A stretch of DNA of 56,792 bases, from the NCBI GenBank assembly GCA_029882355.1, contig JAOUKV010000021.1, positions 1-56,792 of the forward strand, written 5' to 3'. Shown here piece after piece: positions 1-56,792 of this stretch (positions are counted from its first letter, which is position 1; the number at the start of each line of letters is the position of its first letter). A model generated the notes under the pieces. It was not told the DNA's origin and did no database searches. It saw only the letters and a program-made list of their open reading frames with translations. This DNA comes from Gammaproteobacteria bacterium. Lineage in GTDB: Bacteria > Pseudomonadota > Gammaproteobacteria > SZUA-229. A program made the position numbers and the translations under genes.

Positions 1-1530
1 GAGTGCAATCGGGCCGTGTTTGAGCTCTCCGGCAGGATAGGCATCGGCATGAATATAGGAAATTTCTTTTAGCTTGAGCGCCCCTTCCAGGGCGATGGGG
101 AACAAAACACCACGACCAAGGAAAATAGTGTTGCTTAAATCGGTAAACTTATCTGCCCATTTTTCAATGGCGCTACTATCCGACAGGATTGTTTCGATAA
201 TGGAAGACAAGGCCAGTGCTTCGTGCATTAGCTCGGTGGCCTGCTCCTGTTTCATACCACGTGTTTTGCCCAATGCCACCACCAACATCATCAATGCCAA
301 TAATTGACTGGTGAATGCTTTGGTCGAGGCGACGCCAATCTCCGGGCCAGCGCGGGTCATTAAACTCAATTCACTTTCTCTGACCAATGAACTTTCGGGT
401 ACATTACAGATAGCCAGTGTTGATTTCACCCGATCTTTTACGCTACGCAAAGCGGCCAGTGTATCTGCGGTTTCACCGGATTGTGAAATTGTGATTATCA
501 AACTGTCCGGCATCAATACTGGGTTGCGATAACGGAACTCACTGGCAACTTCGACGCGACAAGGAATGCCCACTAAACCTTCAAGCCAGTACTTAGCAAT
601 CAGCCCTGCATGGTAACTGGTGCCACAGGCAATAATTTGCACACACTTAATTTTATCGAAAATCTCTGTCGCACCTAAACCAAAGGTGGCTTCGGATAAT
701 TTTCCATCGAGCACCCGACCTTCAAATACATCAAGCAAACAGGAGGGTTGTTCGTGAATTTCTTTGAGCATGTAATGGCGATAACCATTCTTTCCGGTAG
801 CATCGGCATTGAGATCTGACTCATGAATTTCACGCTCAACTTGCTGACCATCTTTATCGATGATCAGCAAAGCATCAGCATGAATATCGGCGATGTCGCC
901 TTCTTCCAGATAAATAAAACGACGTGTCACCGGTAACAAAGCCGATGCATCGGACGCGACAAAATGTTCACCCAGACCCAAACCAATGACCAAAGGGCTA
1001 CCACTGCGGGTGGCGATTAAACGGCCGGGTTCGGCAACAGAAATTACACCTAGCGCATAAGCGCCTTCAAAATCTGCAGCGGCTTTTTTAACCGCTGACA
1101 ATAAATCTTCGCCTTGCTTTAAATAGTATTCAACCTGATGCACAGCAACTTCAGTATCGGTGTCTGAACTAAAAGTAAATCCCGCTGCTTTTTGTTGTTC
1201 ACGTAAAACACTGTGATTTTCGATGATGCCATTATGCACTATGGCCACGGATTCATTACAGACGTGAGGATGTGCATTTTTCTCAGTCGGCTGGCCATGC
1301 GTTGCCCAGCGTGTGTGTGCGACACCAACCTGACCCTGTAGTGGCGTTATCTCAAGCGCATCAGCCAAAGCTTGCACCTTCCCGGCACGGCGTACACGAT
1401 CAATACAGTTTCCCTGATCGATCACAGCAATACCCGCCGAGTCGTAACCTCGGTACTCAAGCCTACGCAAGCCTTCAAGAAGAATAGGCGTTACATTCCG
1501 TTCCGCAACTGCACCCACAATACCGCACAT
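1..1530 (-). CDS. glmS: Glucosamine-fructose-6-phosphate aminotransferase, 3' end cut by window edge
   Basis: The enzyme makes glucosamine-6-phosphate from fructose-6-phosphate and glutamine, the first step toward UDP-GlcNAc for peptidoglycan and LPS. The translation begins MCGIVGAVAER, so Cys2 becomes the N-terminal nucleophile of the class II glutaminase domain, followed by LRRLEYRGYDSAG and HTRWATHG. The SIS sugar-isomerase half is recognised by IIACGTSYHAG and SQSGETADT. 510 codons are visible and the last ones read ELKHGPIAL; the family is about 610 residues, so roughly 100 residues lie outside the window. The ATG at 1528-1530 is fixed by the need for Cys at position 2. A TAGAAT hexamer at 1586-1591 could be its -10 box, but no good -35 is seen. 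Confidence 0.97.
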   Translation of the reverse strand, partial: MCGIVGAVAERNVTPILLEGLRRLEYRGYDSAGIAVIDQGNCIDRVRRAGKVQALADALEITPLQGQVGVAHTRWATHGQPTEKNAHPHVCNESVAIVHNGIIENHSVLREQQKAAGFTFSSDTDTEVAVHQVEYYLKQGEDLLSAVKKAAADFEGAYALGVISVAEPGRLIATRSGSPLVIGLGLGEHFVASDASALLPVTRRFIYLEEGDIADIHADALLIIDKDGQQVEREIHESDLNADATGKNGYRHYMLKEIHEQPSCLLDVFEGRVLDGKLSEATFGLGATEIFDKIKCVQIIACGTSYHAGLIAKYWLEGLVGIPCRVEVASEFRYRNPVLMPDSLIITISQSGETADTLAALRSVKDRVKSTLAICNVPESSLVRESELSLMTRAGPEIGVASTKAFTSQLLALMMLVVALGKTRGMKQEQATELMHEALALSSIIETILSDSSAIEKWADKFTDLSNTIFLGRGVLFPIALEGALKLKEISYIHADAYPAGELKHGPIAL

Positions 1531-1635
1531 AAACTACCTTTTAGTAACAACCAATAGGGTCGCCCTGATAAGAAAATAAAAAAGTATTCTAGCCGATTTG
1601 GCCGCCAGATGGGCAGATTCGGGATTCTAGGCTAA

Positions 1636-1666
1636 AAACAGGAAGGCCCCATTAACAGGGGCCTTC
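1636..1666 (-). terminator. Intrinsic terminator downstream of ssb
   Basis: Perfect 9-base-pair stem (GAAGGCCCC at 1642-1650, GGGGCCTTC at 1658-1666) with a 7-base loop. Read on the minus strand it is followed by a short T run (CTGTTTTTAG), 36 bases after the ssb stop codon. It separates ssb from glmS. Confidence 0.8.
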
Positions 1667-1701
1667 AAGCATTATCCTGGTAGTTTAGTGCTTGCCATTT
1701 T

Positions 1702-2175
1702 TTAGAACGGGATATCGTCATCAAAACCTTCTTCAACCATGGCCGGAGGTGCTTGATTGTACGACTGCTGACCACCCGATGACTGATTGCTGGCAGGCTT
1801 GCTTTGAGCCTGTGCAGGCGCATAGCTATCACCACCAGGTCGACCACCTAACATTTGCATTTCATTGGCGACAATCTCGGTGGTATAACGATCTTGTCCG
1901 CTCTTGTCCTGCCATTTACGGGTTCTCAGGCTACCTTCAACGTAGATTTGCGAACCTTTTTTCAGGTATTCGCCGGCAATTTCACCTAAGCGATTGAAAA
2001 ATACGATGTTATGCCATTCGGTACGTTCTTTGGTTTCACCGGACTGTTTATCTTTCCAGCTTTCTGATGTCGCAATGGATATATTTGTTACTGCACCGCC
2101 TGTTGGCATATAGCGAGTTTCTGGATCCTTGCCGCAATTACCCACTAAAATTACTTTGTTTACTCCTCGTGCCAT
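1702..2175 (-). CDS. ssb: Single-stranded DNA-binding protein SSB
   Basis: SSB coats single-stranded DNA in replication, recombination and repair and recruits partners through its tail. The 157-residue product has the OB-fold N-terminus ([19 protein letters not shown], then [20 protein letters not shown]) over about residues 1-112. A Gly/Gln/Ser/Pro-rich disordered linker follows, and the conserved acidic tip ends DDDIPF. Length and tail match the proteobacterial family. It lies between glmS and an MFS gene with uvrA beyond, an arrangement common in Gammaproteobacteria. Its terminator is at 1636-1666. Confidence 0.98.
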
Positions 2176-2230
2176 TTTCTTGCTCTCCGCTATTGGTATA
2201 TGTGTTGGCTGCTTTTAAAGCAGGGACAGT

Positions 2231-3586
2231 TTAACTGTCTTTGACGGCCATCGATAGTAACTTTTCTTCATCTAATATGTTTTTTTGAACCTTCAGATAA
2301 GCGACACCCTCACCCTTAATAATGGCCACCTCAACCACACCTCTAACAGCCAGCAGATTTTGTTCAGTCACATTTGTCACTTTCATCAAATAGGTACTCA
2401 AATTTCTTGGTTTTTTCATGAAAACAGCTATTAGCAGCCAGATCGACAACATGGCCAGGGCCGTCATGTATGCACCATCAATACCCCAGGCGTTGTGAGC
2501 CAGGCCACCCACCGCACCACCCGCAAAGGCTCCCATAAACTGACTACTGGAATACACGCCCATGGCCGTTCCCTTTTGCTCCGCATTGGCAGTTTTAGCA
2601 ATCAATGAAGGCAGGCTTGCTTCCAGCAGATTGAAGGCGGTAAAAAATATCAGCAAAAAAATTGTAATGGTGGCCAGATCCCGGCCACTGAGCAAACCGA
2701 GTACGGCTACGATGAGACCGGCGATGGAACCAACAAAAACCGGTTTCATCAGGTCTTTACGTTCTGACAAAAGAATAAAAGGTACCATCAAGATGACCGA
2801 AACAATGAACACAGGCAGATAAAGTTGCCAGTGCTGAGCGGAGGCCAAGCCGGCATCATCGCGCAGTTCGAGCGGTATAACTAGAAACACTGACATCAAG
2901 ACAAAATGTAGCGCGAAAATACCGGCATCCAGACGAAGTAAATCAACGGTTTTCAAGACCGCTTTCAGGCTCGATGTTTGCAGCTCGGCATCACGATGAA
3001 AATGACTGTCCGGTGGATTTGGTACAAACAAATATAAGATACCGATACCCATGATCGCTAGCACGGCAGTACCCGCAAAAATGCCCGAGACACCAATAAA
3101 CTCATTAAGGACCGGTCCCAGAACCATTGAGGCTGCAAAGGCCGCACCTATGCTCATGCCGATCAGCGCCATCATGCGCATTCGATGCTCTTCTGTGGAA
3201 AGGTCAGCAGCCAGCGCCATCAAAGCCGCAGCGATCGCACCTGAACCCTGTAGCGCCCTGCCCACGATAATGCCGTAGATACCGTCTGCTGAAGCTGCCA
3301 CCAAACTGCCAACCGCAAAGATAAGCAAGCCACCTGCGATGACAGGTTTTCGGCCAATCTTGTCAGAAAGCATACCGAAGGGAATCTGTAACACAGCTTG
3401 AGTTAACCCATATATACCGAGAGCAAGCCCGGTCAGCATGGGTGTAGCCTCAGGCAAATCTTCGGCATAGATGGCAAACACCGGCAAAATCATAAACAGA
3501 CCCAACATGCGGAATGCGTAGATCAGTGCTAGAGAAATTCCTGCACGTCTTTCCTGTGAACCTAGTTTTTCCTGAAATACCGACAT
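2231..3586 (-). CDS. YajR-like major facilitator superfamily transporter
   Basis: Inner-membrane proton-driven transporter of the DHA1/YajR type; substrate unknown. With the ATG at 3584-3586 (MSVFQEKLGSQERRAG) it is 451 residues, close to E. coli YajR. Reading could open 45 codons further upstream, but that extension has no transporter character and overlaps the start of divergent uvrA, so the inner start is preferred. The MFS signature FGMLSDKIGRKPVI lies in the loop after the second membrane span. After the twelfth span a soluble tail of about 55 residues (NLSTYLMKVTNVTEQ... VEVAIIKGEGVAYLKV) looks like the small ferredoxin-like YAM domain of YajR. Confidence 0.88.
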   Translation of the reverse strand: MSVFQEKLGSQERRAGISLALIYAFRMLGLFMILPVFAIYAEDLPEATPMLTGLALGIYGLTQAVLQIPFGMLSDKIGRKPVIAGGLLIFAVGSLVAASADGIYGIIVGRALQGSGAIAAALMALAADLSTEEHRMRMMALIGMSIGAAFAASMVLGPVLNEFIGVSGIFAGTAVLAIMGIGILYLFVPNPPDSHFHRDAELQTSSLKAVLKTVDLLRLDAGIFALHFVLMSVFLVIPLELRDDAGLASAQHWQLYLPVFIVSVILMVPFILLSERKDLMKPVFVGSIAGLIVAVLGLLSGRDLATITIFLLIFFTAFNLLEASLPSLIAKTANAEQKGTAMGVYSSSQFMGAFAGGAVGGLAHNAWGIDGAYMTALAMLSIWLLIAVFMKKPRNLSTYLMKVTNVTEQNLLAVRGVVEVAIIKGEGVAYLKVQKNILDEEKLLSMAVKDS

Positions 3587-3689
3587 CTTTAACCTGATTT
3601 GCAACCAGCGGTTGACCTGAGCTAGTAAAAAGAGGCATTCTACCAGATTGCTTTTTAAAAACTCGAAATCGCTAACAGAAACAGGCTTC

Positions 3690-6515
3690 ATGGATACAAT
3701 TAAAATACGCGGTGCTCGCACTCATAATCTAAAAAATATCAATATTGATATTCCTCGCGACAAACTGATCGTTATTACCGGATTATCAGGTTCTGGTAAG
3801 TCCTCATTAGCTTTCGATACTATTTTTGCCGAAGGCCAACGCCGCTACGTGGAATCACTCTCCACTTATGCCCGTCAGTTTTTATCCATGATGGAAAAGC
3901 CGGATGTCGACCATATTGAAGGATTATCTCCGGCAATTTCAATCGAGCAGAAAACGACTTCACACAATCCTAGATCCACCGTTGGCACTACCACAGAAAT
4001 CTACGACTATCTTCGCCTCTTGTATGCGCGAGCAGGTACTCCTCGCTGCCCCAAACATGGCAGCACTCTGGAGGCCCAGACCATCAGCCAGATGGTGGAT
4101 CACGTCATAGAATTACCTGCTGATTCAAAATTAATGATGCTCGCGCCTGTGGTTAAAGGCCGCAAAGGTGAATTTCATACTCTAATCGCTGATTTCAAAC
4201 AGCAGGGATTTATTCGTGCCAGAGTTGATGGCCAGGTTTATGAACTGGATGATATCCCTGAACTTGAAGCCAATAAAAAACATACCATCGAAGTGGTGGT
4301 TGACCGCTTCAAAGTTCGTGATGATATCAAGTTAAGACTCGCTGAATCCTTCGAAACAGCTTTAAATTTAGCCGATGATGTTGCCACTATCTCCTTTATG
4401 GATGATGAAAATAAAACTGATGTTATTTTTTCTGCACGCTTTTCCTGTAAGGAATGTGGTTACAGTTTGCAGGAACTGGAACCACGCCTATTCTCTTTCA
4501 ACAATCCTGCGGGGGCTTGCCCGGAATGTGATGGCCTCGGTCACAATCAATTTTTTGATGCTGATCGAGTTATCACTAACACTGAACTCAGTCTAGCTGG
4601 TGGCGCTATTCGAGGCTGGGATCGACGTAACGCTTATTACTTCAGCATCATTCAGTCGCTATCTGCTCATTATGGTTTTGATATTGAAGTACCATTCAGT
4701 GAACTTGAAGAAGAATTCAAAAATATTCTTCTCTACGGGAGCGGTAAAGAAAAAATCGAATTCAATTATCCCGGACACCGTGGTCGTCGTGGCAAGAAAC
4801 GCAGTCATACTTTTGAAGGTGTTTTGCATAATATGGAGCGTCGTTATCGTGAAACCGATTCAAATGTTGTGCGTGAAGAACTCGCTAAATATATGTCGCA
4901 CCAGGCCTGCCCAGCTTGTGAAGGCAGTCGTTTGAATGAAGCAGCAAGGAATGTATTTGTTCAGGATCACACTTTGGCACAAATTACTTCCATGCCCATC
5001 ATTCATGCACATGAATTTTTTGGCAATCTTAATCTCTCCGGAAAGCGCGGTGAAATTGCAGATAAGATTAATAGTGAAATATCATCGCGCCTCAAGTTTT
5101 TAGTTAATGTTGGCCTGGATTATCTAACTCTTGATAGGAGTTCGGATACGTTGTCTGGTGGTGAATCACAGCGAATTCGCCTCGCCAGCCAAATAGGGGC
5201 AGGACTTGTCGGGGTTATGTATATCCTTGATGAACCTTCCATTGGTCTACATCAACGAGATAATGACCGACTACTGCTGACACTGACGCATTTACGCGAC
5301 ATTGGTAATACGGTTATCGTTGTCGAGCATGATGAAGACGCTATTCGACATGCAGACCATATTATTGATATCGGTCCTGGTGCAGGTGTTCATGGCGGCG
5401 AGATTATTGCCGAAGGAAATTTCGAAGACATTATTAACACACCTGACTCGATTACAGGCCAGTTCATGTCGGGTGTAAGAGGAATCAAAATCCCTGAACA
5501 TCGCACACCAAGAACGGATAAGTCTTTTACAATAAAGGGCGCCAGTGGTAACAATCTTGCCAATGTCGACCTTGAGCTACCCGTTGGACTCCTATGCTGT
5601 ATTACCGGGGTCTCTGGTTCAGGCAAGTCAACATTGATCAATGACACCCTGTACGCGATTTTAGCCAGAGAAATTAATCGTAACTCGATGATGGCAGCGC
5701 CTTTTGTATCACACAGTGGTATAGAAAATTTCGACAAGGTTGTCGAAATTGATCAAGCACCTATTGGTAGAACGCCACGCTCCAACCCCGCTACTTACAC
5801 CGGATTATTTACGCCTATGCGTGAACTATTTTCTGGCACACAGGAAGCACGTTCGCGTGGTTACAAACCCGGACGCTTCAGCTTTAATGTCAAAGGTGGC
5901 CGTTGTGAAGCTTGCTCTGGAGATGGTGTCATCAAGGTCGAGATGCATTTCTTACCCGATGTTTATGTCACCTGTGATGTTTGCAGAGGTCAACGGTATA
6001 ATCGTGAGACTCTGGATATAAAATACAAAGGCAAAAATATTCATGAAACACTAGAGATGACCGTTGAGGATGCACTCATTTTCTTTGATGCTATCCCAGT
6101 TATCAGACGAAAATTACAAACCTTGATGGATGTTGGGCTTTCTTACATTACACTTGGTCAACGTGCCACCACACTCTCAGGTGGTGAGGCACAGCGTATC
6201 AAATTATCGAAAGAACTATCTAAACGTGACACCGGGCAAACAATTTACATCCTGGATGAGCCGACTACTGGCTTACATTTTCATGATGTTGAACAATTGC
6301 TCGAAGTTTTATTACGTTTACGCGACCACGGCAATACCATTGTTGTCATTGAGCATAATCTCGACATAATAAAAATGGCTGACTGGATTGTAGATTTAGG
6401 CCCCGAAGGTGGTTACAAAGGTGGGAACATCATTGCACAAGGTACGCCTGAAGATGTAGCGAAAGTAGCCGGTTCATTTACGGGTCATTACCTTAAACAA
6501 ATTTTTAAGAATTAA
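3690..6515 (+). CDS. uvrA: Excinuclease ABC subunit A
   Basis: UvrA recognises bulky DNA damage and loads UvrB in nucleotide excision repair. It is a 941-residue tandem ABC ATPase. Start chosen at [17 protein letters not shown], which matches family N-termini; an upstream in-frame ATG at 3648 would add 14 residues and overlap the divergent promoter region. Walker A motifs GLSGSGKSS (near residue 32) and GVSGSGKST, signature motifs [13 protein letters not shown] and [12 protein letters not shown], and zinc-finger pairs CKECGY/CPECDG and CEACSG/CDVCRG are all present. It is divergent from the MFS gene with 103 bases between starts. Convergent with rplQ, sharing a terminator. No obvious LexA box was found in the gap. 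Confidence 0.98.
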
Positions 6516-6540
6516 CGGCTAACAGGATATTACAGACAGA

Positions 6541-6569
6541 AAAAAACCGGCCAAAGCCGGTTTTTTTTT
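6541..6569. terminator. Bidirectional intrinsic terminator between uvrA and rplQ
   Basis: Inverted repeat AAAAAACCGGC (6541-6551) and GCCGGTTTTTT (from 6556) with a CAAA loop. T tracts lie on both strands, so it can end uvrA on the plus strand and the long ribosomal-protein transcript after rplQ on the minus strand. Confidence 0.92.
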
Positions 6570-6591
6570 ACGATAAGTTTAAAATATAAAC

Positions 6592-6984
6592 TTATTCAGC
6601 AGCCACTTCTTCTACGATGGCTTCTGTAGGACGATCCACTAACTCAATGTAAGCCATTGGAGCAACGTCACCTGTGCGGAAGCCACATTTCATAATACGT
6701 GTGTAACCACCAGGACGTTCTTTGTAACGTGGGCCCAGTTCAGAAAATAGTTTCCCGACATTGGCTTTGTCACGCAGACGTGAAAAAGCTAAACGACGAT
6801 TAGCTACCGAATCAACCTTAGCCATTGTAATCAAAGGCTCCGCTATACGGCGTAATTCTTTTGCTTTTGGTAAAGTCGTTTTAATAATGCCATGCTCTAA
6901 CAATGAGTTAGCCATGTTGCTGAACATCGCTTTACGATGACTGCTATTCCTGTTTAATTGACGACCTGATTTACGATGACGCAT
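6592..6984 (-). CDS. rplQ: 50S ribosomal protein L17
   Basis: Large-subunit protein near the polypeptide exit region. 130 residues beginning [20 protein letters not shown], the L17 signature, with the conserved core [15 protein letters not shown] and a short acidic tail. It is the last gene of the alpha-type block (rpsM-rpsK-rpsD-rpoA-rplQ), 21 bases after rpoA, and is followed at once by the bidirectional terminator. Confidence 0.99.
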
Positions 6985-7005
6985 TTTAATAAACCTTTAT
7001 ATTGT

Positions 7006-7998
7006 TTAGCTGGCTTCTTTGTCTCGGATAGAGGCTGGTGGCCAATTATCCAGTTGAAGACCCAGTGACAGACCATGGGATGCTAAAACATCTTTAATTT
7101 CTGTCAATGATTTCTTACCTAAGTTTGGTGTTCTCAGCAACTCAACTTCAGTACGTTGAATAAGATCACCAATATAATAAATATTTTCTGCTTTAAGACA
7201 GTTTGCTGAACGTACAGTCAACTCTAGCTCGTCAACTGGACGTAACAGAATTGGATCAATATCTGCTTCCTCATCAACCTCTTGCTCATCTTCCATACTT
7301 TTCAGATTAACAAAAGCTGAAAGCTGATCTTGCAGGATAGTTGCAGCAGTGCGAATAGCTTCTTCAGGATCAACAGTACCATTGGTCTGTAGATCAATAA
7401 TCAATTTATCCAGGTTAGTACTTTGTGCTACACGTGCGCTTTCAACGTTGTATGAAACACGACGTATCGGGCTAAATGAAGCATCAAGACGAAGTACACC
7501 AATCGCTGTAGATTCCGCAGTCTCACTTATCATTTTAGTTGAAGGTTTATATCCACGACCCTTGGTTACTTTCAAAGTAACATTGAGCTTACCTTCTTTA
7601 TTCAGATTAGCGATAACATGATCAGGGTTAACGATTTCAATATCATGACCCGTTTCAATATCACCAGCTGTAACCACACATGGGCCTTTAGCTGTGATTG
7701 TAATTGAAGCCTCATCATTGTTGTGCATAATCAGCGCAACACCTTTCAGATTTAGCAAAATTTCTAAAACGTCTTCTTGAACGCCGTTGATAGCACTATA
7801 TTCGTGCTCAACACCTTCAATTTCTGCTTCTGTAATTGCACTGCCTTCTATTGAAGACAGTAAAATGCGACGTAGTGCATTACCTAGTGTGTGTCCAAAA
7901 CCACGTTCTAGTGGCTCAAGTGACACCTTAGCGTGTGTATCGTTATACGATTGCACACTAATAGTACGAGGTGTAAGAATTTCATCAGTGCCTGACAT
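7006..7998 (-). CDS. rpoA: RNA polymerase alpha subunit
   Basis: Alpha dimerises to nucleate RNA polymerase assembly, and its C-terminal domain contacts UP elements and activators. 330 residues. The N-terminal domain has [20 protein letters not shown] flexible linker at about residues 233-250 ([14 protein letters not shown]) leads to the C-terminal domain with [16 protein letters not shown] and [17 protein letters not shown], which includes the DNA-contacting positions. It lies 15 bases after rpsD. Confidence 0.99.
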
Positions 7999-8013
7999 GC
8001 GGTAATCGCTCCT

Positions 8014-8634
8014 CTACTTGGAGTAAAGTTCTACAACAAGTTGTTCATTAATATTCGGTGGTAAGTCAGAACGCTCTGGTACATTCTTGAATGTTGCTTC
8101 AAGTTTGCCTTCATCCAAAGTAATCCAGTCAGAAATTCCTTTCTGCTTAGCCATATTCAACGAATCAGTAATACGTGTCTGCTTCTTTGATTTATCACGA
8201 ATTGCTATTACATCGTTAGCTCTAACTTTATAAGACGGGATATTCACGATCTTATTATTAACGAGGATAGATTTATGATTAACCAATTGACGCGCTTCTG
8301 CACGAGTTGCACCGAAGCCACTACGATATACGACATTGTCGAGTCTGGTTTCAAGCAATGACAACAAGTTCTCACCTGTTGAACCTTTCTGGTTCGCTGC
8401 AGTTTTATAGTAATTACGGAATTGTTTTTCTAAAACACCGTAAATACGACGAAGCTTCTGTTTTTCACGTAACTGTAACGCATAGTCAGACAAACGTGTG
8501 CGACGTGCACCGTGTTGGCCTGGTACTTGATCAAGTTTGCACTTAGATTCAAGCGGACGCAGCGATGATTTCAATTCAAGATCAACGCCTTCACGACGAC
8601 TGAGCTTACACTTTGGACCTGTATATTTAGCCAC
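8014..8634 (-). CDS. rpsD: 30S ribosomal protein S4
   Basis: Primary 16S rRNA binder and early assembly protein; in E. coli also the autogenous repressor of the alpha operon. 206 residues, starting [19 protein letters not shown]. The S4 RNA-binding domain follows ([20 protein letters not shown], then [19 protein letters not shown]). It lacks the zinc-cysteine N-terminus of the C+ paralogue. The gene sits between rpsK and rpoA. I did not identify an S4 pseudoknot operator by eye. Confidence 0.99.
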
Positions 8635-8650
8635 TTAATACTCTCCGAAC

Positions 8651-9034
8651 TTAAACACGACGCCTTTTGGGCGGACGGCAACCATTATGAGGGATGGGTG
8701 TTACATCTGTAATATTGGTTATTTTAAAGCCGATATTATTTAGTGAACGTACAGCTGAGTCGCGACCTGGACCAGGACCCTTAACTAGTACATCCATATT
8801 TTTAATGCCATATTCTTTTGCACGTGTACCTGCTTTTTCAGCAGCAACCTGTGCAGCAAAAGGCGTACTCTTACGTGAGCCACGGAAACCTGAACCACCG
8901 GCGGTTGCCCATGCTAATGCGTTACCCTGTCGATCTGTGATAGTGACAATCGTATTGTTAAATGTTGCGTAAATATGCGCAACACCATCGGTGACAGTAC
9001 GTTTTACTTTTTTACGTGCTTCTGGCTTTGCCAT
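8651..9034 (-). CDS. rpsK: 30S ribosomal protein S11
   Basis: Platform protein of the small subunit, near the E site. 127 residues with the conserved segments [33 protein letters not shown] and the C-terminal [13 protein letters not shown]. Second gene of the alpha block, 22 bases after rpsM. Confidence 0.99.
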
Positions 9035-9056
9035 TTTATAATCTACCTGTTATTGA

Positions 9057-9413
9057 CTAGCGAGTAACAGGTCGACGTGGACCTTTACGAGTTCTAGCAT
9101 TAGTTTTAGTGCGTTGGCCACGAAGTGGTAAACCACGACGATGGCGAATACCACGATAGCAGCCTAAATCCATTAAGCGCTTGATACTCATTGACACTTC
9201 ACGGCGAAGGTCACCTTCTACGATGAACTTACCCACTTCAGTTCTTAAGCTTTCGATCTGCTCTTCAGATAAGGCACTGATCTTTACATCAGTGGCAATA
9301 CCTGTTGCTTCACATATAAGTTTAGAACGTGTAAGACCAATACCATAAATATGAGTTAAACCAATAACAGCATGTTTATGAGATGGAATATTTATACCTG
9401 CTATACGAGCCAT
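9057..9413 (-). CDS. rpsM: 30S ribosomal protein S13
   Basis: Head protein that bridges to the large subunit and contacts P-site tRNA through its C-terminal tail. 118 residues beginning [20 protein letters not shown], with [19 protein letters not shown] and the basic tail [14 protein letters not shown] 61-base space separates it from rpmJ. That space holds a small GC hairpin (GCGCG at 9433-9437 with CGCGC at 9444-9448). Its role is unknown; in E. coli this junction is where alpha-operon control acts. Confidence 0.99.
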
Positions 9414-9474
9414 TTACTGTTTCCGTCTGTTCGCGCGACAAAGCGCGCAATTTTACTGAGAATACCTTACCAAA

Positions 9475-9588
9475 TCAACCCTGACGTTGTTTATGGCGAG
9501 GTTCTGTGCATATAACGCGTACAACACCGCTACGTTTAACTATTTTGCAATTTCGACACATTTTCTTTACTGAAGCACGAACTTTCAT
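9475..9588 (-). CDS. rpmJ: 50S ribosomal protein L36, zinc-binding form
   Basis: A 37-residue protein read directly from the minus strand: it starts [15 protein letters not shown] at the ATG 9586-9588 and ends RHKQRQG before TGA at 9475-9477. Cys11, Cys14, Cys27 and His32 form the CCCH zinc ribbon, so this is the C+ paralogue. Placement between secY and rpsM is the standard gammaproteobacterial position. A purine-rich GGAGAAAGA run just upstream serves as ribosome-binding site. Confidence 0.97.
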
Positions 9589-9660
9589 TTTCTTTCTCCG
9601 AATCAGTTTCGATTCAAAACATCTTTATAAATCAATTAATTAGAGCAAAAACAAGTGATA

Positions 9661-10971
9661 TTATTTCTTAACGCCTTGTAAATTTGCTTTCTTCATAATG
9701 CCTTCATATTGATGAGACATTAAGTGCGATTGTATCTGCGCCATGAAATCCATGACTACTACAACGATAATTAGTAGTGAAGTACCACCAAAATAAAATG
9801 GCACATTCCAATACAAAATCAAAAATTCCGGTAATAAACACACCAATGTTATATATAGCGCACCAACAAAGGTCAGTCGTGTCATTACTTTATCAATATA
9901 TTTAGCCGTTTGGTCACCTGGTCTAATACCAGGGATAAATGCACCAGATTTCTTCAAATTATCAGCTGTATCACGCGCATTAAACTGCAAAGCGGTATAG
10001 AAAAAGCAGAAGAATATTATTGCTACTGCATACAGCATCACATATATAGGCTGGCCAGGTGAAATAACACTGGCAATATCCTGTAACCACTCCATACCTT
10101 CATTTTGACCTACCCAACTGGCCATAGTAGCAGGAAACAAGATAATACTTGAAGCAAAAATCGGTGGTATAACACCAGCCATATTCAACTTAAGCGGTAA
10201 ATGACTGCTTTGTGCCGCATATAAGCGTCGACCTTGCTGACGCTTGGCATAATTAACTGTAATTCTACGTTGACCACGTTCTACATAAATAACAAAAGCA
10301 GTTACTAAGACAGCCAGAGCAAATAAGAAAATCGTTGCCAAAGTATGCAGCTCACCAGTTCGCACTAGCTCCAGAGTACCACCAATGGCAGTAGGCAAGC
10401 CTGCAACAATACCGGCGAAGATGATTATGGAGATACCGTTACCAATACCTCGTTCAGTCACCTGCTCACCTAACCACATCAAAAACATCGTGCCGGTAAC
10501 TAAAGTAATCGCGGCAGTAAATATAAAAGTAATGCCTGGATTAATAACAAGTGCATCAGCACCTACAGACTGCGTTTGCAACGCAGAGGCTATTCCTATC
10601 GACTGGAAGGTAGCCAGCACCAAAGTAAAGTAACGTGTATACATCGAAATCTTTCGACGACCAGCTTCACCTTCTTTCTTAATTTGCTCTAAAGAGGGTA
10701 CCGTTACGGCCAATAGCTGCATAATGATAGACGCAGAAATATAAGGCATTATGCCTAGTGCAAATACCGACATACGGCTAAGGGCACCACCTGAAAACAT
10801 ATTAAAGACACCAAGGATACTTCCTTGTTGCTGCTCAAATAATGTAGACAGTACATTCGGATCTATGCCTGGTACAGGAACAAAAGTTCCTATACGAAAG
10901 ACGACTAAGGCACCGAGCACAAACAAAAGTCGTTGTTTCAGTTCGTGGAAATTACCCTGTTTGCTGCTCAT
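9661..10971 (-). CDS. secY: Protein translocase subunit SecY
   Basis: Channel-forming subunit of the SecYEG translocon in the inner membrane. 436 residues with about ten predicted membrane spans. Recognisable segments are [20 protein letters not shown], the plug region after [19 protein letters not shown], and [20 protein letters not shown] in the cytoplasmic loop that contacts ribosome and SecA. It follows rplO by 34 bases at the end of the spc block; its partner secE is in the same window at 36.4 kb. Confidence 0.99.
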
Positions 10972-11005
10972 ATCTATAACTTTCTTCTTTATATGTTATA
11001 GATGA

Positions 11006-11440
11006 TCAAGCTTCAATCTTGCCGCCAGCAGCTTCGATAACTTTTCGAGCTCCTGGTGTAACTTGAATGCCTTTTAGATTTACAGCCTTGCTCAATTCAC
11101 CAGAAGCGAATACCTTGGCTTTCTTAGTAATAGCAGGAACAATATTAGCGGCAATTAGAACGGCAATATCAATTACATCTGCTTCAATATTAGTCAGTTC
11201 ATTTAAACGAACTTCTGCACTGTGTTTCGCAGAACGAGAACTGAAACCTACTTTTGGAAGTCGACGTTGAAGCGGCATCTGACCACCTTCAAAACCTACT
11301 TTATGAAAACCACCAGAACGTGATTTTTGACCTTTATGACCACGGCCACAGGTTTTACCTGTGCCTGAACCAATACCTCGGCCTACACGTTTTCTTTCTT
11401 TTTTGCTGCCATCAGCAGGTGATAGATCATTTAAATACAT
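11006..11440 (-). CDS. rplO: 50S ribosomal protein L15
   Basis: Late-assembly large-subunit protein. 144 residues beginning [20 protein letters not shown], with the Gly-rich conserved run [20 protein letters not shown] and [17 protein letters not shown]. It starts two bases after the rpmD stop, consistent with translational coupling. Confidence 0.99.
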
Positions 11441-11442
11441 GT

Positions 11443-11628
11443 TCAGATCTCCTCGACTGAAAGCATATAATAAGCTTTGTTTATCATGCCACGGTTCTCA
11501 GGTGTATCAATCACCGTCACGGTATGGTGCGTACGACGCAAACCAAGACCACGGACACAAGCCTTATGTGATGGTAATCGACCTATTACGCTCTTTACCA
11601 ATGTTACTTTGAGTTCTTTGTTTGCCAC
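11443..11628 (-). CDS. rpmD: 50S ribosomal protein L30
   Basis: Small large-subunit protein, 61 residues ([20 protein letters not shown], then [20 protein letters not shown]). Length and sequence match the bacterial L30 family. Lies between rpsE (9 bases upstream) and rplO (2 bases downstream). Confidence 0.98.
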
Positions 11629-11637
11629 AATCGTTAC

Positions 11638-12147
11638 CTAACCAATTATTTCTTCGATTTTCTTGCCACGTTTTGCTGCAACATAAGAAGGTGATGACAT
11701 TGATGTCAGACCATTAATTGTTGCACGCACCACATTAATAGGGTTACGTGTACCGTTAATTTTAGCTAGTACGTTTTTAACACCAACAGCTTCAAATACT
11801 GCTCGCATCGCACCGCCTGCAATAATACCAGTACCTTCTGAAGCCGGCTGCATATAAACATTAGCGGCACCATGAATACCTGTAATCGCATGCTGCAAGG
11901 TATCATTATTCAAATCTACCTTTTGCATATTCTTTCTGGCTTTATCCATTGCTTTTTGAATGGCTAAGGGCACTTCTTTTGCCTTACCATAACCAAAACC
12001 GATTGTTCCATTACCGTCACCAACGACTGTTAATGCTGTAAAACCAAACTGACGACCACCTTTAACTACTTTTGCAACACGATTAACTGCTACCAGTTTC
12101 TCAATGAAGTCGTCTTTTTTCTCTGCGCGTGAATCTGTTTTTGCCAT
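11638..12147 (-). CDS. rpsE: 30S ribosomal protein S5
   Basis: Small-subunit body protein at the mRNA entry channel; with S4 it affects decoding accuracy. 169 residues. The N-terminal double-stranded-RNA-binding fold contains [20 protein letters not shown] and [19 protein letters not shown]. The C-terminal part has [10 protein letters not shown]. No unusual residues were noticed in the accuracy region. Confidence 0.99.
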
Positions 12148-12159
12148 TATAAAATCCTA

Positions 12160-12516
12160 TTAGAACTCCAAGCCATTTTCACGAGCAGCATCAGCTAAAG
12201 CTTTAACCCTGCCATGAAACTTGAAACCAGAACGATCAAATGCGACCGTAGTAATTCCAGCTGATTTTGATTTGTCTGCAATTGCCTTACCTACTGCTGC
12301 TGCTGCATCAATATTGCCGGTATATTTGAGATCTGCAGCCACATCTTTTTGCAGTGTTGATGCGCTAGCAACAACTTTATTATCATCAGCAGAGATAACC
12401 TGTGCATAGATATGTCGTGGTGTACGATGCACGCTAAGGCGATGAGCACCAAGCTCACTAATCTTAGCTCTAGTTTTCTTTTGTCTGCGTAATCTATTCG
12501 ATTTCTTTAAATTCAT
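12160..12516 (-). CDS. rplR: 50S ribosomal protein L18
   Basis: 5S rRNA-binding protein of the central protuberance. 118 residues with the basic N-terminus [19 protein letters not shown] and the conserved C-terminal block [20 protein letters not shown]. Sits between rplF (29 bases upstream) and rpsE (12 bases downstream), as in other spc operons. Confidence 0.99.
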
Positions 12517-12545
12517 CGTATCGTCTCTTTCACTTTCGATTGACG

Positions 12546-13079
12546 TTATTTCTTCTTAGCTTCTTTACGAAGCACGCGCTCATCTGAATAACGGACACCC
12601 TTACCTTTATAAGGCTCTGGCGGACGATAAGCACGTATCTCAGCTGATACCTGACCAACTTTTTGTTTATCCGATCCTTTAACTACAATCTCTGTCTGAC
12701 TTGGAGTCTCGATGGTAATTCCTTCAGGAATGGCATAATTTACAGGATGCGAAAAACCTAAAGAGAGATTAAGAACATTACCCTGCGCTTGTGCACGATA
12801 ACCAATACCTACCAGCGTTAGTTTTTTTTCAAAACCCTGAGAAACACCGATAACTATATTATTGGTTAATGAACGCATAGTTCCAGCCATTGAGACAGAA
12901 CCAGAAACGCCTTCTCTTCCAGAAAACTGAAGCTCACTGTCATTTTTTTCGACGGTGACTTTTTCGTTCACATCAATGGACATTTGACCATTTTTTCCTT
13001 TTACAGAAACTGTCTGACCATTAACACTGACTTCAACGCCAGTTGGTATTTCTACCGGTTTATTTGCTATTCGTGACAT
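12546..13079 (-). CDS. rplF: 50S ribosomal protein L6
   Basis: Large-subunit protein near the sarcin-ricin loop, with a tandemly repeated fold. 177 residues: [20 protein letters not shown] at the start and the signature [20 protein letters not shown] at the C-terminus. Eight bases after rpsH. Confidence 0.99.
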
Positions 13080-13087
13080 CGTTCAAC

Positions 13088-13477
13088 CTATGATATTGTG
13101 CAAAGCACTTCGCCGCCATGACCCGCTGTGCGAGCCTGACTATCTGTCATTAAACCTGCTGATGTTGAAACAATCGCAACACCCAGACCATTCAACACCT
13201 TAGGTAATTCATCATTACCTTTATAGATACGTAAACCTGGACGACTAACGCGCTGAATCTTTTCAATTACAGGACGACCTTCAAAATATTTTAATGTAAC
13301 AGTAAGCACTGGCTTACTATCTTCGCTGACAGAATAACCTGCTACATAACCTTCTGCTTTCATGACTTCTACAATTGCAATCTTTGCTTTTGAAGAAGGC
13401 ATAGCCACATCAGCTTTACCCGCTGATTGACCATTACGGATACGTGTTAGCAAATCTGCTATTGGATCTGACATCAT
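13088..13477 (-). CDS. rpsH: 30S ribosomal protein S8
   Basis: Central-domain assembly protein; in E. coli it also represses the spc operon by binding mRNA at rplE. 129 residues ([14 protein letters not shown] at the N-terminus, [20 protein letters not shown] at the C-terminus). Two adjacent ATG codons could serve as start; the first (13475-13477) is better spaced from the upstream AAGGT. An S8 operator was not identified by eye. Confidence 0.99.
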
Positions 13478-13493
13478 AATCGTTTACCTTTTC

Positions 13494-13799
13494 CTACCAG
13501 CTAGCCTTAACAAGGCCAGGAATGTCTCCGCGCATAGCTGCTTCACGCAACTTATTTCTGCAAAGACCAAATTTTCTATATACACCATGAGGGCGACCAG
13601 TTATACGACAACGATTGCGTTGCCTTGCAGCAGCCGAGTCTCTTGGCAACATCTGCAACGTTTTTTGAGCTGCCATTTTTTCATCAAAACTAGCTTCTTG
13701 GTCATTAAGCACAGAACGTAGCTCAGTACGTTTTGTCGCATACTTCTTAATTAGGCAAGTACGCTTTTTTTCGCGCATTTTCATTGATACCTTAGCCAT
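13494..13799 (-). CDS. rpsN: 30S ribosomal protein S14, zinc-free long form
   Basis: Head protein of the small subunit. 101 residues, so the long C- form; the short zinc form is about 61. The signature [20 protein letters not shown] is followed by [19 protein letters not shown]. No CxxC zinc knuckles are present. Starts two bases after the rplE stop. Confidence 0.99.
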
Positions 13800-13801
13800 A
13801 T

Positions 13802-14347
13802 CTAGTCTCTACCCTTGAATGGAAAATTAAATGCGGTCAATAATGCGCGACCACCTTCGTCATCAGCTGCACTTGTTGTAATACAAATATCCATTCCACG
13901 GATTTTATCAATTTTATCGTACTCAATTTCCGGGAAGATAATTTGCTCTTTAACACCCATGCTGTAATTACCACGACCATCAAAAGATTTAGGATTTAAT
14001 CCTCGGAAATCTCGAATACGCGGAATAGCGATTGTAACCAGCCTGTCCAGAAAGTCGTACATCTGATCATTTCGCAAAGTAACTTTACAACCGATAGGAT
14101 AGCCATCACGTACTTTAAAAGCAGCAACAGATTTTCGTGCCAGAGTTGTAACAGGTTTTTGACCTGTCAACTTCTCCATATCTGCTAGCGCATGCTCTAA
14201 AACTTTTTTGTCGCCAATCGCTTCACCAACACCCATGTTAATAGTAACCTTCTCAATACGAGGTACTTGCATGATATTTTTAAAGCCGCTCTCAGCCATC
14301 AATTTCTTGACGATTGTTTCGCGATAATATTGTTCTAATCTTGCCAT
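13802..14347 (-). CDS. rplE: 50S ribosomal protein L5
   Basis: 5S rRNA binder that contacts P-site tRNA. 181 residues, with [20 protein letters not shown] near the start and [20 protein letters not shown] in the C-terminal half. The first gene after rplX; in E. coli the S8 control site overlaps this start. Confidence 0.99.
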
Positions 14348-14357
14348 TTTCTATTAC

Positions 14358-14675
14358 CTAAACGTCTACTACTTCGCCATTTGACTTGAAATAACGAACT
14401 TTACGTCCATCTTCCAGAACCTTAAAACCAACTCGATCACCTTTGTTAGTCATAGGGTTAAACAGCATGATATTTGAAATATGCAGTGGCATTTCTTTCT
14501 CGATAATACCGCCTTCAATTCCTTGCATAGGATTAGCTTTAGTATGCTTCTTAGCCATGTTTACAGCTTCAATCAATACTCGATCATCAGTAGCCACATT
14601 AAGAACGGTACCTTGACGGCCCTTATCCTTACCACTAATAACAATGACCTGATCGCCTTTACGAATTCTATTCAT
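14358..14675 (-). CDS. rplX: 50S ribosomal protein L24
   Basis: Assembly initiator protein that binds the 5' end of 23S rRNA. 105 residues with the KOW motif [20 protein letters not shown] at the N-terminus. 12 bases after rplN. Confidence 0.99.
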
Positions 14676-14687
14676 CTCAAACTCCCG

Positions 14688-15056
14688 CTACAGCACTTCT
14701 GGTGCAAGCGAAATGATTTTCATAAATCGCTCATTTCTTAGCTCACGTGTAACGGGGCCAAAGATACGAGTACCAATAGGCTGCAAATTTGCATTCAACA
14801 AGACAGCAGCATTCGAATCAAAGCGAATTACTGAACCGTCATTTCTACGAATACCTTTTGCAGTGCGAACTACAACAGCATTGTAGACTTCGCCTTTTTT
14901 AACTTTACCGCGAGGTATAGCATCTTTAATGCTAACCTTTATTACATCACCAACGCCAGCATAACGACGATGTGAACCGCCCAACACTTTGATGCACATC
15001 ACTCTGCGAGCACCACTGTTGTCGGCAGCATTCAATATTGTTTGCATCTGAATCAT
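14688..15056 (-). CDS. rplN: 50S ribosomal protein L14
   Basis: Interface protein that forms an intersubunit bridge. 122 residues ([20 protein letters not shown], then [19 protein letters not shown] and [20 protein letters not shown]). It is the first gene of the spc block, only 24 bases after rpsQ, so no separate promoter space is visible. Confidence 0.99.
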
Positions 15057-15080
15057 GATTGCTTCCTGTAATTCTTTCTA

Positions 15081-15359
15081 TTAAACCGCAGTGGACTTTT
15101 CAACAACTTCAACTAAATTCCAGGATTTAGTTTTAGATATTGGTCGACACTGCTCGATAACGACGACATCACCTTTGCCACATTCATTATTTTCATCATG
15201 AACATGTAACTTAGTTGAGCGTGTAATGTACTTGCCATAAACAGGATGCTTAATGCGACGTTCAATCATAACCGTCACAGTCTTATCCATTGCGTCACTC
15301 GTTACTGAACCAGTCAGCGTACGTTGTGATTTTTCAGCCTTATTTTCTGAAGCTGCCAT
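15081..15359 (-). CDS. rpsQ: 30S ribosomal protein S17
   Basis: Primary 16S rRNA-binding protein of the body. 92 residues; [20 protein letters not shown] and [20 protein letters not shown] are diagnostic. Its ATG overlaps the rpmC stop by one base (TAATG), so translation is probably coupled. Last gene of the S10 block. Confidence 0.99.
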
Positions 15360-15559
15360 TATTTATTACCTGCTTTCTTTTCATTAAGCACTGTTTTTAC
15401 ACGTGCAATGTTATGCTTAGCCACAGAAAACAAATGTGTTTTTGGAGCATTACCTGAACCCATTTGCATGCGAAGACTAAACTGCTCGCGTCGCAAATTG
15501 ATCAATTCTTTATTCAAGTCCTCAACGGACATTTCTCTATATTCTTGTGCAGTCGACAT
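15359..15559 (-). CDS. rpmC: 50S ribosomal protein L29
   Basis: Protein at the polypeptide exit that helps form the docking site for trigger factor and SRP. 66 residues, largely a helical hairpin ([20 protein letters not shown]). Overlaps both neighbours by one base: its ATG shares the last base of the rplP stop, and its stop shares a base with the rpsQ start. Confidence 0.98.
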
Positions 15560-15972
15560 TACATCACCGTCCGAGATACAAATACTGTTTTAATCGGCAA
15601 TTTAGCTGCTGCCAGCTTAAATGCTTCTCTTGCTAATTCTTCTGATACGCCTTCCATTTCGTACATTACAAAACCAGGCTGAACTTTTGCTACCCAGTGA
15701 TCAACATTTCCTTTACCCTTACCCATACGAACTTCTAAGGGCTTAGCTGAAATCGGAACATCAGGAAATACACGAATCCAGATTTTTCCACCACGTTTAA
15801 TATGACGAGTCATGGCGCGACGAGCCGCTTCAATCTGACGCGCACTAACACGTCCACGAGCAGCTGCTTTTAAGCCAAACTCACCAAAACTAACTCTATT
15901 ACCGTTTTGCGCAAGACCACGGTTCTTACCCTTGAACTGCTTACGGAATTTTGTACGTTTAGGTTGTAACAC
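15559..15972 (-). CDS. rplP: 50S ribosomal protein L16
   Basis: Large-subunit protein near the A site and needed for peptidyl-transferase centre assembly. 137 residues: [39 protein letters not shown], and the Arg-containing loop [19 protein letters not shown]. Coupled to rpmC through a one-base overlap. Confidence 0.99.
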
Positions 15973-16000
15973 TTATATATCCTCTATTCTCTAACAGCAA

Positions 16001-16684
16001 TTAGCCAGCTGCATTTGCAGGTGCTTTTGAGTCATCTCTGTTATGAAAATCAAAAACTTCGCCCTTATAGATCCAAACCTTCACACCTATAATGCCGTAA
16101 GTCGTATTTGCTTCAGCAAAACCATAATCGATGTCAGCACGCAAAGTATGCAAAGGTACACGACCTTCATGATACTGCTCACTTCGAGCAATCTCTGCGC
16201 CATTCAAACGACCGCCTATTTTAATTTTTATACCCTGAGCACCCATACGCATAGTGTTCTGAATTGAACGCTTCATTGCACGGCGGAACATAACACGACG
16301 CTCCAACTGCTGGGTAATTCCTTCTGCAACTAATTGCGCATCCAGCTCAGGTTTACGAATTTCTTCAATACTAAGCTTCACATTATTAATGTGCATATCA
16401 GCAATCTTTGCTACTTGCTGACGCAAGATTTCTATATCCGCACCTTTCTTACCAATAACAACACCAGGCCTGGCCGTGTGGATTGTTACGTGACATGAAC
16501 GAGTTGGACGCTGAATCTGAATTCGACTAATACTTGCACTTGCAAGTTTTTCTCTCAAATATTCACGGATCTTAAGATCTGCATTTAAAAGATCAGGGAA
16601 GTCCGCTGTTGAGGCGTACCACTTTGAACTCCAGTCCGCAGAAATACCAAGACGAATACCTACAGGATGTACTTTTTGTCCCAT
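16001..16684 (-). CDS. rpsC: 30S ribosomal protein S3
   Basis: Head protein at the mRNA entry tunnel with helicase function. 227 residues: [20 protein letters not shown] at the start; a KH domain with [18 protein letters not shown]; then the C-terminal domain with [21 protein letters not shown] short tail follows. Confidence 0.99.
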
Positions 16685-16699
16685 TAAACCGTTCTCTCT

Positions 16700-17032
16700 T
16701 TAGCGATCTGCAACACAAACCGTAATATGGCTTGTACGCTTCAAAATTCTGTTAGCACGACCTTTTGCTCTAGGTCGAATACGTTTCATAGTTGGACCTT
16801 CATCCACCATGACCTTAGAAACTCTCAACTCGTCTATATCAGCACCTTCGTTATGCTCAGCATTGGCGATGGCAGACTCTAATATTGTCTTCATAAGATC
16901 AGAAGACTTGGTTACGCCGAATGTCAAAGCTGTTAACGCTGCCTCAACTGGTAAACCTCTAATTTGGTCTGCAACCAATCGACACTTTTGTGCAGATATA
17001 CGAGCGAATCTATGTTTTGCTACTACTTCCAC
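16700..17032 (-). CDS. rplV: 50S ribosomal protein L22, GTG start
   Basis: Protein lining the exit tunnel, whose beta-hairpin is where macrolide-resistance changes occur. Start placed at the GTG 17030-17032. The product is then 110 residues beginning M-E-V-V-A-K-H-R, which lines up with E. coli METIAKHR and gives the same length. AAGGTGAT, a strong match to the anti-Shine-Dalgarno complement, precedes this GTG by 4 bases. An ATG 10 codons upstream (17060-17062) also opens the frame, but lies inside rpsS and has no ribosome site. With the GTG, only four bases separate rplV from the rpsS stop. Confidence 0.95.
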
Positions 17033-17036
17033 AATA

Positions 17037-17309
17037 TCACCTTGACTTTTTATCAGCGACATGACCTTTGTAAGTACGGGTTAAAGAAAACTCACCCAAC
17101 TTATGCCCAACCATATTCTCATTAATTAATACTGGTACGTGTTGACGACCATTATGCACAGCAATCGTCAGACCAACCATTTCAGGAAACACCGTTGAAC
17201 GGCGAGACCATGTTTTTATCGGCTTACGGTCATTAGCTGCTGCAGCTTTTGTAACCTTGTCCAACAGGTGATGATCAATAAATGGACCTTTTTTTAATGA
17301 ACGTGGCAC
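17037..17309 (-). CDS. rpsS: 30S ribosomal protein S19
   Basis: Head protein paired with S13. 90 residues ([39 protein letters not shown] and [19 protein letters not shown]). Its last codons and stop overlap the ribosome-binding sequence of rplV. Confidence 0.99.
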
Positions 17310-17340
17310 TATATATCCTCTTTAAATCCTGTTGTATTTA

Positions 17341-18165
17341 TCACTTACTACGACGACGTAGACGCATATTATCTGTACGTTTATTAGATCTTGTACGATA
17401 CCCTTTGGTAGGTACACCCCATGGCGATACAGGATGACGACCACCTGATGTACGACCCTCACCACCACCATGTGGATGATCAACCGGGTTCATAACAACA
17501 CCACGAACCGTAGGACGTACACCTTTCCAGCGAGTAGCACCAGCCTTACCTAGTACACGCAGACCATGCTCAGAATTACCTACTTCACCAATGGTCGCTC
17601 TACAGTTAACATGAATCTTGCGCATCTCACCAGAACGAAGACGTAGAGTCACATACACCCCATCACGAGCCAATAGCTGGGCAGAAGTACCTGCGCTTCT
17701 TGCTATCTGCGCACCCTTACCTGGCTTCATCTCAATACAATGAATCTGTGTTCCGACAGGTATGTTGCTAAGAGGCAATGTATTGCCAAATTTAATTGGA
17801 GCTGCTGGACCAGAAATAAGCGAGTCACCTGCTTTAAGACCCTTTGGTGCGATCACGTAACGACGCTCACCATCTTTATATAGCAGCAACGCAAGATTGG
17901 CACTGCGATTCGGATCGTACTCAAGACGCTCAACAGTTGCAGGAATACCATCCTTATCGCGCTTAAAATCAACAATACGGTATCTTTGCTTGTGACCACC
18001 ACCAATATGGCGTGTGGTAATTCGACCGTTATTATTACGGCCACCACTCTTATTCTTACTTTCTGTAAGCGCACGAACTGGTGCGCCTTTATGCAATTCT
18101 TTATTTACAACCTTAACGACGAAACGACGCGCAGGTGATGTAGGTTTAGTTCTTACTAATGCCAT
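17341..18165 (-). CDS. rplB: 50S ribosomal protein L2
   Basis: Highly conserved protein close to the peptidyl-transferase centre. 274 residues from the ATG at 18163-18165 ([19 protein letters not shown]), which matches family N-termini and has GAGG upstream. A TTG five codons earlier is less likely. The signature [20 protein letters not shown] is near the C-terminus, including the conserved histidine of that loop. The tail ends RRRSK. Confidence 0.99.
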
Positions 18166-18192
18166 GATTAAAAGCCTCAAATACCCTTAGCG

Positions 18193-18489
18193 CTAGCTAA
18201 CACTAGCAAGATCAACATCATTACCTTCAACCAAGGTAACGTAAGCTTTACGCAAATCGGAACGTTTACCTAAACGTCCACCGAAGCGCTTCACCTTGCC
18301 TTTAACATTCATAATTCGAACCTTTTCAACTTTAACCTTGAAAAGTTCCTCTACTGCCTGCTTAACTTCAATTTTAGTCGCATCACTAGCGACCTTGAAG
18401 ATATGCTGATTTTGCTCTTCAGCCAGCAATGTACCTTTTTCAGAAACATGCGGCGAAACTATAACTTGATACAAACGTTCTTGGTTCAT
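18193..18489 (-). CDS. rplW: 50S ribosomal protein L23
   Basis: Exit-tunnel protein and main docking site for trigger factor and SRP. The ATG at 18487-18489 ([20 protein letters not shown], 98 residues) overlaps the rplD stop as ATGA and has GAGGAA at a good distance. A start three codons upstream would lack that spacing. Core motifs [19 protein letters not shown] and [16 protein letters not shown] are seen. Confidence 0.97.
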
Positions 18490-19091
18490 GACAACCATTC
18501 CTCGATAGCGCGCACAGCACCAACCGTAATAACAACATCATCATAAGCAACCAGACTAACGGGCGAAAGACCCACTATATCTGTAACTTCAACAAAGTGA
18601 AGATTTCTTGCAGACAGATATAATTTTTCATCACCAGTTTCGGTAACAATCAATGTTTTGTTCACGCCTAATTCACTAAGCTTTGCAAGCAACTGCTTAG
18701 TTTTTGGCGCATCAACAGTAATGTCATCAACAACCCTGAGACGCTCACTACGAACAAGCTCAGAGAAGATAGAACGAATACCTGCACGATACATCTTTTT
18801 ATTTAGTTTTTGAGAATGATCTCTTGGCTGGGCAGCAAAAGTAACACCACCACTACGCCACAAGGGGCTTCGGATAGTACCAGCACGAGCACGCCCACCA
18901 CCTTTTTGATTCCAGGGCTTAGCACCACCGCCACGCACGGCGGCACGATTCTTCTGAGCCTTTGTTCCAGATCTAGCGCCCGCTAAGTACGCAGTCACCA
19001 ACTGATGAACAAGACTTTCTTTATAGTCAGAAGCAAACACTGCGTCAGACACAGCGATCATTTCTTTACTGTTATGTAACTGAAGTTCCAT
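18486..19091 (-). CDS. rplD: 50S ribosomal protein L4
   Basis: Tunnel-lining protein; in E. coli it is the autogenous regulator of the S10 operon at both transcription and translation. 201 residues with the basic tunnel loop [20 protein letters not shown] and [20 protein letters not shown]. If L4 control is conserved here, the likely target is the leader-like space before rplC (see 19775-20033) rather than a leader before rpsJ. Confidence 0.99.
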
Positions 19092-19132
19092 TATTAATCT
19101 CTTCTAATAATCTCTAACTTGAAACCTGAAAC

Positions 19133-19774
19133 TCAGGAAACCTTGACCGCAGAACTAACGACAACACTACCGCCCTTAGAACCTGGAATTGAACCCTTAA
19201 CCAACAACAAGCCGCGCTCAACATCAATTCTTACTAGCTCAAGCGACTGAATGGTGCGGTTTCTGTCACCCATGTGGCCAGACATCTTCTTACCCTTAAT
19301 AACTCGACCAGGCGTTTGACACATACCAATCGAACCATTTGAACGATGCGACAAAGAGTTACCATGAGTAGCATCTTGCATAGAAAAGTTATGACGCTTA
19401 ATACCACCCTGAAAACCTTTACCAATTGTTTTACCGCTAACATCAACCTTCTGACCAGCTTCAAACATTTCCAGCGAGAGCTGGCCACCTACCGCAAGAT
19501 CACCGATTTCTTCAGAGTTAGCGCGAAATTCCCATAGACCACGACCTGCCTGAACACCTGCCTTGGCATAGTGGCCAGCCATCGCTTTAGTCACCCGGCT
19601 TGCGCGACGAGAACCTGTTGTTACCTGAATAGATTCATAACCATCTTTTTCAAGCGTTTTAATTTGAGTTACAAGGTTAGGCTGAACCTCAATCACACTC
19701 ACTGGAGTTGATTCACCATCTTCAGTAAAGATGCGCGTCATACCTAGTTTTGTACCAACAATACCAATTGCCAT
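19133..19774 (-). CDS. rplC: 50S ribosomal protein L3
   Basis: Assembly-initiating protein that reaches the peptidyl-transferase centre. Start at ATG 19772-19774 ([20 protein letters not shown], 213 residues). Four codons upstream another start is possible, but the family begins at this methionine. The loop [18 protein letters not shown] contains the glutamine that is methylated in E. coli. Upstream there is a long space instead of the usual short junction with rpsJ. Confidence 0.98.
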
Positions 19775-20027
19775 GTCGTATCCCACTTAAAGAGCCAGCC
19801 ACTTAAATACAAAGTAAAACCGGTCACTTAATCCCAGCATAAACCAGGACCAATAATTAAATTTTATATACCAAGCTTGCTATTAACACTTCCTAGCAGC
19901 TCAATGTTCTGTTTTCGCAGTATCCTGTAACAAAATCAGGACTTACGATAATAAGAGGTTTGCGCCGTAACTTTAAACAACCGACCTAAATTTAGAGATC
20001 TTATGTTAGCTAAGCAGCAAGCCACGC
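19775..20027 (-). promoter_or_regulatory. Candidate structured leader between rpsJ and rplC
   Basis: 287 bases without a gene lie between the rpsJ stop (20062) and the rplC start, in an operon whose other junctions are 0-61 bases. Downstream of a candidate promoter the minus-strand transcript could fold GTCCTG with CAGGAT (19937-19942 / 19922-19927), TGCTA with TAGCA (19894-19898 / 19878-19882), and ATTGGTC with GACCGGT (19848-19854 / 19819-19825). The last is followed by a U-rich run. This is a reasonable place for an L4-responsive leader; pairing is by eye and function is inferred. Confidence 0.45.
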
Positions 20028-20033
20028 ATTATA
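20028..20033 (-). promoter_or_regulatory. Candidate -10 box for rplC
   Basis: Minus-strand TATAAT, a perfect -10 hexamer, 28 bases after the rpsJ stop codon. Hexamers 16-18 bases upstream match TTGACA poorly, so strength is uncertain. It would give a leader of roughly 245 bases before rplC. Confidence 0.4.
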
Positions 20034-20061
20034 GCAGCAAATTTACTCTCAGTACTACTAC

Positions 20062-20379
20062 TTAGTTAAGTTTTATTTGCACATCTACACCTGCAGACAA
20101 ATCAAGCTTCATTAGAGCGTCAACAGTCTTGTCTGTAGGGTCAACAATATCAAGCATTCTCTTGTGCGTACGAATCTCATATTGATCACGTGCATCTTTA
20201 TTTACATGCGGAGAGATCAGAACAGTGAAACGCTCTTTCTTAGTTGGCAGTGGGATCGGACCCTTTACGTGAGCACCGGTTCTTTTTGCTGTTTCAACAA
20301 TTTCGCTAGCAGACTTATCGATCAGATGATGATCAAATGCCTTTAGACGAATTCGGATATGCTGATTTGTTTTTGCCAT
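20062..20379 (-). CDS. rpsJ: 30S ribosomal protein S10 / NusE
   Basis: Head protein of the small subunit; also NusE, which joins NusB in antitermination and binds NusG to couple transcription and translation. 105 residues with [40 protein letters not shown] and [20 protein letters not shown]. It begins six bases after the tuf stop, so it is part of the str transcript rather than the head of a separate S10 operon. Confidence 0.99.
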
Positions 20380-20385
20380 AATTAA

Positions 20386-21576
20386 TTACTCAATAATTTT
20401 AGATACAACACCAGCACCAACGGTGCGGCCACCCTCACGAATCGCAAAGCGTAAGCCTTCTTCCATCGCAATTGGGTTAATCAAGGTCACTACCATTTTC
20501 ACGTTATCACCAGGCATAACCATTTCTACGCCTTCTGGAAGATCACATGCACCAGTTACATCCGTGGTACGGAAGTAGAACTGTGGACGGTAGTTGTTGA
20601 AGAATGGTGTGTGACGACCACCTTCATCTTTGCTCAGTACATAGACTTCGCATTCGAATTTTGTGTGCGGTTTTACGCTGCCGGGTTTACAACATACCTG
20701 GCCACGCTCTACTTCTTCACGTTTCAGACCACGTAGCAACAAACCGACGTTATCACCTGCTTCTCCACGATCCAGCAATTTGCGGAACATTTCTACACCG
20801 GTACACGTGGTACTTTGTGTATCGCGAATACCGACGATTTCTATTTCTTCACCAACGTTGACTACGCCACGCTCAATACGACCAGTTACTACTGTTCCAC
20901 GACCTGAGATTGAGAACACGTCCTCAACTGGCATTAGGAATGGCTGGTCAATGGCGCGTTCTGGCTGTGGAATATATTCATCCATGGCCGCAACCAATTT
21001 AAGCACTGATGGCACGCCGATCTCTGAGGTGTCGCCTTCTAACGCTTTCAGCGCTGAACCAACAATGATCGGAGTATCGTCGCCTGGGAAGTCATAAGCA
21101 TCCAATAACTCACGAAGCTCCATTTCGACTAATTCGATCAGCTCTTCATCATCAACCATGTCTGCCTTGTTCATGTACACCAGAACATAAGGCACGCCTA
21201 CCTGACGTGATAACAGGATGTGCTCACGCGTTTGTGGCATTGGGCCGTCTGCAGCTGAACATACCAGAATTGCGCCGTCCATTTGAGCCGCACCGGTAAT
21301 CATGTTCTTTACGTAGTCAGCATGCCCAGGACAGTCAACGTGTGCGTAGTGACGGCTTTCACTTTCATACTCTACGTGTGAGGTAGAGATGGTGATACCA
21401 CGTGCACGCTCTTCAGGTGCATTATCAATTTGATCAAATGCTTTAACTTCGCCACCCTGGGCTTCGGCCATTACTTTGGTCAAAGCAGCAGTCAGTGTTG
21501 TTTTACCATGATCCACGTGACCAATTGTGCCGACGTTTACATGGGGCTTGTTTCTTTCGAATTTTTCTTTAGACAT
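20386..21576 (-). CDS. tuf: Elongation factor Tu, copy 1 (str operon)
   Basis: GTPase that delivers aminoacyl-tRNA to the ribosomal A site. 396 residues. G motifs [14 protein letters not shown] and NKADMVDD; domain 2 starts near [19 protein letters not shown]. The product is identical to the copy at 36918-38108. By eye the DNA differs only in codons 2 and 3 (TCT AAA here, TCA AAG there), so conversion between copies is likely. It follows fusA by 45 bases, with GAAGG as ribosome site, as classic tufA does. Confidence 0.99.
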
Positions 21577-21621
21577 TGCTAATTACCTTCGTACTTAAAT
21601 TCCAGCCCCGGACATCCGGCA

Positions 21622-23718
21622 CTAGCCTCTTCTTGTATTAACTATCGCGTCAGTAATTTTACTTGGCGCTTCAGCGTATTTTTCAAATTCCATTGAATAT
21701 GTTGCACGACCCTGTGTCGCGGAACGTAGAGATGTAGAATAACCAAACATCTCAGATAAGGGCACCTCTGCTCTTATAATCTTCCCAGCAGGCGCGTCTT
21801 CCATGCCACTAACTATGCCACGTCGGCGATTCAAATCACCCATGACATCGCCCATATAATCTTCAGGCGTAACCACTTCAATCTTCATCATCGGCTCAAG
21901 GATAGTCGGATCAGCTTTTAGCGCTGCATCCCTAAACCCCATTGAACCCGCAATCTTGAATGCCATTTCATTGGAATCAACATCATGATAAGAACCGTCA
22001 TATAAAGTCACCCGAACATCTTCTATTGGGTAACCCGCAACAACACCATTTCTCATTTGATCCTGTACACCTTTGCCAACAGCAGGAACGAATTCCTTAG
22101 GCACTGCACCACCAACTATCTCACTAACAAACTCGTAACCAGAACCCGGCTCTAATGGTTCAACACGCAAATAAATATGTGCGTACTGACCGCGTCCTCC
22201 AGATTGACGAACGAACCTGGTTTCCTGCTCAACCGTCTTACGCAAACATTCACGATAAGCAACTTGCGGATTGCCAACATTGGCATCAACGCTAAATTCG
22301 CGCTTCATACGCTCAACGATAATTTCAAGATGCAACTCACCCATGCCTGAAATAATCGTCTGCCCTGATTCTTCATCAGACTCAACTCGAAAAGATGGAT
22401 CTTCATGGGCTAGCTTACCTAGCGCAATACTCATCTTCTCCTGATCCGCCTGAGTTCTGGGCTCAACCGCTACCGATATAACCGGTTCAGGGAACTCCAT
22501 ACGTTCTAGCGTTATAACTTTGCTGACATCACACAGCGTATCGCCTGTAGTAACATCCTTTAGGCCGACAGCTGCAGCAATATCACCTGCACGGACCTCT
22601 TTTACCTCTTCACGACTGTTAGCGTGCATTTGCATAATTCTACCAACACGCTCTTTTTTACCCTTAACCGGGTTATAAACTGCATCACCCGTTTTGAGCA
22701 CACCCGAATAAACTCTAAAAAACGTCAGGGTACCAACAAAAGAGTCGGTTGCAATCTTAAAACCCAAAGCCGCAAAAGGCTCATCATCAGAAGAAGGTCG
22801 AGTTCCAACTGACTCATCATCAAGAATACCTTCAATTGCAGGCACGTCAGTCGGTGACGGCATGTAATCAATCACCGCATCCAACATAGCCTGCACACCC
22901 TTGTTCTTAAAAGCAGAACCACAGAATGCCGGTACAATCTCGTTAGCCAGGGTACGTATCCTGATACCCTGCTTTATATCTTCTGCAGCTAAATCTCCCT
23001 GCTCCAGATACTTATCCATCAATTCTTCATTGGCTTCTGCTGCAGCTTCCAACATCTGCTCACGCTTTTCCTGACACAAGCCCAATAATTCTTCAGGAAT
23101 CTTACTTTCAGAAAACTCTGAACCCATATTTCCCTCACTCCAATGAATTGCCTTCATCTTTATGAGATCGACTACACCTTCAAAACCTTCCTCTGCACCA
23201 ATCGCGACCTGCATTGCAACTGGGTCTGAACCCAAACGACTTTTTATCTGGTCAACAACACGTAAAAAATCAGCGCCGACACGATCCATCTTATTAACAA
23301 AGACCATTCTCGGAACTGAATATTTGTTAGCCTGACGCCAAACAGTTTCGGACTGTGGCTCAACACCGCCAACAGCACAAAAGACAGCACAGGCACCATC
23401 AAGCACCCGAAGAGAACGCTCAACTTCAATTGTGAAATCAACGTGCCCCGGCGTATCAATAATATTGATACGGTGTTGCTTGTACTGCTTATCCATACCA
23501 CTCCAAAAACAAGTGGTTGCTGCAGAAGTAATAGTAATCCCTCTTTCCTGCTCCTGCTCCATCCAATCCATGGTAGCAGCGCCATCGTGTACTTCGCCTA
23601 TCTTATGTGAAATACCGGTGTAAAAAAGAATGCGTTCCGTTGTTGTCGTCTTACCCGCATCAATGTGTGCCATGATGCCGATATTTCGGTAACGATCAAT
23701 AGGTGTGGTACGCGCCAC
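21622..23718 (-). CDS. fusA: Elongation factor G
   Basis: Translocation GTPase, also used in ribosome recycling. 698 residues. G1 [19 protein letters not shown], switch [10 protein letters not shown], and [10 protein letters not shown] in the G domain; domain IV contains [15 protein letters not shown]-terminal [20 protein letters not shown]. The His of DTPGH needed for GTP hydrolysis is present. 23 bases after rpsG. Confidence 0.99.
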
Positions 23719-23741
23719 TACTCAAGCCAGAAAGCAAATCA

Positions 23742-24212
23742 CTACCAACGGAAGTGAGCAAATGCCTTATTAGCTTCAGCCATACGATGTGTATCTTCGC
23801 GCTTCTTGACAGCGGAACCGCGATTCTCAGATGCATCCATTAACTCACCAGCCAACTTCAACTGCATGGATTTCTCACCGCGCTTACGCGCAGCCTCAAT
23901 AATCCAACGCATAGCTAGAGCTACACGACGATCTGGACGGACCTCAACTGGCACTTGATAAGTTGCACCACCAACACGGCGAGATTTAACCTCAACCATT
24001 GGCTTTACATTTTCCAGTGCCTGCTCCATTACCTCTGTAGCCTCACCATCTGCTTTTTCAGTAATGCGATCTAGTGCGTTATACATGATTGATTCTGCGG
24101 TAGATTTTTTACCACCTTTCATGATCATGTTGACAAATTTTGCAATCTGCAAACTTCCGAATTTAGGATCAGGAAGGACGATACGCTTGGGAATTTCTCT
24201 TCTTCTAGACAT
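23742..24212 (-). CDS. rpsG: 30S ribosomal protein S7
   Basis: Head assembly initiator; in E. coli it represses the str operon by binding the rpsL-rpsG intercistronic RNA. 156 residues ([20 protein letters not shown], then [20 protein letters not shown]). Only five bases separate it from the rpsL stop here, so an E. coli-type S7 site cannot fit between the two genes. Confidence 0.99.
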
Positions 24213-24217
24213 CTCTA

Positions 24218-24592
24218 TTAACCTTTAGGCTTCTTAACGCCGTATTTAGAACGGCCTTTCTGTCGATTAGCAACACCCTGCGTATCCAGGCTACCGCGTA
24301 CGACGTGATAACGAACACCAGGCAAATCCTTTACACGACCGCCACGAATTAGTACCACGGAATGTTCTTGCAAGTTATGGCCTTCACCGCCGATATAGCT
24401 TGTTACTTCAAAGCCATTCGTCAGACGCACACGGGCAACTTTACGCATTGCCGAATTAGGTTTTTTAGGTGTCGTGGTATACACACGGGTACACACACCA
24501 CGTCGTTGTGGACATGCCTCAAGCGCAGGCACATTGGTTTTTACAACCTTGCTTTGACGCGGCTTTCTCACCAATTGATTAATCGTTGTCAT
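24218..24592 (-). CDS. rpsL: 30S ribosomal protein S12
   Basis: Decoding-centre protein and streptomycin target. 124 residues: [39 protein letters not shown] and [20 protein letters not shown]. Both lysines at the usual streptomycin-resistance positions (in TPKKPNS and GRVKDLPG) are wild type. First gene of the str operon; promoter at 24693-24721. Confidence 0.99.
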
Positions 24593-24646
24593 CTAATACC
24601 TTCTTTAAAACCCAATCAGACGGGCGTTTGAGGATGATTCCTACAA

Positions 24647-24681
24647 GCTCAAAATAAACGACAGACCAAATAGGCCTGTCG
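24647..24681 (-). terminator. Hairpin with U-rich tail between rpoC and rpsL
   Basis: On the minus strand CGACAGGCC pairs with GGTCTGTCG (24673-24681 / 24659-24667; one G-U) across a TATTT loop and is followed by TTTATTTTG. It looks like the terminator of the rpoBC transcript. It also lies about 5 bases downstream of the predicted start point of the rpsL promoter, so it would form the 5' end of the str messenger as well. Confidence 0.6.
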
Positions 24682-24692
24682 ACGGAGGCGAA

Positions 24693-24721
24693 ATTCTATG
24701 CTCATCACTCAAATCTGTCAA
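24693..24721 (-). promoter_or_regulatory. Sigma-70 promoter of the str operon
   Basis: Minus-strand TTGACA (24716-24721), a spacer of exactly 17 bases, then TAGAAT (24693-24698): consensus -35 and five of six -10 bases. The downstream discriminator is GC-rich (TTCGCCTCC), as in growth-rate and stringently controlled promoters. The predicted start is near 24686, giving a 94-base leader before rpsL. Confidence 0.85.
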
Positions 24722-24804
24722 GCGATGCAGACATAAAACCCCACCTTGTTTGCTAGCAATACGTGCTTTACCAGTTATTAACCTGGCAAGAACACAATTC
24801 TTGT

Positions 24805-27800
24805 TTACGCGTCCTGCTGAGACTCAGCTTCGTTACCAGGTGAAGCGCCTTCAATTACTTCAGCTGAAAGCACTTCTTCAACTTCTTCAGCAGCAACCAT
24901 TTCTTCTTTAGAAATAAAAGCAGCTTCTAATGCAGCAGTACGACGATTACGACGCTCTTCATGTGAAGCCATACCCGTACCAGCTGGTATTAGACGACCC
25001 ACGATGACATTTTCTTTCAGGCCGCGCAATGGATCGCTGCTGCCGCGTACGGCTGCCTCGGTCAATACACGCGTTGTTTCCTGGAAGGAGGCCGCAGAGA
25101 TAAAGGACTCAGTCACCAGCGAACCTTTGGTAATACCCAAAAGAATTGGCTGAACATCTGCAGGTCGTTTACCTTCAGCGATTAACGTTTCTGATTCTTC
25201 CGCAATACTCGATCGCTCAATGATTTCACCCTTGAGATAGCGAGAATCGTGACCATCTAGAATTTCACACTTACGCAACATTTGACGAATAATAACTTCA
25301 ATGTGCTTGTCATTAATCTTCACACCCTGCAGACGATATACATCCTGGATTTCATTTACCAGATAAGTCGCAAGCGCATCAGAGCCACGCCAGCGCAGAA
25401 TATCATGTGGATTCAGTTCACCGTCAGCAATAACTTCACCAACCTCAACACGCTCACCTTCAAACACATTGATATGACGCCATTTAGGAATCAGACTCTC
25501 AATCGCCTCATTATTATCCTGAGTAATTACAAAACGCTGCTTACCCTTCGTTTCCTTACCAAAACTAACCACACCTGAACCTTCAGCCATGATTGCAGGC
25601 TCTTTTGGTTTACGCGCTTCAAATAAATCCGCTACACGTGGCAGACCACCAGTAATATCACGAGTCTTACTGGATTCCTGAGGAATACGTGAAATAACAT
25701 CACCAATGGCAACATCATCACCATCTTTAATATTAATGATGGCACCGGAAGGCAGGAAGTATCGCGCCGATTGCTCACTACCTGCAATACATAACTCTTC
25801 ACCCTTGTCATCAACAAGAGTAATCAAAGGACGCATATCTTTACCGGCAGATGGGCGCTGCTTAGGATCCATAACAACAACAGATGACAAACCAGTAATC
25901 TCATCCATTTCTTTCTGCACACTGATGCCTTCGGCAAACTCAGTGAGTCGAACCTTACCCTTCACCTCGGTAATAATTGGATGGGTGTGAGGATCCCAGG
26001 TTGCAACAATCTGACCAGCTTCTACATCACCATCTTCAGCCACGGAAATAACCGCACCGTAAGGAATTTTATAACGTTCACGCTCACGGTTACTCTCATC
26101 GACAACACCCAGCTCACCAGAACGAGATACCGCCACAAGATGGCCTGTGGAATTTTCTACGACATTGATGTGATGTAAGCGAATCTTACCTTTATTCTTA
26201 ACCGAGATATTGTTCGCTGCCGCCGAACGACTCGCCGCACCACCAATATGAAAAGTACGCATGGTCAGCTGAGTACCAGGCTCACCAATAGATTGTGCTG
26301 CAATAACACCAACAGCCTCACCTTTATTAACAAGATGCCCACGAGCAAGGTCACGGCCATAACACATAGAGCAAACGCCATGCCTATTTTCACAGGTACT
26401 TACTGTTCTAACCTTAACTTCGTCAACACCAAGCTCGTCAAAACGCTCTACCCATTGCTCATCAAGTAACGTGCCCGCAGGAATAACTGCTTTACCACCA
26501 TCACGAGGTATTACATCCTCAGCAATAACACGACCCAGGGCCAATTCACTCAAAGCCATGACTACGTCACCACCTTCAATAATTGACTGCATCGCCCTGC
26601 CGTTGCTAGTACCGCAATCGTGATTGAGCACAACCATGTCCTGCGCGACATCGACTAGACGACGAGTCAGATAACCGGAGTTAGCAGTCTTCAAAGCGGT
26701 ATCAGCCAGTCCTTTACGAGCACCATGTGTCGAAATAAAGTACTGAAGTACGTTCAAACCTTCACGGAAGTTCGCTGTAATCGGTGTTTCAATAATGGAG
26801 CCATCAGGTTTAGCCATCAAACCACGCATACCCGCCAACTGACGAATCTGGGCAGCTGAACCACGAGCACCGGAATCAGCCATCATATAAATATTGTTGA
26901 ACGACAGTTGCGTTACTGTCTTACCTTCGGCATCTACTACTTCCTCAGTACTAAGCTTGTCCATCATCGCTTTGGCGACGGCTTCATTAGCATGCGACCA
27001 GATATCGACCACTTTATTGTAGCGCTCACCATTGGTAACCAGACCTGAAGTGTACTGATTCTGTATTTCCTTCACTTCGCTTTCAGCTGCTTCAAGAATG
27101 GTAGATTTCTCATCAGGAATCACCATGTCATTAATACAAATCGAGACACCCGATTTTGTTGAATAACGGAAACCCGTGTACATCAGCTGGTCAGCAAAGA
27201 TAACTGTTTCTTTCAAACCAACCTGGCGATAACACATATTAATTAAATTAGAAATTGTCTTCTTACCGAGAACCTGATTGATCGCTGAAAACGGCAGGCC
27301 TGGTGGAACAATCTCTGACAACAGAGCACGACCTACGGTTGTATCTGCAATAACAGCACGTTCCTGTAGATTACCTTCATTATCATAAATAACTTCTTTT
27401 ACACGGGCTTTAACTTTTGCCTGCAGATGCGCGAAGCCATTATCATAAGCACGATGCACTTCATCGACATCAGCAAACACCATGCCCTCGCCTTCTACAT
27501 TAATCGACTCGCGAGTCATGTAATAAAGACCAAGGATAATATCCTGCGAAGGAACAATAACCGGCTCACCTGATGCAGGTGACAAGATATTATTCGTCGA
27601 CATCATCAAGGCACGAGTTTCTAACTGCGCTTCAATAGACAAAGGTACGTGGACAGCCATTTGGTCGCCGTCGAAATCGGCGTTGAATGCAGTACAAACT
27701 AATGGATGCAGCTGAATCGCTTTACCTTCAATCAATACCGGCTCAAATGCCTGAATACCTAATCTATGCAGAGTTGGCGCACGGTTAAGCATAACTGGAT

Positions 27801-29055
27801 GTTCGCGAATAACTTCTTCAAGAATATCCCAAACTTCGGCGCCTTCTTTTTCAACTAATTTTTTCGCTGCTTTAATGGTTGTTGCTAAACCACGACGCAA
27901 CAATTTATGGAATACGAATGGTTTGAATAGCTCAAGCGACATTTTCTTAGGCAAACCACACTGATGCAATTTCAGCGTAGGACCAACTACGATCACTGAA
28001 CGACCGGAGTAATCAACACGTTTACCCAGCAAGTTCTGGCGGAAACGACCACCCTTACCTTTAATCATGTCAGCCAGCGATTTCAGCGGACGCTTGTTGG
28101 TACCGGTAATGGCACGCCCACGACGGCCGTTATCAAGCAGCGCATCAACAGATTCCTGAAGCATACGCTTCTCGTTACGCACAATAATGTCAGGCGCATA
28201 TAACTCAAGCAGACGGCGTAGACGATTATTACGGTTGATAACGCGGCGATACAGATCATTCAAATCAGAAGTCGCAAAACGACCACCATCCAAAGGAACC
28301 AGAGGACGCAGATCGGGCGGAAGCACAGGTAATACAGTCATAATCATCCATTCTGGACGATTACCTGAAGCGATGAATGACTCAACCAGCTTCAGACGTT
28401 TAGCTAAACGTTTCAGCTTAGTCTCAGACTTGGTCGCACCCATGTCTTCACGAATTTGTATTCTTTCCTGATCAAGATTAATTTGATTGAGCAATTCAAG
28501 AATCGCTTCCGCACCCATACGAGCATCAAACTCATCACCATGCTCTTCAATGGCTTCAAGATAAGTATCATCAGTCAGTAGCTGGCCCTTTTCCATGGTT
28601 GTTAAACCAGGATCAACCACCACGAATGCTTCGAAGTAAAGGATGCGTTCAATTTCACGCAAAGTCATATCAAGCAACAAACCAATGCGCGAAGGCAGTG
28701 ATTTCAGGAACCAGATGTGGGCAACCGGACTCGCCAGATCGATATGACCCATGCGGTCACGACGTACTTTGGATTGAGTTACCTCAACGCCACACTTCTC
28801 ACAAACCACACCGCGATGCTTGAGGCGTTTGTACTTACCACATAAGCATTCATAATCTTTTACCGGGCCAAAAATTTTGGCACAGAATAAACCATCACGT
28901 TCCGGCTTAAAGGTACGATAGTTGATAGTCTCTGGTTTTTTAACTTCACCAAATGACCATGACTGGATTTGCTGAGGTGATGCAAGACTGATTTTAATTA
29001 CGTCAAAATCTTCGTCTTGACCCTGCTGCTTAATGAGCTTGAGTAAATCTTTCAA
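24805..29055 (-). CDS. rpoC: RNA polymerase beta' subunit
   Basis: Largest catalytic subunit, holding the active-site magnesium. 1416 residues. N-terminal zinc ribbon [20 protein letters not shown], clamp and lid, then [12 protein letters not shown] with the three catalytic aspartates, the bridge helix and trigger loop ([20 protein letters not shown]), and the second zinc site ([17 protein letters not shown]). An acidic, Glu/Ala-rich tail ends the protein. It lies 64 bases after rpoB. Confidence 0.99.
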
Positions 29056-29119
29056 TGCCCTGACTCCTAACGTCTAATCTTATTAATGTGGATAACCTGT
29101 TTCAGCATAAAACTGAACA

Positions 29120-32100
29120 CTATGATTTTTCCTGCGCCAATTCAATATTGATTGCCAAAGCACGAATTTCTTTCAGCAATACATTAAATGACTCAGGCAT
29201 ACCAGGTTCCATACGATGATCACCATCTACGATGTTCTTGTACATCTTGTTACGCCCTGCTACGTCATCTGATTTAACAGTCAACATTTCCTGCAAGGTA
29301 TAGGAAGCGCCATATGCCTCCAATGCCCATACTTCCATTTCACCGAAGCGCTGACCACCAAACTGAGCTTTACCACCCAGCGGCTGTTGCGTCACCAGAC
29401 TGTATGGGCCGGTTGAACGTGCATGCATCTTGTCATCAACCAGGTGATTGAGCTTCAGCATGTATTTATAACCAATGGTGATCGGACGATCAAACTTCTC
29501 GCCAGTACGACCATCGATCAAAGTTGTTTGGCCACTAATTGGCAGGTTTGCCAATTCAAACATACGGTGAATATCACTTTCTTCTGCTCCATCAAAAACA
29601 GGCGTTCCCATCGGCACACCTTCACGCAGATTTTTAGCCAAAGTAAGTATTTCATCATCACTAAGAGATTTAAGATCAACTTTCTTAGCATTATGATTGT
29701 ATATCTGATCCAGATATTTTCTGATAGCAGGTACCGTGGCTTTTGAATCAAGCATATCACTGATAACCAGACCCAAACCTCTGGCAGCAAGCCCCAGGTG
29801 TGTTTCCAGAATCTGACCCACGTTCATACGCGAAGGAACACCCAGCGGGTTCAAAACGATATCAACTGGTGTACCATCTTCTGTATGAGGCATGTCCTCA
29901 ACCGGCACGATCATTGAAACCACACCCTTGTTACCATGACGACCAGCCATCTTGTCACCCGGTTGCATACGACGCTTAACTGCCAGATACACCTTGACCA
30001 TTTTCAGTACGCCAGGCGCTAAATCATCACCGGCTGTCAACTTACCGCGCTTCTCTTCAAACATTTCATCCAGCATCTTGCGCTGTTCTTTTCGCTGTTT
30101 AAATAGAGCTTCGAGCTTTTTATTGTCATCTTCATCTTTAAGACAAATTTTTGACCACTGGCTTTTCTCTAAATCTTTCAAATAAGATTTTTCAATCTTA
30201 GCGCCTTTCTTAAGGCCTTCTGGTCCGCTCGCAGCCAGCTTATTGGTTATCAAAGATTCGATACGAGCAAACAGGTCACTTTCAATGATTTCCCATTGTG
30301 CATCAATATTCTTTTTCGCTTCTTCGATTTCCATTGTTTCAATTTCAAGCGCACGCTTATCTTTTTCAACACCTTCACGAGTGAAAACCTGCACACCGAT
30401 TACGGTAGCATTAACACCAGAAGATACACGTAGAGATGAATCCTTAACGTCTGAGGCCTTTTCACCGAAGATCGCACGCAGTAACTTTTCTTCTGCAGTC
30501 AGCTGGGTCTCACCTTTTGGTGTTACCTTACCAACAAGAATATCGTTAGCCTTAACTTCAGCACCGACATAAACCACACCAGACTCGTCGAGTTTTGATA
30601 GCAGGCTTTCACTTACATTAGGAATATCAGCAGTAATTTCTTCTGAACCTAGTTTAGTATCACGAGCAACGCAACTCTTCTCTTCTATATGGATAGTGGT
30701 GTAACGATCTTCTTCAACAACTCGCTCTGAAATCAGAATCGAATCCTCGAAGTTGTAACCATTCCAGGGCATGAACGCAACCAGCATGTTTTGACCTAGC
30801 GCCAGCTCACCCATATCAGTGGACGGACCATCAGCAATACAATCACCGCGTGCAATAACATCACCAACGACCACTAAAGGTCGTTGATTCATACAGGTGT
30901 TCTGGTTAGAACGCGTGTATTTAGTCAAATTATAGATATCGACACCGGTGTTGCCACCTGCAGCCTCATCATCGTTAACTCGAATTACGATGCGCGATGC
31001 ATCAACTGAATTAACTACGCCACCACGTTTTGCAACTACCGATGAACCAGAATCAAGTGCAACGGTAGACTCCATACCAGTACCAACTAGAGGCTTCTGC
31101 GCACGTAAAGTAGGAACCGCCTGACGCTGCATGTTTGACCCCATCAAGGCACGGTTAGCATCATCGTGCTCAAGAAATGGAATCAATGATGCCGCGACGG
31201 AAACGATCTGTTTTGGTGATACATCCATGTACTGCACCTCTTCGGGTGTAGTCAAGGTAAAGTCGTTACCACTACGACAGGACACTAACTCATCAGTGAG
31301 CTTGCCTTTATCATCGATACTGGCATTAGCCTGAGCGATAACAAAGTTACCTTCTTCAATCGCTGAAAGGTAATCAATTTCACCCGTGGCTTTACTATTC
31401 ACTACCTTACGGTATGGCGTTTCCAGAAAACCATAGTCATTGGTGCGCGCATAAACAGCCAGGGAGTTAATCAATCCAATATTTGGACCCTCAGGAGTTT
31501 CAATAGGGCAAACACGACCATAGTGAGTTGGATGCACGTCACGAACCTCAAAACCAGCACGTTCGCGTGTTAGACCGCCAGGTCCTAATGCTGAAACACG
31601 ACGTTTATGCGTGACTTCAGATAGAGGGTTGTTTTGATCCATAAACTGCGACAGCTGACTTGAACCAAAGAATTCTTTAACCGCAGCAGAAACAGGTTTG
31701 GCATTAATCAGATCCTGTGGCATCCAGCCTTCCTGCTCAGCTGTAGTTAAACGTTCTTTAACGGCACGCTCAACTCTAACCAGTCCGACACGGAAAACGT
31801 TTTCAGCCATCTCTCCAACACAGCGAATACGACGGTTACCCAGATGATCAATATCATCAACAACACCAGCGCCATTACGAATAGCGATAAGCTCTTTCAT
31901 TACAGAAAGCATATCGGATCTTTCGCCCTGCTCTTCAACCAGCTGCTTCGAGACCTCATCTTTTTTATCTTTAAAGTGGCTATAGTCGTAAATAATACCC
32001 GGACCTGTTTCGCCTTCCTGAGTAAGGCGGCGATTGAACTTCATACGACCAACGCTGGAAAGGTCATAACGATCAGCAGAGAAGAACAGATTATTAAACA

Positions 32101-33265
32101 GGTTTTCCGAGGCGTCCTTCGTTGGCGGCTCACCAGGGCGCATCATACGATAAATTTCTATTTGCGCTTCTAACTTGGTCGTCGTGGTATCGACTCTTAA
32201 TGTATCAGAGATGAATGGACCGGCTTCAAGGTCATTCGTGTAGATAACCTTGAAGTTCTTAATCTTAGCTTCCTGCAAAGCAGTAATTAACTCTTCTGTA
32301 AACTCAGAGTTTGCAGGCGCCATAATCTCACCGGTTTCGGTATCAATAATGTCGTGCGCCAAAGCTTTACCCAGCAAATAGTCAACGGGGGCTTCGAGTT
32401 TTTTGATTTTGGCTTTTTCAAGTTGTTTGATATGACGCATGGTAACGCGTCGACCAGCCTCAACAATAACTTCCTTACCGGCTTTGATATCAAAAGACAC
32501 GGTCTCACCACGTAGGCGCTCAGGAATCAAATCGAAGCTAACGCCTTCTTTTGTGAAGGTGTATTCGACATGATCAAAGAAAATATCAAGAATCTGCTGA
32601 TTGTCATAACCCAAAGCGCGTAACAGTATTGTTGCTGGCAACTTACGGCGACGGTCAATACGAACATAAACATTATCTTTAGGATCGAACTCGAAATCCA
32701 ACCATGAACCACGGTAAGGAATAACGCGGGCAGAATATAAAATCTTACCTGATGAATGCGTTTTACCCTTATCATGATCAAACAACACACCAGGAGAACG
32801 ATGCAACTGGGAAACGATAACACGCTCAGTGCCATTGATAACAAAGGTACCGTTGTCGGTCATCAAAGGCATTTCGCCCATATAAACTTCTTGCTCCTTA
32901 ACTTCCTTTGGAGTCACTCGTTTTTTGCTTTCCTTATCGAAGATCACCAAACGCAAAACTACGCGCAGTGGTGCAGCATAAGTCATACCGCGTAATTGAC
33001 ATTCTTTAACATCAAAAGCAGGTTTACCTAGCTTGTAACTCACGTACTCTAAACGCACATGAGTTGAATAACTAATAATGGGAAATACTGATGAGAATGC
33101 GCCTTCCAAACCTACGGAAGCGCGGTTTTCTGCTGTCACATCTGATTGCAGAAATTTTCTAAATGAATCGATTTGCATCGATAACAAATAAGGTACATCC
33201 AAGATAGGTGGACGTTTACCGAAATCCTTGCGAAATCGTTTTTTATCGGTAAAAGAATATGCCAT
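29120..33265 (-). CDS. rpoB: RNA polymerase beta subunit
   Basis: Catalytic subunit and rifampicin target. 1381 residues, about 40 longer than E. coli beta. Start [19 protein letters not shown] is Pseudomonas-like. The rifampicin region [20 protein letters not shown] with [10 protein letters not shown] downstream has the usual sensitive residues (Asp, His, Ser). [15 protein letters not shown] lies near the active centre, and the C-terminal clamp segment contains [20 protein letters not shown]. Follows rplL across a hairpin-bearing space. Confidence 0.99.
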
Positions 33266-33331
33266 CAGTAGTCCTCTATAACGTGTCGATTATTACAGTA
33301 AAAAATCAGCTTTTTAAAAACTGGAAACAGG

Positions 33332-33376
33332 AAAAGGCCGGTAGCCAATTACTTTTTCAAATAATTGCTACCAGCC
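33332..33376 (-). promoter_or_regulatory. rplL-rpoB intercistronic hairpin, probable attenuator/processing site
   Basis: On the minus strand GGCTGGTAGC pairs with GCTACCGGCC (33367-33376 / 33336-33345, one G-U), extended inward by AATTA/TAATT with one bulge, closed by a 10-base A-rich loop and followed by TTTTCC. Position between rplL and rpoB corresponds to the E. coli L12-beta attenuator and RNase III site, which lowers rpoBC output relative to L7/L12. Confidence 0.7.
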
Positions 33377-33411
33377 TGTCCTGTCGCTGAAGCCAGTGAC
33401 CAGCGTTCTGT

Positions 33412-33789
33412 CTATTTAAGTTCGACAGATGCGCCAGCTTCTTCAAGCTGCTTTTTGATCTCTTCAGCTTCGTCTTTAGACGCGCCTTCTTTAACAGTTG
33501 CAGGTGCACTTTCAACAGTGTCCTTCGCTTCTTTCAGGCCCTGGCCTGTAATAGCGCGAACTGCTTTAATTACAGCTACTTTGTTAGATCCCATGCCAGC
33601 TAGAACAACATCAAACTCTGTTTGTTCAGCGGCAGCACCGCCAGCGTCGCCACCAGCAGCAGGTGCAGCAGCTACAGCAGCTGCTGCAGAAACACCAAAT
33701 TTTTCTTCCATTGCAGAAATAAGATCTACAACGTCCATTACGGACATATTGGAAATAGTTTCAAGAATATCATCTTTAGAAACAGCCAT
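33412..33789 (-). CDS. rplL: 50S ribosomal protein L7/L12
   Basis: Stalk protein that recruits translational GTPases, present in several copies per ribosome. 125 residues: N-terminal dimerisation part [20 protein letters not shown], an Ala/Gly-rich hinge near residues 36-54, and a C-terminal domain with [20 protein letters not shown] and [13 protein letters not shown]. 58 bases after rplJ. Confidence 0.99.
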
Positions 33790-33847
33790 TACTCTTCTCC
33801 GGATTAAATTAATTTTTTAAATAGCGTCGGTTACTACGCTTGCTTGA

Positions 33848-34372
33848 TCAACCTTCTTTCTGATCGCGAACAGCGGCCACAGTGCGAACAAGTTTCGCGT
33901 GTGGCTCGTTGAGTGTACGTACGAATTTCTCGATTGGTGCTTTCATTACCGCCATAAGCAGAGCAATAGCCTGATCACGGTTAGGTAATTTAGACAAGCG
34001 ATCAAGCTGCTCAATTGGAAGCACTTCGCCACCAATTGCAATCACCTTGGCAATTAACTTGTCATGTTCTTTCGAAAACTCACTTACGAGACGAGCCGCT
34101 GCACCTGGATCTTCCTGTGAGAACGCCATTAATAATGGCCCCACCAAAGAGTCCTGCATGCAGGCAAACTCGGTACCCTCAACTGCGCGCTTAGTCAAAG
34201 AATTCTTGACTACACGTAGATAAACACCTTCATTACGCGCCTTAACACGTAATTCAGTCATTTCTACTACGCTTAAACCGCGGTATTCAGCTGCTATAGC
34301 TGAATGCGCACCGGCAGCAATCGCAGACACCTCAGCGACAATACTTTTCTTGCTTTCAAGATTTAGTGCCAC
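33848..34372 (-). CDS. rplJ: 50S ribosomal protein L10
   Basis: Base of the ribosomal stalk; in complex with L7/L12 it binds its own leader to repress rplJL. 174 residues (MALNLESKKSIVAEVSAIAA, AEYRGLSVVEMTELRVKARN). The start codon is GTG (34370-34372) with AGGAG nine bases upstream. The upstream RNA has both an L10-leader-like fold and a terminator; see those entries. Confidence 0.98.
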   Translation of the reverse strand: MALNLESKKSIVAEVSAIAAGAHSAIAAEYRGLSVVEMTELRVKARNEGVYLRVVKNSLTKRAVEGTEFACMQDSLVGPLLMAFSQEDPGAAARLVSEFSKEHDKLIAKVIAIGGEVLPIEQLDRLSKLPNRDQAIALLMAVMKAPIEKFVRTLNEPHAKLVRTVAAVRDQKEG

Positions 34373-34426
34373 TTTAGCTCTCCTAATTAAGCATGAACTG
34401 ATTTTAAAAAATCAATTCAGCCAAGT

Positions 34427-34451
34427 AAAAAGGCTGCATTATTATGCAACC
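34427..34451 (-). terminator. Intrinsic terminator inside the rplJ leader
   Basis: On the minus strand GGTTGCAT (34444-34451) pairs with ATGCAGCC (34432-34439; one G-U) across a four-base loop, followed directly by TTTTTAC (34425-34431). It stands 54 bases before the rplJ start and after the L10-leader-like region, the position expected of an attenuator. Confidence 0.75.
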
Positions 34452-34545
34452 CACCTACGGTTAACTTTGCAGTACCACACAAAGCCTCACCATCTGCGTA
34501 GGAAATTAAGCAACTCAAAGAGCTACACCTACGGTCTTTGACGAC
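34452..34545 (-). ncRNA. L10 leader-like cis-regulatory RNA
   Basis: The minus-strand RNA contains GACCGTAGGTG (34526-34536), an internal AGCTC-TTT-GAGTT hairpin, then CCTACGCAGATGGTG (34488-34502). CGTAGG pairs with CCTACG, and the AGATGGTG side belongs to the kink-turn arm known from bacterial L10 leaders, where L10(L12)4 binds. The 10-base ACCGTAGGTG recurs at 34452-34461 just before the terminator. Recognition is by conserved sequence pieces and location upstream of rplJ. Confidence 0.75.
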
Positions 34546-34569
34546 ACCGATAACTCGGCTGTCAAATAA

Positions 34570-34604
34570 TTGAGACATAAATGACATGGTCATTTATGTC
34601 TCAA
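34570..34604 (-). repeat. Perfect 16-base-pair inverted repeat after rplA
   Basis: TTGAGACATAAATGAC (34570-34585) and its exact complement (34589-34604) separated by three bases, 38 bases after the rplA stop. On the minus strand TTATTTGACAG follows. AT-rich and lacking a good T run, so it is only a weak terminator; it may be a 3'-end stabilising or RNase III-cleaved hairpin separating rplKA from rplJL. Confidence 0.75.
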
Positions 34605-34641
34605 ATTCTTTTACCCACTAACATAACGTGAGCCGATCAGA

Positions 34642-35334
34642 CTAACCTAAGGTAGACTGATCAACGACCAGGCCAGGGCCCATCGTTGTCGATACAGCGA
34701 CCTGACGAACATATACACCCTTTGCCGCTGTAGGCTTAGACTTGTGCAATGCTTCTATCAAGCCCTGAATATTTTCTTTCAGCGCGGCAACGTCGAACTT
34801 AACTGTCCCCACTGAACAATGAATAATACCAGCCTTGTCGACGCGATAACGAACCTGACCCGACTTTGCATTCTTAACAGCTGTTGCCACATCAGGAGTT
34901 ACAGTACCTACCTTAGGATTAGGCATCAGACCACGTGGACCCAAAATCTGACCCAACTGACCAACAACGCGCATTGCATCTGGCGAAGCAATAACAACAT
35001 CAAAATTCATTTCACCTTTCTTAACCAGTGCAGCAAGATCATCCATACCAACGATATCTGCACCAGCCGCTTTAGCTGCTACAGCATTTTCACCATCAGT
35101 AAACACAGCGACGCGAACTTCTTTACCGGTACCATTAGGTAACACGGTTGCACCACGAACTACCTGGTCACTTTTCTTAGGATCAACACCTAGATTGACA
35201 GCAACATCAACCGACTCAGTAAATTTAACCGAAGATAAATCTTTCAATAAAGCTAGAGCTTCTTCAATAGGGTAATGCTTATCTGCAACCACTTTTTCAG
35301 CAATAGCTTTTGCACGTTTTGTTAACTTAGCCAT
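34642..35334 (-). CDS. rplA: 50S ribosomal protein L1
   Basis: L1-stalk protein that moves deacylated tRNA through the E site; in E. coli it represses the rplKA messenger. 230 residues ([39 protein letters not shown]). Its ATG overlaps the rplK stop by one base. 269 bases separate it from rplJ; these hold the inverted repeat, leader RNA and terminator listed separately. Confidence 0.99.
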
Positions 35335-35768
35335 TATTTAACACCCTCAGTTTCAAGACCCATACTGCGAGCAGTACCAGCGATGGTACGGACTGCGGCA
35401 TCCATATCTACAGCAGTTAAGTCTTCCATTTTAGTGCTTGCAATCTCTTCAAGTTGAGCACGACTCACTTTGCCCACTTTTTTTACATTAGGCACAGCAC
35501 TACCGCTTTTAAGACCTGCTGCTTTTAGCAACAAGACTGAAGCTGGTGGTGTTTTTGTAATAAAGGTAAAACTTTTGTCACTGTAAACAGTAATAACAAC
35601 CGGAATCGGCAAGTCTTTCTCTACACTTTGAGTTTTTGCGTTGAACGCCTTACAAAACTCCATAATGTTAACACCGTGCTGACCCAATGCAGGACCAACC
35701 GGTGGACTTGGATTCGCGCTACCTGCAGGAACTTGCAGCTTTATATATGCATCTACTTTCTTTGCCAT
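35334..35768 (-). CDS. rplK: 50S ribosomal protein L11
   Basis: GTPase-centre protein, thiostrepton site and activator of RelA. 144 residues with [20 protein letters not shown] and [18 protein letters not shown] at the N-terminus, where the proline-rich switch lies, and [15 protein letters not shown] at the C-terminus. Translationally coupled to rplA (TAATG). Confidence 0.99.
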
Positions 35769-35790
35769 GATCTTTCTCCCGGGTCCAAAC

Positions 35791-35811
35791 GCCTTGCTCT
35801 TACGTCAAGGC
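35791..35811 (-). promoter_or_regulatory. Hairpin in the rplK leader, possible L1 operator
   Basis: GCCTTG and CAAGGC (35806-35811 / 35791-35796 on the minus strand) can pair across a nine-base loop, preceded by GGGGA and followed by GGACCCGGGAG near the rplK ribosome site. E. coli L1 binds a leader stem in this place. The match to the L1 recognition elements was not verified. Confidence 0.45.
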
Positions 35812-35830
35812 TCCCCGACAAGTTATTAAA

Positions 35831-36364
35831 CTAGCCTTTCTCTACCTGACCGAACTCAAGTTCGACAGGTGTTGAGCGACCAAATATCAATACCGCTACT
35901 TTCAAACGGTTACGAGCGTAATCAACTTCTTCAACTACGCCATTAAAATCATTAAACGGTCCTTCTGTAACACGAACCACTTCGCCAGGCTGATACAGAA
36001 CTTTAGGCTTAGGCTTCTCAACCCCTTCCTGAATTGCACCAATAATTGCCATCGCTTCTTTTTCAGTTATTGGTGCAGGCTTATCCTTAGTACCACCAAT
36101 AAAACCCATTACCTTGGGCACATCTTTAACCAGATGCCAGGTTTCATCATTCATTTCCATCTCAACCAGAACATAACCCGGAAAAAACTTACGTTCTGAA
36201 CGACGCTTAGCACCATCTCTAATCTCAACCACTTCTTCAGTGGGAATTAGAATTTGACCGAACATGTCTTCCATGCCAGCCAGACGAACGTGCTCTTCGA
36301 TTGAGGCTTTTACCTTGCCCTCAAAATTCGAATACGCGTGCACTACATACCACTGTTTAGACAC
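35831..36364 (-). CDS. nusG: Transcription elongation/antitermination factor NusG
   Basis: Binds RNA polymerase through its N-terminal domain and Rho or S10 through its KOW domain. 177 residues: [40 protein letters not shown], and the KOW segment [20 protein letters not shown]. Six bases after secE, the usual pair. Confidence 0.99.
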
Positions 36365-36370
36365 CGATTA

Positions 36371-36748
36371 TCACCCTCGCCCGGTCAAATACTGCACTGC
36401 ATTAACCAACATCATATCGATGATCCAGAGAAATATACCCAGAACGATTACGGCAACAATCACCATTAACGTTGTTTGTATTGTTTCCTGACGTGTAGGC
36501 CAAACCACTTTACGCACTTCAGCGCGTGATTCTCGACCAAAGCCAACAACAGACTGACCCAGATTCGTCGTGTAGACCGTACCCAGCGCAATAAGCACAA
36601 ACACAAGCAAACCGAGCACTCGATAAATCAAGCCCTCAGTTTCGTAATAGTAGAAACCAGCAACGCCAGCTACCAATAATGTAATTGATAACAACAGCTT
36701 TACTGTATCTAACTTATCTGTAACTTCTATTTCGGTCTTGGCGACCAT
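36371..36748 (-). CDS. secE: Protein translocase subunit SecE
   Basis: Clamp subunit of SecYEG. 125 residues with three predicted membrane spans (about residues 17-32, 38-57 and 92-115), the enterobacterial-type long form. The conserved cytoplasmic amphipathic part RESRAEVRKVVWPTRQETIQ precedes the last span. It lies 23 bases after tRNA-Trp and is probably on the same transcript. Confidence 0.98.
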   Translation of the reverse strand: MVAKTEIEVTDKLDTVKLLLSITLLVAGVAGFYYYETEGLIYRVLGLLVFVLIALGTVYTTNLGQSVVGFGRESRAEVRKVVWPTRQETIQTTLMVIVAVIVLGIFLWIIDMMLVNAVQYLTGRG

Positions 36749-36771
36749 CTGCTAACTACCTGTCTAAATGT

Positions 36772-36847
36772 TGGCAGGCCAGGAGGGACTCGAACCCCCA
36801 ACCTGCGGTTTTGGAGACCGCTGCTCTACCAATTGAGCCACTGGCCT
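36772..36847 (-). tRNA. tRNA-Trp (CCA)
   Basis: 76 bases including encoded CCA. Acceptor AGGCCAG pairs with CTGGCCT; D-loop GGCTCAATTGGTAGAGC; anticodon loop CTCCAAA with CCA; T-arm GGGGGTTCGAGTCCC. Located between tuf copy 2 and secE, a common position outside the enterics. Confidence 0.98.
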
Positions 36848-36857
36848 AAACTGTATA

Positions 36858-36887
36858 CGGGAGGAATGGAAAAAACCACACCTCCCG
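36858..36887 (-). other. Stem-loop between tuf copy 2 and tRNA-Trp
   Basis: CGGGAGGTGTGG and CCATTCCTCCCG (minus strand) form a 12-position stem with one mismatch and one G-U pair around a TTTTTT loop. No T tail follows, so it is more likely a processing or 3'-protecting structure separating the tuf messenger from the tRNA than a terminator. Confidence 0.6.
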
Positions 36888-36917
36888 CACATTACTCTTT
36901 CAATCTAAAACTACTAA

Positions 36918-38108
36918 TTACTCAATAATTTTAGATACAACACCAGCACCAACGGTGCGGCCACCCTCACGAATCGCAAAGCGTAAGCCTTCTTCCATCG
37001 CAATTGGGTTAATCAAGGTCACTACCATTTTCACGTTATCACCAGGCATAACCATTTCTACGCCTTCTGGAAGATCACATGCACCAGTTACATCCGTGGT
37101 ACGGAAGTAGAACTGTGGACGGTAGTTGTTGAAGAATGGTGTGTGACGACCACCTTCATCTTTGCTCAGTACATAGACTTCGCATTCGAATTTTGTGTGC
37201 GGTTTTACGCTGCCGGGTTTACAACATACCTGGCCACGCTCTACTTCTTCACGTTTCAGACCACGTAGCAACAAACCGACGTTATCACCTGCTTCTCCAC
37301 GATCCAGCAATTTGCGGAACATTTCTACACCGGTACACGTGGTACTTTGTGTATCGCGAATACCGACGATTTCTATTTCTTCACCAACGTTGACTACGCC
37401 ACGCTCAATACGACCAGTTACTACTGTTCCACGACCTGAGATTGAGAACACGTCCTCAACTGGCATTAGGAATGGCTGGTCAATGGCGCGTTCTGGCTGT
37501 GGAATATATTCATCCATGGCCGCAACCAATTTAAGCACTGATGGCACGCCGATCTCTGAGGTGTCGCCTTCTAACGCTTTCAGCGCTGAACCAACAATGA
37601 TCGGAGTATCGTCGCCTGGGAAGTCATAAGCATCCAATAACTCACGAAGCTCCATTTCGACTAATTCGATCAGCTCTTCATCATCAACCATGTCTGCCTT
37701 GTTCATGTACACCAGAACATAAGGCACGCCTACCTGACGTGATAACAGGATGTGCTCACGCGTTTGTGGCATTGGGCCGTCTGCAGCTGAACATACCAGA
37801 ATTGCGCCGTCCATTTGAGCCGCACCGGTAATCATGTTCTTTACGTAGTCAGCATGCCCAGGACAGTCAACGTGTGCGTAGTGACGGCTTTCACTTTCAT
37901 ACTCTACGTGTGAGGTAGAGATGGTGATACCACGTGCACGCTCTTCAGGTGCATTATCAATTTGATCAAATGCTTTAACTTCGCCACCCTGGGCTTCGGC
38001 CATTACTTTGGTCAAAGCAGCAGTCAGTGTTGTTTTACCATGATCCACGTGACCAATTGTGCCGACGTTTACATGGGGCTTGTTTCTTTCGAATTTTTCC
38101 TTTGACAT
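36918..38108 (-). CDS. tuf: Elongation factor Tu, copy 2 (tRNA-tufB operon)
   Basis: Product identical to the copy at 20386-21576 (396 residues). Same [14 protein letters not shown] and NKAD motifs. DNA identity extends through the stop codon and a few bases beyond, but ends within codons 2-3 at the 5' side. Upstream it has the strong ribosome site GGGGAGG, distinct from copy 1. It is embedded between tRNA-Thr(GGT) and tRNA-Trp, so it is transcribed from the stable-RNA promoter at about 38.65 kb. Confidence 0.99.
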
Positions 38109-38164
38109 TTTAAATGCCTCCCCAGATCTTAATTGTTACTGTTAATAATACTTAATAAATAATA

Positions 38165-38240
<76 letters not shown>

Positions 38241-38265
38241 AAAAACCCTCTGTGCTCTATACAAA

Positions 38266-38339
38266 TGGAGCGGGTGATGGGAATCGAACCCACGTATTCA
38301 GCTTGGAAGGCTGAAGTTCTACCATTGAACTACACCCGC
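38266..38339 (-). tRNA. tRNA-Gly (TCC)
   Basis: 74 bases with CCA. Acceptor GCGGGTG/CACCCGC; D-arm TAGTTCAATGGTAGAAC; anticodon TCC in CTTCCAA; T-arm GTGGGTTCGATTCCCAT. Equivalent in position to E. coli glyT. Confidence 0.98.
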
Positions 38340-38380
38340 AATCTGTCAACGCCTCCAGCCTGTACTCAGTCCTATCAAAA

Positions 38381-38465
38381 TGGTGGAGGGGGGAGGATTC
38401 GAACCTCCGAAGGTAGAACCAGCAGATTTACAATCTGCCCCCTTTGGCCGCTCGGGAACCCCTCC
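38381..38465 (-). tRNA. tRNA-Tyr (GTA)
   Basis: 85 bases with CCA and a long class II variable arm (CTGGTTCTACCTTC region). Acceptor GGAGGGG; anticodon GTA in ATTGTAAATC; T-arm AGGTTCGAATCCT. Equivalent in position to E. coli tyrU. Confidence 0.98.
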
Positions 38466-38540
38466 AAAATCAAGCCGCGTATAATGCTTGAGCACAACGC
38501 AACTGTCAACAGCAACATGAGCTACTGTTGATAAAAAAAC

Positions 38541-38616
38541 TGGAGCCGGTGACAGGAGTTGAACCCACGACATCCTCATTACAAGTGAGGCGCTCTACCA
38601 ACTGAGCTACACCGGC
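38541..38616 (-). tRNA. tRNA-Thr (TGT)
   Basis: 76 bases with CCA. Acceptor GCCGGTG/CACCGGC; D-arm TAGCTCAGTTGGTAGAGC; anticodon stem CCTCA with TGT in CTTGTAA; T-arm GTGGGTTCAACTCCTGT. First gene of the tRNA-tuf operon. Confidence 0.98.
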
Positions 38617-38632
38617 GTTTTACAGGCGGGCA

Positions 38633-38661
38633 ATTTTAGGGAAAGCGGCCAACTAAAGCAA
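38633..38661 (-). promoter_or_regulatory. Promoter of the tRNA-tuf-secE-nusG transcript
   Basis: Minus-strand TTGCTT (38656-38661), 17-base spacer, TAAAAT (38633-38638), then a GC-rich discriminator TGCCCGCC typical of stable-RNA promoters, 16 bases before the tRNA-Thr(TGT) 5' end. A-rich sequence lies upstream of the -35 box and could serve as an UP element. Confidence 0.75.
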
Positions 38662-38699
38662 TGCGCTTTTGAAGATAAAACAGGGTTTTTTCAGCTTTT

Positions 38700-39380
38700 T
38701 TACGAACAATCTCTGACCAGACGATTAATTTTACCCGATAAGTACTTTTCAAAAGTTATTTCAGGAATGATTTCACCCAAAGCAACTTCATAATCCAGCC
38801 AGTAAATCGTGTAATCCTTGAACAATGCTTCAACTTCAGGCTTAAAACCTAGTTTAGCCATGCTTGCCGCATGATCGTATGCACGGTTTTTCTCCCTGAA
38901 ATGCCCCAGTGAAATTGCGTTTAGTTTTGGCTCTTTCTTTACGATGAAGTAATCTTTAACATTTTTTGACTTTAAACGATCCGCCAAAACTTTTGCCTTG
39001 TCATAATCCCCAGCCGGTTTCAGATACACCCAGAACATTGCCTGCTCTTTTTCATCATGACTTCTAAACGAGGCATCGACGACATATTTTTTTATACCTC
39101 GGGTAACAGCTCTTAATTTTTCCAAATCCCTGAACGGCCCCAGGGTGAAACACTGCCTTTTAACGACAATACTCTCGTCTGCACCTTGACTGGATTCCGG
39201 CGCTGCCTCACTCTCATAAATCACCTCAGCAACCGAATCCTTACCAATTTCACTCAGCAGGATAATTTTTGGCGCATTTCTGTTCGCTAATGGAATACTC
39301 ACAATTTCTTCTGGCCGACTCAATTCCCATGCCACATAAGCAAAGTTCAATACCAATACAAATAAAAACAACCAACGCAT
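38700..39380 (-). CDS. Membrane-anchored SPOR-like domain protein
   Basis: 226 residues. A hydrophobic N-terminus (MRWLFLFVLVLNFAYVAWEL) gives one membrane anchor with the rest probably periplasmic. A low-complexity acidic linker is followed by a segment at about residues 77-190 (CFTLGPFRDLEKLRA, MFWVYLKPAGDYDKAKVLA, AISLGHFREKNRAYDHA) with the spacing of a divergent SPOR domain, which in other proteins binds denuded peptidoglycan at division sites. An uncharacterised SPOR-type protein next to coaX and birA is usual in Pseudomonas-like genomes. The exact role is unknown. Confidence 0.75.
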   Translation of the reverse strand: MRWLFLFVLVLNFAYVAWELSRPEEIVSIPLANRNAPKIILLSEIGKDSVAEVIYESEAAPESSQGADESIVVKRQCFTLGPFRDLEKLRAVTRGIKKYVVDASFRSHDEKEQAMFWVYLKPAGDYDKAKVLADRLKSKNVKDYFIVKKEPKLNAISLGHFREKNRAYDHAASMAKLGFKPEVEALFKDYTIYWLDYEVALGEIIPEITFEKYLSGKINRLVRDCS

Positions 39381-39443
39381 GCCTTTTCTATTCCAATTAA
39401 ATTATCGTTATTTTCCAGTTAAAAAATATAGACCAAAGCGTCT

Positions 39444-40181
39444 TTATTGCTGCGAGGCGTAATACAGACCATACAAGACCAGATGTGGCTCCAAATGAAT
39501 ACCTTCAATCCTATCAAGAAGAGGTAACATTTTCTCCGCCATGCCACCAGTTATTATCACTCGCATATCTTTACCTAAACGTTTTCTTGCCGATTCACAT
39601 ACTTCCAATAAGCCTGCTTGCAACATATGCAATGTACCACTGGTCACAGCATCCGCTGTATTAATTGCAAAGCCAGGGCAGTCACCCTCCACATTTCTCA
39701 CACCCACTGTATTCTGTAACAGGGAATTTCGCATCATGTTCAAACCAGGCATAATTCGACCGCCTCGATGCACCCCGCCTGCATCCATCAAATCAACGGT
39801 AACAGCCGTACCCACATCAAGAATACAGACAGGCTCTTTATATAACTTTTTTGCACCCAACAAAGCCGCCCAGCGATCCACTCCGTGGTCTTCAGGCTCG
39901 GGATACATATTAAAAACTCCGCCCAGCTCTGAGGTGGTACGCAAAAATATTGGTTCTATAGACCACTCCTTGCGGATCCAGTCCGCCAGCGTCTGCTCGA
40001 CATCCTGCCCGGCAACACAGGAAACCCAAACAGTATCCTGATAGGGAGCGCCGGAATAAATTTTGTCAAAAGTAGCATGCAGCGAGTCTTTTTCGTAACT
40101 ACTATCCTCAGCAAGAATCAGCTGCCCTTCCTGCCACATACCCCATTTGATGCCGCTGTTGCCAATATCAATCGTTAACAT
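39444..40181 (-). CDS. coaX: Type III pantothenate kinase
   Basis: ATP-dependent first step of coenzyme A synthesis, the acetyl-CoA-insensitive form. 245 residues of the ASKHA fold: phosphate loop MLTIDIGNSGIKWGMW, substrate region DHGVDRWAALLGAKKLY, and DVGTAVTVDLMDAGG with GGRIMPGLNMMRNSL. The ATG overlaps the end of birA by 14 bases, so the two are probably co-translated. Confidence 0.96.
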   Translation of the reverse strand: MLTIDIGNSGIKWGMWQEGQLILAEDSSYEKDSLHATFDKIYSGAPYQDTVWVSCVAGQDVEQTLADWIRKEWSIEPIFLRTTSELGGVFNMYPEPEDHGVDRWAALLGAKKLYKEPVCILDVGTAVTVDLMDAGGVHRGGRIMPGLNMMRNSLLQNTVGVRNVEGDCPGFAINTADAVTSGTLHMLQAGLLEVCESARKRLGKDMRVIITGGMAEKMLPLLDRIEGIHLEPHLVLYGLYYASQQ

Positions 40182-40974
40182 TACTCGCCTTTCTCAAACT
40201 TATATCCGCGCTATTAAATAGTTGTGGTTCGCCTTCAATTAAAATCCGAATCTCTCCATTTTTCTCGAAACCATCCACTACACCCTGCATCACCTGTCCA
40301 CCTTCTAGATAAACATTAACGATCTGTCGCATGCAAACATCATATTGCTCCTGATACTCCATCATCAAATTATGCTTAGCATGAGTAAAGGCTTCACAGA
40401 CAGCTATACACTCATGCAACAATGCACCCGCCACCTTATTTCGATCAGGCGGACATTCTAAACCCAATGATGAAACAATATCTGTCCAGGGTTGCGTCGG
40501 CACATCCGCTAACTCATCGGACAATTTAAAATTCAGACCAACACCTATAATTGCAGTGGTTGATTTAGCTGTAATCTGCGAGGTCTCGATAAGAATACCC
40601 GCAATCTTCTTATCATCAAGCAACACATCATTCGGCCACTTAAGTCCGACTTGCTGCAAGCCTAAATCCTTTAACACTCTGGCCACGGCTACTCCCATAG
40701 CCAAAGGCAAACAGCCCAGCGCATTCACCGGCAAGTCAAACTTCCAGGCCAGACTCAAATATATACTGCCGCCTGCTGGCGAAAACCAGACTTTACCACG
40801 ACGACCACGCCCCTGCGTCTGCTCTTCAGCAAAACAGGCCAGAGGCAATATACTGCCCTGCTTAACTTTCAGTAAAGCCTGCTCATTAGTCGAATCTATT
40901 TTTTCAAACAGCCATAACTCACAATCACGGTTAAGACTTTGCCGTATTTGATCAAGATCCAAGCCTCTTATCAT
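40168..40974 (-). CDS. birA: Biotin-[acetyl-CoA-carboxylase] ligase without DNA-binding domain
   Basis: Attaches biotin to the biotin carboxyl carrier protein via biotinyl-AMP. From the ATG at 40972-40974 it is 268 residues; a TTG five codons upstream is possible but less likely. Catalytic motifs: STNEQALLKV, the adenylate loop GRGRRGKVWFSPAGGSIYLS, and LKWPNDVLLDDKKIAGILIE. The product starts directly at the catalytic domain, about 50 residues shorter than E. coli BirA and with no winged helix, so it should be an enzyme only and not a bio-operon repressor. Confidence 0.93.
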   Translation of the reverse strand: MIRGLDLDQIRQSLNRDCELWLFEKIDSTNEQALLKVKQGSILPLACFAEEQTQGRGRRGKVWFSPAGGSIYLSLAWKFDLPVNALGCLPLAMGVAVARVLKDLGLQQVGLKWPNDVLLDDKKIAGILIETSQITAKSTTAIIGVGLNFKLSDELADVPTQPWTDIVSSLGLECPPDRNKVAGALLHECIAVCEAFTHAKHNLMMEYQEQYDVCMRQIVNVYLEGGQVMQGVVDGFEKNGEIRILIEGEPQLFNSADISLRKASNVND

Positions 40975-41141
40975 AAAAGAAATCCGCAACCGCTAAACAA
41001 GAACCATTCAAAGCCCAGTATTCAAGCAGGTAACCACCTGATACACAACAAATAAAAGTAACTTAATCACAAGGCAAGAGTCAAAATAAGCATGTACAAT
41101 ACGCCGCCATACATCAGCAACAAATAAAATGTAATCTAGAT

Positions 41142-42818
41142 ATGACTAACGAAGAAAAAACTACCCCCACCAATTTCATTCAAAACATTATTCAGGATGA
41201 TCTAGATACGGGCAAGCACAGCGCGATACAAACCCGTTTCCCGCCTGAACCAAATGGTTACCTTCATATCGGCCACGCCAAATCCATCTGCCTGAACTTT
41301 GGCATGGCTAAACAGTTTGGCGGTAAATGCAATCTTCGTTTTGACGACACCAACCCCGACAAAGAAGAAGCCGAGTACATGCACGCCATTGAAGAAGACG
41401 TAAAGTGGCTAGGCTTTGAATGGAATGAATTGCACCATGCTTCAGATTACTTTAATCATTTATATATGTACGCAGTCAAACTTATCACCGAAGGTAAGGC
41501 TTATGTCGATAGTTTAAGCGCCGATGAAATACGCGAATATCGTGGCACCTTGAAAGAAGCGGGTAAAAACAGCCCACACCGTGATCGCAGTATGGAAGAA
41601 AATTTAGGCATGTTCCAGCGTATGAAGGAAGGTGAATTCGAAGATGGCGCACACGTACTACGTGCCAAAATTGATATGGCATCGCCCAATATGAATATGC
41701 GTGATCCCGCCTTATATCGCATCAAACGCACACACCATCACCGCACTGGTGATGATTGGGTGATTTACCCTATGTATGATTTCACCCATTGCCTGTCTGA
41801 TTCCATCGAAGGCATCACACACTCTCTATGCACACTGGAATTTGCCGATCATCGCCCGCTTTATGACTGGGTGATCGATGAAGTCAAAGCACCCTGCCAT
41901 CCGCAGCAGATTGAATTCTCCCGTCTGGAACTGAAATACACCATCACCAGTAAACGCAAATTACATCAGCTGGTTGATGAAGGTCACGTCAACGGCTGGG
42001 ATGATCCACGCATGACCACCATTTCCGGTATTCGTCGTCGTGGTTATACACCGGCTTCTATTCGCGATTTTTGTGACCGTATCGGCGTCACCAGAAAAGA
42101 TAGCTCGATTGAAATGGCCGTGCTGGAAAATTGCATTCGTGAAGATCTCAACGAACACGCAATCCGTGTTATGGGTGTGATTAATCCACTCAAAGTCACC
42201 ATCGAAAATTATCCCGATGGTCAAGTTGAAGAAATGGAAGCACAGAACCACCCGCAGAACCCGGACATGGGCACACGCACCGTTCCATTTACAAAAACAC
42301 TGTACATCGAACATGATGATTTCATGGAAGACGCACCGAAAAAATTCTTCCGCCTGTCTGTTGGTCGCGAAGTTCGTTTACGTTATGCCTATTACATCAC
42401 CTGCACCGACATAGTGAAAAATGAACAGGGCGAAATCATTGAGTTGATCTGTAGCTACGACCCAGAAACCAAAGGCGGTTCATCACCAGATGGTCGCAAA
42501 GTTAAAGGGACAATTCACTGGGTTTCTGCCGAGCATGCTATTGATGCACAGGTGAATGCATATGACAGGTTATTTACGCACCCGAATCCTGGCAGCACGG
42601 ATAACTATATCGAGCATCTAAATCCAGAGTCACTGACAGTATTGAAAAACTGCAAGCTGGAGCCATCACTAGCTAACGCCAATACCAACAAACATTATCA
42701 GTTTGAACGTACCGGTTATTTTGTATTAGATAAGGACAGCAGCAGTGACGCATTAATTTTCAATCGCACTGCCACCTTACGTGATACCTGGGCAAAACTC
42801 GATAAACAGAACACCTGA
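41142..42818 (+). CDS. glnS: Glutaminyl-tRNA synthetase
   Basis: Class I synthetase charging tRNA-Gln directly, so this organism does not rely only on the transamidation route. 558 residues: HIGH motif in [37 protein letters not shown]-equivalent in [16 protein letters not shown], and the beta-barrel anticodon-binding half to the end. A TACAAT hexamer at 41095-41100 could be the -10 box; its -35 is weak. Upstream is divergent birA; downstream it converges on tyrS across a repeat-bearing space. Confidence 0.98.
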
Positions 42819-42833
42819 GAAAACCAGGATGCC

Positions 42834-42952
42834 GCCGACCCGTCGGCAGTGGTGGGTAGCCCCGCACCCATCCCACTAAAATACCCGATAATGATGGAAC
42901 CTCTCACTGGCAAGCCAAGTGGTTATGCATTCCCACGCGGAGCATGGGAACG
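42834..42952. repeat. Palindromic repeats between glnS and tyrS, including a REP-type unit
   Basis: The 140-base space has three inverted repeats: GCCGAC/GTCGGC (42834-42847), TGGGT/ACCCA (42853-42870), and GCATTCCCACGCGGAGCATG with GGAACG (42927-42952; TTCCCA pairs with TGGGAA). The last resembles the extragenic palindromes of the form CGTTCCCA...TGGGAATGC scattered in many Gammaproteobacteria and associated with REP-associated tyrosine transposases. None has a T run, so the unit may serve as a transcript end only by structure. Confidence 0.65.
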
Positions 42953-42958
42953 GGAAAA

Positions 42959-44170
42959 CTAACTCAAAGTTATCTTCGCAAACTTCCTCTTCCCAACCTG
43001 AAACACCCTCTCCAACCCAGCCTGAACTTTTAACTTCTTATCTTCAATCTTCTCACCATCCATCTTCACTGCCCCCTGCTGAATCATGCGCAGTGCATCT
43101 GAAGTACTACCGGTTAAACCGGCATCCTTGAGCAGGTTGGCGATAGGATAGCCTTCAGCATCAACCTCAAACGTAAACTCTGGAATATCATCGGGAATTT
43201 TATTTTTAGCGAATTGCGCAATAAAACCTTCGCGTGCTTCCGTCGCTTCATTTTCAGAATGAAAACGTGTGATGATTTCTTCAGCGAGCAGGAATTTAAT
43301 GTCGCGTGGATTTTTGCCGGCTTCCATGTCTGTTTTGAAAGCTTCGATTTCTGTCAATGGACGGAAACTGAGCAATTCAAAATAACGCCACATTAAATCA
43401 TCGGAGATGGACATGATTTTACCGAACATGTCCTTGGGTGCATCATCAACACCGATGTAGTTGTTCAGTGACTTGGACATTTTCTGCACGCCGTCGAGGC
43501 CTTCGAGAATCGGCATGGTCAGAACCACCTGCGGTTTCTGGCCGTGCTGTTCCTGCAACTGGCGTCCCATCAGCAGGTTGAATTTCTGGTCGGTGCCGCC
43601 GAGCTCGACGTCAGCTTTCAGCTCGACTGAATCGTAGCCTTGAATTAAGGGGTAGAGGAATTCGTGAATGGCGATGGCCTGCCCGCCTTTGTAGCGCTTG
43701 CTGAAATCATCGCGTTCCAGCATTCTTGCCACGGTGCTATTAGCAGCCAGTTTGATCATGCCAGCGGCACCAAGATTGCTCATCCAGTGCGAATTGAACA
43801 CCACCTGAGTTTTGCTCTCATCCAGAATTTTAAATACCTGCTGGCGGTAGCTTTTGGCATTTTCCTTGACGGCTTCTTCGGTTAGCGGCGGGCGAGTGGC
43901 GCTTTTACCAGTAGGATCGCCGATCATGCCGGTAAAGTCACCGATCAGGAAAATAATTTCATGGCCAAGATCCTGAAACTGGCGCAGTTTGTTGAGCAAC
44001 ACGGTATGACCAAGATGCAAATCTGGTGCAGTGGGGTCAAAACCAGCTTTGATGCGCAGGGGTCGACCTTCTTTCAATTTAGCGACTAGATCCGCTTCAA
44101 CGAGGATTTCATCGGCACCGCGTTTGATGAGTTCTAATTGGTCATTTATTGATATGTCACTGCTGCTCAT
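42959..44170 (-). CDS. tyrS: Tyrosyl-tRNA synthetase
   Basis: Class I synthetase. Start at the ATG 44168-44170 ([19 protein letters not shown]), 403 residues; an earlier ATG nine codons upstream has no family support. HIGH motif [14 protein letters not shown], signature [14 protein letters not shown], and a C-terminal S4 RNA-binding domain ([20 protein letters not shown]). Divergent from the M23 peptidase gene. Confidence 0.97.
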
Positions 44171-44311
44171 TACTGATTCCCACACTGGTTTCCACATTAA
44201 AAGCGGTATATGATGCCTGCCGTTTGACTCTTTCTCAACTTATAATGATAAAGTGTTGAAAATAAGAATAAAAAAGAAGCATAAATGACTGTATGCAGAT
44301 GGTCTAAAACG

Positions 44312-44340
44312 TTGACCTATCGGTATTTAGCAACTACATT
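44312..44340 (+). promoter_or_regulatory. Candidate promoter for the M23 peptidase-anmK pair
   Basis: TTGACC (44312-44317), a 17-base spacer and TACATT (44335-44340), 58 bases before the gene at 44399. Five of six and four of six consensus bases. Confidence 0.5.
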
Positions 44341-44398
44341 CTAGCTATTAACACATTTATTTTATTGAAGTTATTTCAAGGGTTCTATTTGGTACGGT

Positions 44399-45805
44399 AT
44401 GGCATTCATCAATCAAGACTTTCGTTTTAAAGAAAAGCACGATAAACATTCTCGTTTACGTTGGCTGTTATTTACCGCTGGCTGTGCTGTTTTGGGTGCA
44501 GTTATCGCCAGTACTAATAGCGGCAGCGAAGGCCTTGACGCTGACATTTTAGCCGCTGATGACTTAAATTCTGAGCATCTACCCGCTTTTATTGAAAATG
44601 AACCAACAGCGGCAACGGCAGTTCGTCTGAGCTTTGAATTAAGCTTGCCCGAACTACAGGCACAGCAGAAAATTATCGATGACATAAACCATGACAGCCC
44701 AAAACAGTGGCGCGAGTTCAAGGTTAAATCTGGCGATAGTCTGGCCAAATTATTCAATCGTGCTGGCATTAAGCCTCAGCAGCTCACCGAGATGATGAAA
44801 TCGGGTGAAGCCGCTAAACAACTAACTCGTATTTATCCCAAAGATATTCTTCGCATCATGACTGATGGTGAAAATAACTTGCTAGGACTGCGCTACGAAA
44901 TCGACCATGAAAATTATTTGATGGTTGAACGCAAGAACGGTGTACTCGAAGTCGATACATTCAAACACGATATTGAAACTCGTACAGCTCACGCCAGTGG
45001 TGCAATTGACTCATCTCTATTTATGGCAGCGCAGGAAGCGGGCATCTCGCAAAATTTAATTATGGAACTGGCTGGTATCTTTGGCTGGGACATCGACTTT
45101 TTACTCGACATTCGCAAAGGTGATCACTTCACTGTGGTTTATGAAGAACTATTTCGTAATGGTGAAAAAATTAAAGATGGCAATATCCTGACGGCTGAGT
45201 TTATTAATCAGGGTAAAACTTATCAGGCGGTTCGTTATACCAATCCTGAAAATAATCGCACCGAATATTTCACCCCCGATGGCAAGAGCATGCGTAAAAC
45301 TTTCTTACGTTCGCCAGTGAACTTCGCTCGTATCAGCTCAGGTTTCACCACCAAACGTTATCATCCTGTACTACACAAATTTCGTTCACACAAAGGTGTG
45401 GACTACGCGGCCAAGCGTGGCACACCAGTTGTTGCCTCCGGCGATGGCAAGATAGTTCACAGAGGCCGTAAAGGCGGTTATGGCCGTGCCATTATTATTC
45501 AGCATGGCAGCAAATACAGCACACTGTACGCACATCTAAATAGCTACAAGAGCAAACTGCGTGTCGGCTCAAAAGTTAAACAGGGACAGACCATTGGCTA
45601 TCTGGGTAGCTCCGGTCTTGCAACAGGTCCACATCTGCACTATGAGTTCCGCGTCAATGGTGTCCACCGTAACCCGTTGACGGTCAAACTGCCAACTGCC
45701 AAGCCTGTCCCTAAACGCTATCTGGCAGATTTCGAGTTGATGACCACGCCTTTGCTGGCTCAGCTGGAACTGCTCACCCGTACTCAGGTTGCTTTAAACA
45801 ACTAA
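44399..45805 (+). CDS. M23 family murein endopeptidase with OapA/LysM-like domain
   Basis: Probable cell-envelope peptidase that cuts peptidoglycan cross-links, of the MepM/NlpD-like type. 468 residues: one N-terminal membrane segment (about residues 21-38); an OapA/LysM-like region at 103-155 (FKVKSGDSLAKLFNRAGI); a linking domain at 200-290; and the M23 catalytic domain at about 305-430. The zinc ligands are present: HKGVDYA gives His331 and Asp335, and HLHYEF gives His412 and His414. Directly upstream of anmK, whose product recycles the anhydro-sugars released by lytic enzymes. Confidence 0.9.
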   Translation: MAFINQDFRFKEKHDKHSRLRWLLFTAGCAVLGAVIASTNSGSEGLDADILAADDLNSEHLPAFIENEPTAATAVRLSFELSLPELQAQQKIIDDINHDSPKQWREFKVKSGDSLAKLFNRAGIKPQQLTEMMKSGEAAKQLTRIYPKDILRIMTDGENNLLGLRYEIDHENYLMVERKNGVLEVDTFKHDIETRTAHASGAIDSSLFMAAQEAGISQNLIMELAGIFGWDIDFLLDIRKGDHFTVVYEELFRNGEKIKDGNILTAEFINQGKTYQAVRYTNPENNRTEYFTPDGKSMRKTFLRSPVNFARISSGFTTKRYHPVLHKFRSHKGVDYAAKRGTPVVASGDGKIVHRGRKGGYGRAIIIQHGSKYSTLYAHLNSYKSKLRVGSKVKQGQTIGYLGSSGLATGPHLHYEFRVNGVHRNPLTVKLPTAKPVPKRYLADFELMTTPLLAQLELLTRTQVALNN

Positions 45806-45820
45806 CTTTGGATTCAAGCC

Positions 45821-46942
45821 ATGTCTGAGTATTATGTTGGTTTGATGTCAGGCACCAGCATGGATGGCATCGATGCTGTCGTAGTTGATTTTTCCAGCAG
45901 TAAAACCCCAAAACTGATTTGCACATATAGTCACCCCTTGCCCGTCGATGTTTATAGAGAGCTTCTGGCCAGCCGTGAACTTGCCGATGATAAACTCAAC
46001 CAGCTGCATGCCTTAGATATTCGCCTCGGTGAGATATTTGCCGAAGCCACTCTGGCCTTATTAGATAAAGCCAAACTCACCGCTAAAGACATTGTCGCCA
46101 TTGGCAATCACGGCCAGACCATTCGTCACCGCCCCGATGCAGATCAACCATTTTCATTACAGATCGGTGATGCAAAAACACTGGCACAAAAAACTGGTAT
46201 TCGCGTAATCAGTGATTTTAGAACTGCTGACATTAAAGCCGGTGGCCAGGGAGCTCCCTTAGCACCGGCTTTCCACAAAGCTGTTTTCCAAAGCGAAACT
46301 GAAACTCGCGGCATTCTTAATATTGGTGGTATTGCAAATATCACCGTATTACCGGCTGACAAATCACTGACTGTTACTGGCTTTGATACCGGCCCCGGTA
46401 ACAATATGATGGATGCGTGGATGGCAAAAACCCACAATAAAAACTTTGATAAAAATGGTGAGTTTGCACGAAGTGGGCAAATCAATGAGGACTTACTGAA
46501 TTTATGTTTGAGTGATGTTTATTTTAAAACTACGCCACCGAAAAGCACCGGTTTCGAGCAATTCAATCTGGACTGGTTCAATCAACAGCTCAAAAATAGT
46601 GGCAATGAAAAGCTGAATGCCGCAGATAGGCAAGCCACCCTTTGCGAATTAACCGCGCGTAGTATCGCTGATGCCGTTGTAAGTACAGCAGACATTAATC
46701 ATCTACTGGTTTGTGGTGGTGGTGTACACAATAGTTATTTAATGGGGCGAATTCAACTCGCGTTACCAAACTGCAAAGTAGAATCAAGCGAAGTTTGTGG
46801 TGTTCACCCGGATTGGGTTGAGGCGATGGCCTTTGCCTGGTTAGCGAAACGAACCATTAACCAGCAAACAGGTAATTTACCTTCAGTCACTGGTGCAAAA
46901 AAAGCAGTAATGCTTGGCAGTATTACTAGCGTTTATCCATAG
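45821..46942 (+). CDS. anmK: Anhydro-N-acetylmuramic acid kinase
   Basis: Cytoplasmic enzyme that opens and phosphorylates anhMurNAc to MurNAc-6-phosphate in peptidoglycan recycling. 373 residues: YVGLMSGTSMDGIDAVVVDF at the start, AIGNHGQTIRHRPD, GFDTGPGNNMMDAWM, and VCGGGVHNSYLMGRI. 15 bases after the M23 gene. Its last 17 bases overlap the 3' end of the convergent citrate synthase gene. Confidence 0.97.
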   Translation: MSEYYVGLMSGTSMDGIDAVVVDFSSSKTPKLICTYSHPLPVDVYRELLASRELADDKLNQLHALDIRLGEIFAEATLALLDKAKLTAKDIVAIGNHGQTIRHRPDADQPFSLQIGDAKTLAQKTGIRVISDFRTADIKAGGQGAPLAPAFHKAVFQSETETRGILNIGGIANITVLPADKSLTVTGFDTGPGNNMMDAWMAKTHNKNFDKNGEFARSGQINEDLLNLCLSDVYFKTTPPKSTGFEQFNLDWFNQQLKNSGNEKLNAADRQATLCELTARSIADAVVSTADINHLLVCGGGVHNSYLMGRIQLALPNCKVESSEVCGVHPDWVEAMAFAWLAKRTINQQTGNLPSVTGAKKAVMLGSITSVYP

Positions 46943-48080
46943 AGACGTATTCACGCGACTCACAACCTGTGTAGATTTGTGTAGGTCTGAAAATACGATT
47001 ATCAGCAAGCTGCTCACGCCAATGAGCCATCCAGCCTGAGATACGCGCTACTGCAAAAATTGGTGTGAACTGATCAGCAGGTATGCCCATCTCAGTGTAT
47101 AAAATGCCTGAGTAATAATCAACATTCGGATACACGCCCTTGACGCCTAGCTCTTTTTCACAAGCTTTTTCCAGTGCCATCGCAGTTTCAAACATCGGAC
47201 TTAGATTGCCTTTTTTCTCAGCATACTCGGCCATTAATTTTTGCAGTACCGTCGCACGCGGGTCTTTTGTTTTGTACTCACGATGCCCCATGCCCCAGAT
47301 CACTTCTTTATCTGCCAGTCTCATGTCCAGCCAGTCATCAACGTTCTCGGGTCGACCAATCTCTTCCAGCATACCAACCACACGCTGATTAGCACCACCA
47401 TGCAGAGGACCGGCCAGCGCACCAATGGCGGCTGAAACCACCAGAAAGGGCATCGCCAGTGTTGAGCCACAGACCATAGCTGTAAAAGTTGAAGCGTTAA
47501 TAGTATGCTCAGCGTGCAGCACCAGACAGGCATCCATAATGCGAACTTCCAGCGGATCAGGTTCTTTGCCTTTCATCATGTACAAAAAATTTTCCGCGTG
47601 AGTCAGGTCCTCGCGTGGTTCAACAGGATCATAGCCGTTACGTACGTGCTCCCACATGGCCACGATGGTCGCCATACGGGCAATAATTTTTATCGACATG
47701 GAATGAATAAAATAATCGTCTTCTTCATCATAACCATCGGTTAAGATTTCTTCACCGCCGTAGAACATGCCCAGACTAGATATCGCCGTTTGCAGCATTT
47801 CCATAGGGCGGCCACTGGGTGGCAAATATTTCATGATTTCACGAACGTTATACTTAACGCGACGTTCGCCGCGCAGCTGTCTGTCAAATTCTTCGAGCTC
47901 ATAACTCGAGGGTAATTCGCCATTCAGCAACAGCAGAGAAGTTTCTTCGAAGGTGCTATTTTCTACTAACTCACCGATATCGTAACCACGATAAGCCAGA
48001 ATGCCTTTTTCACCATCAATGGATGAAATAGTAGATTTTGTAGCAGGTACACCTGCAAGCCCAGGCACATATTCGTTCAT
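46926..48080 (-). CDS. gltA: Citrate synthase, short (386/384-residue) type
   Basis: Condenses oxaloacetate and acetyl-CoA. 384 residues from the ATG at 48078-48080 (MNEYVPGLAG); a start two codons upstream is also possible. Catalytic residues, counting from that earlier start: His229 in GPLHGGANQRV, His268 in WGMGHREYKTKDPRA, Asp323 in PNVDYYSGILY. The length is about 40 residues below the NADH-inhibited hexameric GltA of enterics, and it lacks their N-terminal domain, so it belongs to the dimeric type shared with Gram-positives and archaea. A 2-methylcitrate synthase cannot be excluded, but no prp genes are nearby. Confidence 0.88.
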   Translation of the reverse strand: MNEYVPGLAGVPATKSTISSIDGEKGILAYRGYDIGELVENSTFEETSLLLLNGELPSSYELEEFDRQLRGERRVKYNVREIMKYLPPSGRPMEMLQTAISSLGMFYGGEEILTDGYDEEDDYFIHSMSIKIIARMATIVAMWEHVRNGYDPVEPREDLTHAENFLYMMKGKEPDPLEVRIMDACLVLHAEHTINASTFTAMVCGSTLAMPFLVVSAAIGALAGPLHGGANQRVVGMLEEIGRPENVDDWLDMRLADKEVIWGMGHREYKTKDPRATVLQKLMAEYAEKKGNLSPMFETAMALEKACEKELGVKGVYPNVDYYSGILYTEMGIPADQFTPIFAVARISGWMAHWREQLADNRIFRPTQIYTGCESREYVSMDKR

Positions 48081-48144
48081 AAACACTTCCTATAAATACA
48101 AGCGCATAGCTTAACAAACAACAGATTAAATGTATTCCACAACT

Positions 48145-48167
48145 AAAAAAGGCGCAACACGCGCCTT
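48145..48167 (-). terminator. Intrinsic terminator downstream of erpA
   Basis: On the minus strand AAGGCGC pairs with GCGCCTT across GTGTT and is followed by a T tract (TTTTTT counted with the stem end) and AG. 27 bases after the erpA stop. Confidence 0.88.
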
Positions 48168-48193
48168 GCATCAATCTTATATCATTCAGATAC

Positions 48194-48568
48194 TTAGACT
48201 GAAAATGAAGACCCGCAACCACAGGTGGTTTTCGCGTTAGGATTGCTAATAACAAAACGTGCACCTTCCAGCCCTTCGAGATAATCCACCGCTGAACCGG
48301 CCAGATACTGCATACTCATGTTATCAATCAACATAGTGACACCATCTTTCTCTATTTTGATATCATCATTACCTACATTTTCGTCAAAATCAAAACCATA
48401 CTGAAAACCTGAACAACCACCACCACTAACGGTAACGCGTAACTTCAGGTTTGGATTACCTTCTTCTTCAATAAGTTTTTTGACCTTAGCGGCCGCTGCA
48501 TCAGTGATTTCAGCGTTCTGTTCGATCACACTGGGACGCATAGGGGTAAATGAAACTTCAATACTCAT
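48194..48568 (-). CDS. erpA: A-type iron-sulfur cluster insertion protein ErpA
   Basis: Carrier that delivers Fe-S clusters to apo-proteins, including enzymes of isoprenoid synthesis in E. coli. 124 residues with the three ligand cysteines Cys52 ([12 protein letters not shown]) and Cys116/Cys118 ([11 protein letters not shown]). The N-terminus [20 protein letters not shown] is of ErpA type. Adjacent to bactofilin and the argC group. Confidence 0.95.
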
Positions 48569-48682
48569 AACTCTGTACCATGACTGTATGCTACTGCAAA
48601 TATTAGATGCCGTTAATGTAGCATTACCCGAGTAAAACAGTCAAGTATTACACAAGCACCCTTTACTCGGATCCGGTCTTCT

Positions 48683-49114
48683 TTAAGCAGATTCAATACC
48701 ATGCGCATGCTCATCATCGCTATCATCAATGACATGATGCTCTAGCAGCTTCTTCTCACTTTCATGAACCATCTTGCCATTAACTTCGGCACCACTGGCC
48801 ATTTCAAGCAGACTATAATGCACATTACCGGTGATACGAGCGCGACCGGAAAGTTCCAGTTTTTCACTGGCATAAACATTGCCGATTACCTCGCCATTGA
48901 TAATGGCATATGAAACGCTGATATCGCCTTCAACACAGCCTTTATCACTTACGATAAATACAGAATTGCCGCCATTCTCGGCAATAGCATTGCCAATAAT
49001 TTTACCGTCCAGATGTAAACCACCATTGAACTTAACATCACCTCGAATTTCTATATCATGCCCGATCAAGGTCTCTATCTTAGATGATCGGATCTTATTT
49101 TTACTGCCCCACAT
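48683..49114 (-). CDS. Bactofilin family cytoskeletal protein
   Basis: Bactofilins self-assemble into filaments through a right-handed beta-helix and often position envelope or peptidoglycan enzymes. 143 residues with the repetitive beta-helix core at about residues 14-115 (IEIRGDVKFNGGLHLDGKII, CVEGDISVSYAIINGEVIGN, KLELSGRARITGNVHYSLLE). The tail is acidic and histidine-rich. Three bases after the coiled-coil membrane protein gene, so the two are probably expressed together. Confidence 0.93.
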   Translation of the reverse strand: MWGSKNKIRSSKIETLIGHDIEIRGDVKFNGGLHLDGKIIGNAIAENGGNSVFIVSDKGCVEGDISVSYAIINGEVIGNVYASEKLELSGRARITGNVHYSLLEMASGAEVNGKMVHESEKKLLEHHVIDDSDDEHAHGIESA

Positions 49115-49117
49115 GCA

Positions 49118-49858
49118 TTATTCTCCTGCCGCTGTTAAATCTGCCCAAGCAAACTGTTCATCAATTGGATCTATTTTACTGGATCTAGCCTTCACTTTAA
49201 CTCTCATAAATTCTGGCTGAAATGTTTCCGATAAGGTTATCACGCCACTAAATTTCTGAAAATATTTCAAATTGAAACGAATCGGATTTTTAGCTTCCTT
49301 CGAAACCTCACTTAATTTAATCACTTTTGCCTGACCGGCATCGGTGCCACCCAGAGTCACATCAATATTACCTCTGGCAAAACTATCATTGCGCCCGCGC
49401 TGGGTAATCATAATCTGATATTGATAAGTACCATTAACCTGATCATGTTTGAGCTGTATCGTTTGTATTATCAAGCTACGTTTAGTGTCACCCGGCGAGA
49501 TAATACTCTTATAGAACGTCAGTTCTTTCCTAAGTTCCAGTGATTCAGCCTGTGCTTCACTCAGTGAAATTTTAAGCTGATCAGAGGCTCCGTCATCAAT
49601 CGTACTATTACGCTCAAGCATAGCAGTCTGACGCTGACTTTCCGAAGTTTCTAACTTTAATTTTTCGATTTGTTTTTCTAAATCTTCAATGTAACTGATA
49701 GCTTCCGCCTTATCGTAACCGGCGACGCGTTGGCCATAAGCAAAAGCCAACCAGCAAATAAAAGTAATCGCACACAGCATGAAGAAAAAATTTAATACCC
49801 ATAATCCAGGTCGTTGAATGGTTATTAAAATTCTTGTTTGTAATGGTTTGTAATTCAT
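49118..49858 (-). CDS. Single-span membrane protein with coiled coil (DUF6776-like)
   Basis: 246 residues of unknown function. One membrane segment at about residues 19-41 (LWVLNFFFMLCAITFICWLA), a heptad-rich coiled coil at about 52-116 (AISYIEDLEKQIEKLKLETS), then a beta-rich domain probably in the periplasm (QTIQLKHDQVNGTYQYQIMI). Its start overlaps the argC stop by one base, and bactofilin begins three bases after it. The conserved pairing with bactofilin suggests a membrane partner for that filament; this is inferred from context only. Confidence 0.7.
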   Translation of the reverse strand: MNYKPLQTRILITIQRPGLWVLNFFFMLCAITFICWLAFAYGQRVAGYDKAEAISYIEDLEKQIEKLKLETSESQRQTAMLERNSTIDDGASDQLKISLSEAQAESLELRKELTFYKSIISPGDTKRSLIIQTIQLKHDQVNGTYQYQIMITQRGRNDSFARGNIDVTLGGTDAGQAKVIKLSEVSKEAKNPIRFNLKYFQKFSGVITLSETFQPEFMRVKVKARSSKIDPIDEQFAWADLTAAGE

Positions 49859-50889
49859 CAGGGCATTAAAGCAGGTCGATTAAGACCTGCTGTCTCCTCT
49901 AGTTCAAACATAATATTCATATTTTGTATGGCCTGGCCTGCAGCGCCTTTGACCAGGTTATCGATCACCGATGACACCACAACAGTATCCCCTCCTTGTG
50001 GCTGGAATACCGAAATCCGGCAGACATTCGCACCGCGTACCGAACGTGTTTCCGGCATGGTGCCTTTCGGTAGCACATCAACAAAAGGTTCATTCTTATA
50101 ACGTTCTTCGTACAGAGCCTGCAGATCAACGTCAGTCTTTTTCAACACGGCATATAAAGTGGCTTCGATACCGCGAATCATCGGCACCAGATGTGGCACA
50201 AAAGTTAAACCTACTGAATGCCCGGAAATACCACATAGTGTCTGGCGAATTTCAGGCAGATGACGATGTCCCTCAACCGCATAAGGTTTAAAACTTTCTG
50301 AGGCTTCGCACAATAAAGCTGCAACATTGGCACCACGGCCTGCACCGCTAACGCCTGACTTGGCATCAGCGACCAGATGTTGGTCCTCAATCAAACCGTT
50401 TTCTATCAATGGCAAAAAGCCCAGACCGACGGCAGTTGGATAACAACCAGGATTAGCTACAACTTTGGCAGTACGCACAGCATCACGATTAATTTCGGGC
50501 AAGCCATAAACTGCTTCAGCCAGAACATCTTCACAAGCGTGTGGCATGCCATACCATTGTTGCCACTCGGCAGCATCTCTCAATCTGAAGTCAGCGGCAA
50601 GATCAATCACACGAACACCTTGCTCTAACAGTTCGGGAACCATTTTCATCGCGGTGCCATTAGGCGTAGCAAAAAACACCAGATCGCATGTGCTCAGCGT
50701 TTTAACATCTGGTTCAGTAAAATAAACTTCGGTGAACCCACGCAAATTCGGGTACGTATCGGCCACCAGCTTGCCAGCTTCTGAACGCGAAGTTACCATT
50801 TTCAGGTCTACTTTGGGATGCGTGACCAGCAAACGCAGCAATTCAACACCGGTATAACCAGTGCCACCTACAATGCCGACGGAAATCAC
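49858..50889 (-). CDS. argC: N-acetyl-gamma-glutamyl-phosphate reductase
   Basis: NADPH-dependent third step of arginine synthesis. 343 residues: nucleotide-binding [17 protein letters not shown] and the active-site cysteine in [18 protein letters not shown] start at 50887-50889 with GAGG upstream. Divergent from hemJ with 112 bases between. Translationally coupled (TGATG) to the downstream coiled-coil gene. Confidence 0.97.
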
Positions 50890-51001
50890 GCCTGCGCCTC
50901 TTTTTTCACTATCTTCAATTTCATATTGTTCTTTTCAGCTCTACTCTTTATCCAGTTTTCTGTATTATGAAGCTTTCGACAGAGTGTAGCGGTTTATTAA
51001 A

Positions 51002-51424
51002 ATGTTATGGGTTAAAGCTTTTCATATTATTTTTATGGTGACATGGTTCGCCGCCTTGTTCTATTTACCACGACTTTACGTTTACCATGCCAGCACTGGG
51101 GATTCTATCAGTAAGGAGCGCTTTAAAATCATGGAGCGCAAATTATTTTGGGGCATAGCCACTCCCGGCGCAATTATTACTATTGCACTTGGCCTCTGGC
51201 TCGCCACGTATTTCCCACAGATTTATTCCAGTCACTGGTTTCAGGCCAAACTGGCCATCGTGGCTCTTCTCGTTATCTACCATATATGGTGCGGCAAACT
51301 GATGATCGATTTCAGAGAAGACAGGAATGCGCGCTCACACAAATGGTATCGTGTTTTTAATGAACTACCGGTGTTCGGCTTGATGGCTGTTATCTTGCTG
51401 GTTGAACTACAACCTGCTTTTTAA
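51002..51424 (+). CDS. hemJ: Protoporphyrinogen IX oxidase HemJ
   Basis: Heme-synthesis enzyme of the inner membrane that replaces HemG or HemY in many bacteria. 140 residues with four predicted spans; the N-terminal KAFHIIFMVTWFAALFYLPR carries the conserved His and Arg. YHIWCGKLMIDF and KWYRVFNELPVFGLMAVILL are further family blocks. Convergent with rppH: the two stop codons overlap within TTAA. Confidence 0.93.
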   Translation: MLWVKAFHIIFMVTWFAALFYLPRLYVYHASTGDSISKERFKIMERKLFWGIATPGAIITIALGLWLATYFPQIYSSHWFQAKLAIVALLVIYHIWCGKLMIDFREDRNARSHKWYRVFNELPVFGLMAVILLVELQPAF

Positions 51425-51888
51425 AGGTATTGCTCCAGTTCTTCCAAAGCCTGTTTATAGACATCCCGCTTAAAAGAGATAATTTCATCTACCGGTGACC
51501 AGTAATCCACCCAGCGCCAACGATCAAATTCAGGTTTATCACAGTCACTCAAATTGAAATCGTTTTCAGTACCAATAAGTTTCAAGTTAAACCAGATTTG
51601 TTTCTGACCGATGCACAGCGGTTTCGAGTGTTTACGCAATAAATGATCAGGAATCATATATCGTAGCCAGTCACTGGTTTGACCTGCAATTTCAACGTGC
51701 TCAGGCAACAAACCGGTTTCCTCCTGTAACTCACGATACATCGCATCCACCGGTGTTTCATTTACATCAATACCACCTTGCGGAAACTGCCATGCATCCT
51801 GACCACAGCGACGCGCCCAGAAAACTTTGCCTTCGGGGTTGCATAAAACAATCCCGACATTAGCCCTATAACCTTTTGAATCAATCAC
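51421..51888 (-). CDS. rppH: RNA pyrophosphohydrolase (Nudix)
   Basis: Removes pyrophosphate from messenger 5' ends and so triggers RNase E decay. 155 residues. N-terminus MIDSKGYRANVGIVLCNPEG is diagnostic; the Nudix box is perfect, GGIDVNETPVDAM then YRELQEETGL. FDRWRWVDYWSPVDEIISFK is the conserved C-terminal block. Confidence 0.97.
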   Translation of the reverse strand: MIDSKGYRANVGIVLCNPEGKVFWARRCGQDAWQFPQGGIDVNETPVDAMYRELQEETGLLPEHVEIAGQTSDWLRYMIPDHLLRKHSKPLCIGQKQIWFNLKLIGTENDFNLSDCDKPEFDRWRWVDYWSPVDEIISFKRDVYKQALEELEQYL

Positions 51889-52122
51889 TTAAACAAAACC
51901 ACCTGTTCTATGAGCCAGCTATAATGCTACACCCATAAAGAATTTATTAATTAGAAAGAATAGTAGCAGACAACACTAAGTACGAACAATGGAACAGGTC
52001 TATGGTTCCCCATAAAATCCAGATTTTATTTTACTCATTCATTTTTCTGGCGCGATTCACTGGTCAGATGCCACACAAGCCTTTACCATCTACCTTCTTT
52101 GAAACTTGTTTTGGAACACGGC

Positions 52123-52785
52123 ATGGCTCTTGCGCTTTTTGATCTGGATAACACACTACTGACTGATGACAGCGACTATCTCTGGGGCTGTTTTTTGAGT
52201 GACAAAGGACTGGTTGATAAGGAGTTGTACGAACAGGCCAATCTGCGCTTTTATCAGGAATACAAACAGGGCACACTCGACATCCATGAATTCCTCAACT
52301 TTGCCCTGACACCTTTAGCAGAAAATGACTTCGATAAACTACAAGCCCTACACACAGAGTTCATGGAGTCATTAATTCGTCCTGTTATGACGCGAGCAGG
52401 GCAAGACAAGATCAAGCAACATCGCGAACAGGGTGACACTATTGTCATCATCACCGCTACCAATAGCTTCGTCACCGGCCCCATCGCCAAAGCCTTTGGT
52501 GTTGACCATCTAATCGCCACCGAGCCGGAAATTATCGATGGTCAGTACACGGGGAAAGTCAGCGGTACACCGTGTTTCCAACAAGGGAAAATCACTAAAC
52601 TGGACGAATGGCTGGAGCAAACGGGTAAAAATCTACAAGACAGCTATTTCTATAGTGATTCACACAATGATCTACCGCTGCTGGAACAGGTCGCACACCC
52701 AATCGCCGTCGACCCTGACGATCAGCTGAGAGCTATCGCTCTAGAACGTAACTGGGAAGTCATTAGTCTGAGAAATAATACCTAG
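52123..52785 (+). CDS. HAD-superfamily IB phosphatase (SerB/HisN-like)
   Basis: Phosphomonoesterase of the haloacid dehalogenase fold. 220 residues from the ATG at 52123, which places FDLDNTLL (nucleophile Asp7, acid/base Asp9) at the N-terminus; a TTG at 52099 would prepend eight residues. Motif II is VIITATNSF and motif III/IV is YFYSDSHNDLPLLEQV. A related gene occupies the same place beside rppH in Pseudomonas, where I recall it reported as a histidinol-phosphate phosphatase; that function is possible here but not shown by sequence. Confidence 0.85.
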   Translation: MALALFDLDNTLLTDDSDYLWGCFLSDKGLVDKELYEQANLRFYQEYKQGTLDIHEFLNFALTPLAENDFDKLQALHTEFMESLIRPVMTRAGQDKIKQHREQGDTIVIITATNSFVTGPIAKAFGVDHLIATEPEIIDGQYTGKVSGTPCFQQGKITKLDEWLEQTGKNLQDSYFYSDSHNDLPLLEQVAHPIAVDPDDQLRAIALERNWEVISLRNNT

Positions 52786-52909
52786 AGCAACAAATTAGAC
52801 CTTCATCACATTTCTGGCATATGCATCGCCCCAAACTCGCACGACAGGCCATATTCTGTTAAAAAGACAGTTAGAATGAATCGTCCATCACAATTAAGAG
52901 TCAAATAAA

Positions 52910-53344
52910 ATGCATACACTAAAGATACTATTCACCCTGTTTTGCATCCTCATCATGACCAGCAATGCCTATGCTGAAGATAATAAGATAGAAATCAGTG
53001 AATATCTCGACCACCTGCAAAAGCAGTTTATTGCCTCAAAGCTGGTAAACAGTGAACAAGGCTCGTTAATTCACCAAGGCAAGGCACATGTTGAGCTTAA
53101 CGTTGTAACGACAAAGAATAAAAAGGGTGAAATTCAGTCCTATGTTGTCCAGGATAATGGCCGTGTTAAAGCAGCTTCCGTTCAAAAACTAAGTTTTGAT
53201 ATTGATGTTAGTCAGAGCCAACAAAAACCCATTACAAACACACCGCCAGACACCAATACGACACCAGCCACTCCGACAGCGTCAGCCACTGCACCAGTTC
53301 AGAAGCAGACCCAGCCCTGGTACAAGCATTTCTTTACCTGGTAA
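52910..53344 (+). CDS. Small secreted protein of unknown function
   Basis: 144 residues, not recognised. A signal peptide is clear: Lys at position 5, hydrophobic run ILFTLFCILIM, then a likely cut after SNAYA (residue 22). The mature part starts acidic (EDNKIEISEYLDHLQKQF), contains a possible small beta domain at 40-105, then a Pro/Thr-rich low-complexity stretch, and ends with the aromatic tip PWYKHFFTW. Probably periplasmic. It lies between the HAD phosphatase and convergent dcd, 124 bases from the former, so it is likely a single-gene unit. Confidence 0.65.
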   Translation: MHTLKILFTLFCILIMTSNAYAEDNKIEISEYLDHLQKQFIASKLVNSEQGSLIHQGKAHVELNVVTTKNKKGEIQSYVVQDNGRVKAASVQKLSFDIDVSQSQQKPITNTPPDTNTTPATPTASATAPVQKQTQPWYKHFFTW

Positions 53345-53381
53345 AGATTTCACACTTGGCGCACGACATTACCTGAATAAG

Positions 53382-53948
53382 CTAAGTCTTGGGTAATGTC
53401 ACGCCCTGCTGTCCCTGATATTTGCCACCACGATCAGCATAAGAGGTTTCACAAACCTCATCGGATTCAAAGAACAACATCTGCGCCACGCCCTCGTTGG
53501 CATAAATCTTTGCGGGCAATGGTGATGTATTGGAGAACTCCAGTGTCACATGACCTTCCCATTCAGGTTCTAATGGCGTCACATTAACAATGATGCCACA
53601 ACGCGCATAAGTCGATTTACCCAGACATATTGTCAAAACACTGCGTGGAATTTTGAAGTTTTCAACAGTGCGCGCTAGTGCAAAAGAATTGGGTGGGATA
53701 ATACAAACATCTCCTTTGAAATCCACAAAGCTACTCTCAGAGAAGTCCTTGGGATCGACAATTGCCGAGTTGATATTGGTAAATATCTTGAATTCATCAG
53801 CACAACGCACATCATACCCATAACTAGAGGTACCATAAGAAACAATACGTCCACCGGCATCATCTGTTCTTATTTGCCCTGCTTCAAATGGCTCGATCAT
53901 GCCTTCAGCCGCCATGCGACGTATCCACTTATCTGATTTTATGCTCAT
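53382..53948 (-). CDS. dcd: dCTP deaminase, copy 1
   Basis: Converts dCTP to dUTP for thymidylate synthesis. 188 residues: [20 protein letters not shown], the active-site region [20 protein letters not shown], and the catalytic Glu in [15 protein letters not shown]-terminal [15 protein letters not shown] closes over the nucleotide. The gene looks intact. Its last 143 bases are repeated at 56650-56792 with identical protein but different codons for the last residues, meaning a second copy begins or remains there. Confidence 0.97.
53400..53524. repeat. Direct repeat, dcd 3' region, left copy
   Basis: 125 bases identical by eye to 56668-56792 in the same orientation, 3268 bases apart. The match stops abruptly at codon 4 from the end of dcd; the right copy continues to the window edge, so the full repeat may be longer. 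Confidence 0.97.
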
Positions 53949-54278
53949 GTTTATGTCTTTATTTTTTGGTTATTCTGAATCAAGGGGGATTCTATCAGGT
54001 TATTTATCTAGCATCTTTTGTAATCATACTCAGTCAAAGTTGCACTACTTGGAATGGTGGGATAGTCTTAAGAACCACCACCCTAAATAATAAGTTGTGA
54101 CCTTGACTGGAAAACAAGCCACTCCACTAGGCACAGAGCAATGTCAAAGTTGATTTGTGATGCATAATTTTTAACCTACACAAAAAAAATGAAGCAGGAT
54201 AACAATCAGTTGGAGTTGATATGAAAATTTATGAGGCAACAGTAAGTCAGATACGGTTGAACATTGAGATTACCTTGA
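53949..54278. other. AT-rich intergenic space between dcd copy 1 and the membrane protein gene
   Basis: 330 bases containing no recognisable gene apart from the short frame at 54221-54289. No clear promoter, tRNA or terminator was found. Composition is AT-rich like the gene to its right and unlike dcd. Confidence 0.6.
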
Positions 54279-54289
54279 ATGTTAAATAG
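54221..54289 (+). CDS. Possible 22-residue leader peptide overlapping the membrane protein start
   Basis: ATG at 54221 preceded by TTGGAG at good spacing; it encodes MKIYEATVSQIRLN and eight more residues, stopping at TAG 54287-54289. That is 11 bases inside the next gene in another frame. The main gene lacks a ribosome site of its own, so this frame could couple its translation. Could also be chance. Confidence 0.35.
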   Translation: MKIYEATVSQIRLNIEITLNVK

Positions 54290-56390
54290 GTTTGATAAAA
54301 ATATTGAGACATTCTTTAGTGGTTTAGTTTTACTTCTTTGTTATTTTATCCTCGTTGGTTACTCCTTAGGCCCTCAGTCAGCACTCGATACTTATTGGCA
54401 TCTGCAAATGGGGCGAGATTTACTTGAAAACGGACTCTCACCATTTATTGATCATTACAGCTTTACTTTTAGCGGTGAAAAAATTAGTTCCGCACCAGTT
54501 TTATTTCAAATAACCCTTGCATCCTTCGTTTCTATGTTCGGTGAAATACCCGGTTTCATGGCTTTTAAACTGGTATATGTCACTGCTCTATTACTTGCAA
54601 TCTTCCTTTTCCTAAAGCAAATAAAAACTCCCTGGTTCGTTATTTGCATAATACTGCCTATTCTGACCTACTTTATTAACGTAAGGTTACTAATAAGGCC
54701 TGATATCATTTCAAACATCCTTATTATCCTTTGCCTTTCTTTATATGTAAAAGCAAGGAAAAATTTTGCCACCAAAGAACTGGTATCAATTTGCTTATTA
54801 CTACTCTTTTGGGTGAACTATCACACCCCTATTTTTGGATACATTATAATATTTGGCTTGTTCCTAGATAGAGCCATCAACAAAATAATTTCCAGTGATG
54901 ACTCATTTAGCTGGAGTCAGTGGTTTTTATGGGGAGGCATTATTTTTCTAATTGGCTTCATCAACCCTACCTTTAGTCATTCTGCATTAAATGTTATTTT
55001 TATGAACAGTGAATGGCATCAATATTTAAGCGAATATTCATCATCACAGACAGTTTATTCAACGAACAAAATGGTTCACCTTTTATGGATAGCATCAATT
55101 TATGTAGTGTGCCTAGCAATAATAAAGAAACATTACGGCTTTGCTTTTATCACTATAGTATTAACTTATAACTCATGGTTCATCATACGATTAATCCCTG
55201 CAACAAGCCTCGTAATTTTTTGCATATTGGCCTATTTACTTAGTGAGATTAGATTCAAAGAGTTAATATCGAAGATAAGCACCCCAATTCGCTTTGTCAT
55301 TATAACTTCTTCATTAAGCCTGTTCTTTTTCTCTTTTTATCAGATTGCGAATAAACCCATTGAAAGGTTACAGGTAATTAAGGATTATCCTTTGCATATA
55401 CAGAATATGCGTCACATAATGAATCACAGTTTCCCATCGCAAGCAACTGACTATCTAAAGTCATTCCATAAAGGTGGAAACGTACTCAATACATTCAATG
55501 CAGGCGGCTATTTAATTTACGCACTACCTCCTAATTTCAAGATTTTTATTGACGGACGAACCAATATTCTTTACCCCATAGATTTCTATAAACATTATAT
55601 AGACGTCATCACTGATATAGACACCCTAGAATATGACCTAAAAAAATACAACGTACAATATGCGATATTCAGAAATACACCGAAGGCACAGCGTTATTTT
55701 AGTGATACCGATATACTTTCAATAAATTACGCTGATGAAAACTTTGTTCTATTTTCAAACAACAAGGAAATATCTTTTCCTTTATCCAGCAAGTTAACTT
55801 TATATCCTATGTGTTGGAATGAAAAATTTTCTAAACCTATAAAGAAAGAGATAGCTTTATCTGAAACTCTATTTTCAGATAAAAAATATGAAATTAAATT
55901 TATTTTAAAGTTACTACAAGAGTACCTATCGCATAAAAATAAATATCAATATTTAAATGAGATAAATTATTCCGACCTATTATCAGATAGCACAAGAAGA
56001 TTATCTGCATACCTTGCCATCAACCAAAACAGTTATAAAAAATCCATAGGTTTTTTTAAATCAGTGAAAAGCAAAAAGGATGAAGATTATTTAATGATCG
56101 CTTATCTAGCGACAATAACTAATGACTACCCCACCTCTTTAACTGCACTATCTTTATATCTCGGCATAAAAGAAAATGTTAGTAAAGATTCAATAACTGA
56201 TTATGACAAAACCCTCTTACTTAAGACATTAACTAACATTCAACAGAAAAAGGAGTTAGACATCTTCTCGAGTTCAGACATCAAGAAAATAAAAGAAGAA
56301 TTCAAAATTGATAACAATCTATATATTCAGTCATTATCACCTGATCTTCCTTATAATGAAATTTGCAAACCAATCTTTAAATATTATTAA
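54279..56390 (+). CDS. Multi-spanning membrane protein, GT-C glycosyltransferase-like, unknown substrate
   Basis: 703 residues, not assigned to a named gene. About 10-12 hydrophobic segments fill residues 12-360. The first outer loop has SALDTYWHLQMGRDLLENG (Asp37, His41), then INVRLLIRPDI (Arg136, Arg140) and LFWVNYHTP (Asn180, His182). This pattern, D-x-x-W-H-L / R-P-D / W-x-N-x-H, occurs in polyprenyl-sugar-dependent membrane transferases, where the loop aspartate is catalytic. After the spans, NAGGYLIYALPPNFKIFIDG is another hallmark of that group. Residues 480-703 are Lys- and helix-rich, possibly repeat-like. Markedly AT-rich compared with neighbours and lying between dcd copies, which suggests acquisition. 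Confidence 0.7.
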   Translation: MLNRFDKNIETFFSGLVLLLCYFILVGYSLGPQSALDTYWHLQMGRDLLENGLSPFIDHYSFTFSGEKISSAPVLFQITLASFVSMFGEIPGFMAFKLVYVTALLLAIFLFLKQIKTPWFVICIILPILTYFINVRLLIRPDIISNILIILCLSLYVKARKNFATKELVSICLLLLFWVNYHTPIFGYIIIFGLFLDRAINKIISSDDSFSWSQWFLWGGIIFLIGFINPTFSHSALNVIFMNSEWHQYLSEYSSSQTVYSTNKMVHLLWIASIYVVCLAIIKKHYGFAFITIVLTYNSWFIIRLIPATSLVIFCILAYLLSEIRFKELISKISTPIRFVIITSSLSLFFFSFYQIANKPIERLQVIKDYPLHIQNMRHIMNHSFPSQATDYLKSFHKGGNVLNTFNAGGYLIYALPPNFKIFIDGRTNILYPIDFYKHYIDVITDIDTLEYDLKKYNVQYAIFRNTPKAQRYFSDTDILSINYADENFVLFSNNKEISFPLSSKLTLYPMCWNEKFSKPIKKEIALSETLFSDKKYEIKFILKLLQEYLSHKNKYQYLNEINYSDLLSDSTRRLSAYLAINQNSYKKSIGFFKSVKSKKDEDYLMIAYLATITNDYPTSLTALSLYLGIKENVSKDSITDYDKTLLLKTLTNIQQKKELDIFSSSDIKKIKEEFKIDNNLYIQSLSPDLPYNEICKPIFKYY

Positions 56391-56649
56391 AATATCTGCT
56401 GCCTAACCTTGTCGATTAGGCGACCGAATAAGAAACTTATTAATTACTCTGAAAAACATATTTGATAACTTGCAAGAAAATTTTCTGCTTTGAATTGCTG
56501 TTTCACAATGGTGCGACGTGGAATGCCATGATAGGCCTGTCCCACGCTTGAAGATCGTCATCAGTCTCACACACAACACTAATGAATCTGCTCGCGTATC
56601 CTGTCGCAGTTGGTCTCTATGACCATCTGAAAGATCAATACTCCGACTA
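56391..56649. other. Intergenic space before dcd copy 2, possibly holding gene remnants
   Basis: 259 bases. The right half is less AT-rich and codon-like. The minus strand has a 33-codon open stretch (VGQAYHGIPRRTIVKQ...) that ends at TAA near 56452. The plus strand reads MNLLAYPVAVGLYDHLKDQ from about 56581 into dcd sequence. Neither is recognised; they may be debris of an earlier gene or insertion. No terminator or tRNA seen. Confidence 0.4.
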
Positions 56650-56792
56650 TCAAGTCTTAGGAAGAGTCACGCCCTGCTGTCCCTGATATTTGCCACCACG
56701 ATCAGCATAAGAGGTTTCACAAACCTCATCGGATTCAAAGAACAACATCTGCGCCACGCCCTCGTTGGCATAAATCTTTGCGGGCAATGGTG
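56650..56792 (-). CDS. dcd: dCTP deaminase, copy 2, 3' end only (rest beyond window)
   Basis: The last 47 codons and stop of dcd, running off the right edge. The protein ends [15 protein letters not shown] exactly as copy 1, and bases 56668-56792 are identical to 53400-53524. The last codons differ silently: ACT CTT CCT then TGA here, ACA TTA CCC then TAG in copy 1. Whether this copy is full length, and which copy is ancestral, cannot be told from the window. Confidence 0.9.
56668..56792. repeat. Direct repeat, dcd 3' region, right copy
   Basis: Partner of 53400-53524; 125 of 125 bases agree by eye, same orientation, cut by the window end. Confidence 0.97.

Follow-up and report, generated by a model that had tools for sequence, protein, structure and literature searches.

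The rplJ leader and its surroundings

The analyzed window, the whole stretch of DNA under study, is a contig of a gammaproteobacterial genome; it comprises 56,792 bases and carries on its minus strand nusG, rplK, rplA, a leader, rplJ, rplL and rpoB in this order, with products read from the translations of the open reading frames. The leader (34641-34373, minus strand, as are all leader features below) lies directly upstream of rplJ-rplL, the position of an L10 (rplJ) leader. The gene for ribosomal protein L10, rplJ (33848..34372), was assigned from its open reading frame and translation, with rplL and rpoB after it; it starts with GTG at 34372 and is preceded by the Shine-Dalgarno motif GGAG (34380..34383). 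Among the matches listed, the closest relatives of the source genome are mostly environmental genome bins.

Read 5′ to 3′, the leader contains a 5′ hairpin, H0 (TTTGACAGCCGAGTTATCGGTGTCGTCAAA, 34537..34566), whose 5′ arm CAGCCGAGU (34553..34561) is also one strand of a predicted long-range helix, LR, and whose 3′ arm CGGUG (34545..34549) can pair with CACCG further downstream (the C2 helix). The predicted L10(L12)4 aptamer follows (34489..34535), with a first copy of ACCGTAGGTG (copy 1, 34535-34526), UUAAU (34509-34505), CCTACG (34502-34497), then CAGATGGTGA, and the kink-turn strand AGAUGGU (34495-34489). A second copy of ACCGTAGGTG (copy 2, 34461-34452) contains an ACC that can pair either with the kink-turn GGU (the hub) or with the H0 3′ arm. 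It abuts hairpin T (GGTTGCAT-AATA-ATGCAGCC, 34451-34432), which is followed by the U-tract TTTTT (34431-34427) and, immediately 3′ of it, by the second LR strand ACUUGGCUG (34418..34426), identified by RNAalifold and pair counts. A distal hairpin, D (34390..34422), appears in the minimum-energy fold and the genus consensus, and GGCUG is common to D and LR. Every element named in a preliminary description of this leader is thus present (the L10-leader elements, the second ACCGTAGGTG, the CCTACG between the copies, and the hairpin with TTTTT), as is the stated distance of 54 bases from the TTTTT to the GTG of rplJ.

We note a perfect palindrome (34570-34604, 16 bp with a 3-nt loop) between rplA and H0. 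By reading, several relatives carry unrelated, hairpin-like sequences at the same place, just before TTTGACAGCC, and the palindrome is possibly a processing site or the rplKA terminator.

Leader sets

The class-wide set drew on 80 loci of 105 found and 30 loci of 32 matching genomes, with a further 28 new loci and 100 stretches taken from the best matches listed for 244 matching genomes; it is an incomplete sample, leaning to L10 proteins most like that of the window. Altogether 236 leaders were extracted. Duplicates and leaders shorter than 150 nt were dropped, as were L177 and L228 for ambiguous orientation; 15 other ambiguous leaders were oriented by the start codon alone, and 13 leaders with no recognized aptamer lie outside the 205 counted below. 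In the complementarity (25/147) and complement (5 + 21/166) counts, “family” denotes leaders with the same 5′ hairpin as the window, and the family’s L095 and L042/L270 type, which have another 5′ hairpin, are grouped with the others. Of the 34 family genomes in which an L10 was matched, 28 are represented in the 28-leader set, identical leaders being counted once; outside it are L089 (33 nt of upstream sequence only), L272, L095, L270, L273 and L274, the last four with another 5′ hairpin.

One record titled as an Acidobacteriota MAG (L076) encodes an L10 63% identical to that of the window behind a gammaproteobacterial-looking leader, a probable misbinning or mislabelling.

A predicted L10(L12)4 aptamer

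In the 28 family leaders, the helix between copy 1 and CCTACG, together with AC:GU, is 99.6% paired and has 23 cells changed on both sides. When this L10 helix is forced, UUAAU stays unpaired, leaving the unpaired UAA of an L10 aptamer. The helix is therefore supported by covariation, while the kink-turn is assigned by motif, and both the kink-turn and the UAA are read by analogy with PMC4538822. Leader anatomy and helix covariation agree with the preliminary description in placing an L10-binding fold before rplJ, binding itself being predicted. Judged by its anatomy, the leader is the gammaproteobacterial form of an L10 leader.

The Rfam L10_leader model (RF00557) gave no match at the leader up to an E value of 10. 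In a covariance check with this model, the E. coli leader was likewise missed among the control genomes, which indicates that RF00557 is unrepresentative of this leader group.

Within the aptamer, UUUCCUA (34505-34499) can also pair over 7 bp with UAGGAGA at the Shine-Dalgarno region (34385-34379). Both the free minimum-energy fold and the genus consensus contain this pairing; its mean probability is only 0.46.

Hairpin T as a candidate terminator

Potential terminators were scored with our own implementation of a d’Aubenton-Carafa-type score with a threshold of 0. Hairpin T scores 5.6. Only five rows score above 0 on both strands of the 56,792-base window, and the other four (6547+ and 6560-, the two strands of one palindrome, 48165- and 24681-) occupy three places between long open reading frames; 24681- falls after the open reading frame that follows rpoB, presumably rpoC. 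Hairpin T therefore stands out beyond chance and yet is the weakest of the five, a credible though weak candidate terminator. A consensus scan, which returned 11 terminator-like sites in 6 kb against 5.4 expected, also includes it.

The hairpin itself is kept among relatives, with both-side changes in 6 of its 8 pairs in an alignment of 14 leaders, for which the shuffle control covers the hub arm and the hairpin together. The U-tract is not kept, in the genus or in the family. In relatives’ leaders the bases after the hairpin read, among others, UUUUU, UUUGU, UUUUA, UGUUC, UUGUUA, GUUA, UAUA or CUGAAG. Across the five genus leaders the scores are 5.6 (window), -28.7, -0.7, -29.9 and -24.5, the window leader alone being above 0. 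Conservation of the terminator, a check put forward in the preliminary description, thus holds for the stem with its compensatory changes and fails for the U-tract.

Terminators as a class-wide feature were considered and set aside, being enriched but sporadic. Four or more consecutive Ts behind a hairpin that follows the aptamer occur in 12 of 205 leaders, against 3.0 in shuffled sequences and 2 on the opposite strand, and a looser definition finds 52 of 205, against 13.7 shuffled and 9 antisense; only 5 of the 205 score above 0, the window leader ranking third. Such ends are scattered across lineages, for example in the Methylococcaceae leaders L046 and L069. A hairpin and U-tract beside an L10 site do not in themselves make an attenuator. 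Hairpin T may terminate weakly or partly in the window species, with no demonstrated dependence on L10; as it is one of the leading terminator candidates in the window, such termination may be more than drift.

In three Methylococcaceae leaders (L046, L069 and L062), a hairpin of unrelated sequence followed by TTTT or TTTTTT lies at the same place in the leader, and L046 has the best terminator score of the 205 (20.8). These leaders may suit the study of L10-linked termination better than the window does.

The proposed pairing of CCTACG with copy 2

In the B. subtilis leader, L10(L12)4 favors termination by way of an anti-antiterminator, an antiterminator and a terminator that overlap, the first two sharing 8 nt and the last two 5 nt (PMC4538822, in part). 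As in that leader, an L10 aptamer with kink-turn and UAA lies here upstream of a hairpin and U-tract; unlike there, copy 2 and hairpin T share 0 nt. The preliminary description had read a switch from this layout, in which CCTACG pairs either with copy 1 in the L10 fold or with copy 2 as an antiterminator. The two copies do compete for CCTACG, and to this extent the pairings exclude each other, but neither pairing stands in the way of the terminator, since hairpin T begins where copy 2 ends and the two have no base in common.

Folding with each pairing forced revealed no switching. With ViennaRNA, the mean pair probability of hairpin T was 0.98 in the free fold and when the L10 helix, the CCTACG:copy 2 pairing or the hub was forced. 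For nascent RNA ending just past the U-tract, it was 0.91-1.00 in five genus leaders across three states (free, L10, CCTACG:copy 2). The CCTACG:copy 2 pairing itself has a mean probability of 0.008 in the free fold of the window. An alignment of relatives gave no sign of covariation in this pairing either: 284 of 500 shuffles scored at least as high with 14 leaders and 493 of 500 with 28 leaders, where 73.3% of cells were paired.

All five genus leaders carry, downstream of the aptamer, a complement of CCTACG (0.9 expected), a result that favors the switch, but these five are close relatives. Elsewhere in the family such a complement turns up in 1 of 21 leaders (3.1 expected), and outside it in 44 of 166 (45.2 expected), so that class-wide the complementarity is at chance (50/192 against 49.2). 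In a group of nine leaders around L022, copy 1 has changed in step with its partner, which now reads UCUC(A/G)CG, while copy 2 is still GYAGG in 8 of the 9.

CCTACG:copy 2 is therefore rejected as an antiterminator on account of the absence of overlap with the hairpin, the unchanged hairpin probability, the lack of covariation and the chance distribution. Nor do close relatives preserve the whole B. subtilis-like arrangement, since the U-tract is not kept in the genus and neither feature is kept outside it. Lack of conservation of the terminator or of the second motif in close relatives had been named beforehand as evidence against the switch, and this is largely what we find: the complementarity is kept in the genus, the U-tract, weaker in relatives, is not. 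Taken together, the preliminary description is partly supported, for the leader and the hairpin and not for the switch.

A predicted long-range helix that competes with the 5′ hairpin

RNAalifold, applied to 14 leaders, omits H0 and assigns other partners to its arms, ACUUGGCUG to the 5′ arm and CACC of copy 2 to the 3′ arm; with 28 leaders, LR, the aptamer helix and GGU:ACC are retained. LR consists of 8 bp between AGCCGAGU in the H0 5′ arm and ACUUGGCU just past the U-tract, spans about 130 nt and is possible in 28 of the 34 family leaders. In the 28-leader set, 221 of 224 cells are paired (98.7%). The three compensated cells come from two lineages (A-U to U-A in L008; A-U to G-C and G-C to U-A in L104), and the three unpaired ones from L008, L011 and L260. 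On any measure at most 1 of 500 shuffles scored as high, and slid versions of the helix reached at most 49.1% paired. Because the H0 5′ motif decided which leaders entered this set, the conserved 5′ strand in part reflects that selection; neither the 3′ strand nor any compensated cell played a role in it. By reading, L272, which is outside the set, has both LR strands, whereas four of the 34 (L095, L270, L273 and L274) have no H0 5′ motif and carry another 5′ hairpin. Complementarity between upstream and downstream segments averages 23.1 against 16.1 shuffled in the family (25 leaders) and is not above shuffle in the 147 leaders outside the family group (17.1 against 16.9). We therefore find LR to be a new, family-specific long-range element around hairpin T.

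LR excludes the inner stem of H0 and brackets hairpin T. H0 is also conserved (99.0% of cells paired in 28 leaders, a figure that 36 of 500 shuffles also reach); its covariation is uninformative because most of its pairs never vary. Conserved and mutually exclusive, H0 and LR are what a switch would show, other than the one proposed. In the window LR is not the predicted minimum, at -62.5 kcal/mol when forced against -67.1 in the free fold, a difference of 4.6 kcal/mol; with the L10 helix forced, the values are -62.1 with LR and -65.9 without. LR would consequently need protein, tertiary contacts or kinetics to form.

The two pairings that accompany LR are less distinct. The C2 helix, which would join copy 2 to the H0 3′ arm, reaches 89.6% paired in the 28 leaders, with 15 of 500 shuffles as high and 101 of 500 as high on both-side changes, a modest support overall; in the window itself it forms 4 of 6 pairs. 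The GGU:ACC hub is only weakly supported, at 86.4% paired but with 89 of 500 shuffles as high, and a 5-nt complement arises easily by chance (161 of 192 leaders have one, against 128.4 expected).

A relay from LR to the Shine-Dalgarno was also considered. Blocking the LR 3′ strand raises exposure of the Shine-Dalgarno from 0.24 to 0.70 in the window; across the 28 leaders exposure falls by more than 0.1 in eight and rises by more than 0.1 in ten, so the relay is unsupported, the changes being inconsistent. A further candidate, ACUUGGCU as an anti-ribosome-binding site (AGCUAAAGU), was dropped, as by reading it is not kept in L008 or the L022 group.

A model for the leader and its alternatives

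On balance, and with moderate confidence, we favor a gammaproteobacterial L10 leader that probably represses translation, with a family-specific long-range fold, a hairpin that serves as a structural arm, and possibly weak termination. Free L10(L12)4 would bind the kink-turn aptamer, in which copy 1 and CCTACG...GAUGGU come together, and would repress rplJL, by kinship with E. coli most likely at translation. Copy 2 would be kept for pairing of its ACC(G) with GGU elements, in the kink-turn strand or the H0 3′ arm, and not for CCTACG, and hairpin T would be a conserved structural arm between copy 2 and ACUUGGCUG. In the free minimum-energy fold the kink-turn GGU is paired with the ACC of copy 2, and since L10 needs this GGU, its binding should release copy 2 and favor opening of H0 and formation of LR. 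In the window species the linker after hairpin T is UUUUU, and partial termination would thus be possible. The aptamer helix, hairpin T, LR and the lack of hairpin switching are computed; L10 binding, the level of repression and the order of events we infer.

An extension of this model, which we put forward only tentatively and regard as rather unlikely, is a strand exchange by which the leader would work in this family. The copy 2 freed by L10 would pair with the H0 3′ arm, the H0 5′ arm would reach ACUUGGCUG, and the state of LR, not the aptamer alone, would carry a signal toward the rplJ start, across a distance for which a 2024 review (PMC10931766) sees no explanation yet in E. coli. In species with a U-tract the exchange could also act on transcription. 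As the LR 3′ strand is made after the U-tract, LR itself presumably cannot prevent termination there. The competition of LR with the 5′ hairpin offers, in one lineage, a concrete and mutable candidate for repression from far upstream.

Three alternatives assign hairpin T a terminator role. Attenuation of the B. subtilis type, in which L10 stabilizes copy 1:CCTACG, precludes the CCTACG:copy 2 antiterminator and so promotes termination at the hairpin, draws on the motif layout, the terminator-like score above zero and the complementarity in all five genus leaders; against the missing overlap, a hairpin equally probable in all three states, an antiterminator virtually absent from the free fold and devoid of covariation, and clearly negative scores in three of the five genus leaders, we consider it highly improbable. 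L10 could instead modulate termination by another route, if GUAGG of freed copy 2 extended the hairpin through UUUAC of the U-tract and altered its efficiency, an AUGGU:ACCGU hub occupying part of GUAGG in the unbound leader. Such an extension does appear in the minimum-energy fold with the L10 helix forced, where the free fold has the hub instead. These are constrained folds of one sequence, GGU:ACC stays paired when only the CCTACG helix is forced, the genus alignment, by reading, keeps the outer GU:AC pairs and not the inner ones, and the core hairpin forms equally in both states; this route is accordingly distinctly unlikely.

Alternatively, the hairpin might have nothing to do with L10 and act as a constitutive partial terminator that throttles transcription between rplKA and rplJL to a fixed degree. 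Its place among the five window rows above threshold and the class-wide excess of hairpins with at least four Ts speak for this, while its score, the lowest of the five, the values of -0.7 to -29.9 in its genus relatives and the 5 of 205 leaders above zero make it unlikely. A stem that is conserved where the U-tract is not, and that forms in every state, counts in favor of the main model, as do the covariation of the L10 helix and the support for LR.

Related leaders and RNA families

The E. coli rplJL leader (L111) resembles that of the window in lying between rplA and rplJ, in its aptamer motif AGACCGYAGG...UUAAU...CCUGCGUAGAYGGUGA and, by reading, in a downstream CACCGU able to pair with ACGGUGA. 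It differs in that no hairpin downstream of its aptamer makes a good terminator (the best scores -62.8) and, by reading, in a local 5′ hairpin with no AGCCGAGU/ACUUGGCU pair. According to part of a 2024 review (PMC10931766), L10(L12)4 represses rplJL translationally in E. coli, by a mechanism from a far-upstream site that is called unresolved there.

The main text of a premature-terminator study (PMC2965389) has neither “L10” nor words beginning with “rpl”, and rplJ was not found in the main text of a Pseudomonas aeruginosa 3′-end study (PMC8297930). In part of a Shewanella study (PMC2659441), rplJ is among the ribosomal leaders, but its row does not bear the T mark given to rpoB, which we take to mean no predicted terminator. 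Among the titles and abstract openings listed (for two of the queries, 20 of 351 and 20 of 53 papers), from a source with most subscription journals outside it, none describes attenuation that depends on L10 in a gammaproteobacterium.

Below an E value of 0.05, a single Rfam family matches the leader: Arrc08 (RF02858, “Actinobacillus sRNA 08”), which covers window positions 34609-34381 and matches over its full length (1-270, 46 bits, E 1.1e-10). Despite the full-length alignment, 46 bits are far short of the gathering score of 219. Arrc08 has been described as a trans-acting Actinobacillus sRNA between genes of an operon (PMC4986893, in part) and detected in cells by RT-PCR (PMC10708910, in part), a method that does not distinguish a terminated leader from a longer message. 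It is filed as an sRNA gene, yet the end of its model resembles the rplJ ribosome-binding site. Because the E. coli rplJ leader is matched over the full length too (L111 2171-2461, 45 bits), Arrc08 looks, from these matches, like the mislabelled rplJ leader of the Actinobacillus group. A further Rfam family filed as an sRNA, P26 (RF00630, “Pseudomonas sRNA P26”), has a 74.5-bit match in E. coli immediately after rplL (L111 3395-3456).
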